From positions 1 to 64,000 of the forward strand of contig WNNJ02002522.1 of assembly GCA_012934845.2 (NCBI GenBank): DNA of 64,000 bases, read 5' to 3'. The stretch comes from Pomphorhynchus laevis (lineage: Eukaryota > Acanthocephala > Palaeacanthocephala > Echinorhynchida > Pomphorhynchidae). Below the pieces are notes generated by a model. That model saw nothing but the letters and a program-made list of their open reading frames with translations, was not told the DNA's origin and searched no databases. This document shows positions 1 through 64,000 of the stretch, one piece after another (positions within the stretch are counted from its first letter, which is position 1; the number at the start of each line of letters is the position of its first letter). A program made the position numbers and the translations under genes.

Positions 1-55
1 ACACACGGTTTGAGTTCATTGGATTACTGTGGGCCATTGGATAAGAGTCATGTTT

Positions 56-99
56 ACGCTACTGAAGAGTCCCGTAAGGACCAAACAGGTGTCTAGCGT
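56..99 (+). ncRNA. Hammerhead ribozyme, unit 1 (core mutated)
   Basis: Stem I is ACGCTA (56-61) with TAGCGT (94-99). The core CTGAAGA (62-68) and stem II GTCC/GGAC (69-72/78-81) are intact. The GAAA box reads CAAA (82-85), so the conserved G12, the general base of the reaction, is replaced by C. The cleavage triplet GTC (91-93) is present. I expect this copy to be inactive. Confidence 0.85.
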
Positions 100-350
100 T
101 GTGCTTTGCGTTCGATTACACACGGTTTGAGTTCATTGGATTACTGTGCGCACACTTGGGTAAATAGATGTAGTTCGCCCAGTTTCAATCTGAACATTTT
201 AGAAATATAAATGGAATCCCTCGTGGATCCTGGACTGCTTTTCAATTTATACTTTAACAAAATATAATTGAATCTGTTTATAGATCACCAGAGAACCACA
301 TAGATTTGTTTCAGTGTGTGTTAATGTGCCATTAGATAAGAGTCATGTTC

Positions 351-394
351 ACGCTACTGAAGAGTCCCGATAGGACGAAACAAGTGTCTAGCGT
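351..394 (+). ncRNA. Hammerhead ribozyme, unit 2 (intact core)
   Basis: Stem I ACGCTA/TAGCGT (351-356/389-394), core CTGAAGA (357-363), stem II GTCC-CGATA-GGAC (364-376), GAAA (377-380). Stem III is ACA/TGT around a 2-nt AG loop, and the triplet is GTC (386-388). All consensus core bases of a type I hammerhead are present. Predicted cleavage is after C388, which would release ~290-nt monomers from a multimeric transcript. Confidence 0.93.
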
Positions 395-634
395 TGTGCT
401 TTGAGTTCGATTACACACGGTTTGAGTTCATTGGATTACTGTGCGCACACTTGGGTAAATAGATGTAGTTCGCCCCATTTTCAACATTTAATAAATGGAA
501 TCCCTCGTGGATCCTGGACTGCTTTTCAATTTATACTTTAACAAAATATAATTGAATCTGTTTATAGATCAGCAGAGAACTACATAGATTTGTTTCAGTG
601 TGTGTTAATGTGCCATTGGATAAGAGTCATGTTC

Positions 635-678
635 ATGCTACTGAAGAGTCCCGTAAGGACGAAACACGTGTCTAGCGT
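635..678 (+). ncRNA. Hammerhead ribozyme, unit 3 (intact core)
   Basis: Stem I ATGCTA/TAGCGT (635-640/673-678) pairs with one T-G wobble. Core CTGAAGA (641-647), stem II GTCC-CGTAA-GGAC (648-660), GAAA (661-664). Stem III is the self-complementary ACAC/GTGT with no loop, and the triplet is GTC (670-672). Such a minimal stem III is typical of hammerheads in Penelope-like elements and retrozymes, and it often needs a dimer to cleave well. Confidence 0.93.
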
Positions 679-921
679 TGTGTTTCGTTCGATTAACTTT
701 TAGTTCATTGGATTACTGGCGCACACTTTATAAATAGATGTAGTTCGCTCCAGTTTCAATCTGAACATTTAAGAAATATAAATGGAATCCCTCGTGGATC
801 CTGGACTGCTTTTCAATTTATACTTTAACAAAATATAATTGAATCTGTTTATAAATCACCAGAGAACCACATAGATTTGTTTCAGTGTGTGTTAATGTGC
901 CATTAGATAAGAGTCATGTTC

Positions 922-965
922 ACGCTACTGAAGAGTCCCGTAAGGACGAAACACGTGTCTAGCGT
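922..965 (+). ncRNA. Hammerhead ribozyme, unit 4 (intact core)
   Basis: Stem I ACGCTA/TAGCGT (922-927/960-965), core CTGAAGA (928-934), stem II GTCC-CGTAA-GGAC (935-947), GAAA (948-951), loopless ACAC/GTGT stem III, GTC triplet ending at 959. Every core base fits the consensus, and all stem I pairs are Watson-Crick. Confidence 0.94.
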
Positions 966-1217
966 TGTGCTTTGAGTTCGATTACACACGGTTTGAGTTC
1001 ATTGGATTACTGTGCGCACACTTGGGTAAATAGATGTAGTTCACCCCATTTTCATTCTGAACATTTAAGAAATGTAAATGGAATCCCTCGTGGATCCTGT
1101 ACTGCTTTTCAATTTATACTTTAACAAAATATAATTGAATCTGTTTATAGATCAGCAGAGAACTACATAGATTTGTTTCAGTGTGTGTTAATGTGCCATT
1201 GGATAAGAGTCATGTTC

Positions 1218-1258
1218 ATGCTACTGAAGAGTCTAAGGACGAAACACGTGTCTAGCGT
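1218..1258 (+). ncRNA. Hammerhead ribozyme, unit 5 (shortened stem II)
   Basis: Stem I ATGCTA/TAGCGT with one wobble (1218-1223/1253-1258), core CTGAAGA (1224-1230), GAAA (1241-1244), GTC ending at 1252. Stem II has lost three bases (1231-1240). It can only form GTC/GAC plus a T-G pair over a 2-nt loop, so activity is doubtful. Confidence 0.85.
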
Positions 1259-1471
1259 TTTGTTTCGTTCGATTACGCATGGTTTGAGTTCATTGGATTA
1301 CTGGCGCACAAAAAATAGATGTAGTTCGCTCCTTTCATTCTGAACATTTTGAAATATAAATGAATCCCTCGTGATCGGACTGCTTTTCAATTTATACTTT
1401 AACAAAATATAACGAATCAAGACAGCAGAGAACACATAGATTTTTTCAAATATCCAATCTCTTGCCAATTT

Positions 1472-1496
1472 GTTTGCTACTGAACTCCTAGCAAAC
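1472..1496 (+). ncRNA. Hammerhead remnant, unit 6 (core deleted)
   Basis: Only stem I survives: GTTTGCTA (1472-1479) and TAGCAAAC (1489-1496) pair perfectly over 8 bp. The 9-nt loop holds the start of the core (CTGA) and has lost the remaining core, stem II and GAAA. It lies in the decayed last repeat, before the TTGATTACACACGG block that follows each ribozyme. Confidence 0.7.
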
Positions 1497-1589
1497 CTTT
1501 ATTTTCTTCTTGATTACACACGGTTTGAGTTCTTGGATTACTTGCCAACTTGGTAAAATGTTTTCGCCTCAGTTTCATTCTGAACTTAA

Positions 1590-1591
<2 letters not shown>

Positions 1592-1659
<68 letters not shown>
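1592..1659. repeat. (TA)n microsatellite
   Basis: About 34 uninterrupted TA dinucleotides mark the right end of the hammerhead array. Confidence 0.97.
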
Positions 1660-1662
<3 letters not shown>

Positions 1663-1729
1663 ATCGTATGGATCATGAAGATCGATTGAAATCGGACTGG
1701 TGATCCTTTGATGGATGCTTATTTATGTA

Positions 1730-2102
1730 TTGAATAGTTGCTAGGTCACACGAGGTGACTTTCGCATTGAAAACCAGCTACAGAATCCTTCCTTCATGAT
1801 ATTCAATTCCATACACACTGACTACTAACGGCACCATTGCCACAGTCGTTTTCGTTTCGCCCGCTTTTTGTCACATGTTGGTAGTCTCGGATAAGTCAAA
1901 TTTCAAAAGGCGAAGAGTTGGTATTCAGCCTTCTGACGAGCCTGGTGCTACCAACACGTGGCGAAAAGCGGGCGAAACGAAAACGGTTGTGGTAATGGTG
2001 CCGTTAGTAGTCAGGGTGTATGGAATTGGATATCATGAAGGAATGATTCTGTAGCTGGTTTTCAATGCGAAAGTCACTTCGTGTGACCTAGCAACTATTC
2101 AA
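1730..2102. mobile_element. Palindromic foldback element / MITE
   Basis: Two 157-bp arms, 1728-1884 and 1948-2104, are inverted copies with roughly ten mismatches, separated by a 63-bp spacer. The outer ends read TTGAATAGTTGC and GCAACTATTCAA and are flanked on both sides by TA, which would be the target duplication of a Tc1/mariner-type insertion. No ORF is present. The whole element would fold into one long hairpin. Family assignment is inference from the TA flanks only. Confidence 0.75.
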
Positions 2103-2109
2103 TATATAT

Positions 2110-4120
2110 CAGGGTTCGTCAACGGGAGCCCTGTGGCCCTCTGGTGGCCCCTGAAATGTTCAGGGGGAAACAGACAATTTTGTAAGAGTTAAGGGAGGCA
2201 AAGAGTTTTCTGGGGGGACCACAGAGTTTTCGACGGGCGCACACCTAGTCGAATTAGGTCCGCTGTGGAGTATGACTCAAACAGAATAGATGACAAAAAT
2301 TAAGTAAACGAGGACCGTTCACAAGTAGATTTCGTGTTTGTACACACAAAATCAATTGTACACAAAAAACTTTTATAATTTTTTGTTCTGTTAAATATAT
2401 CAAATATTGTTTATATGTCTATAATTGTACTGATTCAAACACTTTTAAACAAAAATAACAAGAAATTGAATGTACAAAAAGAAAATGTCGGCAATATTTT
2501 GTAGAATATATGGAATTTGGATTCATTCTATCTCCAATCAATGCAACACATTCAATGTGCCTGATATATCACGTAACGTTATCGAACGAAAGCCTACACC
2601 CATCAAAACTAAAGACGCTTTCACAGATAAAACATCTGGAGGAGTCCACGAATACCACAGATTACTTCAAAGCAAAACGCGACGCATCTTATCCCGCGGC
2701 ACTCTGGATAAATTATTTTTATCAGCTCGACGTAAAACCGATACGGGGTTGATTGTTTCTTACGAAATAGCGGAAATAATTGACAAGTCGGGATTGCCCG
2801 ATTCAATTAGAGAAAAGGTGATCGCTCCTGGGATTAATAAGGTGATTGCAGGAATGACTAATCTGGACCCCACTTCGATTTTCAAGTCTATAGCGTTCAG
2901 TACTCAAACAATTTCTATAAGAATTGATGAAATCAGCTGGGATATGCAAGCGCAGTTAGATCAAAAACTTGTAACTAGACCATTTTCTCTCTACCTTGAT
3001 GAGTCAACATTCCAGAATATTCAAGCTATATTAATGGCGTATGTACGATTTCTTGATAAAAATGATTGTTTGGAAGAATTTCTTTATTAACTATCAGTTA
3101 CGGCCGATTGTAAAGGCGAGACGCTCTTCAAGATGGTGATGGATTATTTCTCCGAAACTGATATCCAACTCTCGAATATAGTCGCATGTTCGACTGATGG
3201 AGCTCCGGCAATGATTGGACGGCATACAGTTTTATCTTCCATTTAAAACGCGCTGTACCGTCGGTTATATGTATACACTGCATTATTCAACGACATAATC
3301 TGGCAGCAAAAAAACTGAACGAGCGACTACATTAGTCGATGACATCATTCTTTGCACAACACGAATTGAAAAGTGAATTGTGTAAAGCCAAAAAGTACAT
3401 TAAATTTATGAGTGATATATTCGAAAAGCTCAACATTTCTGTTGAGAAACTCCAAGGTAAATGTGCCGATCTCATATTGTCAAAGGAAAATATCGGCGCA
3501 TTCATATCTGAACTCACATTACAAGCAAAATTTGGCTCGAAAGATATTTGTCAATTTCCCCACGGTTGATATCGTATCAAACATAATAACCGACGATGAC
3601 ATCCTCATTTACACATCATATTTGACAAATCTCATATTACACATGAACAAAAGTTTTGCGGACTTATTAGCCATGGAAATACCATATTGGGTCGTAAATT
3701 CATATGACTGCATACCACATGAACAAATAATTGAAGTTCAGGACGAGGTAGTCAATCTTCAGCATGACGTGTCAATGCGAAACAAATTTTCTAAGCTTGG
3801 TCTACGCGCCTGTTTCTGCCACGATATTATGGAACATTACACCATTCTTCGATCGAAGCTACACATGTTCATGCTCCCATTCCCAGCATTTATATTGTTG
3901 AAGCGGAATTTTGCAAGCTTTTGTCGCTGTAGACAAAATACCAAAACCGCCTCAACATTGAGCGACGTGGAGATCTACGCATGAGCCTGTCAACAATGAC
4001 TGCAGATATGGTTTATAATTTGTATAAAAATATTTTTTTTGCAAAAACGAAATTTGAGGGGCCACAGCTATATAACTTTATGTAAAGAGGGCCACGGCGA
4101 AAAAAGGTTGACGAACCCTG
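2110..4120 (+). mobile_element. hAT-type DNA transposon, decayed
   Basis: Terminal inverted repeats of 14 bp, CAGGGTTCGTCAAC (2110-2123) and GTTGACGAACCCTG (4107-4120), enclose 2.0 kb. The right flank ATCTAGAA fits the nTCTAGAn target site common for hAT elements. The left flank is now ATATATAT, matching 5 of 8 positions, so the target duplication is not intact. The interior encodes fragments of a BED-finger transposase. The element lies directly beside the palindromic MITE. Confidence 0.85.
2470..4000 (+). pseudogene. hAT transposase, BED-finger (ZBED/FAM200-like), broken
   Basis: Pieces in different frames follow the order of a hAT transposase. A zinc-finger region at 2510-2680 contains NESLHPSKL and DYFKAKRD. 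The first acidic segment contains YLDESTFQNIQ (near 2990-3035), and a continuation contains STDGAPAMIGRH (near 3190-3225). A helical middle lies at 3339-3569, and the C-terminal dimerisation stretch ERRGDLRMSL is near 3960-3990. These motifs recur in the domesticated ZBED5/FAM200/SCAND3 group. The reading frame shifts inside the finger and carries stops after 3090, so no transposase can be made from this copy. Confidence 0.8.
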
Positions 4121-4592
4121 ATCTAGAACAACAGTGATTCCAAAAAAGTTAAGATTAGAAACGTTTTGTTTTTTCCTGTTTAGAGCCGTAGGATGGATAG
4201 AATTTAGAAAGGAATGATATAATTAGAAAGTATAATTTCCTCTTTTAACATGTTGGTCTAATCGAGCACAAGGATTAGACCAGGGTTCTAATCGAACCCT
4301 GGTCTAATCGAACACAAGGATCAGGTGTCGTGGTAACGTGGTCAAAGTTCGTAAAATCATTCATCGTTGATATACAGGGTTCTGTTGCGACACCGAAACA
4401 AATTTCTGATAGTGCGTTAGCGATAATGTCTTTGACCAAGTCGTGGCGAATTATCTGAAGACAACCGCGCTTACAAGACAGAGAATGATTTATATCAATC
4501 GGCGATCCGCAAATATAAGTTTTATATATAAGTTTTATTATTCAAATCATTTGGTGTCCAACCATATCGGGCACAAATGATTAATGCTTGAT
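4121..4592. other. Non-coding spacer with a small palindrome
   Basis: No gene is seen. A perfect inverted repeat has 16-bp arms 4273-4288 and 4294-4309 around a 5-bp centre. The motif TCTAATCGA(A/G)CACAAGGAT occurs directly before and after it. The rest is unremarkable AT-rich sequence. Confidence 0.7.
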
Positions 4593-5670
4593 TGATAATA
4601 ATTTATTCGAAGTGGCAAATACGTGCCAGCTGTACGCTTACAAGTTCATTCACTTACAAAAACAGCAAAAGTCATACAAATAAATTAATTAAATCGTTTA
4701 AATATGATCGGATTTGCCGTTTGAAGCACGGCATTGATGTTGATTGGCGTATATGATTGGGCAGATGATTCCACGAGAGAGGAGCAGACACAAGGAAGGA
4801 GCAGAAGACAAAGAGGTATAGTAGTTTGTGACATGTAAAATAAGGAAATTACGGGAACGCAAGGAGCATTAAACAGGACAAGAATTGTCGAAAAAAGGAA
4901 GGTTGGGAAATTGAGGGGTATGAAAAGTGAGGATACTGAAAACAATAAGAAGACGAATTTGAACACAACAATAAATGGTAGGCAAATCGAAGGAAACAAG
5001 ATGGTGGGATGTATGATCAAAACGACGAAGACGGTGGAGAATTCAGACGGCTGCGTTGACGATGCGTTGTAGTGGAAGAATAGTAGATTTAGGTGATTTG
5101 GAAAATAGACCAAGACAGTAATCAAGTCTTGAGAAAAGGATAGAAGATATGAAAGTCATACAAGAAGGGAAATCGATCAATCTACGAATTTGACGGAGGT
5201 TGCAGAGAATCAAGGTAGATGAGCGTACTTTATCTATAACAAAATATTTAATTGAAAGTCGGTTGTCGAAATTGAAGACTAAGAAAACAAGATTGTCAAC
5301 GATCGGAGAATTGTAGAATTTAATGATAGGGATGGGGTTCTAAGCCGAGAGGTCGAGGAAATATCCACATTATTTTGGATTTATAAGAATTCAGAGTAAG
5401 ACGAAGAGAAGAACGGTTATTGAAAATTGAGACAAGAAGGTTGGAAGCAGGAACTTAAAGATCATGAATACGATAAGCAGGTGCATGATCATATATGATA
5501 ATGCCATCAGTATATTGCATAACATGGAAGTTAAATGTATGAGAAATAGAAGACAAATCACCGAGAAGAGAGAAAAGCAAAGGACCTAATACGGAGCTTT
5601 GTGGAACACCAGACGGATAGATTAAATATGGGAAAGAGAAGAGTTAGAACAAACGCGAAAAGTACGGTTT

Positions 5671-5718
5671 GATATATATATACATATATATGTATATATA
5701 TACATATATATATGTATA
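5671..5718. repeat. TA/TACA-rich microsatellite
   Basis: Alternating TATATA/TACATATA DNA sits at the junction between the LINE and the nested 370-bp repeat, and a shorter TA-rich stretch follows the repeat at 6098-6116. Confidence 0.85.
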
Positions 5719-6097
5719 ATGGTGTTGCTTTATAAACTGGACTTCGATTCACGACTTTCAGTCACCATGTCACTTCTAGACGACCACTTCAGCATCGAAA
5801 TGATGAGTACCCGGCAACACTCATCAGTAGAATGAGGCACACTCTGGTCGTTTCGATTGCCTGTGTGACATTGTGAATAAAGGCGTTTCCGACACTTTGC
5901 TTAATTGTCTGAGGCTTACGCTCTTAACCAGATCGAATTGCTGTGCGGACCATCCTTAAACACTAGGCAGAGGTTGTTGCTGAATTGTCGCTGCACTCGT
6001 TGGATCCTAAATGGATGCGGCAGGTATAATAGTAGTGCACAGATGTGCTGAGTAAACAACGGTCCAGGATTTCTTACGAAATACGACATTTATACTA
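5719..6097 (+). repeat. 370-bp interspersed repeat, copy 1 (nested in LINE)
   Basis: Nearly the same sequence occurs at 53511-53874. It begins GGTGTTGCTTTATAAACTGG, contains AATAAA (near 5877), and ends near CATTTATACTA. It interrupts the antisense LINE, whose text resumes at about 6130, so it arrived after the LINE. No protein is encoded. A 7-bp hairpin, GATGAGT/ACTCATC on the minus strand, lies near 5795-5830. I do not recognise the family; an LTR or a non-autonomous retroelement is possible. Confidence 0.75.
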
Positions 6098-8117
6098 TGT
6101 ATATACATATATATTTAGAAAACTAAGCTACAGGGGGTAAAGGGAAGCCATGATCATGACAAAGACGATGGAGAAGAATCGAGTGATCAACGATGTCAAA
6201 AGCAGATGAAAGATCAAGAGAAACTATGACACTACATAATTTTTAATCGCGCGAGATGAGTAAGTCCTTATAATCTTTAAGACAGGCAATTTCAGTAGAG
6301 TGATTAGAGCGAAAAGCAGCTTGGAAGGGAGGAAACAAGTTGGATGAAAATAGATATGCATTAACTTGCTTGATAACAAGTCTCTTAAGGAGTTTAGAGA
6401 GGATTGGGAGATATGATATGGGCGGTACGAAGATGTTATTGAGGGGTCGAGAGATTGCTCTTTTAGGAGAGGGCGAACAGTGGCGCATTTCTAGTAGGAA
6501 GTAAATGTGCAGCTGAAGATAGGCAAGTTGAACAATGTGGTTAGGAAGGGTGAGATATATGAGCAGATATTTTTAAGCAAGTGAGTGGTAATTGGGTCAG
6601 GATGAGAGGTTTTATTAGGTAATGTCAGAAGAACCGAAGAAACTTCATCAGACGTAACGGGAATAACTTACTTCCTTCCGTTCTGGGGGGAAGTATTTAA
6701 AGAGAAGATAGGATACAATGTACATCAATGGTTAGAAGAGAAAGTAAATTAGGTAGCTTAGATTGTATATTAGAAGAACATTCATCTAGATTTATGTTAC
6801 AAGAGGTAGATGATCGTGAAAGAATTGAGTTTAAGATTTTCCAATGAGATTTAAAGTTGGAAGATGACTCGAGTTGATTTCGCCAAAGGAGAGTACGTTT
6901 AGTACGCATAAGAATGAGATTGGAACGGTGGAGATAAAGATAGGAAGCACGGAGATTTGGAGCAAGTGAGTTTTGAGAACGTTTAAGAAAGCGATTAAAC
7001 ACCCGAAAAGAGTGACGGAGTCGACATTTTAATGGACTACAGTCGAAATCGAACCAGGAAGCATTGCGTAAGCACTGAAACCGTCGGGGTCGAATAGAGA
7101 GAAGGTGATTGAGATTAGTAATAAGTTCAGAATCAAACAGAATGCAAAGATTACCGGGAGAAAGATAGTTAAGTGGAAGTGAAAAGAGTGAAGAATTGAG
7201 TAAGGCTGAACATAGAATAGGGATATTGAGAAGTTTCCAGCGTCGAGTTGGAGTAGCTAATGTTGTAAACGATGATGGAGGATGGGGAAGAGTAAGAGTG
7301 ACAAGGAAATGATCGAACAAACCAGGATCAGTAATCGACAAGGAGGTATAGTCATTGAAGCAGCTGGAAACAGCAATAATGTCGAGAACAGATCCGAGAA
7401 TATGAGTGGGCTTGTTGAAAGTAATTTATAGTTAAAATAAGCAAAAAAAATAGTTAGAGTGATAGTGTCAGAGTCAGCTGGGCGATCAAGACGAATTTTA
7501 AAGTCACCGAGAACAAAATAAGGATTATAATACAATGAACAGTGAGTTAGAAGATCTGCAAGGTTGTTAAAGACCATACGTTAGTGGGCAGCTGAGTCTA
7601 GACGGTATATAATAACAAGTTCCATAAAAAAGGAGTTGCCTGCATATGAGTAATTCCAAATAGTGTAACGGATGTTAGCGTTTATTTCACATTGAGACGT
7701 TGAGTGACGAGCAATGGCAACAATACCGCGCTGGTTAGAAGCAGTAGATGTGGGATAGACAATTGGACGAGCTGATTCAACTAGAGAACAACCAGAGCGA
7801 CATAGACGACGAATAACAAGATCGTCAGTGCCAGGATTCGGTAATGCAGAGAATATCGATAGATAATTAATCAAAGATATCAAGAATCAAATCAGCTTTA
7901 TTAAAAATAGAGCGAGTGTTGAAATAATAAGACAAAAAATATGCTCAGGAGCGAGGTCTGCTGGCAAAGAAGACAGGGTGAGAGACGGGACACCATCAGA
8001 TTTTTGTCATCGTACGTACGACGTGAAAATTTTTCGTTGATTTGATGGATTGATAAGGATAGCTCGCCGTTTATTTCACGTCGATAAATTATACATTGAT
8101 ATAATTATACATAAATT

Positions 8118-8335
8118 ATATCAATTATAGACTATAAACAATAGTTGATATATAGAACTGAACTTAAAATATAAAAGTTGTGTATACAATTGATTTTGTG
8201 TGTACAAAAACGACATCTACGCGTGAACGGTCCTCGCTTACTTAATTTTTGTCATCTATTCTGTTTGAGTCATACTCCACAGCGGACCTAATTCGACTAG
8301 GTGTGCGCCCGTCAACTACTCCGTGGCCCTCTGTT
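8118..8335 (-). mobile_element. hAT fragment, reversed copy of the 5' region
   Basis: The reverse complement matches the non-coding left part of the hAT at about 2205-2430, including GACGGGCGCACACCTAGTCG and the CACACAAAATCAATTGTA stretch. Neither terminal repeat nor transposase is present. It abuts the 5' end of the antisense LINE, so one may have inserted into or been truncated by the other. Confidence 0.8.
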
Positions 8336-8599
8336 GTTTTGTCGATACTGTTGTATCGACAATGCAACAGTAAAATACTCTGATGTAATAGAAGGGTAAG
8401 ATAAAATTGTGGAGCACAACGGATCAGTGATTTCTCTTCATTCGATTTAATCTTTTTATATAATCCAGTTTTCTTCAAACAAAATGGTGGATTTAATACC
8501 GATAATCAACTAACAGTAGATTCATTCAACAATGTGATCATCATCATTCACGGGATACGCATCAATGGTATCGATTCTAGTCTTGCATTTTTAGAACTC

Positions 8600-11500
8600 C
8601 TCGTACCTCTTTGATCCATAATCCGACAAATTTCGTTACACTGCTACCATCAAGTTATCCAAACCAATTTCCCATAAATAAACTATCTCATCTCTTCTCC
8701 ACTTTACCTCCTCACTCCTCAACCTACTATTCAATTTTCTACTGATTACATCCATAAGACTCGTCTTTCAACAATTTAACTCTAATTATCTAACTACATC
8801 ACATCATATGCTAATTTCCTATTTGCCACTCCTAACTCTTTAAACGAATATACCTACATAAAGCACAGCATTCGAATTATGATCTTAATTTACCTGTCAA
8901 AATCGGCACATTCCATCTTTTCAGTTAAAACATCTACTATTTTTTCGATTATCATCACCCTCCTCTACTTCTATCAAGTATGTCCCATACGTGATAGAAC
9001 ATTTTTATCACGATATTAACGTTTTTCGCTTCATTCTTAAACTTTTAACTCCTGCAAAAAGCCCTCACTTTTCAATGAAATCAAACCCTTATCTCTCTTT
9101 AGTTTGAGATATTTATCCAGTGATACCACCTACCAGCCATTACTTAAGGTTGTCCTAAAAGATCGCTTCCAAGCCTCCTCCGTTCTTTTCAGACGCTTAC
9201 GCTCTATACTATTATCTTTTACCTCTAACTAAGGAATGTTTCCTGATCGCACCCCATCTGACATTGACAACCTCGTATCTGTTTGTGATGAAAAAATTAC
9301 TCCTGAATTTAACGATGAATATTCACTAGCAATCAAACAAATTGATGGAAATTTCCATGTCATCCGACTCCTACCCAAAATTCTATAAAGACCACATTCT
9401 CCTTCTCATATTCTTATCTAACTACCTATTTAATCCATCTCGTTCTACTAAACATCTACTCCATCGCGAATAAAGTTGAATCAGTAATTAACATTTTCCC
9501 AAAAAGCTTTGGATCTGATTTGCATCACTGAATCTTGATATCTTGATAGTAGTGACACATCGGTTCGACCCCTACGTTGTTTCGATTATTCTGTCATCGC
9601 TAAGTTCTGTTCTCAATCTCAAATATTATCTCATCGAGTAAGCATGGTGACATAATCGCTCTGTATCGTCTTTATCTGCATTTTCATCGTTTAATTAACT
9701 GCCCCTTTTGTTCCACAAACCTTTAATCTTCTTCCTTTTAATATTTCGATGGGCTTATTATCGCTGAATATTTATCTTATGCATTGTCTTGGCTCTAGTT
9801 CTCGTCTGATACTTTATTTGCTGAACTATATAATCTGATCTATATATCTCGCTCTCATACACTCATCTTGTACCTGGCAATATCGGCATTCGTTTGGACC
9901 GTCTTCAGCTTCTTGATACTTTAAAATTATCACAGTTTTTCACGGTTGTAACTTTACTATCATGTTTTCGCTACCATTCCTACCCTTACTCACATTCTTG
10001 GTGGTGCTCTTTATTCAATCGCTGTTCCTAATAGCTTATCTTCCTCCGCCGTTATCACTACTTTAGATACCGTCCTATCCGACCATTCTCTCTTCCTATT
10101 CTACGATCTTATTTCTCTGTGCCAACTATTATTCGTCAACAGTGGAAACGTCTTGATCTTCGTCTTTTTCGTTCTCTACTGATTGTATCTCCTATCATCT
10201 CGTCGTCTTTCACTCTCCAACGTCCTGACTATATGTATAATATCTTTGATTCTGAATTCTCCAATATACTCGACAATCATCATTTGGTCGGCTTCATCAA
10301 TTATCCTCGTGTGAATTCACACGAGGATAATTGATGAAGCCGACCAAATGATGATACTCGCTCGTGTATGCAATTATTTATACTCGACAATATTCTTCCA
10401 TGCCAATTATTTGCTCCCCACCAAACGTACTATTCACCATGGTTTGACTATGACTGTATGCGTTCAAAGTGTCTTTTACTTCGTTCGTTAACAACCTACC
10501 TTCGCTTCCTGAAGCGTTCTTCCACTTCTATTCTAATTGATAAAATTCGTTCTGCCATTTCTATGCTCTTGCGTAGTAAGCCTTTTATCTTTTGGAAAAA
10601 CAAACTTCTATCTTCTAACTCAAGATCCAAATAGAATACTATTAATACTGTATTGTCGCGTTCTACCTCTGTTAGCACTCTCGATCCACATAAATTTACT
10701 GTTTATCTTTAATTGGAGCTCGATTCAATTATCTAGACATGCATTTTCTTCAATATCGTCTTTGCTCGATCTTCCTCTGCCTGAACTCATTCATCTTCTT
10801 CATGTATCTGTCGACGAGGTTTCTCGAGTGCTTTTATTTACCTAATAAAACATCTAGTTATCCTCTTACTACTTATATACTAAAATCTGTAGTCATTCAA
10901 CTTACCCATTTCCTGACCTCAATGTTTAACTTTTCCATTCGTAGTGGTTATTTTCATTCTGGTTGGAAATTCGTCATAGTTCGAAGACTACTCAAGAAGC
11001 TTGCCCTTTATGCCTTCCTAATATTGCCGTTTATCTAATCTTCCGATTATTTTCAAACTTCTTTTACGTATTGTGCTGAACCAGGTTAACATACATATCT
11101 TCGTCCAAGCTATATCCTCCTTTTCAATCTGCTCTCCGATTTCACCATTCTACCGAGTTGGCCCGCAACAAAGTTCTCTGACTTACGTCTTGCTCGTGAT
11201 AAAAAACTATGCAGTGTCGTAATTTCCCTTGATCTTTCTTTTGCGTTTGACATTGTTGATCATTCCATCATATTTCATCGCTTTCGCCACAATTATGGCT
11301 TTCTTTTGTAACTGTATCCTGGTTGTTTTCTTATCTCTCTAAATGATCTTTCTGTGTATCTTCCAATGCGTCTTTCTCTACCCCTTTCTCGCTTTCCTAA
11401 AGGATATGTGCTCGTACCAATTATTTTTTCTCTTCTCTTTAGCGATCTCTCCGGTATTGCATGTGATCATAACTTCTGCATCATGCAATATGCTGATGAT

Positions 11501-11930
11501 AATTCTCCTTTACTCTAATTATCCTGCTCATCTTATCGATGATCTATCCGCCTCTTCTATACATTGTCTTCTCTCCATCTCCGAGCATATTTCCTCGCTT
11601 CGTTTGTATCTCAACTATTCCAAGTATAAAATCTTACGGGTTATCCCTTCTTTCCTGTCTTTCCTCCCTCGGTATTTCTTAATTAAACCGTTCTTCCTTC
11701 TGCTGATCAACTCACTTTTTTGGGAATCAACTTTAACAACTGTATTTCTTTTAATCCATTCGTTCGCGACAAAGCCCAATCTTACAATCTCCTACTTCGT
11801 GATATTCGCCGTGTTAGGAGCTCACTTGATTTAACTGCTGTCACTCGCTTATTTCCAGTCTATTGTTTCCTAAGATCAACTATTGCTTCCGTCTTTTGCT
11901 TTCTGTTCTTTTATAGTTTACTATAAAGAT
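8600..11930 (+). mobile_element. CR1-like LINE, old and heavily degraded
   Basis: Landmarks in sense order match the better CR1-like copies. The ORF1 end has FPDRTPSDID near 9240, the endonuclease start has LDLICITES near 9510, and a catalytic-loop relic follows. EN-RT linker text lies at 10430-10640 (SPWFDYDCMRSKCLLLRS and FWKNKL). A palm relic at 11225-11290 reads SLDLSFAFDIVDHSI with changes, and CIMQYADDN is near 11480-11506. A tail segment at 11720-11926 corresponds to FLGINFNNCISFNPFV. Many frameshifts and stops are present. The 5' edge is vague and no 3' tail is seen. An 80-bp perfect palindrome sits inside at 10276-10355. Confidence 0.75.
10276..10355. repeat. 80-bp perfect palindrome
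   Basis: Arms 10276-10315 and 10316-10355 are exact reverse complements (40 of 40) with no spacer, centred on GTGAATTCAC. It interrupts the degraded LINE and the local text TACTCG recurs on both sides. Confidence 0.95.
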
Positions 11931-11999
11931 AAATATATAAATCAACAAAATATTATTTTAAAAATTTAAACCATTAAGCAGTAAGTCTTGAACATTAAT

Positions 12000-12147
12000 T
12001 TAATATTAAATTAATACGATTATCAACTTAGGAAGACAAATGTTGTCTCTTCACAATTATGTCGCTCAATTTTATTTGAAAAAGTTAGCACATTTCCAAT
12101 TATTAATTCACAATTCAACATTAGAAATATATTCTCACTGTATAATT
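12000..12147 (+). repeat. 148-bp direct repeat, copy 1
   Basis: Identical to 22166-22313 except for one C/T difference near 12097. It lies about 210 bp from the 3' end of the glycogenin ORF. No coding capacity is seen. Confidence 0.93.
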
Positions 12148-12357
12148 GCCAAATACTAGTTGGGAAATTATTCAAAAACGAGAATGTGATGATATTATGA
12201 ATAAATATAAAACATAAAATTAAAACAGAGATAATATCTCATTTTGAATTTATTAAAAAGCATTAAATGAAGCAATTCAATTTATAGTAAAATGAAATTT
12301 TGATAATTCGCATTGAAATTGTCTAATTTGGCAACAGTATGCATTTGAATTGCAAAA

Positions 12358-13341
12358 TTATTCGTTAATTGATTTGTCTAGCTTTTTTTGTATGTTATCA
12401 AAAGAATCTTTTCCCATATAGTCTATTTGTCCGGTTTCCCATTCTTGTTTACTTGGCTTACTTTCGACAGAGGTACTTTGATATACTGGATGGGCTTGGC
12501 TGTAAGGGATCACATGTATGCTTTCAGTTACTTTAACACATTGCATGCACTTTGAGTCAAGTAAAGATTTAACATGAGCATTAAACAACTTCCACCATTC
12601 AGAGTAGAAATCCTGTTGTTCGCCTGATACATTTTCTACGCAATTGCTTGCAATATCATAGGTCGTATTCCATGGTTTCATACCGTTAGTAAACTGAATA
12701 ATACGGACGTTTTCTTTGAACGATCTTAAGGCTGGTTGATATGTATAAAATACATTTGGCGTTACATTGTATGTGAATGGTAAATGCTTGGCTATATCTT
12801 CAGTTGACCATTTGCTAAAGAAATTATTAAGAATTACTTGAAAGCTGACATCGACTAAGCATGAACTTTGAGATGCCGTTATGAGCTGTTGATACGTATG
12901 CTCACAAGGTCGGTAAACGAATACACCAGCGTTAAAGTGATCAGGCCATTTCGTATCGGAGCTAGCAGATAGTTCTTCTCGGTCAAACAAGTCACACGTA
13001 TTTTGCAGTACTAGACAAGCGGGATCTAAAAACACACATTTGCTAAATCTCGTCAGCTTCCAACATTGAAGTTTCAGGACAGCATCTCTCAAGTCTAGTC
13101 TGTTTTCTAGAAGCGCTTGTACATCAGCGTCTAGCTGTATCTGTTCCACAATATCAAATGCTGAGTTCAAGGCATCAATATAATTTGCACTGATATTGTC
13201 AACTAAGCAGGTTACCTTATTTAAGGTACCGGATTGTTTCAATGACTTTGCCAGAACAAGTGCCCCGATAGCTTCATTATCATTTAATGCTACAGTAACG
13301 TACGATTGCTGCTCACTGCTGCATGATTGTTCAGCTGACAT
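12358..13341 (-). CDS. Glycogenin-like protein with altered metal-binding site
   Basis: Single intronless ORF of 327 residues; the start at 13341 puts SYVTVALNDNEAIGALVLA close to the N terminus, as in family members. Glycogenin is a GT8 glucosyltransferase that primes glycogen by glucosylating its own tyrosine from UDP-glucose. Recognisable blocks are KLQCWKLTRFSKCVFLD (90-106), the FDREELSAS block (119-127), FNAGVFVYRP (136-145), KHLPFTYN (185-192) and KPWN (222-225). The C-terminal glycogen-synthase-binding motif WETGQIDYMGKDSFDN is at 301-316. The usual DxD reads D106-P-A108. The second acidic motif DxxD reads D164-V-S-F167. The metal-binding His of HFLGxxKPW is Gln216. The acceptor Tyr is kept at 199. 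Catalysis is therefore probably lost or weak while partner binding may remain. No poly(A) trace marks it as a retrocopy, though lack of introns leaves that open. Confidence 0.88.
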   Translation of the reverse strand: MSAEQSCSSEQQSYVTVALNDNEAIGALVLAKSLKQSGTLNKVTCLVDNISANYIDALNSAFDIVEQIQLDADVQALLENRLDLRDAVLKLQCWKLTRFSKCVFLDPACLVLQNTCDLFDREELSASSDTKWPDHFNAGVFVYRPCEHTYQQLITASQSSCLVDVSFQVILNNFFSKWSTEDIAKHLPFTYNVTPNVFYTYQPALRSFKENVRIIQFTNGMKPWNTTYDIASNCVENVSGEQQDFYSEWWKLFNAHVKSLLDSKCMQCVKVTESIHVIPYSQAHPVYQSTSVESKPSKQEWETGQIDYMGKDSFDNIQKKLDKSINE

Positions 13342-14626
13342 TTTGAAAGCACTTTATAAATTTTCTGTTTGTATTTTCAAATAGGTCTGCTGCTAATCTT
13401 TTCTTGTCTTTCTCTGATATGCGTTCAGTGTAATGTCTAGCTTTTCTCTTTTCCTCGTTTACCCGCTTATCTTTCTTGGAAAATGAACTTAACGTCTAGA
13501 ATTTATTGTTTACGGAACTCTTTTTTAACACGTCAGTTATTTTTTCCAGTCGAAGAATGGGAGGGAGGGCTACACAGTCGACAACATCGATGACTCTACA
13601 CGCAATAGAAAAGAATATTTTGATATCAAATAGGTAGTGTCGCAATATTTTTACTTTCTAAATAACAAGCAGGTCCACACAGAAAATCCCTGTTTTGCGT
13701 GTTTGTTCTTTGTTTGCCTGTATTTTATAAATCTATCTCCCTAGATTCGTATATAAGAATATTAATGAAGGTAAGATATACAACCAAAAGCTCTAAATAA
13801 AAACAAAACACTTATCCTTCTCGGAATTAGTTGTGATGGTGACGATGCTACTCGAAATACAGATAGTAATCGAACTCTTATTTTTAAGAGATGATCTTTT
13901 TAGCAGTTATATTATGTTAGTTGATAAGACAATTGTTTCACCGTGTCCTCAATACACATTCTCTGTATTTTTGTACTACATATGTTACTGTCTTGAAAAA
14001 TCATTCGTACTCTTATTTTTTCTATTTACACACTTCTACGTCGTAGATTTCAAACACATTTAGAATAACATATCCCGATAGTTTTTTTTTCGGATGTTAT
14101 GCACAGTTTTACATTTCCAAACTTCCAAGGGCAAAACGTCCCGGCCAAACTGAAAAATTTAATTGCAACACTATTCTCTATGCATACTATAAAATTGACT
14201 CATTTTTACATTTTGCCTATAGTGATTTTGCCTATAATTGATATTTCCAATTTATAAAAACAACAAATGATATTTTTATTACGATTTTTACCAAACTTTT
14301 TTACAAAATTCATTAAATAATTACAAGTTTACTGTTGATCGAAAAAACGACAATTGTGCAAAATTAAGGTAATGTGCAGAACATCGATGACATTAGCATT
14401 TTCAACCTTGGTAATTTGCATTACCGTTAAAATTAAAGTATAAACTTAAAATAAAGGATTTATTATATAAACTTACCGCATTTTAGTGATCAAACTGGTT
14501 ATCTGTACATTCTCAAACTAGTCATATTTGGAATTAAAATCCCATCACCTGATTCCATTATTTTTGCATTCTCGCAACTGTTAATTAATGAGTTAAAGAA
14601 ATTAAATTATTATTACTAGATTAATA
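13342..14626. other. Intergenic DNA upstream of glycogenin
   Basis: I see no gene. Small open frames such as 13833-14063 are hydrophobic, AT-driven and without homology. The 5' flank of the glycogenin ORF (13342-13700) should hold its promoter, but no distinct TATA or initiator can be assigned. From about 14600 the sequence becomes a run of ATTACTAGATTAAT-like motifs. Confidence 0.6.
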
Positions 14627-14701
14627 TTACTAGATTACTATAAGATTAATATTACTAGATGAATATTATTATTAAATAAGCGTAGTTATGGCCAAGTCTG
14701 C
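14627..14701 (+). repeat. 75-bp direct repeat flanking a LINE, left copy
   Basis: Matches 18451-18525 at about 72 of 75 positions, including the shared end TAGTTATGGCCAAGTCTGC. The two copies bracket the CR1-like LINE and may be an unusually long target-site duplication. Confidence 0.8.
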
Positions 14702-14931
14702 TAGATTACTAGATTATTATCACATTAAAAAAGTTTAAAATCTAAAGTAAATACATTTCTACTACAATCTTCGACGACAACCAACGACAACCTTCGACGA
14801 CATCCGCTCGCTACTTACAACTAACGCGAACTACTTACAACTAACGACTCGCAGACTAACGGAGTTTAAACATTCTTGATTATAACTAACTAATTAACAT
14901 TTTATTATAGCAAAGAGAAAGCTAACTAAAA

Positions 14932-16230
14932 ATGTCGGCCAGCAACTCAAGTCCGTCAAGGAAGCTCACATCGAAAAGCAAATCGGATGCGACAACAAGA
15001 ACTGCAATGTTTGGACTCACGTTGCCATTCCTTTCACTGACGAGGACAACGTTTTAAATCGGAATTTCCTCTGCGGCTTCTGTTGTGCTGCCCTCGTAGG
15101 TAAGCTAATGAAGAATGACCACTCAAACGGTGGAGACGTTCTGAACGCTAACAAAACAGATTTGTGCTCAATAAATAAACTTGATATCTCTCAGTCGACT
15201 CAGACCGCTGTTATACATGAAACATCAACATATCTTCCAATCTATCGTCGTCATCCGTTTGCTTACTAACTCCTTCGTCATCTATGAAACCCGTTCTTGA
15301 AACTTCTCTCACACACACTCCTCCTTTAACTACGGATAAAACTTCCCATAATCTTCATCTTCCTAACAATGCAAACAGTAAAGGCCTTCATCTCGTACCT
15401 CATTTTTCCTATTCATCCCCACATCTAAATACATCTCATACTTTTTTCTTCTCTTCACGTACTCCTTACTCTACCTCCGCCGTATCACTTCTTAATAATT
15501 TACATCCTTCTGTCAAAATTATCTCCAGTAACATCTCCGTTCAACCTATTCAACAATCCACTTCTGTCACACATGCTCCAACCGTATCACCTATCAATAA
15601 TTTACATCCTTCCGTCAAAATCATCTCCAGTAACATCTCCGATCAACCGATTCAACACTCCACTCCTGTCACACATGCTCCAAACTATCTTAAATCTTCA
15701 CTTAGCACCCCTGTAATTCCCACGTTTAGCTGCTCTTCTGCCTCTACTACTACCAGGTCTGTCCGTCCACCACTACGTAATCGTTTTCCTTCGCGCGATC
15801 GATGCATTATCATATCTAATTTAAAGGTTTCCGAATCTGCTTCTCCTGAATGTCGCCTCGATGATGATGTATCTGCTTTCAGGTCTATTCTAGCAACCAT
15901 TCTTCCTGATAATAATCCATCCCTCTTCAATAATATCGCTCATGTATCTTTGATCCGTTTAAACAAATCCACTAAATCCAATCATCTGTCCTCCACTCCA
16001 AAAAATCGTTTGCCGACATTGTTCACATGCATCCTTTGTACTTTCCCAACGTTTTAAACTTCTTACCACTTCGTCTACTAGTCGTATCTTTCCTGACCGC
16101 TCCCCTTCTGATATTGCCCAGCTCAATTTAGCTCGCATTGAGAAACATCGACGTGAAACAAAAGTCATCCTTATCTATATGTCAAATCAATGGAAATTTT
16201 CACGTTGTGCACACAAGGCCAAAAATTCGA
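14932..16230 (+). pseudogene. LINE ORF1 (zinc-finger nucleic-acid-binding protein), broken
   Basis: The N-terminal part shows a Cys-rich module, GCDNKNCNVWTHV then FLCGFC (about 14985-15090), resembling the PHD-like finger of CR1 ORF1 proteins. A long Ser/Thr/Pro-rich linker follows (15284-15780) with two near-identical repeats around LHPSVKIISSNIS. The C-terminal conserved part contains RDRCIIISNLK (about 15796-15830) and ends near 16200. A stop-containing Cys region and frameshifts near 15110-15290 and 16015-16060 prevent a full product. Confidence 0.8.
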
Positions 16231-18303
16231 TGGCGACCCATTTCTCCCCCTTGTCTTCTTCGCTAGTCGATCTCGCTCCTAAGCATACTTTTCGTCTTAG
16301 TATATTCAACACTCGTTCCATTCTTCATAAAGCTGATATGCTCCTTGATATCTTCGATCAATTATCTATCGATATTCTCTGCATTACCGAATCCTGACAT
16401 TGTGACTCCGACGATCTTGCTATTCGTCGTCTACGTCGCTCTAGTTGTTCTCTAGTTGAATCAGCTCGTCCAATTGCCTCTCATGCATCTACTGCTTTTA
16501 ACCATGGCGGTATTGTTGCCATTGCTCGTCACCCAATGTCTTTACGTAAAATTAACGTTAACATCCGTTACACCTCGTTCAAATTACTCATATGCAGATT
16601 ATCAACTCATTTCCCTCTGGAACTTGTGATTGTATACCGTCCAGGTTCAGTTGCCCCCTCACGTATCTTCTTTAACGACCTTGCAGATCTTATGTCTCAC
16701 TGTTCATTGTCTTATACTCCTTTTGTTCTCGGTGACTTTAACATTCGTCTTGATCGCCCGGCTGACTCTGACTCTATCACTTTAACTAATTTTTTTTCTG
16801 ATTTTAACTATAAATTACTTTCAACAAGCCCAACTCATATTCTCGGCGGTGCTCTCGACATCATTGCTGTCCCTATCTGCTTCAATGACTATACTTCCTT
16901 GTCAATTACTGATCCCGGTTTGTCCGATCATTTCCTTGTCACTCTTACTCTTACTCGTCCCCATCCTCCTTCTCCGCCTCCACCATTATCCACACCAAGT
17001 CGACCCTGGAAACTTCTCGATATCCCTATTCTCTGCACAGCCTTACTCAATTCTTCACTCTTTTCACTTCCTCTTAACTATCTATCTCCCGATGATAGAC
17101 AGGCAATTTCTACTGAAATTGCCTGTCTTAAAGTTTATAAGACTTACTCATATCTCGCGATCATAAATTATGTAGTGTCATAGTTTCTCTTGATCTATTG
17201 TCTGCTTTTGACATCGTCGATCACTCGATTCTTCTCCATCGCCTTCGTCATGATTATGGCTTCTCTTTACCCACTGTATCATGGTTTTCTTCATATCTAT
17301 CAAACCGTACATTTCGCGTCTATTCTAACTCTTCTCTCTCCCATCCTTCATCCATCCCGACCGGTGTTCCACAAGGCTTCGTATTAGGCCCTATGCGTTT
17401 CTCTCTTCTTCTCGGCGACTTGTCTTCGATTTCTCATAAATTTAACTTCCATGTTATGCAATATGCTGATGACATTCTCATCTATGCTCACGCACCTGCT
17501 TATCGTATTCATGATCTTAGTGTTTCTGTTTCCAGCTGTCTTGTCTCAATTTCCAATCATCTTTCTTCCCTTCGCCTTTCTCTGAATCCTGATAAATCTA
17601 AAATTATGTGGATCCTACCTCGACGCTTCGGCGTAGAACCTCCTTCCGTATCATTAAATTCTACAATTCTTCATATCGTTGATAATCTCGTTTTCCTAGG
17701 CTTTCATTTCGACAACCGACTTTCACTTAAACCTTTCGTTAGTGATAAAGTACACTCATCTACCTTGATACTCCGCAATCTCCGTCAAGTTCGTAGATTG
17801 ATCGATTTCCCTTCTTGTATGACTCTCATATCTTCTCTTCTTTTCTCAAGACTTGATTACTATCTTAGTCTATTTATAACTCACCTAAATCCACTCTTCT
17901 TCCTTTACAACTCATCATCAACGCTGCCGTCCGAGTTCTCATCCGTCTTCGTCGTTGTGATCATACATCCCACTATCTTGTTTCTCTCGATTGACCTACC
18001 ATTTATTGTCGTGTTCAAATTCGTATTCTTATCATTGCTTTTCGCCTTATAACTTCTAATACCCTTTCATTTCTCATCCTTCCTTTTCTCGACAATTCTC
18101 GTACTGTGTATTGTGCTCTGCGTTTCCGTAATTCCATTCTTTTATGTCCCAAACTACTCTACCTCTTTTTGCTTCCGCTCCTTCGTTGTGGCTGCTCCTC
18201 TCTTGTGGAATCAACTGCCTATTCATATTCGCCAATCAACATCTATGCCGTGCTTCAAACGCCAAATCCAATTCCATTTCAACAATTAACTAATTATCTG
18301 TGA
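16230..18303 (+). pseudogene. LINE ORF2 (APE endonuclease + reverse transcriptase), internally deleted
   Basis: Endonuclease motifs include FNTRSILHKADML (16300-16340), a stop in place of the Trp after CITES (16396), VIVYRPGS, GDFNIRLDRP (16734-16760) and SDHFLVTL (16924-16945). The region between the endonuclease and the palm domain is missing at 17096-17129. The palm domain has GVPQG (about 17360), MQYADDILIY (17455-17485) and SLNPDKSKIMW (17580-17612). C-terminal text shifts frame after about 17870. It cannot encode an active product. Confidence 0.88.
17096..17129. repeat. Snap-back junction at a LINE deletion
   Basis: AGACAGGCAATTTC (17097-17110) is the exact reverse complement of GAAATTGCCTGTCT (17115-17128), with 4 bp between. 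The right arm is native LINE sequence. The left arm is absent from the intact copy and sits exactly where about 0.9 kb is missing. Confidence 0.85.
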
Positions 18304-18343
18304 CTTTTGATGTTCTTTTTTTTGTTTGTTAGTGGTCATGTAA

Positions 18344-18360
18344 GCGTGCATTTTGCACGC
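18344..18360 (+). promoter_or_regulatory. LINE 3'-terminal hairpin
   Basis: GCGTGCA/TGCACGC (7 bp, 3-nt loop) lies just before the ATTTGCCAC end. The same hairpin at 48225-48241 reads GCGTACA/TGTACGC, a compensated pair change. A 3' hairpin is the usual recognition site for the reverse transcriptase in CR1/L2-type LINEs. Confidence 0.75.
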
Positions 18361-18450
18361 ATTTGCCACGTTAAATAAATTATTGTATTATTATTACTAA
18401 AAGATTACTAGATTACTAGAAGATTACTATAAGATTAATATTATACTATA

Positions 18451-18525
18451 TTACTAGATTACTATAAGATTAAGATTACTAGATTAATATTACTATTAAA
18501 TAAGCGTAGTTATGGCCAAGTCTGC
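18451..18525 (+). repeat. 75-bp direct repeat flanking a LINE, right copy
   Basis: Partner of 14627-14701; see that entry. Its right edge runs straight into the 3' stub of a different LINE. Confidence 0.8.
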
Positions 18526-18760
18526 GTCGATGTGCATCAGTGCGGCACGCTCAACAAGAGGTTATCCTGCTCGCGCTGGTATTGGACAAACTGTGTACCC
18601 GTAGTATAACGAAATGTGACAGATCCGCAATCAATCGTCCAATGTGACGAAAACTTATATCACCTAAAAAATAAATTTTAATTTAATATTTCGGACCCAT
18701 TTGCGGGTAACCTTATATTGTGTATATAATAAATCTCTTCAAAAAAAGATTAATATTACT
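18526..18760 (+). mobile_element. 3' stub of RLE-type LINE
   Basis: The last ~70 bp match the 3' end of the longer element at 22087-22130: both carry CCCATTTGCGGGTAAC, then a short variable stretch and an AATAAA-like end. CCC/GGG can pair as a small hairpin (18695-18708, ACCC-6nt-GGGT). Upstream text (18526-18690) is non-coding. Confidence 0.65.
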
Positions 18761-19023
18761 AGATTGACGTTAAAAAAGTCTTGATTATAAATTCTTACAA
18801 TAAATAACATACAATCGTGAACTTAAACACACAATACCTACACTCGCAAGTTACACTGAACAATCCAAGCAACGAGTCAATAAGTCATTACATACAGTTG
18901 CATTACCGTAAGCGAATATCTGCAACGACTAATTCCCATCGGTGGAGTTAACAATTCTAAACGCACTACAACGAGCCGTGCTAGTTCGGGTTCTCACAAG
19001 AACTCCAAGTTACATTCAAAACA

Positions 19024-19269
19024 ATGCCAAGAGGTAAGCCCAGCAGCGTGCGCAAATGTTGCGTGTGTAACGGTCCAGTTGCCAAGTGCAAGGGTTGTTA
19101 ATACACAAAGCAGGGATGTTCCTGTGTGAATTGCTCAGCCTCTTGTTGTTCGAACAGATCGATCAAGCGTAATGGGCTTCAAAATCAGAATTTTGGCATT
19201 CCTCTCGTTCATAATTGCACTAGCACTACGCCTATTCCGTTGGGTGACCTATCAAGGAGAAAATGAAAC
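19024..19269 (+). pseudogene. N-terminal Cys-rich module of RLE-type LINE
   Basis: Starts MPRGKPSSVRKCCVCNGPV and continues with CKGC, a TAA stop (19099-19101), then CSCVNC and SCC. The dense CxxC pairs suggest a zinc-binding DNA-recognition module. It is separated from the reverse transcriptase by further frameshifts. Confidence 0.6.
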
Positions 19270-19550
19270 TCATGCCGTGATGGGTCAAGTCTGAGCTTTA
19301 ATGATTTTGATGACGCTATTATTGTCGCTTACAATAAACGTCCAAGTGGTCGCCAAACCTCTATGTTTTACCGTTGTGCAATGCAAGTAAAGAATTTATA
19401 ACAATATTGGCAGATTTCTATTCGACGGCTGCTTCTTCCATTAATGATTTAAGGCAGATACTAATGACAGCCGTGAATTTCTCTCAAGTCATTTCGCAAA
19501 TAACTCCCACGTCAACGACATCGATTTGTAGATCCAATATTAGTAGTTGA

Positions 19551-21095
19551 ATGTCCTTGTGGAGAGATCGTCGATTGAATGATTTATTGTGTGAAGCTCG
19601 TATATTGCAACGCGAGAGGGCGCTCCGTTCTCCTAGGCAGAATAGAAACAAAAGTTGGGTGTCAACATTCTGCAGGTTGATGTCACAGGGCAAGACACAG
19701 TTAGCCATGAAAGTTCTGGCCGACCCATTGAGTGAGTTTCGGATTTTGTCGCCAAATGAGATGGTGGAGGATAAAGCTGTAAAGAAAAAACTGATTGAAT
19801 TCCATCCCAGTAATAGGTTAATCAATGACGAGGCAGTGTTGAAAGCCTTTTTGACCAATACCGTTGAACATCATCCAGTGCGTTTCTCTGGAATAACGCC
19901 ATTGGACGTCGTCAAAACTGCCTGTAGAACTAGAGGTGCTGCCGGCCCATCAGGTATGGATGCCTCTATGTGGCTTAGAATGCTCGAATCTTTTGGCGAT
20001 ATTTCTAAAAAGTTAGCTTCAAGTTAGCTAAGTTTGCGATATCTATTGCATCCAACAAGTACAACAAAAATGATTTTGAAGCCTTTACGGCCAGCAGTCT
20101 AATACCACTTGACAAAAACCCGGGAATTCGCCCTATTGGAATCGGTGATGTTTCACGTAGAATATTTGGAAAGATCATAACTAGAAGAATTTTGTTAGAT
20201 GTGCAGAAGACTACTTCTAGCTGCAGGAAAAAAATGCGGTGTGGAAACAGCCATACATTCACTTAAAGACCTTTTCAACGCTGGAGTATCGTCTTGCATA
20301 TTGCAGTTGGATGCAAAGAATGCATTTAATTTGACAAATCGAAAAATCGCTCTTAAAAACATAGAGTATGTTTGTCCTGCTTTGACGACGATTCTTACGA
20401 ACATGTACAGCAGCAACCTTCTACTCTGGCTTGGTGATGATGAGTTACAATCTTGCGAAGGCTTTACACAAGGCGACCCACTGGCGATGATTGTCTTCAG
20501 TGTGTCATCTATCCCGTTGATCCAGGGAATTGAAATTGAAATTCCTGGTGTGCAGCAGAAGTGGTTTGCGGATGACGCCCATTTCGTGGGAAGTGCTGAT
20601 GAGCTACTCAAAGTGTGGAACTTAATACGCAATATAGGCTCACAATATGGTTATTTTTTGAACGAAAATAATTGCCGATTGCTGGTGCACAAAGGTTGTC
20701 ACTGGGGACTTTCACGGTTATTCGCTGAATCAATCTTACATGTTGTGGATGACGGGCTACCAGTTTTAGGATCTGTAATTGGAACGGAGGAATACGTATC
20801 CGAGTTTGTGTCCAGTAAGACAGCTAAGTGAATTTCAATGATCTTGAACCTAACTCAAGTTGCCAAGGAGAGTCTGCATATTGCATTTACTGCACTTACT
20901 CAATCTTTGCAGTTTAGATGGAATTTTCTCTGGCGTACATGCACGTTGAATGATTCTCACCTGGAGTGCATTTCAAATGCTTTATGTAGAAATCTGATTC
21001 CTGCCATTCTGGGCACTGAGATGGACGAAAGGCTCGAAAACATTATTCAGCTTCCTTTCCGATTTGGAAATCTTGGTATTGCATTTCCTCATTGA
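19551..21095 (+). pseudogene. Reverse transcriptase of RLE-type LINE, broken
   Basis: RT landmarks in order: RGAAGPSGMDASMW (19935-19975, the GPSGxDa motif), IPLDKNPGIRPIGIG in another frame (20104-20150), LQLDAKNAFNLTNR (20303-20342), FTQGDPLAMIVFS (20463-20500) and the catalytic FADDAHFVG (20566-20592, an FxDD box). A thumb segment follows at 20838-21095. Frame changes at about 20027, 20190 and 20830 and the TGA at 20829 show decay. Confidence 0.85.
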
Positions 21096-21305
21096 AATAC
21101 GGAAGTAGAGTATAATTGTTCGCGAGAAATGTGTAGACCTTTGTAGGAAGGCGACACATGTGAAAACCTTATGCGGGCTCAGGAGGTTATAGCATCACGC
21201 TTACGGAGTGAGAGTGAGGTGATTCATTGGTTAAACTTGTCAGCTGCCTAATTAATGTGTGAACCGGGATCCGTCATATTGGATTACTCCGCGTGAAAAG
21301 GCGCT

Positions 21306-21977
21306 TTGACATGGCTTTCGGCTAAACCCATCGTAAATCAGGACCAGCTTTTAAATAAGCAGCAATTCCAAGATGCCGTGGCAGTGAGGTACGGTTCTCG
21401 ACCGACAGACGCACCATCACATTGTTCATGCGGACAGAATTTCGATGTTACGCATTCATTGGCTTGCCAAACTGGTAGTATGCCGCCGACAGTTCGTCAT
21501 AATGTTATTCGTGATACTTTGGCAAATGAATTGTCATACGTGTGTAGCAATATTTCGATCGAGCCCGGCCTCCAGCCAGTTCCAAATGTACTTATTTTTG
21601 AGGCTCAAATCACATCTACAGATATAGGAGCGCGTCTCGATATTGGTTGCAGCGGTCTTTCAGGTGATAGAACGGAGCGGTCTTTATTGGACATTTGCAT
21701 ATTTAGTCACCTTGCTCCATCCTATTCATCAAAACCAATCTCGAATCATTTCCGTTATCACGAGCAGCGGAAAATTGCAAGATACGGCGAAAGAGTGTCG
21801 AGAATGGAGAATGCTGTTTTCATTCCTGTGATTGTTGCAACAAATGGTGGAATGGGTCCATCCGTGTCCGTCCTTTTGAAACGAATTGCGATGCTATCTT
21901 CTTTGCGCCGGGACTTGACTACAACGAGAGTATTCGTTCTATTAAGACTAAAATCGGTTTCGCCCTCGCTAAGATGA
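21306..21977 (+). pseudogene. CCHC finger and PD-(D/E)XK-like endonuclease of LINE
   Basis: 223 open residues. A CCHC finger reads CSCGQNFDVTHSLAC (about residues 41-55). It is followed by RHNVIRD (68-74), EPGLQPVPN (90-98), ARLDIGCSG (110-118), LLDICIF (127-133), HEQRKIARYGERV (149-161) and the GG of NGGMGPS (175-181). The D, D, K spacing fits a restriction-like nuclease of R2-type elements. Both the nuclease call and its catalytic residues are inference from motif order. Upstream, the segment is separated from the RT by about 210 bp with stops. Confidence 0.7.
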
Positions 21978-22165
21978 CTTTTGCCTGCATTCGGGGTAAT
22001 CGTTCCTGACGAGGGCATCCATTTCGACGTTGGACTGCATCGTAATCTTTTGTGTTTATCTAATAATATTATTAATTTTATTACTGGGCCCATTTGCGGG
22101 TAACCGTGAAATGTGTAATTTTCGAATAATAAAAAAATATTAATACCCTTTAAAAAATTACTAGA

Positions 22166-22313
22166 TTAATATTAAATTAATACGATTATCAACTTAGGAA
22201 GACAAATGTTGTCTCTTCACAATTATGTCGCTCAATTTTATTTGAAAAAGTTAGCACATTTCTAATTATTAATTCACAATTCAACATTAGAAATATATTC
22301 TCACTGTATAATT
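22166..22313 (+). repeat. 148-bp direct repeat, copy 2
   Basis: Same as 12000-12147 with one substitution. It follows the 3' end of the RLE-type LINE and is followed by a short TATATTCTCGGTAAA duplication (22314-22347). Confidence 0.93.
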
Positions 22314-22319
22314 ATATTC

Positions 22320-23265
22320 TCGGTAAATGTATATATTCTCGGTAAATTCGACAAAGACGAAAATTATTAAGTTTCGACGAGGTGGCCGCATTTCTTGCTA
22401 CTGATAAGTTTTTCTTCGACAACAAGGAAATTGACATTGTGAATGAATTCAAGTTTCTCGGATTGACTGTAACAACAAAGTGGTCATTTAACGCACATCT
22501 TGAGAATCAACTTTGCAAAATTCTTATAAAGATGTCTAAATCTAGAGAACTTCCAATGCTCTCTATTAATGGCGCCTTAAAGTACTTCAAGGTAAAGCTA
22601 CAGCCTATTGTAGAATATGGTCTATCAGCGATATGGAATGATCTCAAAAACGAAATTTCGCTCAGGTAGCCATGTGCGGATCGCGGTCTTAAAGCAAATT
22701 CTAGGAGTATCTTCAAAAGTTTAATCAACGACCGTCGGAATTCTTACCAATACCTTACCTCTGTCAGTAGAATTAATGATGACGCGAAATAATGCAAGCA
22801 CAGAAATTTTCAAATCCATCAACAAAAGCTGTTAATTAAGTATAATGACACAGACAAAGAGATTCTAAATACTCCAGCAATGACTCAATCACAATGGTTA
22901 GGACTAAGATAGAGCAAGCGTCCGCTGATAATTCGTGCAAGTGTACATGGCTACCATGATAAATTCTGTAAATTCCAAGTAAATTGTCACCAGCGCACTG
23001 CATCATGTATATGTCGTTACTGTCTAAAAAGTTGTTCATCGCTTCTGCACGTCTTCAATTGTAGCTTTATTTCTAAAATGCCACTCTCACAAGTTGACAA
23101 GTTGTAATAACTTTCTTATTTGCTATATTTAATTTGGCTTAGGTATCTTATTCCAGAGAACCAATTTTTGGATTTGTATATTTGTAATTTTCTTTTTCTC
23201 AAACGCCAAGAGGCGGCAATGGGTAATAAATCTTCTCAGATTATTATTACTAGAATGTCAGCGAG
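22320..23265 (+). mobile_element. LINE 3' fragment (reverse transcriptase thumb and 3' UTR)
   Basis: 22382-22669 encodes FKFLGLTVTTKWSFNAHL and LQPIVEYGLSAIW, the thumb/connection part found after the RT palm in R1/I/Jockey-like elements. The remaining 600 bp lack long frames and end in CGCCAAGAGGCGGCAATGGG and a TAATAAATC...ATTATTATTA tail (23205-23255). Clade unresolved. Confidence 0.65.
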
Positions 23266-23279
23266 CGTGGCTCAATAGA

Positions 23280-24510
23280 CACCCTCACAATTTAAAATAT
23301 AAAAAAGAAACTAACAACAAAGTAATTAAAAATTAGTCAGTTTCTTCAAAGTAGATACAAATCCACGTCTGTTAGTTTGCTTCACCACTTCCGTACGAAA
23401 TAGACTTCTAGCCGGATTCTCAGGATTGCTCATCGCCCGCCACACTACAACTAGGTCATTTAGTGCTCGAAGTGAAGATAATGAGGGCATATAGAGGCGT
23501 GTTAACCGTTCCTTATAAGTAAAGTTATGAAGGCCCGCTACCCGTCTAGAAGAATCTCGCTATACCTGTTTAATACGAAATTCTTCCGATTTGTTAACTG
23601 GGTATGATGCTGGAGAACAATAGTTAAGAACACTTGAACAGAGAGTAGTGAATAAAAGTTTAAATGACTCAATTTATAATTTACTAAAACATCTGGAAAT
23701 CATACCGGAAATTCGAGTTGCTCTAGCACATACTTGCTCCGTATCTATCCTAGTGCCTAGATCATCCGAAACAACGACGCCCAAGTCTATATTGACGAAC
23801 CATAGGAATTGGTTGTAAGTTAATTGAGTAGCTGATTGTCGAAAACTTATTCCCTATATGCATGTATGCACATTTTGTCACATTAATACTTAAACAGTTC
23901 TCAGCTGTCCAATACGTCAATATATCGAGATCAGACTGTAACATTTGTCGGTCAAGGTCATTAACAACACAGCGATATATCTTAAGATCATCGGCGTACA
24001 ACAACGTTTTTGACAGCAGTAATGATGGAAGTTCGTTAATATATATATTAAATAAAATTGGTCCTAAAATCGATCCTTGTGGTACACCACCACATATAGA
24101 AGTCTAATCCGACAAAGTCCCACTTACTCTGACTGCTGCAGTTCTATCTAATAAATACGCACGAATCCAATTAACAATTATAGAATCAAAACCAAGTCCT
24201 ATAAGTTTGCCAATAAGTATATTATGATTGATTGTATCAAAAGCACGCGAGAAGTCCACGAATACCACGTCGGTGTCGACATCGGCATCAAAAGCACTGT
24301 ACCAATGATCTCTAGCAATTAGAAGATTTGAACATGTTGATCTACTCGAACGGAATCCATGTTGGGCAGGATGTAAAAGGTTATTTATCGAAACATGGCG
24401 GTTGATGTGAAACAAAATCAAACGCTCTAGTACCATACAGCAAATACATGTCAAACTATTGGTCTAAAATTGCTGACGCATGACCTATCACCTTTTTTAT
24501 ACGGGCAAGC
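23280..24510 (-). mobile_element. Jockey/R1-like LINE reverse transcriptase fragment, antisense
   Basis: On the minus strand 24454-24104 encodes HPAQHGFRSSRSTCSNLL and VFVDFSRAFDTINHNILIG. A GTTP-type segment (CGGTPQGSILGP-like) follows across a frameshift near 24090. Then 24004-23762 carries MLYADDLKIYR and LSINVTKCAYM. These are RT motifs 2 to 6 in order. The segment is 5'-truncated, and its 3' end (23280-23700) has no long frame. Confidence 0.8.
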
Positions 24511-26393
24511 TATCGATTTTAGCCAGTCGAGGGGAATCTTTGATTTGGAATAATATTTAATTTTACACAATTTTTCTGTTTCGAATTGTCTTAGAATCGA
24601 AACTCATATTTTATATCTTTTTATTTTGTTTGTAAATAATAAGTTGTAATAATTACGTCCGTGGTAATCAAATTTCTCGAATCGTCTCGAGAAATCTCTA
24701 GAGTGTTTTTCTATTTTTGATAGGGATAATAGCATTGATGTAATGGATCCACAATTAGTTGATCATAAGAAGTATTGGCAATTACAGGTGTCACTGTATA
24801 TGGTAAAATGTCCATTGTCTTCGTTTTTTGCCAATTACTTTTTAAATTCACTACTCTAAATAGTTTACGCAAACAGAATGATCATAAAAATACCATTTAA
24901 CTTAGTTATCATATTATGATGTGACAGCTTAAGCACTTGTTGCTTAAATAGAAATTCATAGTTTTGAACACATTGTTAAGTTTTCCTTAAGACAGATTTT
25001 TTTCACATGTACAATAAACAATTACGCAACTCACATTGAAAATATTTTTCTCGTTGAAAATATTTTTCACATATTGTTTGTAATTATTTTAGTAAAATTA
25101 CTTCAAATTATTAAACATTATATTTTAATAATTAATTAGAATAATATAAATATTATCACTTAATTAAATATTATAATATTAGAATATAATAAAAATACTA
25201 TAGATAATGTGCTGTTTCGCCAGACAGCTGAATTCCTTACTAGTTTTGAAAAATCAAATTTGTTATTAATTTAACAGTTTCAACGTAATTGATATAAATT
25301 AAATTTTTGATGTTTTTAATTTGATACGTTTAACATTTTGAATTTTTATGATAAATTTCTAAATTGTTGTGGTGAATTTTAAAAATAAAGTGTTTAGTTT
25401 GTACTTTGTTATCTCAAACGTTTCAATGTTAAGCGTGTAAATATGACTCAAAAAAGGAAACAAAGAAGGCACACTTTAAATAAACCACTCCTTTCATAAA
25501 ATATTACGTTCGTCATAAAACACGGCTATAACTATAAAGCGATACAACTTTAAACGCGTATCTGCAATTAGGTAGTATAAATTTTTAAATAATTGTCCTT
25601 TATCGTTAAATTTAAAGGTATTAATATTTTCAAAAGCTTATTACTACTTTGATAAACTAGCAAACGCTAAATCGAGAAAATCCACTTTCAAGTTTGAATT
25701 ATATCACAGTCATTATTTGATAATAATGCTGGTATCACCATTATTTACTGCTTGTAAATAAGCAATAAATAATGTTTACCGATCATTATAGTATATAATG
25801 ATCGGTAAACGATAGTAGTCTGTCAGTAATAAATTGTTAATCATTAATTTTACAACATCAACCATTAAGTGATTCAATTACTACAATAGCGTTATATTTT
25901 CGTTAAATCATTTTATTTATTTAATTTATTAATAAAATTAATTTAACGAGTGAGACCATTCCGCGTGAATTTCTTGTAAAACATGTAAGCCAGACGCGAA
26001 AGAATGACGAATGCCGTTTCGTCATACAATGACTCATCAGTGCCAGATCCCTCTCACTACTTGATGCAGAAGAAGACTGTCCTCCTCTGTATCAAGGACA
26101 TATATAAATAAAAATATTATATTTTATTATAATAAAATTAAGTTTTGTAAGAAATTAAATATATTAATCAATTCCCAAATGAGCATTTCAAATTACATTT
26201 TGCTCAGATACTATATTTTCGTATTCCCTATACTAATGTGTGTGACCAAGTATAAAGTTAGTGATCGCAGGTAAAAAATGAGGATATAAAGGAAAACGGT
26301 GGAGGTCAGAAATACATATGATTGCATTATAGTGACAACAGATTTGTGTCGTCGTTATAAATTTATAAAAATACCAAGATATCACAATGATTT
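24511..26393. other. AT-rich intergenic DNA with a hairpin and direct repeats
   Basis: No convincing gene. An exon-like stretch at 24724-24787 is bounded by ATAG and GGTGTC and would read DNSIDVMDPQLVDHKKYWQL, but it has no partner exon. A 17-bp-arm hairpin (25774-25790/25794-25810) is centred on GTA. A 75-bp direct repeat occurs at 25685-25760 and 26394-26465. The interval between the repeat copies holds a hammerhead-like motif on the minus strand. Confidence 0.55.
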
Positions 26394-26465
26394 CTTTCAA
26401 GTTTGAATTATAACACATTCATTATTTGATAATAATGGTATTATCATTATTTATTGCTTGTATAT
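25685..26465. repeat. Direct repeats bracketing a ~630-bp segment
   Basis: 25685-25760 and 26394-26465 share CTTTCAAGTTTGAATTATA, CATTATTTGATAATAATG and ATTATTTA(C/T)TGCTTGTA with a few differences. The bracketed segment carries the hairpin at 25774-25810 and the minus-strand hammerhead-like core at 26006-26040. It could be a small retroelement with terminal direct repeats. The right repeat also abuts the 5' end of the RTE-like fragment. Confidence 0.6.
26006..26040 (-). ncRNA. Hammerhead-like core, stem I poor
   Basis: On the minus strand CTGATGA (26040-26034) is followed by a perfect 5-bp stem II GTCAT/ATGAC with a TGT loop (26033-26021) and GAAA (26020-26017). A stem III ACG/CGT then leads to the triplet GTC (26008-26006). 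Core and stem II fit the hammerhead consensus exactly. The bases outside do not pair as stem I next to this triplet. A second CGCGTC at 25998-25993 followed by TGGC pairs only partly with the upstream GGCA. Probably a decayed ribozyme. Confidence 0.5.
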
Positions 26466-28080
26466 AATGTTTGAACATAAGGAGATCCATAGATGCACAT
26501 GGCATCAGGATTCTCTCAGTCAAAGATCAATGATCGATTTTGTAATCGTTTCATCTGATCTGCGACGTTATGTTCTGGGTACTCGTGTGAAGAGAGCGAC
26601 TGAGCTGTCAACCGATCACTACCTTGTATTTAGTAAACTTCGATGGCAGGACCGGATGCTAGACAAGCCTGTTCAGCCCAAACGTTGGGTGAGGGCGCGC
26701 TGGGAGCGTCTAGCAAAGGTTTCTGTCAAAGAACGTTTTTCAGCAACATTTGGGAAAACTTCTCTTGGTTGCCAGAAAATGTGAAGAACATTCATCAGGA
26801 ATGAAAGATGTTCAGATCCTCGCTTGTCAAAGCAACTGTGAAAAGTTGTGGCTCGAAGGCATTAGGTGCTTGTCGCGGAGAAAATACTCGAACTGCTTGG
26901 TGGACACCAACAGTTAGAGATTTTGCCAAACGGAAGAAGCTGGCTTATAAGGCAACTTCGCCAGATAAATTAGTGAAAGCTTTATACAAGTACCGAAGGG
27001 CAAATAGAGTTTCAGCTCGAGCAGTTACCGAAGTTTAGAAGGCGGATTTGGATAAGTTTGGAGAGCACTAAGAACTTGATTATAGGTAGGCTGCGAAGAT
27101 ATTCTGGAAGACAATCATGAACCTTTGTGTTAGAAAGCAGAAATCTCCTCAAATTGTCTATGACAAGAGATGATCTATGCTGACAGACATTGAATAAATT
27201 CTTTGTTGTTGGAAATATCATTATATGAGTCTCCTTAATCCGATGGATGTGCCTTCTCTTGTAGAAATGGAGCCTTAAGTACCAACGGAAGGGCTTATCT
27301 CTTTAGAAGAGGTCATTGCTGTTGTTAAGAAACTTTGTAATGGCAAGTCTTCTAAAGTAGACGGGATTCGACCTGAAGCTTTAAAGACTTTTGACGTTGT
27401 TGACATGAAGTGGCTAACACAGATCTTCAACATTGCATTGAAGTCGGGCTAGGTTCCGAGTGAGTAGCGAATTGGGGTGGTGGTACCGATCTTTAAGGAA
27501 GGTGACCGAAGAGTGTGTTACAATTATCGGGACATCACTTTTTTAAGCCAAACTGGTAAGCTATTTGCTAGGATACTTGAGTTAATGATACGGCCCATAA
27601 TTGAGGGACAGTTGCAAGATAAACAATGCGGCTTACGTCCAGGTCGTGGAACTACGGATCAGCTCTTTACTCTCTCAACTATCCTTGAATAGTCTTGGGA
27701 GTTCACTCAACCTGTTTAGATGTGCTTTGTAGATTTGGAGAAGGCGTTCGACCGAGTTCCGCGAGAGAAGTTGTGGGAGGTACTAAGGGAATATGGAGTA
27801 CCACACTATCTTCGAGTAGCTGTGGCTTCTCTGTATGAACATAGTATGAGTTGTTCGTGTTCTAGGTAGGAAGTCTGAATCATTTACAGTAGGCGTTAAG
27901 CTACGTCAGGGTTGTCCTTTGTCTACAATTTTGTTTCTTGTTTACATGGACAAAATTTCGAGACGGGCTGCGCTGACGGATGTCGGTCTACAGTTCGTTT
28001 CCATTAGAATACCATCTCTGCTATAGGCAGATGACGTTGTCTTGTTGGCTTCTTGTCTTGAGGACTGAGTGCTTCTGTAA
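26458..28080 (+). mobile_element. RTE/Rex3-like LINE fragment, broken
   Basis: The first part (26458-26784) is the end of an APE endonuclease: MFEHKEIHRCTWH, SMIDFVIVS and the STDHYLVFSKL box. The reverse transcriptase follows with QCGLRPGRGTTDQLF (27628-27672), MCFVDLEKAFDRVPREKLW (27721-27777) and KLRQGCPLS (27898-27925). An ADDVVLLAS box at about 28027-28055 has its leading aromatic replaced by a TAG stop. Stops at 27690 and 27718 and several frameshifts disable it. The match to RTE-clade motif wording is close. Confidence 0.82.
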
Positions 28081-28809
28081 TTGATATCACAATAATAAAA
28101 ACACAATTTACGAGACATTTTAAATCTATCTTTAAAGCACATTTTATAAGAGATTATAATCGTTTATAACTTGATTAATGAAATCACTTATAAAATATAT
28201 ACATTTTAGTATTTAGTTTGATGTAATAAAACTTATATTTATGAATTTGAAATTGTATTGTAATGCATTCCAAATGTTCTGGTTAAGAAATTTATACTTT
28301 AAATTTAAATTTTAAATACATAAAATAGCATCTAAGAATATAGTTTGCCATAAATCAGTTAAAAACATATTTATAACTTAAGGATTAAAGATATTAACTT
28401 AAGGAAATAACTTAACATGTCGAATATGGTAGTCATTTTTAGTATATAACAACGTCTATATGTAAAAATAAAGGAGCAAATAAGCAACAATTCAGATTTG
28501 AAAAATTAGGAATATCTTTACCTGAAGTTGATAGTACAGACGTTTCTTAAATTTATTACCTTCAGTAGTGGAGTATTATGTTGAAATAGCGAATCTATAC
28601 TCGAGTGGATTCTACTTTCATCGTGTTATTGCAAAATGAAAAGTTTAGAATTTGGCAACATATTAATGTGGAAGATGTTTGCTCGTTAGATTAACTACGG
28701 ATAATCAAATACTTATTATCTACTTATCATCTAAATGTTAATTTAGTTGTATGCGTAAAAATTGAATTTGATAAACGATAAATAAAATCTAAAAATTATT
28801 TTTGTGATG
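28081..28809. other. AT-rich spacer
   Basis: Nothing recognisable. The sequence is AT-rich without long frames, between the RTE-like fragment and the left LTR of the first Gypsy element. Confidence 0.6.
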
Positions 28810-28900
28810 TGCAGTAAACAAACTAAGATTCGCCAAAGAGGCTTTATTGAACAATCTATAAAAAGGTCAAATAATTATAAGTCATACAACATTTATGTCA
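28810..28900 (-). repeat. 3' LTR (91 bp) of first Gypsy element
   Basis: Same as 32659-32749 except C for T at the third base. TG...CA termini. It contains, in element orientation, TATAAT at LTR positions 22-27 and AATAAA at 53-58. Confidence 0.9.
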
Positions 28901-28906
28901 ATCTTC

Positions 28907-30256
28907 CTACATCAGATAATCTTCAAGGTACGCTGGAGCTCGTCGTCTTCTATAAGAGGTTCGTAATTTATCAGCACCTTGTTTTGAACACTTTGCTTCG
29001 TCGATTCCTTTTGTTTGATGTGCATCCGCATAGTTCGTTGTATTCTGATTATTTACACTCGAAGAGCTGGGTACAAAAGTAGTGTTTGTATAGGAGTGCG
29101 AAGAACGATCTACTTTTACGTCTGGTATCTCAACGACCTCATCACAAGATTTTGTATCGTTATTTGTAATTTGGGTATGAGTCGTACTAGTATTAGTAGC
29201 CTTAAGTAAATGCTGATCGAATTCCGATTTAATAGTCTTGCTTACGATGGGATCATCATTATATAAGCTAGTATCATTTGTCGGCATGGGAGGTAAGTGC
29301 TTTGTTGATATTTCTGTAATTCGTCCGTCTTTTAATCTCACAATCGCATATTTATGATTTGATTCCATAAGATACGCTTCTTGCACAGGTAGTTCGTATT
29401 TACTTCCGGTAGCGAACCTTTTGACTAGTACAGGTCCTGAAGATGTTAGCCAATCAGGCATTGTGACTTCAAAACATGATCGTCGTGCATGGTGAAACAT
29501 ACGTTTATGCGGTGTAGAATTGGTGCTTGTACAAAGTAATGAGCGTAATGAATTCAGGGATCGTCCTAAAGCGTCGTGCCATTTGTTTATTTGCAAATTA
29601 TTTTCTTTCAATACCAACTCTACGGTTTTCAATATAATGTGATTATACCGTTCGCACTGCCCATTGCCGCTAGGGTTATAAGGAGTTGTATGACTCGATG
29701 TGATATTGTTGCTACTTAGAAACAATTTGTACTCATTTGAACAGAATGCAGAACATCGGTTAGAGTGTATGGACGAGGGTGTACCGAAGCTGTAAAATAT
29801 CTGCTTGAGATACTTAATAGCCGTTAGTGACGACGTATCTGGGCATGGGAAGGTCCAAGGATAACGCGAATACTCGTCGATCACAGTAAACATGAATTTG
29901 TTCTGGCAACACTCTGGAAAGGGTCCTTTAAAGTCAATCGATAAGCGGTCAAATGGATGTAAAGATTTAATAAGGGATGCTTGTGGATGCTTGTAAAATC
30001 TAGGTTTCACTACTGTGCAAGTTCGACAGGAATCAATAACTGAACGCACGTTGGATATTGAGAATGGTAGATTATGAGAGCGTATGTAATGCCACATTCT
30101 CGTCTCGCCAGGATGACATAACAGTTTATGTAACTTGAATATTTCCGAAGATCTTCGATTACTCAGAGCACAAACTATGCGGGAGAATGTGTCCGCAACA
30201 ACGTTCATCGGACCTGGCCTGTATTCGATATCGACATGAAATTCGGATAAATCCAA
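28907..30256 (-). pseudogene. Gypsy integrase domain
   Basis: 449 open residues. The N terminus is the end of RNase H (HVDIEYRPGPMNVVADTFSR). The zinc-binding HHCC domain follows (LCHPGETRMW with CRTC), then the core with LSIDFKGPF (first Asp) and the position of the second catalytic Asp read as SIHSNRCSAF. The third acidic residue is in GQCERYNH. The family norm at the second site is S-D-x-G, so Asn there should abolish strand transfer. A GPVLVKR/YAIVRLKDG segment resembles a GPY/F module. The C-terminal tail is Ser/Thr/Asn-rich and ends RRAPAYLEDYLM just before the 3' LTR. Confidence 0.85.
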
Positions 30257-31337
30257 CGTAATATTTTGTCATTTTTGATTTGACCTTTACCTTTCGATGA
30301 AAATATGTAGGCAATAGATCGTTGGTCTGTAATGATTTTGAAGAGTCTGCTAGCGAGGTAATGGCGCCAGTATCTAACAGCTTCAACGATATCTAGGGCT
30401 TCTAGCTCAACTGCGGCTTGGAGCTTTTCAGATTTCGAAAGGACTAACGAAAAGAAAGCGACTGATCGTCCGTCTTGACTGGGAGTTGCCGAGATTGCTA
30501 GTTTCGATGCATCGGTTTCGACGACAAGTAGTTTATCATCTTCAATCTGTTTCTTGCATGCAACAGACAAGGCTTATTTTATGTCTTTAAATGATTTGGA
30601 AGCTTCTTGGGATAGCGGAAATGTTGTGGTGTCGGCAAATGGACGTATTTTATCCGAAAATCGACTAATCCATTGGGAATAATAGGTAAACATACCTAAA
30701 ATACTAGCTTTTTCGCACAAGGAAGTAGGTGGTGACATACTCAACAAAGGACTCACTCGCTTTGTATCAGGTTTGAGAATACCATCGGTAATGAGATAGC
30801 CGAGCACACAAATAGAATTACTGCAATGAACAGTTTTCTCGGGATTTGTAGTTAATCTGTATTTATACAATGTCTTCAAAAACACGCTAAGGTTCTCATT
30901 ATGATGATCCATTGTGTTTTTCACGCTACCACAACGTCGTCTAAATAAGAGAATTCACCGACTAGCTTCTCCTTGTCGATTATTGAATTCATAGTTCGTT
31001 GGAAGGCTTCAACGCCGTCTGTCAAACCAAAAGGTATGTACTTGTATTGAAATAGTCGACCGGCGGCCTCATATGTTGTGAACTCTTTTTCAGAATCGAG
31101 TAGTGGCATTTGATTATAAGTATCTTTCAAATCAAAGCTGCTGAAAAATCTATACCTGACGATTTTTTCTACAAAATCATCTGTCCTTGGCAACGGGTAA
31201 GCGTCCACTATGGTATATTTGTTTATAGTCTGGGAGTAATCGATGACTAATCTACGCTTACCTGATTTATGAGTAACAATCAACACCTGTGCTCTCCAAG
31301 GAGAATGACTAGGTTCTATGATTCCTTTATCGAGCAA
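30159..31337 (-). pseudogene. Gypsy reverse transcriptase and RNase H, frameshifted
   Basis: 31337-30921 encodes GIIEPSHSPWRAQVLIV, RLVIDYSQTIN, FSSFDLKDTYNQMPL and YLDDVVVA, all RT landmarks. 30924-30574 is the thumb with HCSNSICVLGYLIT. 30570-30205 carries RNase H text VVETDASKLAISA and AVELEALDIVEAVRYW. The three pieces lie in different frames, with a stop between thumb and RNase H, so polyprotein translation fails. Confidence 0.88.
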
Positions 31338-31454
31338 ATGTTTGATTTGACACCTTATAAAATTTTCTTGATCTGGTGTGCGTCTACGAGATTTGGTTTG
31401 GATAGGTTTGCAATCGTCACTAAGTAGTGCAAATAAGCGAAGTAATGGAATCGC

Positions 31455-31985
31455 TTATGTAGATGACTGTAAGTTTGCTAGCAATAATGTTTTAATTGAT
31501 TCTCCGAATTCGATGTTGAGATTTTGGAATCGTTGTAAAAAGGGATGACCGAGAATCAAGTCGGAGCATATGTTCTTAATGACGTAAATTTTGACGTTTT
31601 GAATGAGTTGACTATCGTATTGAATATCCGTCCTGCATATGTTTAGCAATTTGGTACTGTAATCTTCTGACGCCATATGAACGGTTTCGTTACATGGAAA
31701 AGTAAGTAGTTTGCATTAAGTAAGTGCTTTGTCAGAAATGAAATTAGCGGCACTACCTGTATCAACGAGTGCTCTTAGTGTTATATTTCCAATTTTGATG
31801 TTGATTGTTGTTTTCTGCGAAAGGATTATAAACAGTGTTGCAAGATATGGCGGATATTTGAAGGTCGCTAAGCTGTTTTGGTTGTTTGCGTGACTGACAT
31901 ACTTTTGAAAAGTGGCTTTGCTTCGCGCAATTATGACAGTTGAGCAATCTGACTGAACAATCAGATCGTGGATGCCGATTTCCAC
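31455..31985 (-). pseudogene. Gypsy aspartic protease region
   Basis: 31985-31716 holds a Cys/His stretch in the overlapping frame (CHNCAKQSHFSKVC, a CCHC knuckle) and the active-site ALVDTGSAANFIS. 31676-31455 continues with LILGHPFLQRF, the usual LG-PFL motif near the protease C terminus. A frame change near 31700 separates the two. Confidence 0.8.
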
Positions 31986-32155
31986 CGCAGAAGAAACATT
32001 TTGTTCGGTTATTAACGACGATGGATCTGGCTACATCAATTTTTTGACTCTCTTCTTCATGATTGCAATTTGACAGATAAAAACGATTCGTAAATGTTAC
32101 GGTCTTCGTAATTTTTTGAATGTGTTTCAGCTTGTTCTAAACTTCGTGCGACGTC

Positions 32156-32653
32156 TTAAGTTTCTTTTAACGTCAATTCTTTGCGTTCTAAAAGACCCTG
32201 TCTGATTTGCTGTGATCGTAATCCACGAATAAATGAATCACGCACATATTGGTTATGATGCTCGTCGGCGGAGACAGCTTTAAATTCGCAATTTTTTCCA
32301 ATTTGCAGGAGAGTTTGAAAAAACTGATCGATACTTTGTTCCAGTTTTTGCTTTGTTGAGGATAAAATATGTCGATTATAAAAAACGTTCTTCGGTTTCA
32401 CAAATAATGTTTCCAGTTTGTCGATCGCTTCTTCGAACGTTTTGCATTCGTCAACGTGAGCATATAACGTTCCACTGATTGAATTGACCAATATAAGGAG
32501 TTTCTGAGCGTCAGTGGTGTCCGGAATTACTGATAAAAATGAAGATATTCTCTGTTTCCAATGTCTCCAATCGACGGTAGCGTTCTGATTGTCAGGCGCG
32601 ATTGTGAGCATTTCGAGTTTGTGAAACTTCTCCATTCGTATACAATTGTTCAA
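32156..32653 (-). pseudogene. Gypsy gag fragment
   Basis: 165 open residues starting 6 bp inside the 5' LTR boundary. The text WRHWKQRISSFL, LLILVNSISG, KTFEEAIDKLE and RDSFIRGLRS matches the retrotransposon gag-like (UBN2/gag) layout. The zinc knuckle lies further downstream in another frame. It lacks the second half of a normal gag. Confidence 0.8.
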
Positions 32654-32704
32654 TAAATTGTAGTAAACAAACTAAGATTCGCCAAAGAGGCTTTATTGAA
32701 CAAT
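32645..32704 (-). promoter_or_regulatory. Candidate self-priming site (PBS complementary to LTR)
   Basis: In element orientation TTTATTGAACAAT (32657-32645) starts one base after the 5' LTR, where a primer-binding site belongs. It is the exact complement of ATTGTTCAATAAA inside the same LTR (32704-32692). That LTR segment begins 24 nt after TATAAT, the expected position of the transcript 5' end. Annealing of the mRNA 5' end to the PBS is the self-priming mechanism of Tf1 and sushi elements. No TGG-starting tRNA complement is seen. Confidence 0.65.
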
Positions 32705-32749
32705 CTATAAAAAGGTCAAATAATTATAAGTCATACAACATTTATGTCA
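32659..32749 (-). repeat. 5' LTR (91 bp) of first Gypsy element
   Basis: Partner of 28810-28900. Very short for a Gypsy LTR. The TATAAT, AATAAA and self-complementary segments are all packed within it. Confidence 0.9.
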
Positions 32750-33159
32750 TGCTAAACTTTAAAAAACTTTTAAAATGCACATTTGAGTTTTAGGTGAGAG
32801 ATTTGTTGCAAATGTAATCAGGTTGGATACGATGAGGTGATAATAAATGTAAAAATGAAGATTAAATCCAAAGGTAACGAGCTTGGTCGTTAATGTGGCG
32901 AGGTTAATTATCAAAAATTATTAGCATTATGTATGGAATTCCTAAATTATTCATTCCGATATTTTGAATTTTTTAACAAATACAAAAATCAACATATTTT
33001 ACAAATTGAGGTTATTTTTTAAGAATTAACAAATGCCAGGTTGACGGCGAGCAAGTAGTGACATAGTGTATAAACGGACTGCTAGTATAAATCATCTTGC
33101 ATATTGCATGCTGAGATTCAAAGGTCTCACATGAAAACATCTTGGCATTGCCTCCACTC

Positions 33160-33560
33160 TCATTTTCGTTTCCTCTCTCATTGTCTCTGCTAGATTTATG
33201 TCTTATAAATTTGCTGACGACGCATCTAATTTTATTACAAAAGAATTAATTCCTCTATCAGTGTAATTTATCGTCTTGAGAAATTCGATTACCTCTATTC
33301 CACCCACCGCACTCTAAATTGGCTCAATGTTTCCGATCGCATTTCTTACCACCTGCTCTGTATCACTTTGAAAATAATATCAAATAATCACCCCATTTTC
33401 CTATTAGAAAATACTATATTGCCTTATGTCAACTGAAATTTCATTTTGAAGTCATAGCTCCCCATCGTTTATATTTTCCGGTCACCGAACATTTTTTAGC
33501 CTACGTTCTTTCTCAATTGCCATGCGGCGTTTATTTAACAGAACCTTTCAATAAAATATA
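33160..33560 (+). mobile_element. Small LINE reverse-transcriptase relic
   Basis: YKFADDASNF (about 33208-33237) is a decayed YxDD box. LNWLNVSDRISYHLLCITLK follows in another frame (about 33310-33370), resembling the LxWLPVxxRIxYKL segment after the RT in CR1/L2-type elements. Stops occur throughout. It ends in AATAAAATATAATAAA. Confidence 0.6.
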
Positions 33561-33680
33561 ATAAACATAACCTTTTATTTTTGCCTCGATGGATCTTCTA
33601 AGCAATCCTGTGTCTTCGTTTCTCGCGTTTCGCTAATAATTTTTTTCATTAAAATTTTTATTTTTGAATTTTTGTCTGGT

Positions 33681-33842
33681 GCAATCGAAAAAGTAATTGC
33701 CGGATGTGCTGAATATGAAGAACAGGAAGAAAGTATTCGCCTCCTGCAGTTTGTTCTTGTCAAAAATAGAATTGAATTTCACGTAAAACCAGATGTGGTT
33801 GTTTCAATAATAAATGGCCAATTTTCTATAGCAGTTGATTAA
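33681..33842 (+). CDS. Exon-like open segment, unknown protein
   Basis: The frame reads IEKVIAGCAEYEEQEESIR, LLQFVLVKN and PDVVVSIINGQFSIAVD, then TAA at 33840-33842. Composition is protein-like and richer in GC than the flanks. The frame is open back to about 33597, but the upstream part is low-complexity. A possible splice donor GTAAAA at 33783 would join in phase 0 to the segment at 33994. I do not recognise the protein, and no start codon is assigned. Confidence 0.35.
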   Translation, partial: AIEKVIAGCAEYEEQEESIRLLQFVLVKNRIEFHVKPDVVVSIINGQFSIAVD

Positions 33843-33993
33843 TCCAATCAACGTGGTAAATCAACGCGAGAAAGTCCAAAATTACATTAAATTCTACTGA
33901 AACAATTTAATTGTTACAGTATAATAATATAATAATACTTTTACGAATTTTGAACGAATTATTAGTTTTTAAAAACAATTATCTTACAATTAG

Positions 33994-34164
33994 GAATGGA
34001 CAGATAAGTTTCCAATAATGAAGGAATATGCGACAGCAGTCACACATTTAGGGCATCGGACCACGAACTTCAATAAATGTCCAAACGAATGTAATTTTTT
34101 TGTGAAATTCGAAGAAACATATTGCGCGCTAATGAAATTGAAAAGCATAATTAAGGACATATGA
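33994..34164 (+). CDS. Probable terminal exon, unknown protein
   Basis: After a good acceptor (TCTTACAATTAG) 56 codons run open to TGA at 34162-34164: EWTDKFPIMKEYATAV, THLGHRTTNFNKCPNE, CNFFVKFEETYCALMK, LKSIIKDI. Codon choice and residue mix look like real coding sequence. The upstream partner may be 33681-33782. It could also be a relic of an unrecognised transposon. Confidence 0.4.
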   Translation, partial: EWTDKFPIMKEYATAVTHLGHRTTNFNKCPNECNFFVKFEETYCALMKLKSIIKDI

Positions 34165-35059
34165 CGAACATATCAATATATCGAGAAGTAGCTATATCGA
34201 CATAGCCATGTCGCATGGTAGAGAAACTTGACGTCTCTGTTGCCTACCACTGTTCAAGTAATAATGTGTTGTATATAAAGCAAAACGGTGATCAAAACCA
34301 AAAATAAATGGTGATTGATCATACAGGGCAATAATTTTTCTGATTTCTTATATGTGAATTATTAAATGCCTTTAAGATGACTGAAGGTCTCCAAAATTAA
34401 AACTTAACCAAAAAATAACGATTTTTTTTATTAATTTTAAATTTTGAATTAATATTTTGAATTAACACAGCAAAAATCAAAATCTAATATACCGTTTTAA
34501 TCTATTACAATCATCCAATATAAATGGCAATAAAAACGCACTGACATTTTGTTTAAAACACATTTGAAGCACGGAAGAATTGCAATTAAAAATATTTAAG
34601 ACTTATTAATTCAAATATAATCATTCTTTGGCTATTTATATAAAAGTCAATTTATAGTTAGATTTATTTAAAAAAGCAGAACAGCAATTCTAGATAATCT
34701 TATTCTCCAACTTTATTTTAGTCTTACAATAGGTAACAAATAAGATTTTAAACCAAAAAAATATAAAAGACGAATAGTCGAATGTATAAAATACAAACTT
34801 TGTAATTATTCTGTATATAAGCGCAAACTACTTTTAAAGTTAAATCAGCTCATTTGCAGAATTTTAATGTTTTATATTTAAATATATTTTATATTTTTTT
34901 ATTTTTAATCGGATACTAGAAATGCAGTATAAATAAAAAGTCGTATATAACATAAAAATGCTTATCATTTTCTAACTATTTATTTCGTAATTGTTGAAAG
35001 ATTTCATATGTATGCCATCAATTTTTAACAATATATGAGTTAAATTTCTTCTATTATTT
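34165..35059. other. AT-rich non-coding stretch
   Basis: No feature recognised. Very AT-rich, with short runs only. Confidence 0.6.
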
Positions 35060-35580
35060 CATTAGTTCTGAATGATTCTTCTATTCCTATCGTAAATCAG
35101 CTCTCTTTCCTTGGAGCATATATCGATGACAACCTTTCACTTTGTCCTTTAATTAGCCTTAAAGTTCGATCGTCTCCTTTCCAAGCTCCGCCACATTCGT
35201 CGAAACGAAACTTATTTTCAATCTTTCTAAAGTTACTATTTATGTTTCAGTGCATGACTACTGCACCAGTCTCCTCATTAACTCTCTAATCAGTATATTC
35301 TCTTTCCTTAACACTGAGTTCGTATCCTTCTATTTCTCCTTATCTTCGATCAAATTTGTCAAAATCTTGCCTAACTTCAATGCCTTAGCATTTGGCAGTG
35401 TGTAACTACTCGTCTGATTATCGTTATTTTTGCCTTTACTATAATGCAATTTGCTCTATTAAACCCTTGACTCGTTATTTTTGCTCTTTATCTTTTATCA
35501 AATAATTTGTTTCTAGTGGCTGTTCCAAGATATTCAACAAACTTACTCGTCGAAATTTATAAAAATTCATTTTTTATATT
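35060..35580 (+). mobile_element. CR1-like LINE 3' fragment
   Basis: The frame reads SSIPIVNQLSFLGAYIDDNLSL near 35075-35140, the equivalent of the VDNLVFLGFHFDNRLSL segment in the better copies, and then decays through an RQVRR-equivalent region. It is a short, old, sense-orientation fragment. Confidence 0.65.
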
Positions 35581-36780
35581 TAAACATTTATTCTGACCTT
35601 TGTTTGTATAATATTTATAAAATTTGTATAAATCCAATCAGCTAACTGAGTCTACGTATTTTTATTATTTATAAATTAAAAATAATGATGAATAAAATTT
35701 AAAAAATGCTTTTTCGTAAATGCGTTTTTGTTAAATTTATATAAAGATTTAGATATAAAATTAATGCATAATGCTATATAATTTATAGTTATATTTAGAT
35801 ATATTTATATTTAATTTTCTCTATATTTTTATATGTGAAGATTTATAAAATTAATATAGAAATTTTATATAAAATCTTTTAAAAATACTTTTAATTTCAA
35901 AGCTTATAATATCTGGAAGAATATTACCCTTGTACTTGAAACAATAATTAATCGACAATATTTTAGTTTTGAATAATTTATCATTAAAAATTAGTCATTT
36001 AAATTCTCTTATAAACTTTAATAAACAAATGGGTTTAAAAATTAATTAGTTTTAATTGATAAAATTGTATTTTTAGAAATAACAATAGCCTATAAAAAAA
36101 CAATGATGTTTCATAGTTATGTATATAAAGAAACAATGATTGAACACTAGTTTTAGCAATGATTAACCACGGTCATTATTTTTTTAAATTTAATAAAACT
36201 GTCGTTCACTTTGGTTTAATTTACTTCTTGTTCTAATACTTTAATTATTTTCAAATTAAAAAATATAAAAATAAATAAATGATACTTTTGCATGCTTAAA
36301 AAAATAACATCCATTGTACAAAATTATCAGTCTTAAACCATTCTATTAGAAAAACTTCGCTACAGCAAAAATAATCCACAATCCAACAATTAAAAAGGTA
36401 AGTTTGGATGATTATGATAAAATCTCTTCCCTGCCGACGACGTTAACTCAACTGCAGCTTCAGGTTAGTAATAACATTACTCTAGAATATATTACGATAA
36501 GGAAGAGCTTCCTCCAATCAAAAAACTGCCAAATTTATTGATAATAACTGCCTCAATTCTGATTGCTCGGAATCAATTATTCAATACATTTTTACGCCCC
36601 TTCACTGTTGGATACAAAGACAGTTATATTCAACTCTGCTCGAGTTATTGCCAACACCTATAAAGTCTCTTTTGTCTGCTATGATGTGGCGACGGAGTAT
36701 ATCAACTTCTTTTAAGCTAACCTTTCTGATAAAGGATCTTTCATATACAGACCTATTCTGACTTAAATCAAAATAACTAA
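35581..36780. other. AT-rich stretch, possibly the 5' edge of the next LINE
   Basis: 35581-36390 shows nothing but AT-rich DNA. From 36390 GC content rises and the text could be decayed ORF1 of the Jockey-like element that follows, but no motif can be assigned before 36870. Confidence 0.45.
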
Positions 36781-39240
36781 TATTTTACCGTAACTCGACG
36801 AATATGAATATCGTCGAGTTATCGACGCTGGATTTATCGTCACTGGATATCTAACTGCCACCGATCACTGTCCTGTGGAGATTGTGGATCGCAAGATGCT
36901 TGTAATGGTTCCGACGCTTGCAAAGAGCCCCCGCAATGCAGTAACTGCGGGCTCGATCATCCGGAATGGTCGATGAAGGGCGCCCAGTTCAAAGCATACA
37001 TCAAATAGTATATGACACAAAAAGTCGTTTCGAATTCTACTTCTATTGATACAAAATATCGAATTTTAAAGAAGTTGCCATGCAGGGCCCTCGCATGGAA
37101 AGGTTAAGTGGCCTCACTGCTGGGGCTGGGGTAGAAAGGACAACCTTCCCTCCTCTGTACCCAACTAGAGGGTCTAGCTACTATTTCTAGTGATACTCAT
37201 GCAATGGTAAGTAGTCACCGAACATCATTCAGCGGAACTCGGGAGGTGCTTCTGCCGTTAGCCTTCTATCTGGTCGAGATGCGGATGTTATAGTCCTTCA
37301 GGAGACTAAATCTATCCGGAACCTTGGGACATTGCTCGATTTATCCCAAAGCACATAACCAACCACTATACTCTTTATATAACCCCTCCTCACTTCTCTT
37401 CATCTCGAGGTCTTCTAAGAGTCATTTAAGATCTTCACTTTTACTGAAATATTCTTGTCCAGCCCTATTTTGTTTAGCGATAACACTCTGGAATGATAGT
37501 AAACGTATCATCTTAGCTAACATATATATTCGGCCGGGTGAGATTCACAATAACCGCGACTTCCTGGATCGTATGTTAGGTAGCGGCTATGACATGTTAC
37601 TCGGTGACTTCAACGGCACAACTGTTCATTGGATTAATACTGCTCTCCGCAGAGCCAGGAACGAATATCTTATTCACAAACCACCGCCCCCACCTTTCAA
37701 TGCACAAAAACAAATTCTCTCCTCGACATACTACCGCTACATGAAAAGTGGTTGTTAAAGCTTTTTTGTATTGAGCAGTCGCGCCAACAGTTGTGCACAT
37801 CACACGACCTACTACGTTAGCGGATAAAGGAAGATATGTTGCTAATGCTAAGAAGAAGGTACTACTTTGATTCAATCAGAGTGGCCTTCTTTGAGGCAGC
37901 TATTCGACTCTTTCCTATTTTAGGAAATGCGAGTCTGACCCAAATTAATTTCTACCTCACTTTGCAAGCGACCGCAACACTTTCGACCACCTATAATGGT
38001 CGAATATTCAATCCCACTCCGACAAAGCTCAAGGTCCTTGCAAAAATGCTACACCTTCCCAATTACTTTGTTTTCTTCAGATAGGCCCTCTCGAAAGAAT
38101 ACTGGAGCTCTAGATAAAGGATCCACCTGAGTAGGGATATGGTGAGCATTGCTCGGATTAGTCCATCTCACTCTTCCTTTTGGAAGATATTCAAGAAGGA
38201 GAAGTTTGTTTGCTGGAAAGAGAGGGCATCAGGCTGGATCGGTAACATACGTCTTGATAAAGTTCTTGAGAAGTCACTATCCTTACACAATTATGGAGCC
38301 ACTCAATCTCCCCAACCATTACCACCTTGGGGTGACTTCAGGAGTAAGGACATATCTGTTACAGATATCCTAAATTCCTGAGGGCCACTACCGGGTACCT
38401 AAAAAACCCATGCGCCACTCTCCACTCATGTCTGTTAGCGTTTGATAAACAGTCAGAGTAAAGAGGTCGCAATTACAATGCCTTTAGCCACACCTTCCGA
38501 CATACCAGTATAAACATCAGCCGAAGAGTATTTTTAGTAAAGAAGGCATCTATTATATGTCCTAAGGATATGTCCTAAGGATAGTTTGATTCAAAACTCC
38601 CTCATCTCCATCTACGAAAAAGCTCTTGAGCGTAGAATCCAGGCCCATCTATGTAGGTATAATTAATTCCCACCAGGTTTTCATTGATGTGTAAAATGTC
38701 GCTCGGTTATTTTAGCTATTGGTGAAGTGTATCGGTTTTGCCGACATAACAGTCATCAGCTTGCTATGTCGGTTTTTCTTGACTGTTCCGATGCCTTTAA
38801 CCATATATCCATTCCTTTTGTTATCTCTTCTCTAAGGTCCCTCGGTTTGCCTGCGAGAATTGTTTATAGGGTGGAGATTTTGCTGTATTCCAAGCGATCT
38901 CCTATGAAGATGACCCTGATGCACGTCAGTTCTACCCTATTTCTGGTGTACCTCAAGGCTCCCCGCTTTCTCTTATTTTATACCTTGCTGCCTCCATTGT
39001 ACTTCAAAAACTTTTTAAACGTGATCATCATCTAGTGGTATACGCTTATGATACCACATCCCTGTTTCCTGGACACATATGTAAATATGTAGTCTGGAGC
39101 ATCAACCGCTTCTTTTTAAGGTTAAATGACCAGCTACCCCATCCAATTTTATTCTCAACTCGGCTAAATCGCAGATGGAAGTCTTAAATGGCACGAGATT
39201 AGTCTTCTCAGCTCTCCTCTGTTTTGCAGAATCAACCACT
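36781..39240 (+). mobile_element. Jockey-like LINE, heavily decayed
   Basis: ORF1 shows zinc knuckles SCGDCGSQDAC and QCSNCGLDHPEW (36880-36985) and ends at a TAG near 37009. The ORF2 endonuclease start reads RNSGGASAVSLLSGRDADVI and VLQETKSIR (37220-37318), with NIYIRPGEIH and MLLGDFNG later (37520-37615). The RT shows FLDCSDAFNHIS (38776-38810), then ISGVPQGSPLS in another frame (38940-38975) and a catalytic box changed to YAYDTT. Many frame breaks are present. Confidence 0.78.
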
Positions 39241-39318
39241 CCTAGTCTTAACATATTAAGTAAGATATCATATTAAGTAAGATGTTAAAAAAAGAATTGA
39301 TTATTAAAGTACTTACAA

Positions 39319-39395
39319 TTATTCCTGTCAGTTCCAGATTATTCCTGTCAGTTCCAGATTATTCCTGTCAGTTCCAGATTATTCCTGTCAGTTCC
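39319..39395 (+). repeat. 20-bp tandem repeat in LINE leader
   Basis: ATTCCTGTCAGTTCCAGATT is repeated 3.75 times (39321, 39341, 39361, 39381) and ends 46 bp before the ORF1 start. Tandem promoter units of this kind occur in the 5' UTR of several LINEs; a promoter role here is inference. Confidence 0.85.
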
Positions 39396-39590
39396 GCTCG
39401 CTACGCTCGCGGATTGAGCTCAATCTATCGATAAAAGGTTATGCCTAAAAAAGCGCGATCTCAGATCCCTGTTCCTGATCAACAATCTTCCACATCTAAA
39501 TGCAATGATGGTTATACCAGCTTTGAAGTTGGATGTGATTCCAAAGATTGCGATGTATGGACACTTGTTCGTGTTAAAATATCCGACCAC

Positions 39591-39595
39591 TCAGT
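39591..39595. repeat. Target-site duplication TCAGT, left
   Basis: Identical to 44146-44150 on the other side of the second Gypsy element. Five bases, the norm for many Gypsy integrases. Confidence 0.93.
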
Positions 39596-39787
39596 TGTTG
39601 TGTTTTCAGACATTGCAAAGCAAACGCTAACGTTTTTTAATTTTTAGTACAAACAAAACACCAGCGTTCAGAAACAGTCGCTATCCGACATATATAGTCA
39701 AAATACAAAGGCATACCGCCAAGCACATTGCTGCCAGTGATAATCGTCATTGCCATACATTTGCAGTGTGTTCGTTCATACACAACA
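39596..39787 (-). repeat. 3' LTR (192 bp) of second Gypsy element
   Basis: Equal in length and, as far as I can compare, in sequence to 43954-44145. Because the LTR end carries the gag start codon, this copy also contains an orphan ATG with five further codons. Confidence 0.95.
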
Positions 39788-39816
39788 TTCCTCTTCCCCA
39801 TATAAATGTGGTCTTT

Positions 39817-42800
39817 TTAGTACGCCACATTCCAGCCATATCGAACAGGTACTTTACGGACTCTTTCTGATCGTCTAGGTAATTGGCGATGGCAATTATC
39901 ATGTTCAAGATTTTTTTCATCCGCCGAATTCGTAATGGTAAGTGGACTTTGATCACTAGTTATCTCAATCCGCTGTGACAATGTTGAATTCATTTTCTCT
40001 TGATCATTGTCTGCATCATTGGTAATTTCTCGATTCTCTATACCTTCTCCTTTACGAAGCATATCGGCGTGTAATCTGTAGTTTTGATCAGCGTTGCTCA
40101 CGACATACGATGTCCAGTTTGAGCGCTTTTCTATTTCCCCCGCCGACCACGGTTCGTTACTTTTCTGCCGATACCACACCTTTTCTCCTGAATAAAACTC
40201 CCTCGGTTTGGATTTCTTATCGAAATGTATTTTGTTATTTGCTTGATAACCTTCAAGTGTAGAACGTAGATTCGGTTTCAAACGATCAAATAAGGTAGTC
40301 AAACGATGACCGGTAAAGACAATTGATGGTGGTTTTCCTGTGGCACTGTGCGGTGTGTTTCTATACGACAATAAGAATTGCTGCAATCGCTTTGGACGAT
40401 CGTGTATATTGTAAGGTCTGATCACTTTATTCTTTAGTACTTGAATAAACCTCTCCGCTAAACCGTTTGATCTTGGGTGATACGGAGATACTCTTACATG
40501 CTTTACTCCATTAGACTGCAAAAAATTCGCGAATTCGGAAGACTGAAACGGGGGACCATTGTCTGATACCAGCTCTTCCGGAACCCCATTTCTGGCAAAT
40601 ATTTCTCTTAATACCTTTATTGTTGAGTGAGCACTTGTACATTGCATCTTAATAACCTCTGGCCATTTTGATAGAGCACACTGAACCACAAAGTAATACT
40701 CCTGTTGGGATGGTCCGGCGAAATCTACGTGAATCCTAGTCCATATATCGCTGGGTACAGGCCAATTGTGAAGTGGATGGTTAGGTTCGTTATTCCGGAA
40801 ACGCTGACAATCGTTACAATTTTGTACTGAGCGCTCGATATCAGCATCCAATCCAGGCCACCATACGTAATATCGTGATAAGGACTTCATAGCCACAATT
40901 CCCGGATGGCCTGCATGCAAAGCTCGCAAAACTGTCTCCCGTAGACTCGTCGGAATTAATACACGCGCTCCTAAAAGCAAAATTCCATTTTCAAATGATA
41001 ACTCATTGCGTCTTGTGCTGTAATAATGAATGTTCGAGTCTGTAACTTTGTTTGGCCAACCGATCGACACATATTGCGTCACCTTTTTTAGAATCAAATC
41101 TTGTTTCGTAGCTTCGCGAATAGCTGTTGCGGATAATAAAGGTGTGTCCTCACATAACAAATTCACACAGATATCATTTGTTCCCGACGTTTCTGCACAG
41201 TCAAGGCCTTGACATGGAAATCTGGAGAGGACATCGGCAATTATGTTATCTTTTCCTGGAATGCATTCGAGTTCGTAGTCGAATTGACTCAACAACAATG
41301 CCCATCTGACTAAACGCTGATTCGCGATCTTTGGCAAATTACGTTGATTTCCGAATATGTATTTCAAAGGTTTGTGATCAGTGATGAGTACGAACTTTCT
41401 ACCTAATAGAAAATATCGAAACTTATTGACACCGAATATAAGTGCAAGTGCCTCCCGGTCGATTTGCGAGTAATTTATTTCCGCGCTGCTCAATTTTCTT
41501 GATGCGTATGCAATCGGCAGATAACGGTTGTTTTTAGTTTCTTGAAGCAGTACGGCTCCTAAGCCTCTCTCACAAGCATCACAATACAGCTTCAGGTTAC
41601 TCTTCCCATCATATGGTATTAAAATTTTCGGTTTTAGCATACTTTGCTTGACCAATTCAAATTGGCTTTGATGCCGATCTGTCCAGTTCCAATTCGCTCG
41701 TACACCCGTTAACGAATACAAGTCAGCACACTGCGACCGCAAATGAGGAATAAAACGTTCAAGGAACCCTATGGTTCCCAAGAACGTTCGCAGTTCTTTA
41801 GGATTTGACGGTGGACAAATATTTTGAATAGTATCAACTTTCTCTGGATCAACTTTTACCATTCCTTTATCTAACACGTGTCCCAGAAATTTGACTTGTT
41901 CTTGAAGAAATAAACACTTTTCACGTTTAACTCGTATTCCCGCATTCAATAATCTTGTCATTACACTTCGAAGTCTGTCTATATGTTCTGAACGTGTTTC
42001 ACCTGCAACTACAACATCATCCAGATAAACTGCGACGCCCGGAATCGTACCGAGTAATTGATTCATATAACGCTGGAACAAAATTGGTGCAATGGATAAC
42101 CCAAATGGTAATCGACGATATTGATAATATCCGAAGGGTGTCGATATGGTCAAATACTTTCGAGAGTCTTGATGAACTTTCATTTGTGAATACGCATCCT
42201 TTAAATCCAATACTGAATACAAGGTGCCTCCTGCGATTTTGCTCAGTATCTCCTCAAATGTCGGTAATTCGAAACAATCACAATTCAGATACGGATTAAT
42301 TGTCGCCTTGAAGTCAGCGCAAAGTCTTATTGAGTTATCCTTCTTGAGCACAGAAACAATTGGACTCGCCCATTCAATATAATTACAGTTTGAATCAACT
42401 TGCTCTAATGTTCCATTCGATAAAAGGCGCTTTAACTCTTCTTCGATTTTTGGCTTTAATGGCAGTGGTACGCGACGAGCCGGAATGCATCGTGCAATAG
42501 CCGATGGATCAACTTGTAACTTTATCTCCAAATCCTTAATGTTCCCAAGATCTTCATTGAATAACTCCTTAAATCTGAGTAACATGTGGTTTAAATCGGA
42601 TGCACCTTGTTGATTTAAATTTAACTGATTGATAGCTCGTGGGCGGGATCTTACTTGACGTGGCAAGGACATGTTAAATGCTTCTATCCACGGTTGTCCA
42701 AACAAGCTCTTTTCTGTTTCGTATACGACCTCGACATTCAACAATTTGGCTACATTATCTAGTTCTACAGTCACTTGACATTGACCTATGCTCTTTATCA

Positions 42801-43971
42801 ACCCTCCACCAAAACTTCTCAGCCATCTTCCCGCTCTTAGCTCAGGCGAACCACAACTTGACCATGTTTTTTGAGATATTACAGACAACATTGCTCCCGT
42901 ATCAAACTCCATTTCCACTTGAACTCCGTTTATTCTCACTTCCAATGTCGGTCCCAGGATATGGTCCCTTCGACAAACGTTTTGAATTTCGAGAAAAGCC
43001 AACTCTACAGCCTTATTATCACCATTCTCGTCTGATATCAACTGATGAATATTTTGTAGTGCTACCTTGCAGCATCGACGAATATGACCTATCTTACCAC
43101 AACGGTGACATTTTACGTTCTTAGCCCAACACTGTTGCTCATTTACGTGATTTGAACCATTACATCGTGTACAACGAGGCATGGAATTTTTATTCCATTG
43201 TGATCGACGTCCAGCACTTAATTTATTAACATGCGAAATTTCAACATCCTTTTTCGAGTCATTTGCATAATTCGAGCTGGTTTCCGTCGCTAACAAGTGC
43301 TTAGTAGCTTGTGTCATTTCCCAATTAGAAGCAATCCTAATTACATCGTCTAACGTAGGATTGTCTAATCGTAATAGACTCATACGTATTTCCTCGATTG
43401 GAGTATATGCAATTACCAGATCTCTCAATCTGTCGTCGATTGCTTGCTGTTCGGTTTGAATGGATTGATCGAAAAACGAACACTTACTAGCCAGGCCCCT
43501 TGCTTCCGCTATCCAATCTTTATGTGACTGATTGGCTTTTTGTCGACATTGCGTAAATTCGAATCTGGCTGCAACTATATGCATCGGCTTTTTAAAATGA
43601 CGATCGAGTTCCTTAATAATCATCTCGAAAGTAATGTCCTCTTTTTCGAAAGACGGAATCAATTGTCCAACCAAGCGAAAAATTTCTTGACCACAACTGG
43701 ACAGTAAGAATTGTTTTTGTCGCATCTGTGAATCAACTCTGTGCATGCCCAAAAAATTCTTCAGTTGAATCCCGTAATCAATCCACTTATCGTGATCTGC
43801 ATTGAAATGCTGAAACGCCGGTATATTGCAATCCTTATTGGGATTTTCACGATTTTGCAGACTTTCCATCAACTTCGTCAATGTACGTTGTTGTTCCCAT
43901 ACAATTTTCATAATGTCGTTCGACGAAAATTTTGAACCACCCTCGTCGCCAATTGTTGTGTTTTCAGACAT
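39817..43971 (-). CDS. Gypsy gag-pol polyprotein
   Basis: 1384 residues in one open frame. Gag spans about 1-260. Two zinc knuckles follow (CTRCNGSNHVNEQQC 267-281 and CHRCGKIGHIRRC 288-300). The aspartic protease has FDTGAMLSVIS (356-366). The reverse transcriptase (about 500-690) has SVLDLKDAYSQM (586-597), LPFGL (621-625) and YLDD (649-652). RNase H has LYCDACERGLGA (795-806) and TDHKPLKYI (864-872). The integrase has an HHCC domain (HAGHPG...CNDC, 1019-1055) and a DDE core D1083, D1137, E1173 with the usual D35E spacing. The start at 43971 lies inside the 5' LTR, so codons 1-6 are LTR-encoded. Gag and pol are fused without a frameshift. All catalytic residues are present. Confidence 0.93.
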   Translation of the reverse strand: MSENTTIGDEGGSKFSSNDIMKIVWEQQRTLTKLMESLQNRENPNKDCNIPAFQHFNADHDKWIDYGIQLKNFLGMHRVDSQMRQKQFLLSSCGQEIFRLVGQLIPSFEKEDITFEMIIKELDRHFKKPMHIVAARFEFTQCRQKANQSHKDWIAEARGLASKCSFFDQSIQTEQQAIDDRLRDLVIAYTPIEEIRMSLLRLDNPTLDDVIRIASNWEMTQATKHLLATETSSNYANDSKKDVEISHVNKLSAGRRSQWNKNSMPRCTRCNGSNHVNEQQCWAKNVKCHRCGKIGHIRRCCKVALQNIHQLISDENGDNKAVELAFLEIQNVCRRDHILGPTLEVRINGVQVEMEFDTGAMLSVISQKTWSSCGSPELRAGRWLRSFGGGLIKSIGQCQVTVELDNVAKLLNVEVVYETEKSLFGQPWIEAFNMSLPRQVRSRPRAINQLNLNQQGASDLNHMLLRFKELFNEDLGNIKDLEIKLQVDPSAIARCIPARRVPLPLKPKIEEELKRLLSNGTLEQVDSNCNYIEWASPIVSVLKKDNSIRLCADFKATINPYLNCDCFELPTFEEILSKIAGGTLYSVLDLKDAYSQMKVHQDSRKYLTISTPFGYYQYRRLPFGLSIAPILFQRYMNQLLGTIPGVAVYLDDVVVAGETRSEHIDRLRSVMTRLLNAGIRVKREKCLFLQEQVKFLGHVLDKGMVKVDPEKVDTIQNICPPSNPKELRTFLGTIGFLERFIPHLRSQCADLYSLTGVRANWNWTDRHQSQFELVKQSMLKPKILIPYDGKSNLKLYCDACERGLGAVLLQETKNNRYLPIAYASRKLSSAEINYSQIDREALALIFGVNKFRYFLLGRKFVLITDHKPLKYIFGNQRNLPKIANQRLVRWALLLSQFDYELECIPGKDNIIADVLSRFPCQGLDCAETSGTNDICVNLLCEDTPLLSATAIREATKQDLILKKVTQYVSIGWPNKVTDSNIHYYSTRRNELSFENGILLLGARVLIPTSLRETVLRALHAGHPGIVAMKSLSRYYVWWPGLDADIERSVQNCNDCQRFRNNEPNHPLHNWPVPSDIWTRIHVDFAGPSQQEYYFVVQCALSKWPEVIKMQCTSAHSTIKVLREIFARNGVPEELVSDNGPPFQSSEFANFLQSNGVKHVRVSPYHPRSNGLAERFIQVLKNKVIRPYNIHDRPKRLQQFLLSYRNTPHSATGKPPSIVFTGHRLTTLFDRLKPNLRSTLEGYQANNKIHFDKKSKPREFYSGEKVWYRQKSNEPWSAGEIEKRSNWTSYVVSNADQNYRLHADMLRKGEGIENREITNDADNDQEKMNSTLSQRIEITSDQSPLTITNSADEKNLEHDNCHRQLPRRSERVRKVPVRYGWNVAY
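43937..43951 (-). promoter_or_regulatory. Primer-binding site, tRNA-Ser(GCU)-like
   Basis: TGGCGACGAGGGTGG begins two bases after the 5' LTR. It agrees with the complement of the CCA end plus acceptor stem and start of the T-arm of tRNA-Ser(GCU) as I recall it. The same bases encode gag residues I-G-D-E-G-G region. Confidence 0.75.
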
Positions 43972-44145
43972 TGCAAAGCAAACGCTAACGTTTTTTAATT
44001 TTTAGTACAAACAAAACACCAGCGTTCAGAAACAGTCGCTATCCGACATATATAGTCAAAATACAAAGGCATACCGCCAAGCACATTGCTGCCAGTGATA
44101 ATCGTCATTGCCATACATTTGCAGTGTGTTCGTTCATACACAACA
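43954..44145 (-). repeat. 5' LTR (192 bp) of second Gypsy element
   Basis: Partner of 39596-39787. A TATATA (44048-44053 region) could serve as the TATA box in element orientation. The last 18 bases are translated as the first six gag codons. Confidence 0.95.
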
Positions 44146-44150
44146 TCAGT
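44146..44150. repeat. Target-site duplication TCAGT, right
   Basis: Partner of 39591-39595. Confidence 0.93.
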
Positions 44151-45284
44151 GTATAAACTTAAACATTTCACTTGCGGTTTTTGTACATCAGTACGACTAC
44201 TACAGTTATCCTGCTCATCTACTCCTGTATCACACACTACCACTCAGACCAATGCTGTTTTAGATGTTTCCCTCGCATCAACACCTGACTTCGCATCATA
44301 TAATCCCATTATTGAACCTACTCTCTCACACACTCCTCGTTCAACTACGTACCAAACTTCCATTAATCTTTCTCATTCTAACAATGCTAACGGCAAAGCT
44401 TTTCATCTCGTACCTCCTCTTTCCTATTCCTCCCCCAATCTAAATAAATCTCAAACTTCTTTATTCTCCTCACGAACTCCTTACTCGACCCCCCCTGTAT
44501 CACCTCTCAATAATTTACACCCTTCCATCAAAATCATTTCCAGTAACATTTCCGATCAACTAATTCAACACTCCATTCCTGTCACTCATGCCCCAACCTA
44601 TTTTAATTCTCCTTACTCTACCTCCCACGTAACACTTCCCAATAAGTTACATCCTTCATTTAAAATCATATCCAGTCACATCTCTGATCAACCGATTCAA
44701 CACCCCGCTCCTGTCACACTTGCTCCAACCAATATTAATTCTTTATCAAGCACCCCTGTCATTTCCACTTCTATCTGCTCATCTACCTCGACTCCAACCA
44801 GCTCTGTCCGTCCACCACTTCCACGAAATCGTTTTCCTTCGCGCGATCGCTGTATAATCATATCAAACTTAAAGCTTTCCGAATCTGCTTCTCCACAATC
44901 TCGCCTCGATGATGATGTATCTGCTTTCAGGTCTATCCTAGCAACCATTCTTCCTGATGATAACCCATCACTCTTCAATAATATCGCTCCTGTATCCTTT
45001 ATTCGTTTAAACAAATCCACTAAATCAAATCATCTCAGTCCTCCACTCTTAAAAATCGTTTTCCGACATAGTTCACATGCCTCTTCGGTACTCTCCCAAC
45101 GTTTTAAACTTCTTACCACTTCATCTACTTGCCGTATCTTTCCTGACCGCTCCCCTTCTGATATTGCCCAGCTCAATTTAGCTCGCATTGAAAAACATCG
45201 ACGTGAAACAAACGGCGAGTCATCCTTATCTATACGTAAAATCAACGGAAATTTTCACGTTCTTCACACAAGGCCAAAAATTCG

Positions 45285-48195
45285 ATGGCGTCCCATCTCT
45301 CCCCCTTGTCTTCTTCGCTAGTCGATCTCGCTCCTAAGCATACTTTTCGTCTTAGTCTATTCAATACTCGCTCCATTCTTCATAAAGCTGATATGCTTCT
45401 CGATATCTTCGATCAATTATCTATCGATATTCTCTGCATTACCGAATCCTGGCACACTGACTCCAACGATCTTGCGATTCGTCGTCTATGTCGCTCTGGT
45501 TGTTCTCTAGTTGAATCAGCTCGTCAAATTACATCTCATACATCTACTGCGTCTAACCATGGCGGTATTGTTGCCATTGCTCGTCACCCAATGTCTTTAC
45601 GTAAAATCAACGTTAACATCCGTTACACCTCGTTCGAATTACTCATATGCAGATTATCAACGCCTTTCCCTCTGGAACTTGTGATTGTATACCGTCCAGG
45701 TTCAGTTGACCCATCACGTATCTTCTTTAACGACCTTGCAGATCTAATGTCTCACTGTTCATTGTCTTATACTCCTTCTTTTGTTCTCGGTGACTTTAAC
45801 ATTCGTCTTGATCGCCCGTCTGACTCTGACTCTATCACTTTAACTAATCTTTTTTCTGATTTTAACTATAAATTACTTTCAACAAGCCCAACTCATATTC
45901 TCGGCGGTGCTCTCGACATCATTGCTGTTCCTAACTGCTTCAATGACTATACCTCCTTGTCAATTACTGATCCTGGTTTGTCCGATCATTTCCTTGTCAC
46001 TCTTACTCTTACTCGTCCCCATCCTCCTTCTCCGCCTTTACCATTATCTACACCAAGTCGACCCTGGAAGCTTCTCGATATCCCTATTCTCTGCACATCC
46101 TTACTCAATTCTTCACTCTTTTCACTTCCTCTTAACTATCTCTCTCCCGATGATCTCTGCATTCTGTTTGATTCTGAACTTACGTCGATCCTCAATAACC
46201 TTCTACCTAGTCGACTTCGACGTTCCCAGCGCTTGCGCCATGCTCCCTGGTTCGATTCTGACTGTAGTCTTTCTAAGCGTCGACTCCGTCACTCTTTTCG
46301 TATGTATAAACGCTTTCTTAAACGTTCACCCAATTCACTCCCTCCAAATCTTCGTGATTCCTACTTTTCTCAACGCCGTTCACATCTCATTCTTATACGT
46401 ACTAAACGTACTCTCTTTTGGCGAAATCAACTCGAGTCATCTTCCAACTCGAAATCTCATTGGAAAATCTTAAACTCAATTCTTTCACGATCATCTACCC
46501 CTTGTAATATAAATCCTGATGAATTTTCTTCTTATCTACAAACTAAGCTATCTAATTTACTTTCCCTACTACCCATAGCCCCCTTGTACCCACTCTTATC
46601 TTTAAATACTTCCCTCCCAGAACTATTCCACCTTCTTCCCGTTTCGTCTGATGAAGTTTCTTCGGTTCTGCTGTCATAACCTAATAAAACCTCTCCTTCT
46701 GACCCAATTCCCACTCACTTACTTAAAAATATCTGCACTTTTATCTTACCCTTCCTAACCACATTGTTCAACTCGTCCATCCGTAGCTGTACATTTCCTT
46801 CCATCTGGAAATGCGCCACTGTTCGTCCTATCATCAAAAAGCAATCTCTCGACTCTTCACTACCATCTTCGTACCGTCCAATCTCACTTCTCCCAACCCT
46901 CTCTAAACTCCTTGAGCGTCTCGTTCTTAAGCAAGTTAATACATATCTCTATTCCTCTAACTTATTTCCTCCCTTCCAAGCCGCTTTTCGCTCTAATTAC
47001 TCTACCGAAATTGCATGTCTTAAAGTTTATAACGACTTACTCATATCGCGCGATCATAAATTATGTAGTGTCATAGTTTCTCTTGATCTATCGTCTGCTT
47101 TTGACATCGTCGATCACTCGATTCTTCTCCATCGCCTTCGTCATGATTATGGCTTCTCTTTACCCACTGTATCATGGTTTTCTTCATATCTATCAAACCG
47201 TACATTTCGCGTATATTCTAACTCTTCTCTCTCCCATCCTTCGTCCATTCCGTCCGGTGTTCCGCAAGGCTCCGTATTAGGCCCTATACTTTTCTCTCTT
47301 CTTCTTGGTGATTTGTCTTCGATTTCTCATAAATTTAACTTCCATGTTATGCAATATGCTGATGACATTCTCATCTATGCTCATGCACCTGTTTATCGTA
47401 TTCGCGATCTTAGTGTTTCTGCTTCCGACTGTCTTGTCTCAATTTCCAATCATCTTTCTTCCCTTCGCCTTTCTCTGAATCCTGATAAATCCAAAATTAT
47501 GTGGATCCTACCTCGACGCCTCGGCTTCGAACCTCCCTCCGTATCATTAAATTCTAAAATTCTTCCTATCGTTGATAATCTCGTTTTCCTAGGCTTCCAT
47601 TTTGACAACCGACTTTCACTTAAACCTTTCGTTAGAGATCAAAGTACGCTCATCTACCTTGATACTCCGCAACCTCCGTCAAGTTCGTAGATTGATCGAT
47701 TTCCCTTCTTGTATGACTCTCATATCATCTCTCCTTTTTTCTAGACTCGATTATTGTCTTAGTCTATTTTCCAACTCACCTAAATCCACTCTTCTTCCCC
47801 TACAACGCATCGTCAACGCAGCTGTCCGAATTCTCCTCCGTCTTCGTCGTTTTGATCACACATCCTACCATCTTGCTTCTCTCGATTTGCCTACAATTTA
47901 TTGTCGTGTTCAAATTCGTCTTCTTATCGTTGCTTTCCGCCTTGTAACTTTTCATACCCCTTCATTTCTCAACCTTCCTTTTCTTGATAATTCTCGTCCT
48001 GTTTACTGCTCCTTGCGTTCCTGTAATTCCCTTCTTTTACATGTCCCAAACTACTCTACCTCCTTTGGACTCCGCTCCTTCCTGGTGGCTGCTCCTCTAT
48101 CGTGGAATCATCTGCCCATTCATATACGCCAATCAACTTCCCTGCAGTGCTTCAAACGACAAATCCGATCCCATCTGAACAATTTAACTGCTTGA
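45285..48195 (+). pseudogene. LINE ORF2 (APE endonuclease + reverse transcriptase), two lesions
   Basis: Endonuclease domain about 45300-46050: LFNTRSILHKADML, ITESWHTDSNDL, VIVYRPGS, GDFNIRLDRP, SDHFLVTL. The linker has APWFDSDC and LFWRNQLESSSNSKSHWKIL. The reverse transcriptase is at 46764-47690: YRPISLLPTLSKLLERL, FPPFQAAFRSNYSTEIACL, VSLDLSSAFDIVDHSILL, GVPQGSVLGPILFSLLL, MQYADDILIY, LSLNPDKSKIMWI. The C-terminal region is at 47602-48195. One TAA (46677-46679) replaces a codon that is Leu in the antisense copy, and a one-base gain near 47640 shifts the last part. This is the clearest view of the family. The YADD box and GVPQGSVLGP wording place it in the CR1/L2/Daphne group. Confidence 0.9.
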
Positions 48196-48224
48196 CTTTC
48201 TCATTTTTGTTTGTGGACTTGTAA

Positions 48225-48241
48225 GCGTACAGCTTGTACGC
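48225..48241 (+). promoter_or_regulatory. LINE 3'-terminal hairpin
   Basis: GCGTACA/TGTACGC with a GCT loop, just before ATTTGCCACATTAAATAAAT and the (ATT)n tail. It differs from the hairpin at 18344-18360 by a compensated base pair. Confidence 0.78.
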
Positions 48242-48278
48242 ATTTGCCACATTAAATAAATTTGTATTATTATTATTC

Positions 48279-51200
48279 TATTTGCTATGGCGTTTTTTTA
48301 TTTAGAAATGTTAATTTTACAGTTTATAGCATATTTTTCGGTTCTGTATACAGAACGTAAAATATTTTACAATTTTTTATAATTAAACACAATAGTTTCA
48401 AGCTTCCATTTATAAACGAATATTAAATACTCACAAAATTTGTAACAGAAAAAAAAAGAAATTAGGATTTTGCGTTCTAAATAAAAAGTTAATAATTTCT
48501 CTAAGATGATAGCAGAAGATATCGAAAAAATTTAGATTTTTGAAATAAGACTATTTTATTTCCTTTGTTACTATGAACTCACAGCTATAAATAGGAATGA
48601 ACTCAATATTTTAAATATATTTCTATTATTTCTTAATTTGTACCTTTAAAATGAATTTTGTTATGATTTCTATGCAGATAATAAATTAGCGCATTTATGA
48701 TTCATTTATACTACATTAAACTTGATGTCTGAACAATATACTCTATAAATCAAATTAATTCCGTTGATTTCGATACCGAGAGTGACTTTGTTTCGACACT
48801 AATTTTAGATTATGCATTTATATGATCCTATTTACATGCGTTAATAGGACCATTGATACGGTCTACATACGTTACATGTTCACTTTTGACGGAAAAGCAT
48901 GCATACTATTCTCTTTACGTTGAAATACGTTATCTGTTTGTAAACCCTGTGAAACAATAATCTATTTTCCAATGAATCCATATGACCTATTTTTCTATAA
49001 ATATTATTAATCTCCTAATTTATATACTCTGCAAATCATGTTAGCAACAATTTCGAATAATCTTCACTAATTTATTGATAAAACTCCTATTTTGGTGGGT
49101 ATGTAGCAATCGTAAATTAATATTTTCTACTTTTAAAATAAAGGATTTATGCAAATTAATCTTTCATTTATTTATTTGAACAAAGTATATAATTTTATGT
49201 TATATCTTGCATTAAACCATGAAGTGGCAATGGTGTAACTTTAAACTATTCCAAATTTATAAAAATTTAGTTTTTATACAATTCTCTTAATATTTTTACA
49301 ATTATTCTGTTGTGAAAAATCATTTACTTCCATTATATAATTTAAAGATTTTTTAGTTTTTTTTTGTTATATTTAGAATTAATCACACTCAGATACAAGC
49401 CTCTTACATTCTGATATCAAAATTAGTATGAAAGTATATAATTGAAAAATTAACTGAGAGCATTGTTATTAGCTATTAGCTATTACAAAACGCTATTTCA
49501 ATTATATTATCATTTCAAGATTTGAGTAGTTTACACTTGTGTAAGCAATTCACTAACTCGACCTTCTATGAAAAGCGTTTTGTGATGTAATTATTTTCTT
49601 AAATATTGAAATGGTCAAAGATGTGGCAACTTTCTTTTCTGGTATATATTTTAGCTGCAAGTAGCTAAACAAATCTAATCAATTTAGTAATAAGTTGCAC
49701 AAGAAACAAGTGGAAACATTTAAATTAAATTTAAAGTTAAAAATATCAGTTCAGCTTAATTAAATAAAAAGCCTATATACGCTAGATACTATAGCCAAAT
49801 TATACGTTGTATAGTATTGACAACAACACTATCTATATTTGGCAAGTGTTGCAATCATTATTTGAAAAAATAATAACTAATAAATAAATGGATCAAAAAA
49901 TTGCTTACAAAAACATCGCTTTTTGAAGAAATCTACAAATGTCTCTATTTAATCGAAAATGTCAAATTTAAAATTACAACTAAGAGAGTATTCATAATCA
50001 ACGACTGTTAAAGAGATTAGACAAAAACGACTGTTGGATCACATCGTATAGTGATATAGACTTAAGCACACATATTCTTTAAATGGAAGATAACTTGTCA
50101 TCAATCTGTATGTAAATTAATAAATGATATATTAAAAAATAGGGTATACCATTAAAATGCACAGGTTTTGTGCATTAAAAACCGTATTGCTATAAGAGTA
50201 CATATATAGAAGAATACGCACTGAGAATAATACAATTAAATATTCTATTAATTCACAAACTTTATAATATATGTTCAATATTATCTAGTTTATAATATAA
50301 AGCAAAAAAAACGAAACATGCAAGCAAATATTAGATACAAAATTTGTAAATCCGGTAAATATTATTTAACAAATGTATCTATTTCGTATATTACTTTAAT
50401 TATATTAATTTTATTTATATTTTGCAAATATAGATATAATTTTTATTAAAGTTATAATATTTATCATCTATGAACACTCGACGTCAACACTATTGATAAG
50501 TAAAATATCTTTAACTGATTTATTTGTAAAATGTTTTAGTTTGTACCTGAGGTCATGCTAAATAAAAATAACTTATATTTTATGCATAAATGGTTATACT
50601 ATGTAAACGTCTTTTGTATTTATTAAATTATAATATTAACTATTATAAAACTATCGTATCTTTAAATTTATTTATCTTACAAAATACTGATTTATGCTAT
50701 TAAAACAAAGTTATATGGTATAAATCATTGTATTAATATTATATAATTCAATAATTTACAACATTCAATTGATGGGTTATTGTATTATTCAATATTCGTA
50801 AAGAATAATATAGTCATTGTATTTCAAACTTCATCACTTTCTGGAATAAAGAGAAAGTAATGGATGCTAAACAATTAAAAATTATTATTCAATAGCAGCT
50901 AGCACCAATTGCAAACAGATAATGTCATATCATAACATTGTTTTGCATTCTTCTAAGCCATCCCTGATCGATTTTATTGCAATTAGATTTAAATTTAAAC
51001 ACGATTTTTTCAAATAGAGTGTCATTGTATTTACAAAAACGATGATCATGATTTACGATTTTTCTAGATTATTTAATCACTAATATATTATATTTGCCAA
51101 AATTCCTGATTTTGTAAATGGTCATGATCTAAAACCAATAAGCATGAATTTTTAAATTCAAGAATTAGTTGATCAATATAAAATCAATAAGAATAGTTTA

Positions 51201-52481
51201 GCATCATGCACATTATTCCGTCATTGTGCATGCATTGCAACCATATGTTTTCGCTTAAAATTATCTTTTTCCTTTTCAAAGTTAGTCAGCATATTCCTCG
51301 AACAAACAGTCATAAGAATAAAGAGCCATCGTCAATTTAATAATGCGATTTAGAAAAGTGTTTAAAGTGAAACGTTGGTATCAGTACTTTACGTTCAATT
51401 ATAAAATATTTTATTTAATATAACTTATATAATTTATTTATAACTATAGAAAAATAAAATCAAACGTAAAATTGATTTGCCACCATTGATTAGCAGATGT
51501 ACAAGTGAGTAAACTCAAATGTCACATAAAGATGCGAATCGAAAATGCCATTACTCAGAATTTCATATCGCATTTTTGCTTTATCAGCTTTGAAATTCTG
51601 CTTAATGAAACATTTTATGTGACACTAGATTTGCCAGATATACTTTTATAGCAGCACACCTGATAAAATTTCTTTGAGAATATTGCTTACAATAGATAAA
51701 GGAACTGTCAAAGACAGACTCTTATAGAATTGCAGCACAAAAAGCCGTAAACATTTATACTTCTAGTCCGACAGGTTGTTTGACACTTAACAATTTATAT
51801 ATTGACAATTGATTACGAATTAAAATTTATTTGTAAATAGAATATTAAGAATATATACGGAGTACAAGCTTTTCATAAAATTTTATGAATTTTAATTAAA
51901 ATTATTTTATTAAGAATTAAATGAATATGAAACATTCCGATAATGACGATAACTTTTCCTAATTTATGTACTCTGCAATTCATTTTCATACACTTATGTG
52001 AATTGCTTCAGATATGCTGACATATCTTTTTCAATTTCATACACTTTAGTGAATTCTAATTTTAAAGGAGTTACCGGATTAATTAATCCTTTAATTCTTA
52101 ATTATTGTTAATTAATAATTCATTAATCCTTATATGGATTGAAAAAAGGAGTTAACTAATAGATACTAGACTGATAAGTTACCAAACCGTCATATTTCTT
52201 ATTCGAAATTAGTTTACCTTCCATATTCTGAATATTTAGCCATAGTATCTATAGCAGCATACAGATATTTGCGAACGACGTTTAACGTGAAATTGATGGG
52301 GCAATTTAAAAGAGAAAGAAACTAATATTTTAAAAATTAATAAAATAAATAACAATGTAAATATGACTATAATTATATATAATTATTTTATTTATTTTTA
52401 TTGCATTACATATAATATACAACTCATTATAAAAGTGAATTGAATTTGAATGAGGAATGCGACGGTGTGATAACATTTAAA
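48279..52481. other. AT-rich gene-poor stretch
   Basis: About 4.2 kb without a recognisable gene or transposon. AT content is very high and frames are short. Some exon could hide here, but I cannot support one. Confidence 0.55.
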
Positions 52482-52690
52482 TTTGAAGAAAGCTGGCAAA
52501 AACCATCGCAAAATTTATTTAATTGAATATTTCGATGCCTAGCTGGCATCATCTTCAGCAATTGTAATTAGCTTGAATAAATTTTCTTAATTACAATTTG
52601 CGATGGTTTTTACCAGCCTTCTTCAAATTTTAGCTTGAACACTTATAAATTTTCTTAATTACAATTTGCGATGGATTTTGCCCAGCTCAA
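52482..52690. repeat. Repeat with inverted arms and hammerhead-like motif
   Basis: Arms 52482-52512 and 52597-52627 are inverted copies (29 of 31). The right arm and its left context (AAATTTTCTTAATTACAATT plus TTGCGATGG) recur directly at 52650-52677. Between the arms lies the motif described at 52521-52563. The layout resembles the terminal region of Penelope-like elements, but no coding part is present. Confidence 0.6.
52521..52563 (-). ncRNA. Degenerate hammerhead-like motif
   Basis: On the minus strand AATTG (52563-52559) pairs with CAATT (52525-52521) as stem I. CTGAAGA (52558-52552), one extra T, a 6-bp stem II GATGCC/GGCATC with loop AGCTA, and GAAA (52533-52530) follow. A short TA/TA stem III and an ATT triplet at 52528-52526 close it. 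The spare T and the ATT triplet make it a weak or dead ribozyme. Short-stem-III hammerheads of this design are known from Penelope-like elements. Confidence 0.45.
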
Positions 52691-52929
52691 ATTTAAACAT
52701 TATAAAAATGAATACTATAATTAATGAATTAATGCTGAAATATTTAATAAATTCCATTAAATTTTTATTTACAGCTTCTCTTAAACGTCAGTAAACACTC
52801 CAATGCATTATTTCTAAAACTAACTACATAATAAGGTTAACATATTTGGTTAACTTCTCAGCTGATAATAAATAACAACAAAAATTTCTTGACAAGGAAA
52901 AACAAATAATAAAACTTAAGATTTTTCCT

Positions 52930-53235
52930 GTCAACCACTGGTCTGGATGTCGAGTCGTGGAGGCAGTGCACGAACTAAACTACTCCAAACATCGCAATCC
53001 TGAGCGACAGATAAGAGTTCACTTTCAGATAGCCCTAGGCGGTCAACGGCCATTTTCGAGATTTGATATCTCCACCAGGATCGAGATCTACCTCGAGGTC
53101 TCTTTTCAAAGAGTTCAGCCTGGAAACCCTAGGAAGGCGATCCCTAAATATCCGCAGATCCCTGATCATAAATAGATCACTGATTATAAATAGATCCCTG
53201 ATCATAAATAGATTTATAAATATAAATAAATTTGA
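52930..53235. other. GC-richer island with 18-bp tandem repeats
   Basis: Clearly less AT-rich than its surroundings. Near 53150-53215 an AGATC-CTGAT-ATAAAT unit of about 18 bp recurs three times. Both strands have open frames of ~70 codons, which come from the repeat (for example the RSLIIN triplet on the plus strand). I cannot assign it to a gene or transposon. Confidence 0.4.
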
Positions 53236-53510
53236 AATAAGTGCTATAATGGCAAACAATGACTGTACAGGTATATCAACTTCAAATTAAGAAACAAACT
53301 ATAGATGACAAGTTTGCTACTAGCATATAATTACAAAAAATATGAAGGTATACAAATTGAAGGTAAAACCTTCCCCTACCAACGCTGATTTAATTTGAAA
53401 TTATAGATGATTTCAAATTAAATTTGAAAAATGTCAGACGAAAGTCTTTCTTTCAATCTAATTGCCAATAAAGCAATGAGTCGAAGGATATATGCATATA
53501 TATACTAAAT

Positions 53511-53934
53511 GGTGTTGCTTGATAGACTGGACTTCGATTCACGACTTTCAGTCACCATGTCACTTCTAGACGACCAATGAGTACCCGGCAAAACTCATCA
53601 GTAGAATGAAGTACTCACTGGCCGTTTCGGTTGCCTGTGTGAAATTGTGAATAAAGGCGTTTCCGACACTTTGCTTAATTGTCTGAGGCTTACGCTCTTA
53701 ACCAGATCGAATTGAAGTGCGGACCATCCTTAAACACTAGGCAGAGGTTGTTGCTGAATTATCGCTGCACTCGTTGGATCCTTAATGGATACGGCAGGTA
53801 TAATAGTAGTGCACTGATGTGCTGAATAGACAACGATCCAGGATTTCTTACGAAATACGGCATTTATACTAAATGATGTTGCTTGATAGACTGGACTTCG
53901 ATTCACGACTTTCAGTCACCATGTCACTTCTAGA
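53511..53934 (+). repeat. 370-bp repeat family, 1.16 tandem copies
   Basis: A 364-bp unit (53511-53874) is followed by the first 60 bp of the next unit (53875-53934). It matches the nested copy at 5719-6097 over its whole length, apart from a 16-bp deletion and scattered substitutions. The flank TATATATACTAAAT before the first unit and TTATACTAAAT at the unit junction are alike. No ORF. Confidence 0.8.
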
Positions 53935-54339
53935 ATGTGTGTCACTTCTATTTAGTATAATAGAAGTAACTTCCATTTAGTCTTAAATGTCACTTCCATG
54001 TAATAGTTATTATGAATAAATGGAAGTTTAATGAGCAAATAAATAATATTATTTAAAAAACTAATCTTGATCAATTTTTCGATAAAACACGAATCAACGT
54101 TTTCACTGTCTCAACGGACGTCTATTGAAGTACTTAATTGATATTAACCAATATGATTGGATGTCCCTCACCATCACAAAATCAAATTTAAAACGTTTAG
54201 TTTAGTCAAACATTTTCAATTGTGTATTTAAGCTGTTAAAAATTAAGCTGACAAAACTTAAAGCAAATAAATAAACGAAACGTTTAAAATATTTCGCGCT
54301 GATGATAAACATATAATCATATTGGTTATACATTATATA
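53935..54339. other. AT-rich spacer
   Basis: The motif TGTCACTTC(T/C)A recurs three times near 53938-54000, apparently debris of the preceding repeat. Otherwise nothing is recognised. Confidence 0.5.
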
Positions 54340-54540
54340 TTTCACTATGCTTTCCCACAAGGAGACAAACACCAGACATCATTCTATATATCCTTATCAG
54401 ACCAAGAAATAGAACAGAATTAAAGTCATTATGCATGTCAACCATTCGATGTGTGACGACAAACTTTAACAACGGCAGACGCGCTTTGCTATAACTGAGT
54501 GCATCAGTGCCGTGATCACAATAATCATCCATAGGCAACT
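54340..54540 (-). repeat. Hammerhead-like repeat family, inverted copy
   Basis: The minus strand carries TTGCCTATGGATGATTATTG near 54538-54519 and TTTGTCGTCACA near 54463-54452, blocks shared with the direct copies at 54.9 and 57.7 kb. The left part, CTATGCTTTCCCA to CAGACCAAGAAATA (54346-54412), recurs in direct orientation at 54791-54857. So the two halves are arranged differently in the two copies. Confidence 0.7.
54472..54513 (-). ncRNA. Degenerate hammerhead, stem I intact
   Basis: On the minus strand ACGGCA (54513-54508) pairs perfectly with TGCCGT (54477-54472). The triplet GTC (54480-54478) lies immediately before the 3' arm. CTGATGC (54507-54501) has A9 changed to C, stem II is damaged, and GAAA has become CAAA. 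The loopless stem III (CGCG) is recognisable. Confidence 0.5.
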
Positions 54541-54823
54541 TAACATACGCTTAAACAGTGTTTAAAGCTTGAAAAGCAGAACTACCCTTAATCTGAATCA
54601 TCGGAGGGAATTTAGCATAAGCTATGTGCATGGCAATGCGTATTGCAGTTTAACCATGCATTAGGCACTAAATTCCTTTTAATAGAAATGGTGTTCTACA
54701 GAGATACGTTTAAGTGTACAAGTATATGAAATATAATTTGTTGTTACACCTGCCCTGAGGCACACACCGGTGTACTTATAAATAAATCACTATGCTTTCC
54801 CAACAAAGATGTATAAACATAAG

Positions 54824-55206
54824 ACAGAATTCTATATATCTTCAGACCAAGAAATATAATGGGATGCCTATGGATGATTATTATGGTCATGGTACTGATG
54901 ATCTGCGTTCGAGCGAAACGCGTTTGCAGTTGTTATATTTTGTCGTCACATATAGAATGACTGGGCATACGTAGCGACTTTGAATATAGCGACTTTGAAT
55001 ATTCATTAAAACAGTTATTACAAATAACTGTTAACATCAGAATAAAATAAGATGATAGAGCAAAATTGGAAACCGGTTTTAGTCACAATAAAGGATCTAA
55101 ACTGATAATCTCATATCAGATTCAGAGATTCACATTTTTTCATAGCAATAAAATAGAATAAGGATGACCGTAACGGATGCAGAGCCAACAATTATATGAA
55201 CCAAAA
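54824..55206 (+). repeat. 383-bp hammerhead-like repeat, copy 2
   Basis: Over 95% alike to 57673-58054 by eye. It contains the hammerhead-like motif at 54891-54930, a duplicated TAGCGACTTTGAATAT (54975-55002) and an AGTTATTACAAATAACT hairpin (55012-55028). Confidence 0.9.
54891..54930 (+). ncRNA. Degenerate hammerhead-like motif
   Basis: CTGATGA (54895-54901) and GCGAAAC (54913-54919) are consensus core elements. The loopless ACG/CGT stem III follows, then a TTTGC end. Stem II has lost a base on its 5' side (TCT versus GAGC), and stem I keeps only GTA/TGC-type pairing. Comparison with 54472-54513 suggests an ancestral GCTC/GAGC stem II and ACGGCA/TGCCGT stem I. Confidence 0.45.
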
Positions 55207-57672
55207 TTATGAAGATTTATTAGATAAAATTGATAATAATTATGGGTGTTATTATTTATTTTGAAAATAAAATTATTGTGTGTGATTTGATCCATTATTA
55301 TTAATCAAAAATGTATTGTAATTTATACTTGTCTTATAAAAATAAATTTAGAAAGTTATACAAAAACGAGCTTGATAAATATACAAAAATATTAGATTCT
55401 AACCAATATTTTTGATTTAATTTAATATATTCTATTAGCTTCCAAATATTAAAGTTAGACTCTCATAATCTTATAATTTAGATCATATACAATAATCTTA
55501 TAATTTAGAATATTATAATACTATTATTCTTAAAGTTATACTATTAAAAGTTAATTGTAGAAAATTAAGCCTATAAGTCTAACGAGTAAAATTTGGTATC
55601 GTAAAGAAAGAAATAAAAGATAAATAAAAAATAAAAATTTGTAAAAATAAAAATGTATCTATTAAAATAAAAATCAATAATTTTAAAAATTAATTTCAAT
55701 CAAAAATTGATTTCAATAAAAACTTAATTTTAAAATTAAGTTTTAATTGTTACGTAGTTAAGATTTTTAGTTAAAGAATAATCATAGAATAAATAATATT
55801 AAAAAATAAATTTATTTTTGTAAATGTCGAAGTAATAATTTTTATAAACTCACACTCAAATATGTCATTTACTTATTGCCTTTGTACATTCATTATGATT
55901 TTGGATGCTACTACAACTCTAAATTCTTAAATTTAGATATTTTTAAATGAACTCTTTTTCTATGTTATCATCACCTAGAAATATAAAATAAACACGATAG
56001 TATTTTAGTATAGATTTTTAAATAATTAAATTTTAAATTATAATATTAATATTATATATTTTATGATAATAATATAATTAAAATAGTTTAAAATAATACA
56101 TTTTCAACTATATATTAAATATATTTTATATCTTATTTATTAAAAAATTAAAAAATTATTCAATAAACTATATTTTATTTATTCTAAAATAATTCAATTT
56201 AAATTATAATATTAATATTATATTGTAAACAATAATAAAATAATTAATATAGTTTAAAATAATTAAAATAGTTAAATAACTATTTTAATTAATTTAATAA
56301 TTCAATCTGTCAAAACTATGATATCATAAAAGATATATAAGATATATATCTTATAAGATATGTATTATTATATATAAGATATATATAATATATATCTTAT
56401 ATCTTATATATTATATATATTATATATATCTTATAAGATATATATACTAGGATAAGATAATAGGATAATAGGTATTATAAGATACTTATATGACATGTCT
56501 TAATCATGACATTTTAATAATTTCACGTTATATTAATGACATAGTAATGACATATAATGGCATAATATTGTCATATTTATATCAAATTTATAACTCATTG
56601 GCTTATCTGCTCATTATCCCACTTTGATTATTTAACGTGTTATAAATATTTAACGTTTATTATTAATGTTTAATTAAAGTTTATTAAGATATTTTAAATA
56701 TATTAATTTAAGTTTATTAAAATGATTCATAATTATTTATTGATATGAAAATTATTTATTTAATCAGTCTTTATATTAAAATATCAAAGATTTTAATATT
56801 TAAACATATTTGATTATGTAGACTAAGCATTCATAATTAATGTATTAACACTATTTTATATTGTTGGCAAATCACAAAATATGCAACAAAAATATTCTAT
56901 CTGATAGGTGCTTTCATATAACAGGAAAACGCAAATAATTTCACGCAACTTTATAATTACATATGTGAATCCAATTGTCAGTTAAGAATACATTTTAAAT
57001 GACAAATTCAAATAAACTAATAATTTGCGTGAATCTGTCTGTCCCAAAACATCAATTTATTAAATTAATCTATTACTTGCATAAATTTGCAAATTCACAT
57101 TATTTTTTGGATTGCAATATACACGTATAATTTTAGTTTCTTAATTGCAACTAAAATTGTGTTCGGTGATATTTTCATTTTATTAGCTTAATTGCACTGG
57201 CTGAATACTTATTAAATAAAATGAATTTATTTTGTCTGTTTTAAATATGCAATTAAACATTTAGAGTATTTAAGTTTGTCTTTACAGGTTTAGGGAATTT
57301 AGTTCTAAATGGATTAATTAATATCCGAATAAATAAGAGAAAAATTATAAAATATTGAATTAGAGTTTGCTATTTACTATATTGAATAAAAATGTAAATA
57401 ATTAAAATGTAAAGTTAATAATTAATTATTATTATTTAATTAATTATTAATTAATAATTAATTAATAATTTTAAAATTATAATTTTTAAATAACAATAAA
57501 TTAACAGATTTTTATCAATTAATTGTTGCAAAAATGATTGTTGCTCTTACTTATCCATATTAAATTTTTTATGATATGATGCTAACATTTAATATTTTAT
57601 CTCTATTATACGAGATTGGTCAACAAATTTACATTTTTATTCAATATAGTAAATAGCAAACTCTAATTCTAT
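55207..57672. other. Extremely AT-rich stretch
   Basis: No gene seen. 56320-56460 is a dense set of TATAAGATATA palindromes and 57405-57480 is TTAATTATTAATTAATAATTA simple sequence. Confidence 0.6.
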
Positions 57673-58054
57673 ACAGAATTCTATATATCTTCAGACCAAG
57701 AAATAGAATGGGATGCCTATGGATGATTATTATGGTCATGGTACTGATGATCTGCGTTCGAGCGAAACGCGTTTGCAGTTGTTATATTTTGTCGTCACAT
57801 ATAGAATGACTGGGCATACGTAGCGACTTTGAATATAGCGACTTTGAATATTCATTAAAACAGTTATTACAAATAACTGTTAACATCAGAATAAAATAAG
57901 ATGATAGAGCAAAATTGGAAACCGGTTTTAGTCACAATAAAGGATCTAAACTAATAATCTCATATCAGATTCAGAGATTCACATTTTTTCATAGCAATAA
58001 GATAGAATAAGGATGACCGTAACGGATGCAGAGTCAACAATTATAAGGACCAAA
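57673..58054 (+). repeat. 382-bp hammerhead-like repeat, copy 3
   Basis: Near-identical to 54824-55206. The boundaries of similarity at both ends are sharp, which suggests dispersal as a unit. Confidence 0.9.
57740..57779 (+). ncRNA. Degenerate hammerhead-like motif
   Basis: Same sequence as the motif at 54891-54930: CTGATGA (57744-57750), GAAA (57764-57767), ACGCGT stem III, no good stem II. Confidence 0.45.
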
Positions 58055-59459
58055 ACATGAAATGAAGAAATGGAATCACTACTGGTAATATCAATACATG
58101 CGAATAGTAATGTATATTACAGATTTTCATTATTTAAGCAGCACTCGAAAGTGATTATTATTTTGATAAAATCGGATTTAACCTAATTCACGATATATTA
58201 ATCTTATCAAAAGTTTTTGGTATTCAAACAATTTCTTAATGAAGTTATGAAGTTATAATTAATCAAACTTAATTTGCAAAGAAACACTAAAAAATTATAG
58301 AAAGAATAAAAAATTAAAAATATTATTTAAGTATGATATTATTTAATTAGGATTGATTGTGCATATCTTTAACTCTGATTTATTACGTTCAAAAGTATAC
58401 ATGTATCATAAAGTGAACAAAAATAATTTTATTTATTTTGCCTGTCAAGTTTTATAAAATATAAAATGAATTTATTTTTACGATAAAATTATAGCTTTGC
58501 TCAAAATGCAATAATTTACTGTCTAACATGGAAGAAAACTGTCTTTGATATATTATTTATTTACACAATTTTCATCATATGCATTATTTATTATTTGTAT
58601 ATAATATTCGCTAATATTATATAATATTATATAATAATTTAATCATGTTATCAGTAACATTTCCTTTGTGGCAAAATAATTCGTTTTTGTTGCATTTCTT
58701 TGAAAACTATTCTTAAACACGGCAAATTGTTGTATTCGTTTTTAATCACATGCCGTACTTCCTAGAACAACAGAAGTTTGTAAATCGTTGAATATGTTTT
58801 ATTATTTGAATACAACAGCTTTGAAAATATATAAATATAAATTAGAATACTCTTTCGGTGATCTCCATTTTATTTGGCATCGTTGCCACTTATTTGATAT
58901 CGAAAGAGATAAAATTTTAAATTTGCTCAGTTTTTAAAATAACTGCTAAATATAAAAGAACTATCCGGTATTAATGCTTCCAGGCAAGTTATGACATCAT
59001 AATTTTATCAATTATGCATATATGATTTATATTATATTTTATGGTGCAAATTAATTATGAACTAAATTAACTTATTTTATTTAATTTGTAAGCATAATTA
59101 ATATAATTAATTAGTTTATTTGTTTACTTTAATTATTTTTTTTAGTTAAATTAATTAAACTAAGATTTATATTCTTGTCCATTTTAACAAATGACTGATT
59201 AATCAGGAACAAACTTATGGTACTCAGTTACATAATAATTTGTTGTTAATATTTTTATAAAAGTTATTTCATTTTTAGTTTCTAAAAATAAAACAGAAAG
59301 GCTAAAAAAGTTATTATTTCAACTTTACGATAGTAATCGATAACTTAATAATCTATATTGCTAGAAGCAAAACTCATAATATTATTTCATTGTTGAAAAC
59401 AAAAAGATTCTTTTAGAAAATGAAAAAATTGTAATGATAAAACTACGATTTTAAGAAAA
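58055..59459. other. AT-rich stretch
   Basis: No gene or transposon recognised. Confidence 0.55.
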
Positions 59460-60350
59460 AAGTTGATCAAATTCAAATGAATTATTAATATTAAAAAAGT
59501 TAATATTAAATAGTTACTATTAAAAAAGTTAATATTAAATAGTTACTATTAAAAGTTAATAAAAGTTAATATTAAAAGTTAATATTAAAAAAGTTAATAT
59601 TAAATAGTTACTATTAAAAAGTTAATATTAAATAGTTACTATTAAAAGTAAATAAAAGTTAATATTAAAAGTTTATATTAAAAAGTTAATATTAAAAAAG
59701 TTAATATTAAATAGTTACTATTAAAAGTTAATATTAAAAAAGTTAATATTAAATAGTTACTATTAAAAGTTAATAAAAGTTAATATTAAAAGTTAATATT
59801 AAAAAAGTTAATATTAAATAGTTACTATTAAAAAAGTTAATATTAAATAGTTACTATTAAAAGTTAATAAAAGTTAATATTAAAAGTTAATATTAAAAAG
59901 TTAATATTAAAAAAGTTAATATTAAATAGTTACTATTAAATAGTTAATATTAAAAAAGTTAAAATTAAATAGTTACTATTAAAAGTTAATAAAAGTTAAT
60001 ATTAAATAGTTACTATTAAAAGTTAATATTAAAAAAGTTAATATTAAATAGTTACTATTAAAAGTTAATAAAAGTTAATATTAATAGTTAATAAAAATTA
60101 ACATTAAAAGTTAATATTAAAAAGTTTATATTAAAAAAGTTAATATTAAAAAGTTTATATTAAAAAAGTTAATATTAATAATTAATGAAGTTAATAAAAG
60201 TTAATATTGAAAAACTTAATATTAAAAAAGTTTATATTAAAAAGTTTATATTAAAGTTAGTAAAAGATAATATTAAAAGTTAATAAAAGTTAATATTAAA
60301 AAGTTAATATAAAAAATTACTATTAAAAGTTAATAAAAGTTAATATTAAA
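59460..60350. repeat. AT minisatellite, ~0.9 kb
   Basis: Irregular tandem repeats built from TTAATATTAAA, AGTTACTATTAAA and AGTTAATAAAAG. The longest repeated block is about 55-60 bp and drifts in length along the array. Confidence 0.9.
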
Positions 60351-60951
60351 AAGGATAATCAAATTCAAACGAATTATTAATATGTAATACATTTTATTTT
60401 ATTTAAATTACATTTAAATATAATAAATATATTTTGGATATAATAAATAATATGTTGTATTAGTAATTGATGTTTATTAATCTGCAAATTCTTTATTTTA
60501 TTTTGATTTGTTATAAATAAATATTTTATATTTTAACTTTTATCTAATTAATTATATTTTTAAAGATAATAAAATGATAATTTTTATTCTAAATAAAACA
60601 TAATAATGCCGCTTTAAAGTCGAATCAGTGTAGCAGCTTTAAATATTGCTGTTCAATTATTTTGAACAATAATTGTTCAGCAATTATTAATAGCATATAC
60701 CAATAATATTAAATCAATATAATTATTTATATTATGGCTATAAGATATGAACAATTATTAATATTAATATTAATTGTTATACAATTCATATGCAATTAAT
60801 ATGCTATTGAAATATGATATTTTCTGCTCTCAATAATTTACATACAAAGTAAGCGGTAATTTCTAATTCCATTTCTTTATAAGAAATGTACAATTCTTGT
60901 CATCATCAAATAACAAGATTACAAACTTTTACGAGTACTGGACAATTTAAA
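60351..60951. other. AT-rich DNA upstream of the spliced gene
   Basis: Runs of AATTAT-type sequence. GC rises slightly from 60835. The promoter of the gene that starts at 60952 should be here, but no distinct element can be named. Confidence 0.45.
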
Positions 60952-63039
60952 ATGAATTCAGATGCAGCCAGCCAAACCGATCTCCAAGATTGCATATGTG
61001 GCAAGTATTTAAACTTTTGATATTTATGAATTTATAAATGCGTTGATTTTAAATGATAGCTAACTCAATAAGACTATCATCTAATTCGCCTGTAGATATC
61101 AACAACTGTCTTAATCGAGTAAGTGAAGTATTAAAAATATAATTGGAATTGACGATATTGATCGCATTTTAACAATTGAAATCTTTTTTTAATACACAAG
61201 AATTAAATACTAATTATTTATTTTGACTAATTGAAAATTATTAAAATCATTTTGCTAAATTGTTTACTTTTTCTAAATACGATTCAAAATAATTTAGCAG
61301 TGAATGTTTTAGAGATTAATTAAAAATCACTTTACTTTTGTTAGTTATAATTAGCAAGAGTAAATTTTGTCAATATGTAATTATTGAATAATTTGTTATA
61401 TTTATTAATTGGTAATAATTTAATTTGTTAAATTATTAATAATTTATTAATTCAATTTGTTGCCAAACATTTCAGAATTTAATCTTTGAAATAATTAATT
61501 ATTCATTTAAATATCATAATAACCTCGTTGTTGTAATGCAAATTATAACGTCACTGAACTGCTAATATCTAGGTATAGTGTACCTATACTAGATATTGAA
61601 TTGTATTCAATATATATGTAATTGAATTGTATCTAATAAAAATGTTGAAGAATTTTAGACGAAAAAATTAACAATAGTTTCTTTTACACAAATTACGATT
61701 TAATATAAAAATTTAATTATATAATAGTTAATTATTATTTTAATATTAATCAAAATAATATTTAATATTATTTAATATTAAATATTGTATTAAATATATT
61801 TTTTGTATTGCAACACTTTTATTTTTATATCAAACTAGTTGTTTAATTATTGCTTCTTTTATTAATAAATACACATTTTAATTAATAATGTATGCTTGGC
61901 AATTGAGCATAAAGTAAAAAATATTTGGTGAAAAATAATGTTACTCTAAAATTATAAAATATGAAATACATTGTAATTGTTATTAATGAAAATTCAATAT
62001 AAATCAATATCATCAATATTATAAATATCATATAATAATATTATATTAATATTATAATATTAATATCAATTTATAATATTATATTATAAAGTTCTTATTT
62101 TACCATACAATTAAATAATTTAGAATGCAATTGTTCCATTCAATTTTGACTGTTTATCTTGTTAGGTTATGAACCTTTGACATTGTGTTCATTAATCTCT
62201 GTTCAATTTGAAGATTGATACATTACTTTTGTAGCAATTTCGTCCCTAAGCATTTTGTCTTTTGATAATTGGTTTCGTTGCCAATTTGATATTTATTGAA
62301 TGTTATATTCAGATAGTTAATTACATTGACTAAGATATTATTAGCTAAGATACTTACATTGCTATTTTGATCTGCATATCAAATCTATATAACGTATAAA
62401 GTAGTTTTGTTTCACTTAAGATACTTTGGTTCATTTAAGCTAAATACCTGTACAGTTAAAGCGATAAATAAAGTTTTAATATTAGAATTTGTTTTAATTA
62501 ATTAAATTTATTAATTTAATTAATTAAATTTATTAATTTAATTAATACTATTTTAACTATAAATAAGTTGAATCTATTCATATTTTGATTGTTAATTAAT
62601 AGATCAATGCTGTTTACAATTCATTAGTGTCTTCTAATCGTTTATCTGCGGAAGAATATTTGAGTAATTTAACAAATATGGCTGATTCTAACGCAATGTG
62701 TAATGTATTGAAGCATGCTGGTTTGTTATTTCTTTTACAAATAGTTTGACAAAAACCTTTTTATATAGGTTGTATAAACGTTCTTTCAAAAATAATTCAT
62801 GCTTGTGATACAAATTCAGAAGCAATCACTACTAGATGTAAAATAAAAGCAGAACACTCGTTATCGTGGTTTATAAATAAATGTGGGACAATCATTGAAC
62901 GTAATGTATGTTATCTACTTAAGGAAATACGATTAATGACCAGAATTTTGGAAACCGCAGCAAGTAAGCATTTCTATCGTAACTTGAAGTATCAAAATGA
63001 TTAATTTATGTTCATTCCCATTTTCAAGATGATAATTAA
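60952..63039 (+). CDS. Small five-exon gene, unknown protein (131 aa)
   Basis: Proposed exons: 60952-61000, 61096-61118, 62603-62720, 62769-62963, 63029-63039. Phases agree at every junction. Donors are GCAAGT (a GC-AG intron), GTAAGT, GTTTGT and GTAAGC; acceptors are TGTAG, AATAG, TATAG and TCAAG. The first exon starts MNSDAASQTDLQDCI. The two long exons read INAVYNSLVSSNRLSAEEYL, MADSNAMCNVLKHAG, CINVLSKIIHACDTNSEAI and LSWFINKCGTIIERN, then LLKEIRLMTRILETAA, without stops. The product looks soluble, largely helical and Cys-containing, with no signal peptide or membrane span. I do not recognise the family. Exons 3 and 4 are the most secure; exons 1, 2 and 5 are short and less certain. Confidence 0.55.
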
Positions 63040-63184
63040 ATGCAAATAGCCTTTATTGATCACTCAAATCAAGGAAAAAAGTGTTTCAGAAAATAATGAA
63101 GTGTTTCAAATAATAAATAAAGCTTAATAAAGCGAATACAGCATTTCAACAAATAAATTTAATTGGAATGACATTTGAGATATT

Positions 63185-63510
63185 TCATTTAACATACATA
63201 TTTTGGCTTTGCGTTGACGGCCTTCATATCTACATTTACTGTGTCGAGTCAACGCATCCTTATACGTTCTAGTGGTCGGCGTCCATCCGGGTTAAACCTC
63301 ATCGTGATATCTACCGGGGATATTTCGCTAATATGCAATACGTGCCTATACTAACGTAGACTGGCCTGTCGCATCTTATCGGTAATTGGTGCGACCTTCA
63401 TTATCTGCCTTATATTTGCGTTTATGATGTGCTCAAGGCGGGAGATGCACAGTGCCCATCATGACCGCATTGTTTATTAGGGCAATGCGGTCCTGCTATA
63501 TGTTGGAATC
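63185..63510 (-). mobile_element. LINE C-terminal relic, antisense
   Basis: On the minus strand a frame reads VAPITDKMRQASLR, a stop, YRHVLHISEISPVDIT, FNPDGRRPLERIRMR, a stop, LDTVNVDMKAVN. This follows the RWxGHVxR...GRRPxGRPKxRWxDTxxxDMKAxx pattern at the C terminus of RTE/L1-like LINE proteins. It is notably less AT-rich than its surroundings. Confidence 0.6.
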
Positions 63511-64000
63511 TGTAGCATTAAGAATTGCTTAAAAACGTAATCATTCCTTTCAATTCTTGTAGTTTCGTTATATCACAATATATATTATATAATCTAATAT
63601 ATTATTAATATAAAAACGACAAGATGAATATAAATTTAATTAAGGTGTCGATTTACATTATGAAATCGTTTTAGCGCTATTTATAATGACACGGATGACT
63701 AGAAATAAAATAAATAAACTAATTCTTAGTTATTAATTATAAATTATAAGAATATTAAGTTATATATTAATGTTATATTAGATTTAATATATTTTAAATA
63801 TTAAAAATATAGATTTTTATACAAAATAAAATATATTTTATTGTTCATTGATATCATTATCCGTTATTTGTATTTTTAAGAAAAATCTGTCATCTAAAAA
63901 ATTAAATTTTACTTTTATTAAGGTTTTAACGAAGACATTCTTCCTAATACATCCGTATTCACATGTGTTCAATTATCAACAATAGATGAATATCATATTA
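63511..64000. other. AT-rich right edge
   Basis: No feature recognised. Confidence 0.55.

Follow-up and report, generated by a model that had tools for sequence, protein, structure and literature searches.

A hammerhead-bearing tandem repeat of Pomphorhynchus laevis, probably a retrozyme spread by Penelope-like machinery

The locus

The window, i.e., the whole stretch of 64,000 nt analysed here, is a contig (C1461) of the acanthocephalan Pomphorhynchus laevis read from base 1, and it opens with a tandem array of hammerhead-bearing repeats, called fam1 in the following (Table 1). The left edge of the array is the start of the contig, where it is truncated; past 1448 it is disturbed, and the BLAST run of its last, degraded piece reaches a few bases into the adjoining (TA)n. 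The initial annotation had described units of ~290 bp, and this tandem arrangement is real: TRF gives a period of 284–296 with 4.8 copies, the unit size being ~284–296 nt across the array, and cuts at the predicted sites yield units of 295 (94–388), 284 (389–672), 287 (673–959) and 293 nt (960–1252), so that the cleavage sites proposed at 388/389, 672/673 and 959/960 fit. The pattern CTGANGA-N5..20-CGAAAC occurs seven times in the window, four times inside the array, versus 0.09 expected from shuffles. The GC content of unit 94–388 is 38.3%, below 45%, and no open reading frame of at least 120 aa overlaps 1–1591, leaving the array itself without a reverse transcriptase (RT) ORF.

All five units had been credited with a type I hammerhead, and a search with the Rfam covariance model, named there as a check, recovered four of them, all on the + strand, at or above the gathering threshold of RF00163 (Hammerhead_1; 34 bits) and matching this type I model end to end. 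At gathering, no other hammerhead family, type III included, was found in the array. The stem II and GAAA ascribed to each unit are not present in all five, because the core of unit 1 (CTGA at 62), which reads GGACCAAAC, has a broken GAAA and hence no Rfam match at gathering, and because stem/loop II of unit 5 is shortened (GTCTAAGGAC), although this unit still scores above gathering. The array is decayed and may not be active. Within unit 94–388, the tail core with its hairpin is flanked by two AT-rich zones, A and B; further copies of the tail core begin at 500, 787 and 1083, with a degraded one at 1364, and equivalents of zone A are present in other units.

Table 1. Coordinates of fam1 and related features in the window
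Feature	Position	Strand	Evidence
fam1 retrozyme array, ~5 units	1..1448	+	TRF 33-1412; BLAST run 30-1448, 4.81 units
Unit 1 hammerhead, broken core (CAAA for GAAA)	56..99	+	sequence
Zone A, unit 94-388	194..215 (monomer 101-122)	+	20/62 free 3' ends genome-wide
Tail core, ATCC-CTCGT-GGAT hairpin	216..240	+	motif positions; similarity to PLE-1 tail
Zone B, unit 94-388	241..273 (monomer 148-180)	+	26/62 free 3' ends genome-wide
Unit 2 hammerhead	351..394	+	RF00163 40.3 bits; predicted cleavage 388/389
Unit 3 hammerhead	635..678	+	RF00163 39.2 bits; predicted cleavage 672/673
Unit 4 hammerhead	922..965	+	RF00163 41.2 bits; predicted cleavage 959/960
Unit 5 hammerhead	1218..1258	+	RF00163 36.2 bits; predicted cleavage 1252/1253
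Degraded last array piece	1512..1591	+	run 1512-1601 = monomer 21..119, 83% identity, stops at zone A
(TA)34, meets 3' end of array	1592..1659		TRF
fam3 head-to-head inverted element	1660..2110		self reverse-complement alignment; motifs
Decayed fam2 copies	54334..54992		BLAST 79-86% to fam2; core-like motif 54895-54919
Decayed fam2 copy	57674..57841		BLAST to fam2; core-like motif 57744-57768

On the side away from the array, the (TA)34 run adjoins another element, fam3, the left arm of which (−) stops at the longer site and the right arm (+) at the shorter site, with a tail hairpin at 1703–1716 (−) and a hammerhead-like core from 1933 (+). The window also holds decayed copies of a second hammerhead-like repeat family, fam2, of ~460 nt; an Rfam E-value scan of fam2 parts gave no hammerhead match except a weak one to HH9 (E 0.17). 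Elsewhere, a glycogenin is encoded at 12358–13341, with its best named match in Neoechinorhynchus agilis (Acanthocephala; 42%) and molluscs barely lower, and we read an ORF with an RVT_1 domain at 46764–47687 as LINE-like.

Dispersed copies and their ends

The genome-wide search for the unit, also put forward in the initial annotation, covered the assembly of 249 Mb in 3,242 contigs and found fam1 dispersed, with at least 176 matches. The RF00163 cut-off was exceeded by 62 of the 65 matches listed genome-wide (73 of 40,608 first-look candidates were scored) and in none of 14 control genomes; a phage collection searched with one fam1 unit gave no match. The copies are partial or multiple units without an LTR layout, 39 of 66 stretches being longer than one unit and the longest reaching 7.3 units.

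The ends of these copies were mapped on 45 contigs, giving 62 free 3′ ends and 32 free 5′ ends. They are polarised: 46/62 of the 3′ ends lie in zones A (~119 of the monomer) or B (~173), versus 3/32 of the free 5′ ends (Fisher p 1e-9), the zones having been delimited after the ends had been seen. A test independent of the zones gave 25 of 64 3′ ends in the fullest 22-nt window, against a maximum of 16 in 3000 random sets. A (TA) run of at least 8 stands at 37/62 of the 3′ ends versus 5/32 of the free 5′ ends and 4.2% of 7,833 control stretches, and among the 3′ ends it stands at 35 of the 46 in the zones and at 2 of the 16 outside them; the (TA)n could in part be made by the insertion reaction itself. 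The stray ends include at least one mapping artefact (C2871, position 295) and several decayed copies.

Fifteen fam1 insertions are head-to-head pairs, to which a tail-to-tail locus (C2885) does not count. Nine pairs have both ends in the zones, and each of these combines an A end with a B end; in the remaining six, one arm stops elsewhere or is cut by the end of the contig. Similarity of the two arms within an insertion is clear in the six pairs with at least 200 shared positions, where other loci are equally close in 1–15% of comparisons, and is not clear for most of the short-armed pairs. Most matches in searches with joined flanks (C2295, C518) reach one flank only. Across the C2295 join there is one 77% match, on C1921, where the same two flanking repeats adjoin with a short run of TA between them and no fam1; this is suggestive of an empty site but not a clear one, as the two repeats may be located at TA sites in their own right. 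Two matches extend past the C518 join (C3149 and C997), and a Penelope-like element (PLE) module lies there (L103, L104).

A Penelope-like element with a similar tail

The same genome contains a PLE, here PLE-1, with a 911-aa ORF that has PLE-type relatives (best E 1.3e-95) and an RVT_1 match (E 9.4e-6, 25.9 bits) slightly below the Pfam cut-off of 29.6; ORF end and tail occur in one element. Neither its 257-aa end nor the long ORF has a GIY-YIG Pfam match, and the 257-aa end alone found no protein relative, but comparison of the C-terminal part with other GIY-YIG domains of the genome gave an hhalign Prob of 89 (E 2.3e-6), and PF01541 is present in 15 of 120 relatives of the RT part, among the matches listed. 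An Rfam E-value scan (19 of 20 GIY-YIG loci, 8 element loci) gave no hammerhead match in PLE-1 parts; matches to miRNA families in PLE-1 and fam2 loci were rejected, as they lie in palindromes.

Each of the 15 PLE-1 pairs has one arm that stops at A′ and a second that goes past it, leaving the tail on one of the two inverted ends. The A′–B′ stretch resembles the A–B stretch of fam1 (score 36 versus 16.0 ± 3.1; 0/1000 shuffles as good), also when the TA ends are left out (27 versus 13.0 ± 2.5; 0/1000). The fam3 tail likewise resembles that of PLE-1 (0/1000 shuffles as good). Against the PLE connection count the comparison of fam1 with fam3 without TA ends, where 14% of shuffles are as good and the two are not clearly alike, and the fam2 tail, which is only weakly like those of PLE-1 (0.7% of shuffles) and fam1 (4%). 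Further GIY-YIG or PLE-like families are present in the genome. Of the loci L060–L078, no more than three (L063, L064 and L074) have a tail-like ATCC..GGAT hairpin. It also counts against the PLE connection that the PF01541-positive PLEs at these loci, which belong to other PLE families, lack a consistent TA junction over the 1.5 kb downstream of them.

How fam1 may have spread

The polarised ends and the head-to-head pairs, neither of which a plain satellite would give, indicate that fam1 was dispersed via reverse transcription. They also bear out the retrozyme label, which the initial annotation had offered beside that of a ribozyme satellite: it is the supported one of the two, and those features of animal non-LTR retrozymes open to checking were found, the unit length lying within the roughly 150–450 bp that delimit this class. 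The satellite reading, in which unequal crossing-over or re-insertion of DNA circles spreads the repeat and the ribozyme is uninvolved, would account for units that differ less within an array (mean 3.2%, 203 pairs) than between arrays (7.5%, 2,878 pairs), as local amplification at the DNA level likewise predicts, and it could draw on the slightly greater similarity of neighbours-but-one than of neighbours (P 0.016); it does not predict short dispersed copies with polarised ends, nor pairs with one A end and one B end, and we regard it as very improbable. A reverse transcriptase of the LINE kind might instead move fam1, the TA ends and inversions then being due to target priming and twin priming. 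P. laevis transposable elements are reported to be ~52% LINEs and ~15% PLEs (PMC7943196, in part) and the window itself has the LINE-like RVT_1 ORF, but fam1 has its tail and the two-site signature of its pairs in common with PLE-1, which makes a LINE an unlikely mobiliser.

We therefore consider fam1 to be, probably, a non-autonomous retrozyme of the animal non-LTR kind that is spread by PLE machinery, with transcription, self-cleavage and a circular template as its presumed steps. The Penelope link hinted at in the initial annotation stands through the shared tail and the insertion pattern, and not through the small stem III from which it had been drawn. A multimeric fam1 transcript would be cut by its own hammerheads into ~290-nt units that circularise, or would be kept as an uncut multimer. 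The Penelope-like protein encoded by PLE-1, or by an element closely related to it, would pick up this RNA, since the RNA bears what appears, from the similarity, to copy or mimic the tail of PLE-1, including the ATCC-loop-GGAT hairpin, placed between zones A and B, 54 nt apart, which would act as AT-rich start zones 1 and 2 of reverse transcription. A TA-rich target would be opened by the PLE endonuclease, and each DNA strand would offer its 3′ end as a primer inside the RNA, with zone A used by one strand and zone B by the other; genomic copies do show the ends expected from such priming. Tandem units would follow if the enzyme went round a circle or read through a multimer, and the joining of two cDNAs at their 5′ ends would give a head-to-head pair, from which a one-way array such as that in the window would result if one arm were lost or never made. 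Against PLE priming of this kind count the 16 of 62 3′ ends outside both zones, the six of 15 pairs in which an arm stops elsewhere or is cut by a contig end, and, among the 32 5′ ends that form the junctions of pairs, the 5 that lie inside the zones.

Two variants concern the template and the second arm. PLE machinery could act on a linear, uncut multimeric transcript without any circle, the hammerhead being irrelevant or acting later. The 5′ ends cluster at monomer 52–94 (22 of 64, P 0.004), where transcripts could begin, and this would speak for linear multimers; hammerhead mutants of the Anolis PLE insert unaffected, uncut RNA being the main in vitro substrate according to the authors (PMC11167929). 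The other 42 of the 64 5′ ends lie outside this cluster, and circles are the form in which the published animal retrozymes accumulate (PMC7229834, in part); a linear template is a possibility to be taken seriously, if a somewhat doubtful one. Instead of both DNA ends serving as primers, a single cDNA could also give a pair by self-priming (snap-back), as has been proposed for Adineta PLEs (PMC3846280, in part). Of the 15 PLE-1 pairs, 13 have a centre that is a palindrome at ≥90% (in L095, 136 of 137 positions; the exceptions are L127 and one pair in L094), as snap-back would have it. Snap-back would, however, return to the start of the first arm and give arms ending at the same site, whereas the arms end at different sites in 15/15 PLE-1 pairs and 9/9 classified fam1 pairs, so that this origin seems rather improbable.

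With two-site priming by a PLE, animal retrozymes might stand to PLEs as SINEs stand to LINEs, their hammerhead circles carrying a PLE tail and two start zones, with one TA-rich break priming at both; to us, this generalisation is evenly balanced between true and false. If true, one mechanism would cover the tandem arrays, the head-to-head pairs and the one-tailed rule, and would extend to the retrozymes of other animals. The use of different start sites by the two DNA ends would be a candidate reason why only one of the inverted ends of a PLE bears the tail. What is new here is the manner in which fam1 copies terminate, the PLE link for animal repeats of this kind having previously only been proposed. 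The genome supplies a concrete enzyme (PLE-1), an RNA element (the A–hairpin–B tail) and predicted start sites, and the question of the mobiliser can therefore be addressed with one purified protein and one RNA.

Comparison with known systems

Metazoan non-LTR retrozymes have type I hammerheads in dispersed tandem units of ~170–450 nt with low GC and co-reside with PLEs, which were named as a strong candidate mobiliser with the priming step left open (PMC7229834, in part). By description, fam1 is like them in its tandem units, type I hammerhead, low GC, dispersal, lack of an LTR layout and PLEs in the genome; it differs in its small loopless stem III. Its copy ends and its tail, similar to that of a resident PLE, can be read, and the accessible part of PMC7229834 contains no counterpart. 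Plant LTR retrozymes are, like fam1, non-autonomous, with hammerheads bounding the unit and a circular RNA model (PMC4918200, in part), but their hammerheads are of type III, they possess LTRs, and Gypsy elements are thought to move them (PMC7229834, in part).

Among PLEs, that of Anolis cuts and extends both DNA strands, prefers AT-rich DNA, and has two internal start sites of reverse transcription, between which the tail lies (PMC11167929); it also has a hammerhead inside the element, as has fam1. Poseidon of Anolis carolinensis (PMC11167929) and Penelope of Adineta vaga (PMC3846280) share with fam1 the AT-rich target, head-to-head terminal repeats, an optional tail on one inverted end and two RT start sites, putative in fam1, around the tail. 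In contrast to PLEs, the fam1 units lack a long ORF, so that fam1 can be no more than a passenger, and its hammerhead fits the type I model of Rfam over the full length.

In schistosome SM-alpha and newt Satellite 2, a hammerhead lies in a tandem repeat of ~300 nt, and fam1 is like both of these by description. A newt hammerhead satellite is also mentioned in the accessible part of PMC7229834.

End pattern of the retrozyme-like family

Copies of fam1, the retrozyme-like family to which the array at the left end of contig C1461 belongs, favour two zones for their 3′ ends, have junctions rich in TA, vary at their 5′ ends and form pairs in which the two ends differ in kind; the same holds for PLE-1, a Penelope-like element (PLE) of the same genome (assembly of 249 Mb, 3,242 contigs). 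Tandem repeat detection bore out the array of ~290-bp units described in the initial annotation, with units of ~284–296 bp and 295, 284, 287 and 293 nt between predicted cleavage sites. A hammerhead had been claimed for all five units; in the Rfam scan proposed as a check, a type I hammerhead exceeded the gathering score in four, whereas the core of unit 1 is broken. The core pattern occurs seven times in the window (0.09 expected), four of these inside the array, which is decayed and ends 3′ in zone A. Unit numbering starts after the cleavage site, window position 94 being 1 and 388 being 295.

The genome-wide search for the unit, also proposed earlier, showed fam1 to be dispersed, with at least 176 matches to a 295-nt query (40 scored among 110 first-look candidates). 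Hammerhead_1 (RF00163) gave at least 65 matches in the genome, 62 above cut-off (73 scored among 40,608 candidates), and none in 14 control genomes. Stretches of fam1 were mapped on 45 contigs, where 66 were kept after six had been dropped: three that matched a second family, a piece of 53 bases, and the two C2913 stretches that form the second of two near-identical double arrays.

Four 3′ ends at a contig edge or adjoining another stretch were set aside, leaving 62 free ones, with positions accurate to ~10 bases because the BLAST alignment runs a few bases into the TA. Zone A (monomer 101–122) holds 20 of the 62 and zone B (148–180) 26; together they span 18.6% of the unit, and since their boundaries were drawn after the ends had been seen, the binomial p of 3e-21 is too small. 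In a zone-free test the fullest 22-nt window contained 25 of 64 3′ ends; none of 3000 random sets had more than 16 in such a window. The zones contain 3 of 32 free 5′ ends and 5 of 32 at pair junctions. A (TA) run of at least 8 was found at 37/62 3′ ends (35/46 in the zones, 2/16 outside). The corresponding figure for free 5′ ends is 5/32 (Fisher p 6e-5), and among 7,833 control stretches lying over 300 bp away it is 4.2%. Among the 16 3′ ends outside the zones are those of decayed copies, ends that lack TA, two at about 43–44 (C2459, C460) and at least one artefact of mapping (C2871). The 5′ ends are scattered, yet denser at monomer 52–94 (22/64, P 0.004), which may mark where transcripts start or RT stops. 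At locus L056 (C2751), inverted hammerhead-core fragments (gtaaggacgaaacacg) lie in a run exactly at the 5′ junction, as if from repeated template jumps.

Head-to-head pairs

Fifteen fam1 insertions consist of a minus stretch directly followed by a plus stretch, so that both outer ends are 3′ ends. Both ends fall in the zones in nine, and all nine have one A and one B. In the six pairs with at least 200 comparable positions, the two arms of an insertion resemble one another more than they resemble most other loci; in most short-armed pairs they do not. The diverged pieces on C2885 (80% identity) face each other across ~70 bp of AT-rich DNA. Two other repeats recurrently adjoin fam1 TA sites. 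On C1921 (77% match) the sequences that flank the C2295 insertion, themselves repeats, meet at a short TA run; this is a possible empty site, but the flanking repeats may gather at TA sites independently.

Features of the window and of fam1 loci
Feature	Location	Strand	Remark
fam1 array	window 1–1591		
(TA)34	window 1592–1659		follows the array
fam3 (further repeat family) head-to-head pair	window 1660–2110		beside the same (TA)34
Hammerhead-core-like motif CTGATGAGTCATTGTATGACGAAAC	window 25971–26080	−	no obvious stem I
Gypsy-type polyprotein, open 1384-aa frame	window 39817–43971	−	protease, RT, RNase H, integrase matches
fam1 A+B pairs	C1798, C518, C2301, C2295, C1793, C2924, C1723, C2097, C2913		
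fam1 pairs, one end outside zones	C2459, C308, C1898, C285, C460		
fam1 pair, one end cut by contig end	C1875		
fam1 tail-to-tail pieces (L050)	C2885:74992–75657		both end in zone B
Repeats ..GGGTAGGTGTTTGAATCGAGC.. / ..TAATAGTAGTGCA.. beside fam1 TA sites	C1898, C2295, C460, C285; C1723, C2495		

A motif close to that at 25971–26080, from a different family, lies at position 59 (+) of locus L084.

PLE-1 and its 3′ module

The search of fam1 flanks led to the repeat later named PLE-1. Its 3′ part holds a small hammerhead-like core (CTGAAGAAGGCC..GGTCGAAA), by our own reading and without an Rfam match. Beyond this core the repeat ends at one of two sites, A′ (..CCGAGTATTAATATA) or, ~50 nt later, B′ (..AATCTAAACTATATA), and mostly continues into (TA)n. 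At locus L005 this part directly abuts the end of a PLE-type ORF, and another copy, L129, has a 911-aa ORF that matches a reverse transcriptase domain (RVT_1, E 9.4e-6) slightly below the Pfam cut-off. Residues 150–650 found 315 relatives in a set of 5.8 billion proteins; PF00078 (RT) and PF26215, a helix-turn-helix of PLE-like proteins, are present in the majority of the 120 listed, and GIY-YIG in 15. Pfam scored no GIY-YIG in PLE-1 itself; its C-terminal end aligns to the GIY-YIG domains of other PLEs in the genome (Prob 89).

At least 70 genome stretches are 86–100% identical to the last 257 residues (148 matches scored of 4,386 candidates). Among the matches listed in the flank search there are at least 15 head-to-head PLE-1 pairs, and in 15 of 15 exactly one arm ends at A′ and the other beyond it (p 3e-5 at even odds); 13 of the longer arms end at B′ and two are broken within the tail. 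In PLEs, a tail confined to one of the inverted ends is a known option (PMC3846280); here every pair seen has the one-ended tail. In L093–L102 and L125–L128 a common 3′ module follows several differing upstream sequences, mostly alike in both arms; these pairs are perhaps further non-autonomous elements, or RNAs having gained the PLE-1 module. PLEs found via PF01541 (GIY-YIG; L060–L078), which belong to other PLE families, had no consistent TA junction in 1.5 kb of downstream sequence.

Likeness of the tails

The fam1 A–B and PLE-1 A′–B′ stretches were chosen by position and compared only afterwards. Their local score was 36 (shuffles 16.0 ± 3.1) and, without the TA ends, 27 (shuffles 13.0 ± 2.5), with 0 of 1000 shuffles as good in either case, and both contain ATCC-(5 or 6 nt)-GGAT. 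The Penelope link hinted at earlier is thus strengthened by the tail and by the two-ended pairs in both elements. The fam3 tail resembles that of PLE-1 (0/1000 shuffles as good) and, without TA ends, shows no clear likeness to that of fam1 (14% as good). A second hammerhead-like repeat, fam2 (unit ~460 nt; 39 scored of 1,426 first-look candidates), has two TA-joined ends ~50 nt apart; its pairs on C2548, C1318 and C1027 are short-plus-long in 3/3 examined (candidates C2274 and C1921 are outside that count), and some of its ends lie at neither site (L119, L121, L124). Its tail is weakly like those of PLE-1 (0.7% of shuffles as good) and fam1 (4%).

Proposed mechanism

Work with purified PLE protein of Anolis showed that it cleaves both DNA strands and extends them, with a preference for AT-rich DNA, and that it begins reverse transcription at two internal sites bounding the tail (PMC11167929). 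The fam1 zones are AT-rich like the target of fam1, whereas the Anolis start site has no homology to the cut DNA (PMC11167929). In the proposed mechanism fam1 RNA would cut itself and perhaps circularise, and PLE-1 or a relative would use it as template; each of the two DNA ends would take a start zone of its own, either within a single RNA or within two RNAs that a protein dimer brings together. Tandem units could arise from rolling round a circle or from reading a multimer, which is supported by the 39 of 66 stretches that exceed one unit. Within arrays, units two places apart show slightly higher similarity than adjacent units (P 0.016); this fits a two-unit circle, but crossing-over could yield it too.

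Animal retrozymes are already known and PLEs already proposed as their mobiliser (PMC7229834); PLE hammerheads, too, are known. In searches of the open-licence literature, with subscription journals mostly outside it, no listed title or abstract start reported end evidence of this kind. The kind of family being known, the two-site ends and the shared tail are the part of the fam1 evidence worth testing.

On C1318 one TA run is common to a fam2 copy and PLE-1 (L108/L129), and on C2462 a fam1 array lies less than 200 bp from a cut PLE-1 copy (L005); TA runs are therefore nests for several families. The best GIY-YIG match (458-aa frame) lies with a tmRNA on a contig of this assembly that looks bacterial (G000:C1660, L059), so the assembly seems to include at least one bacterial contig.
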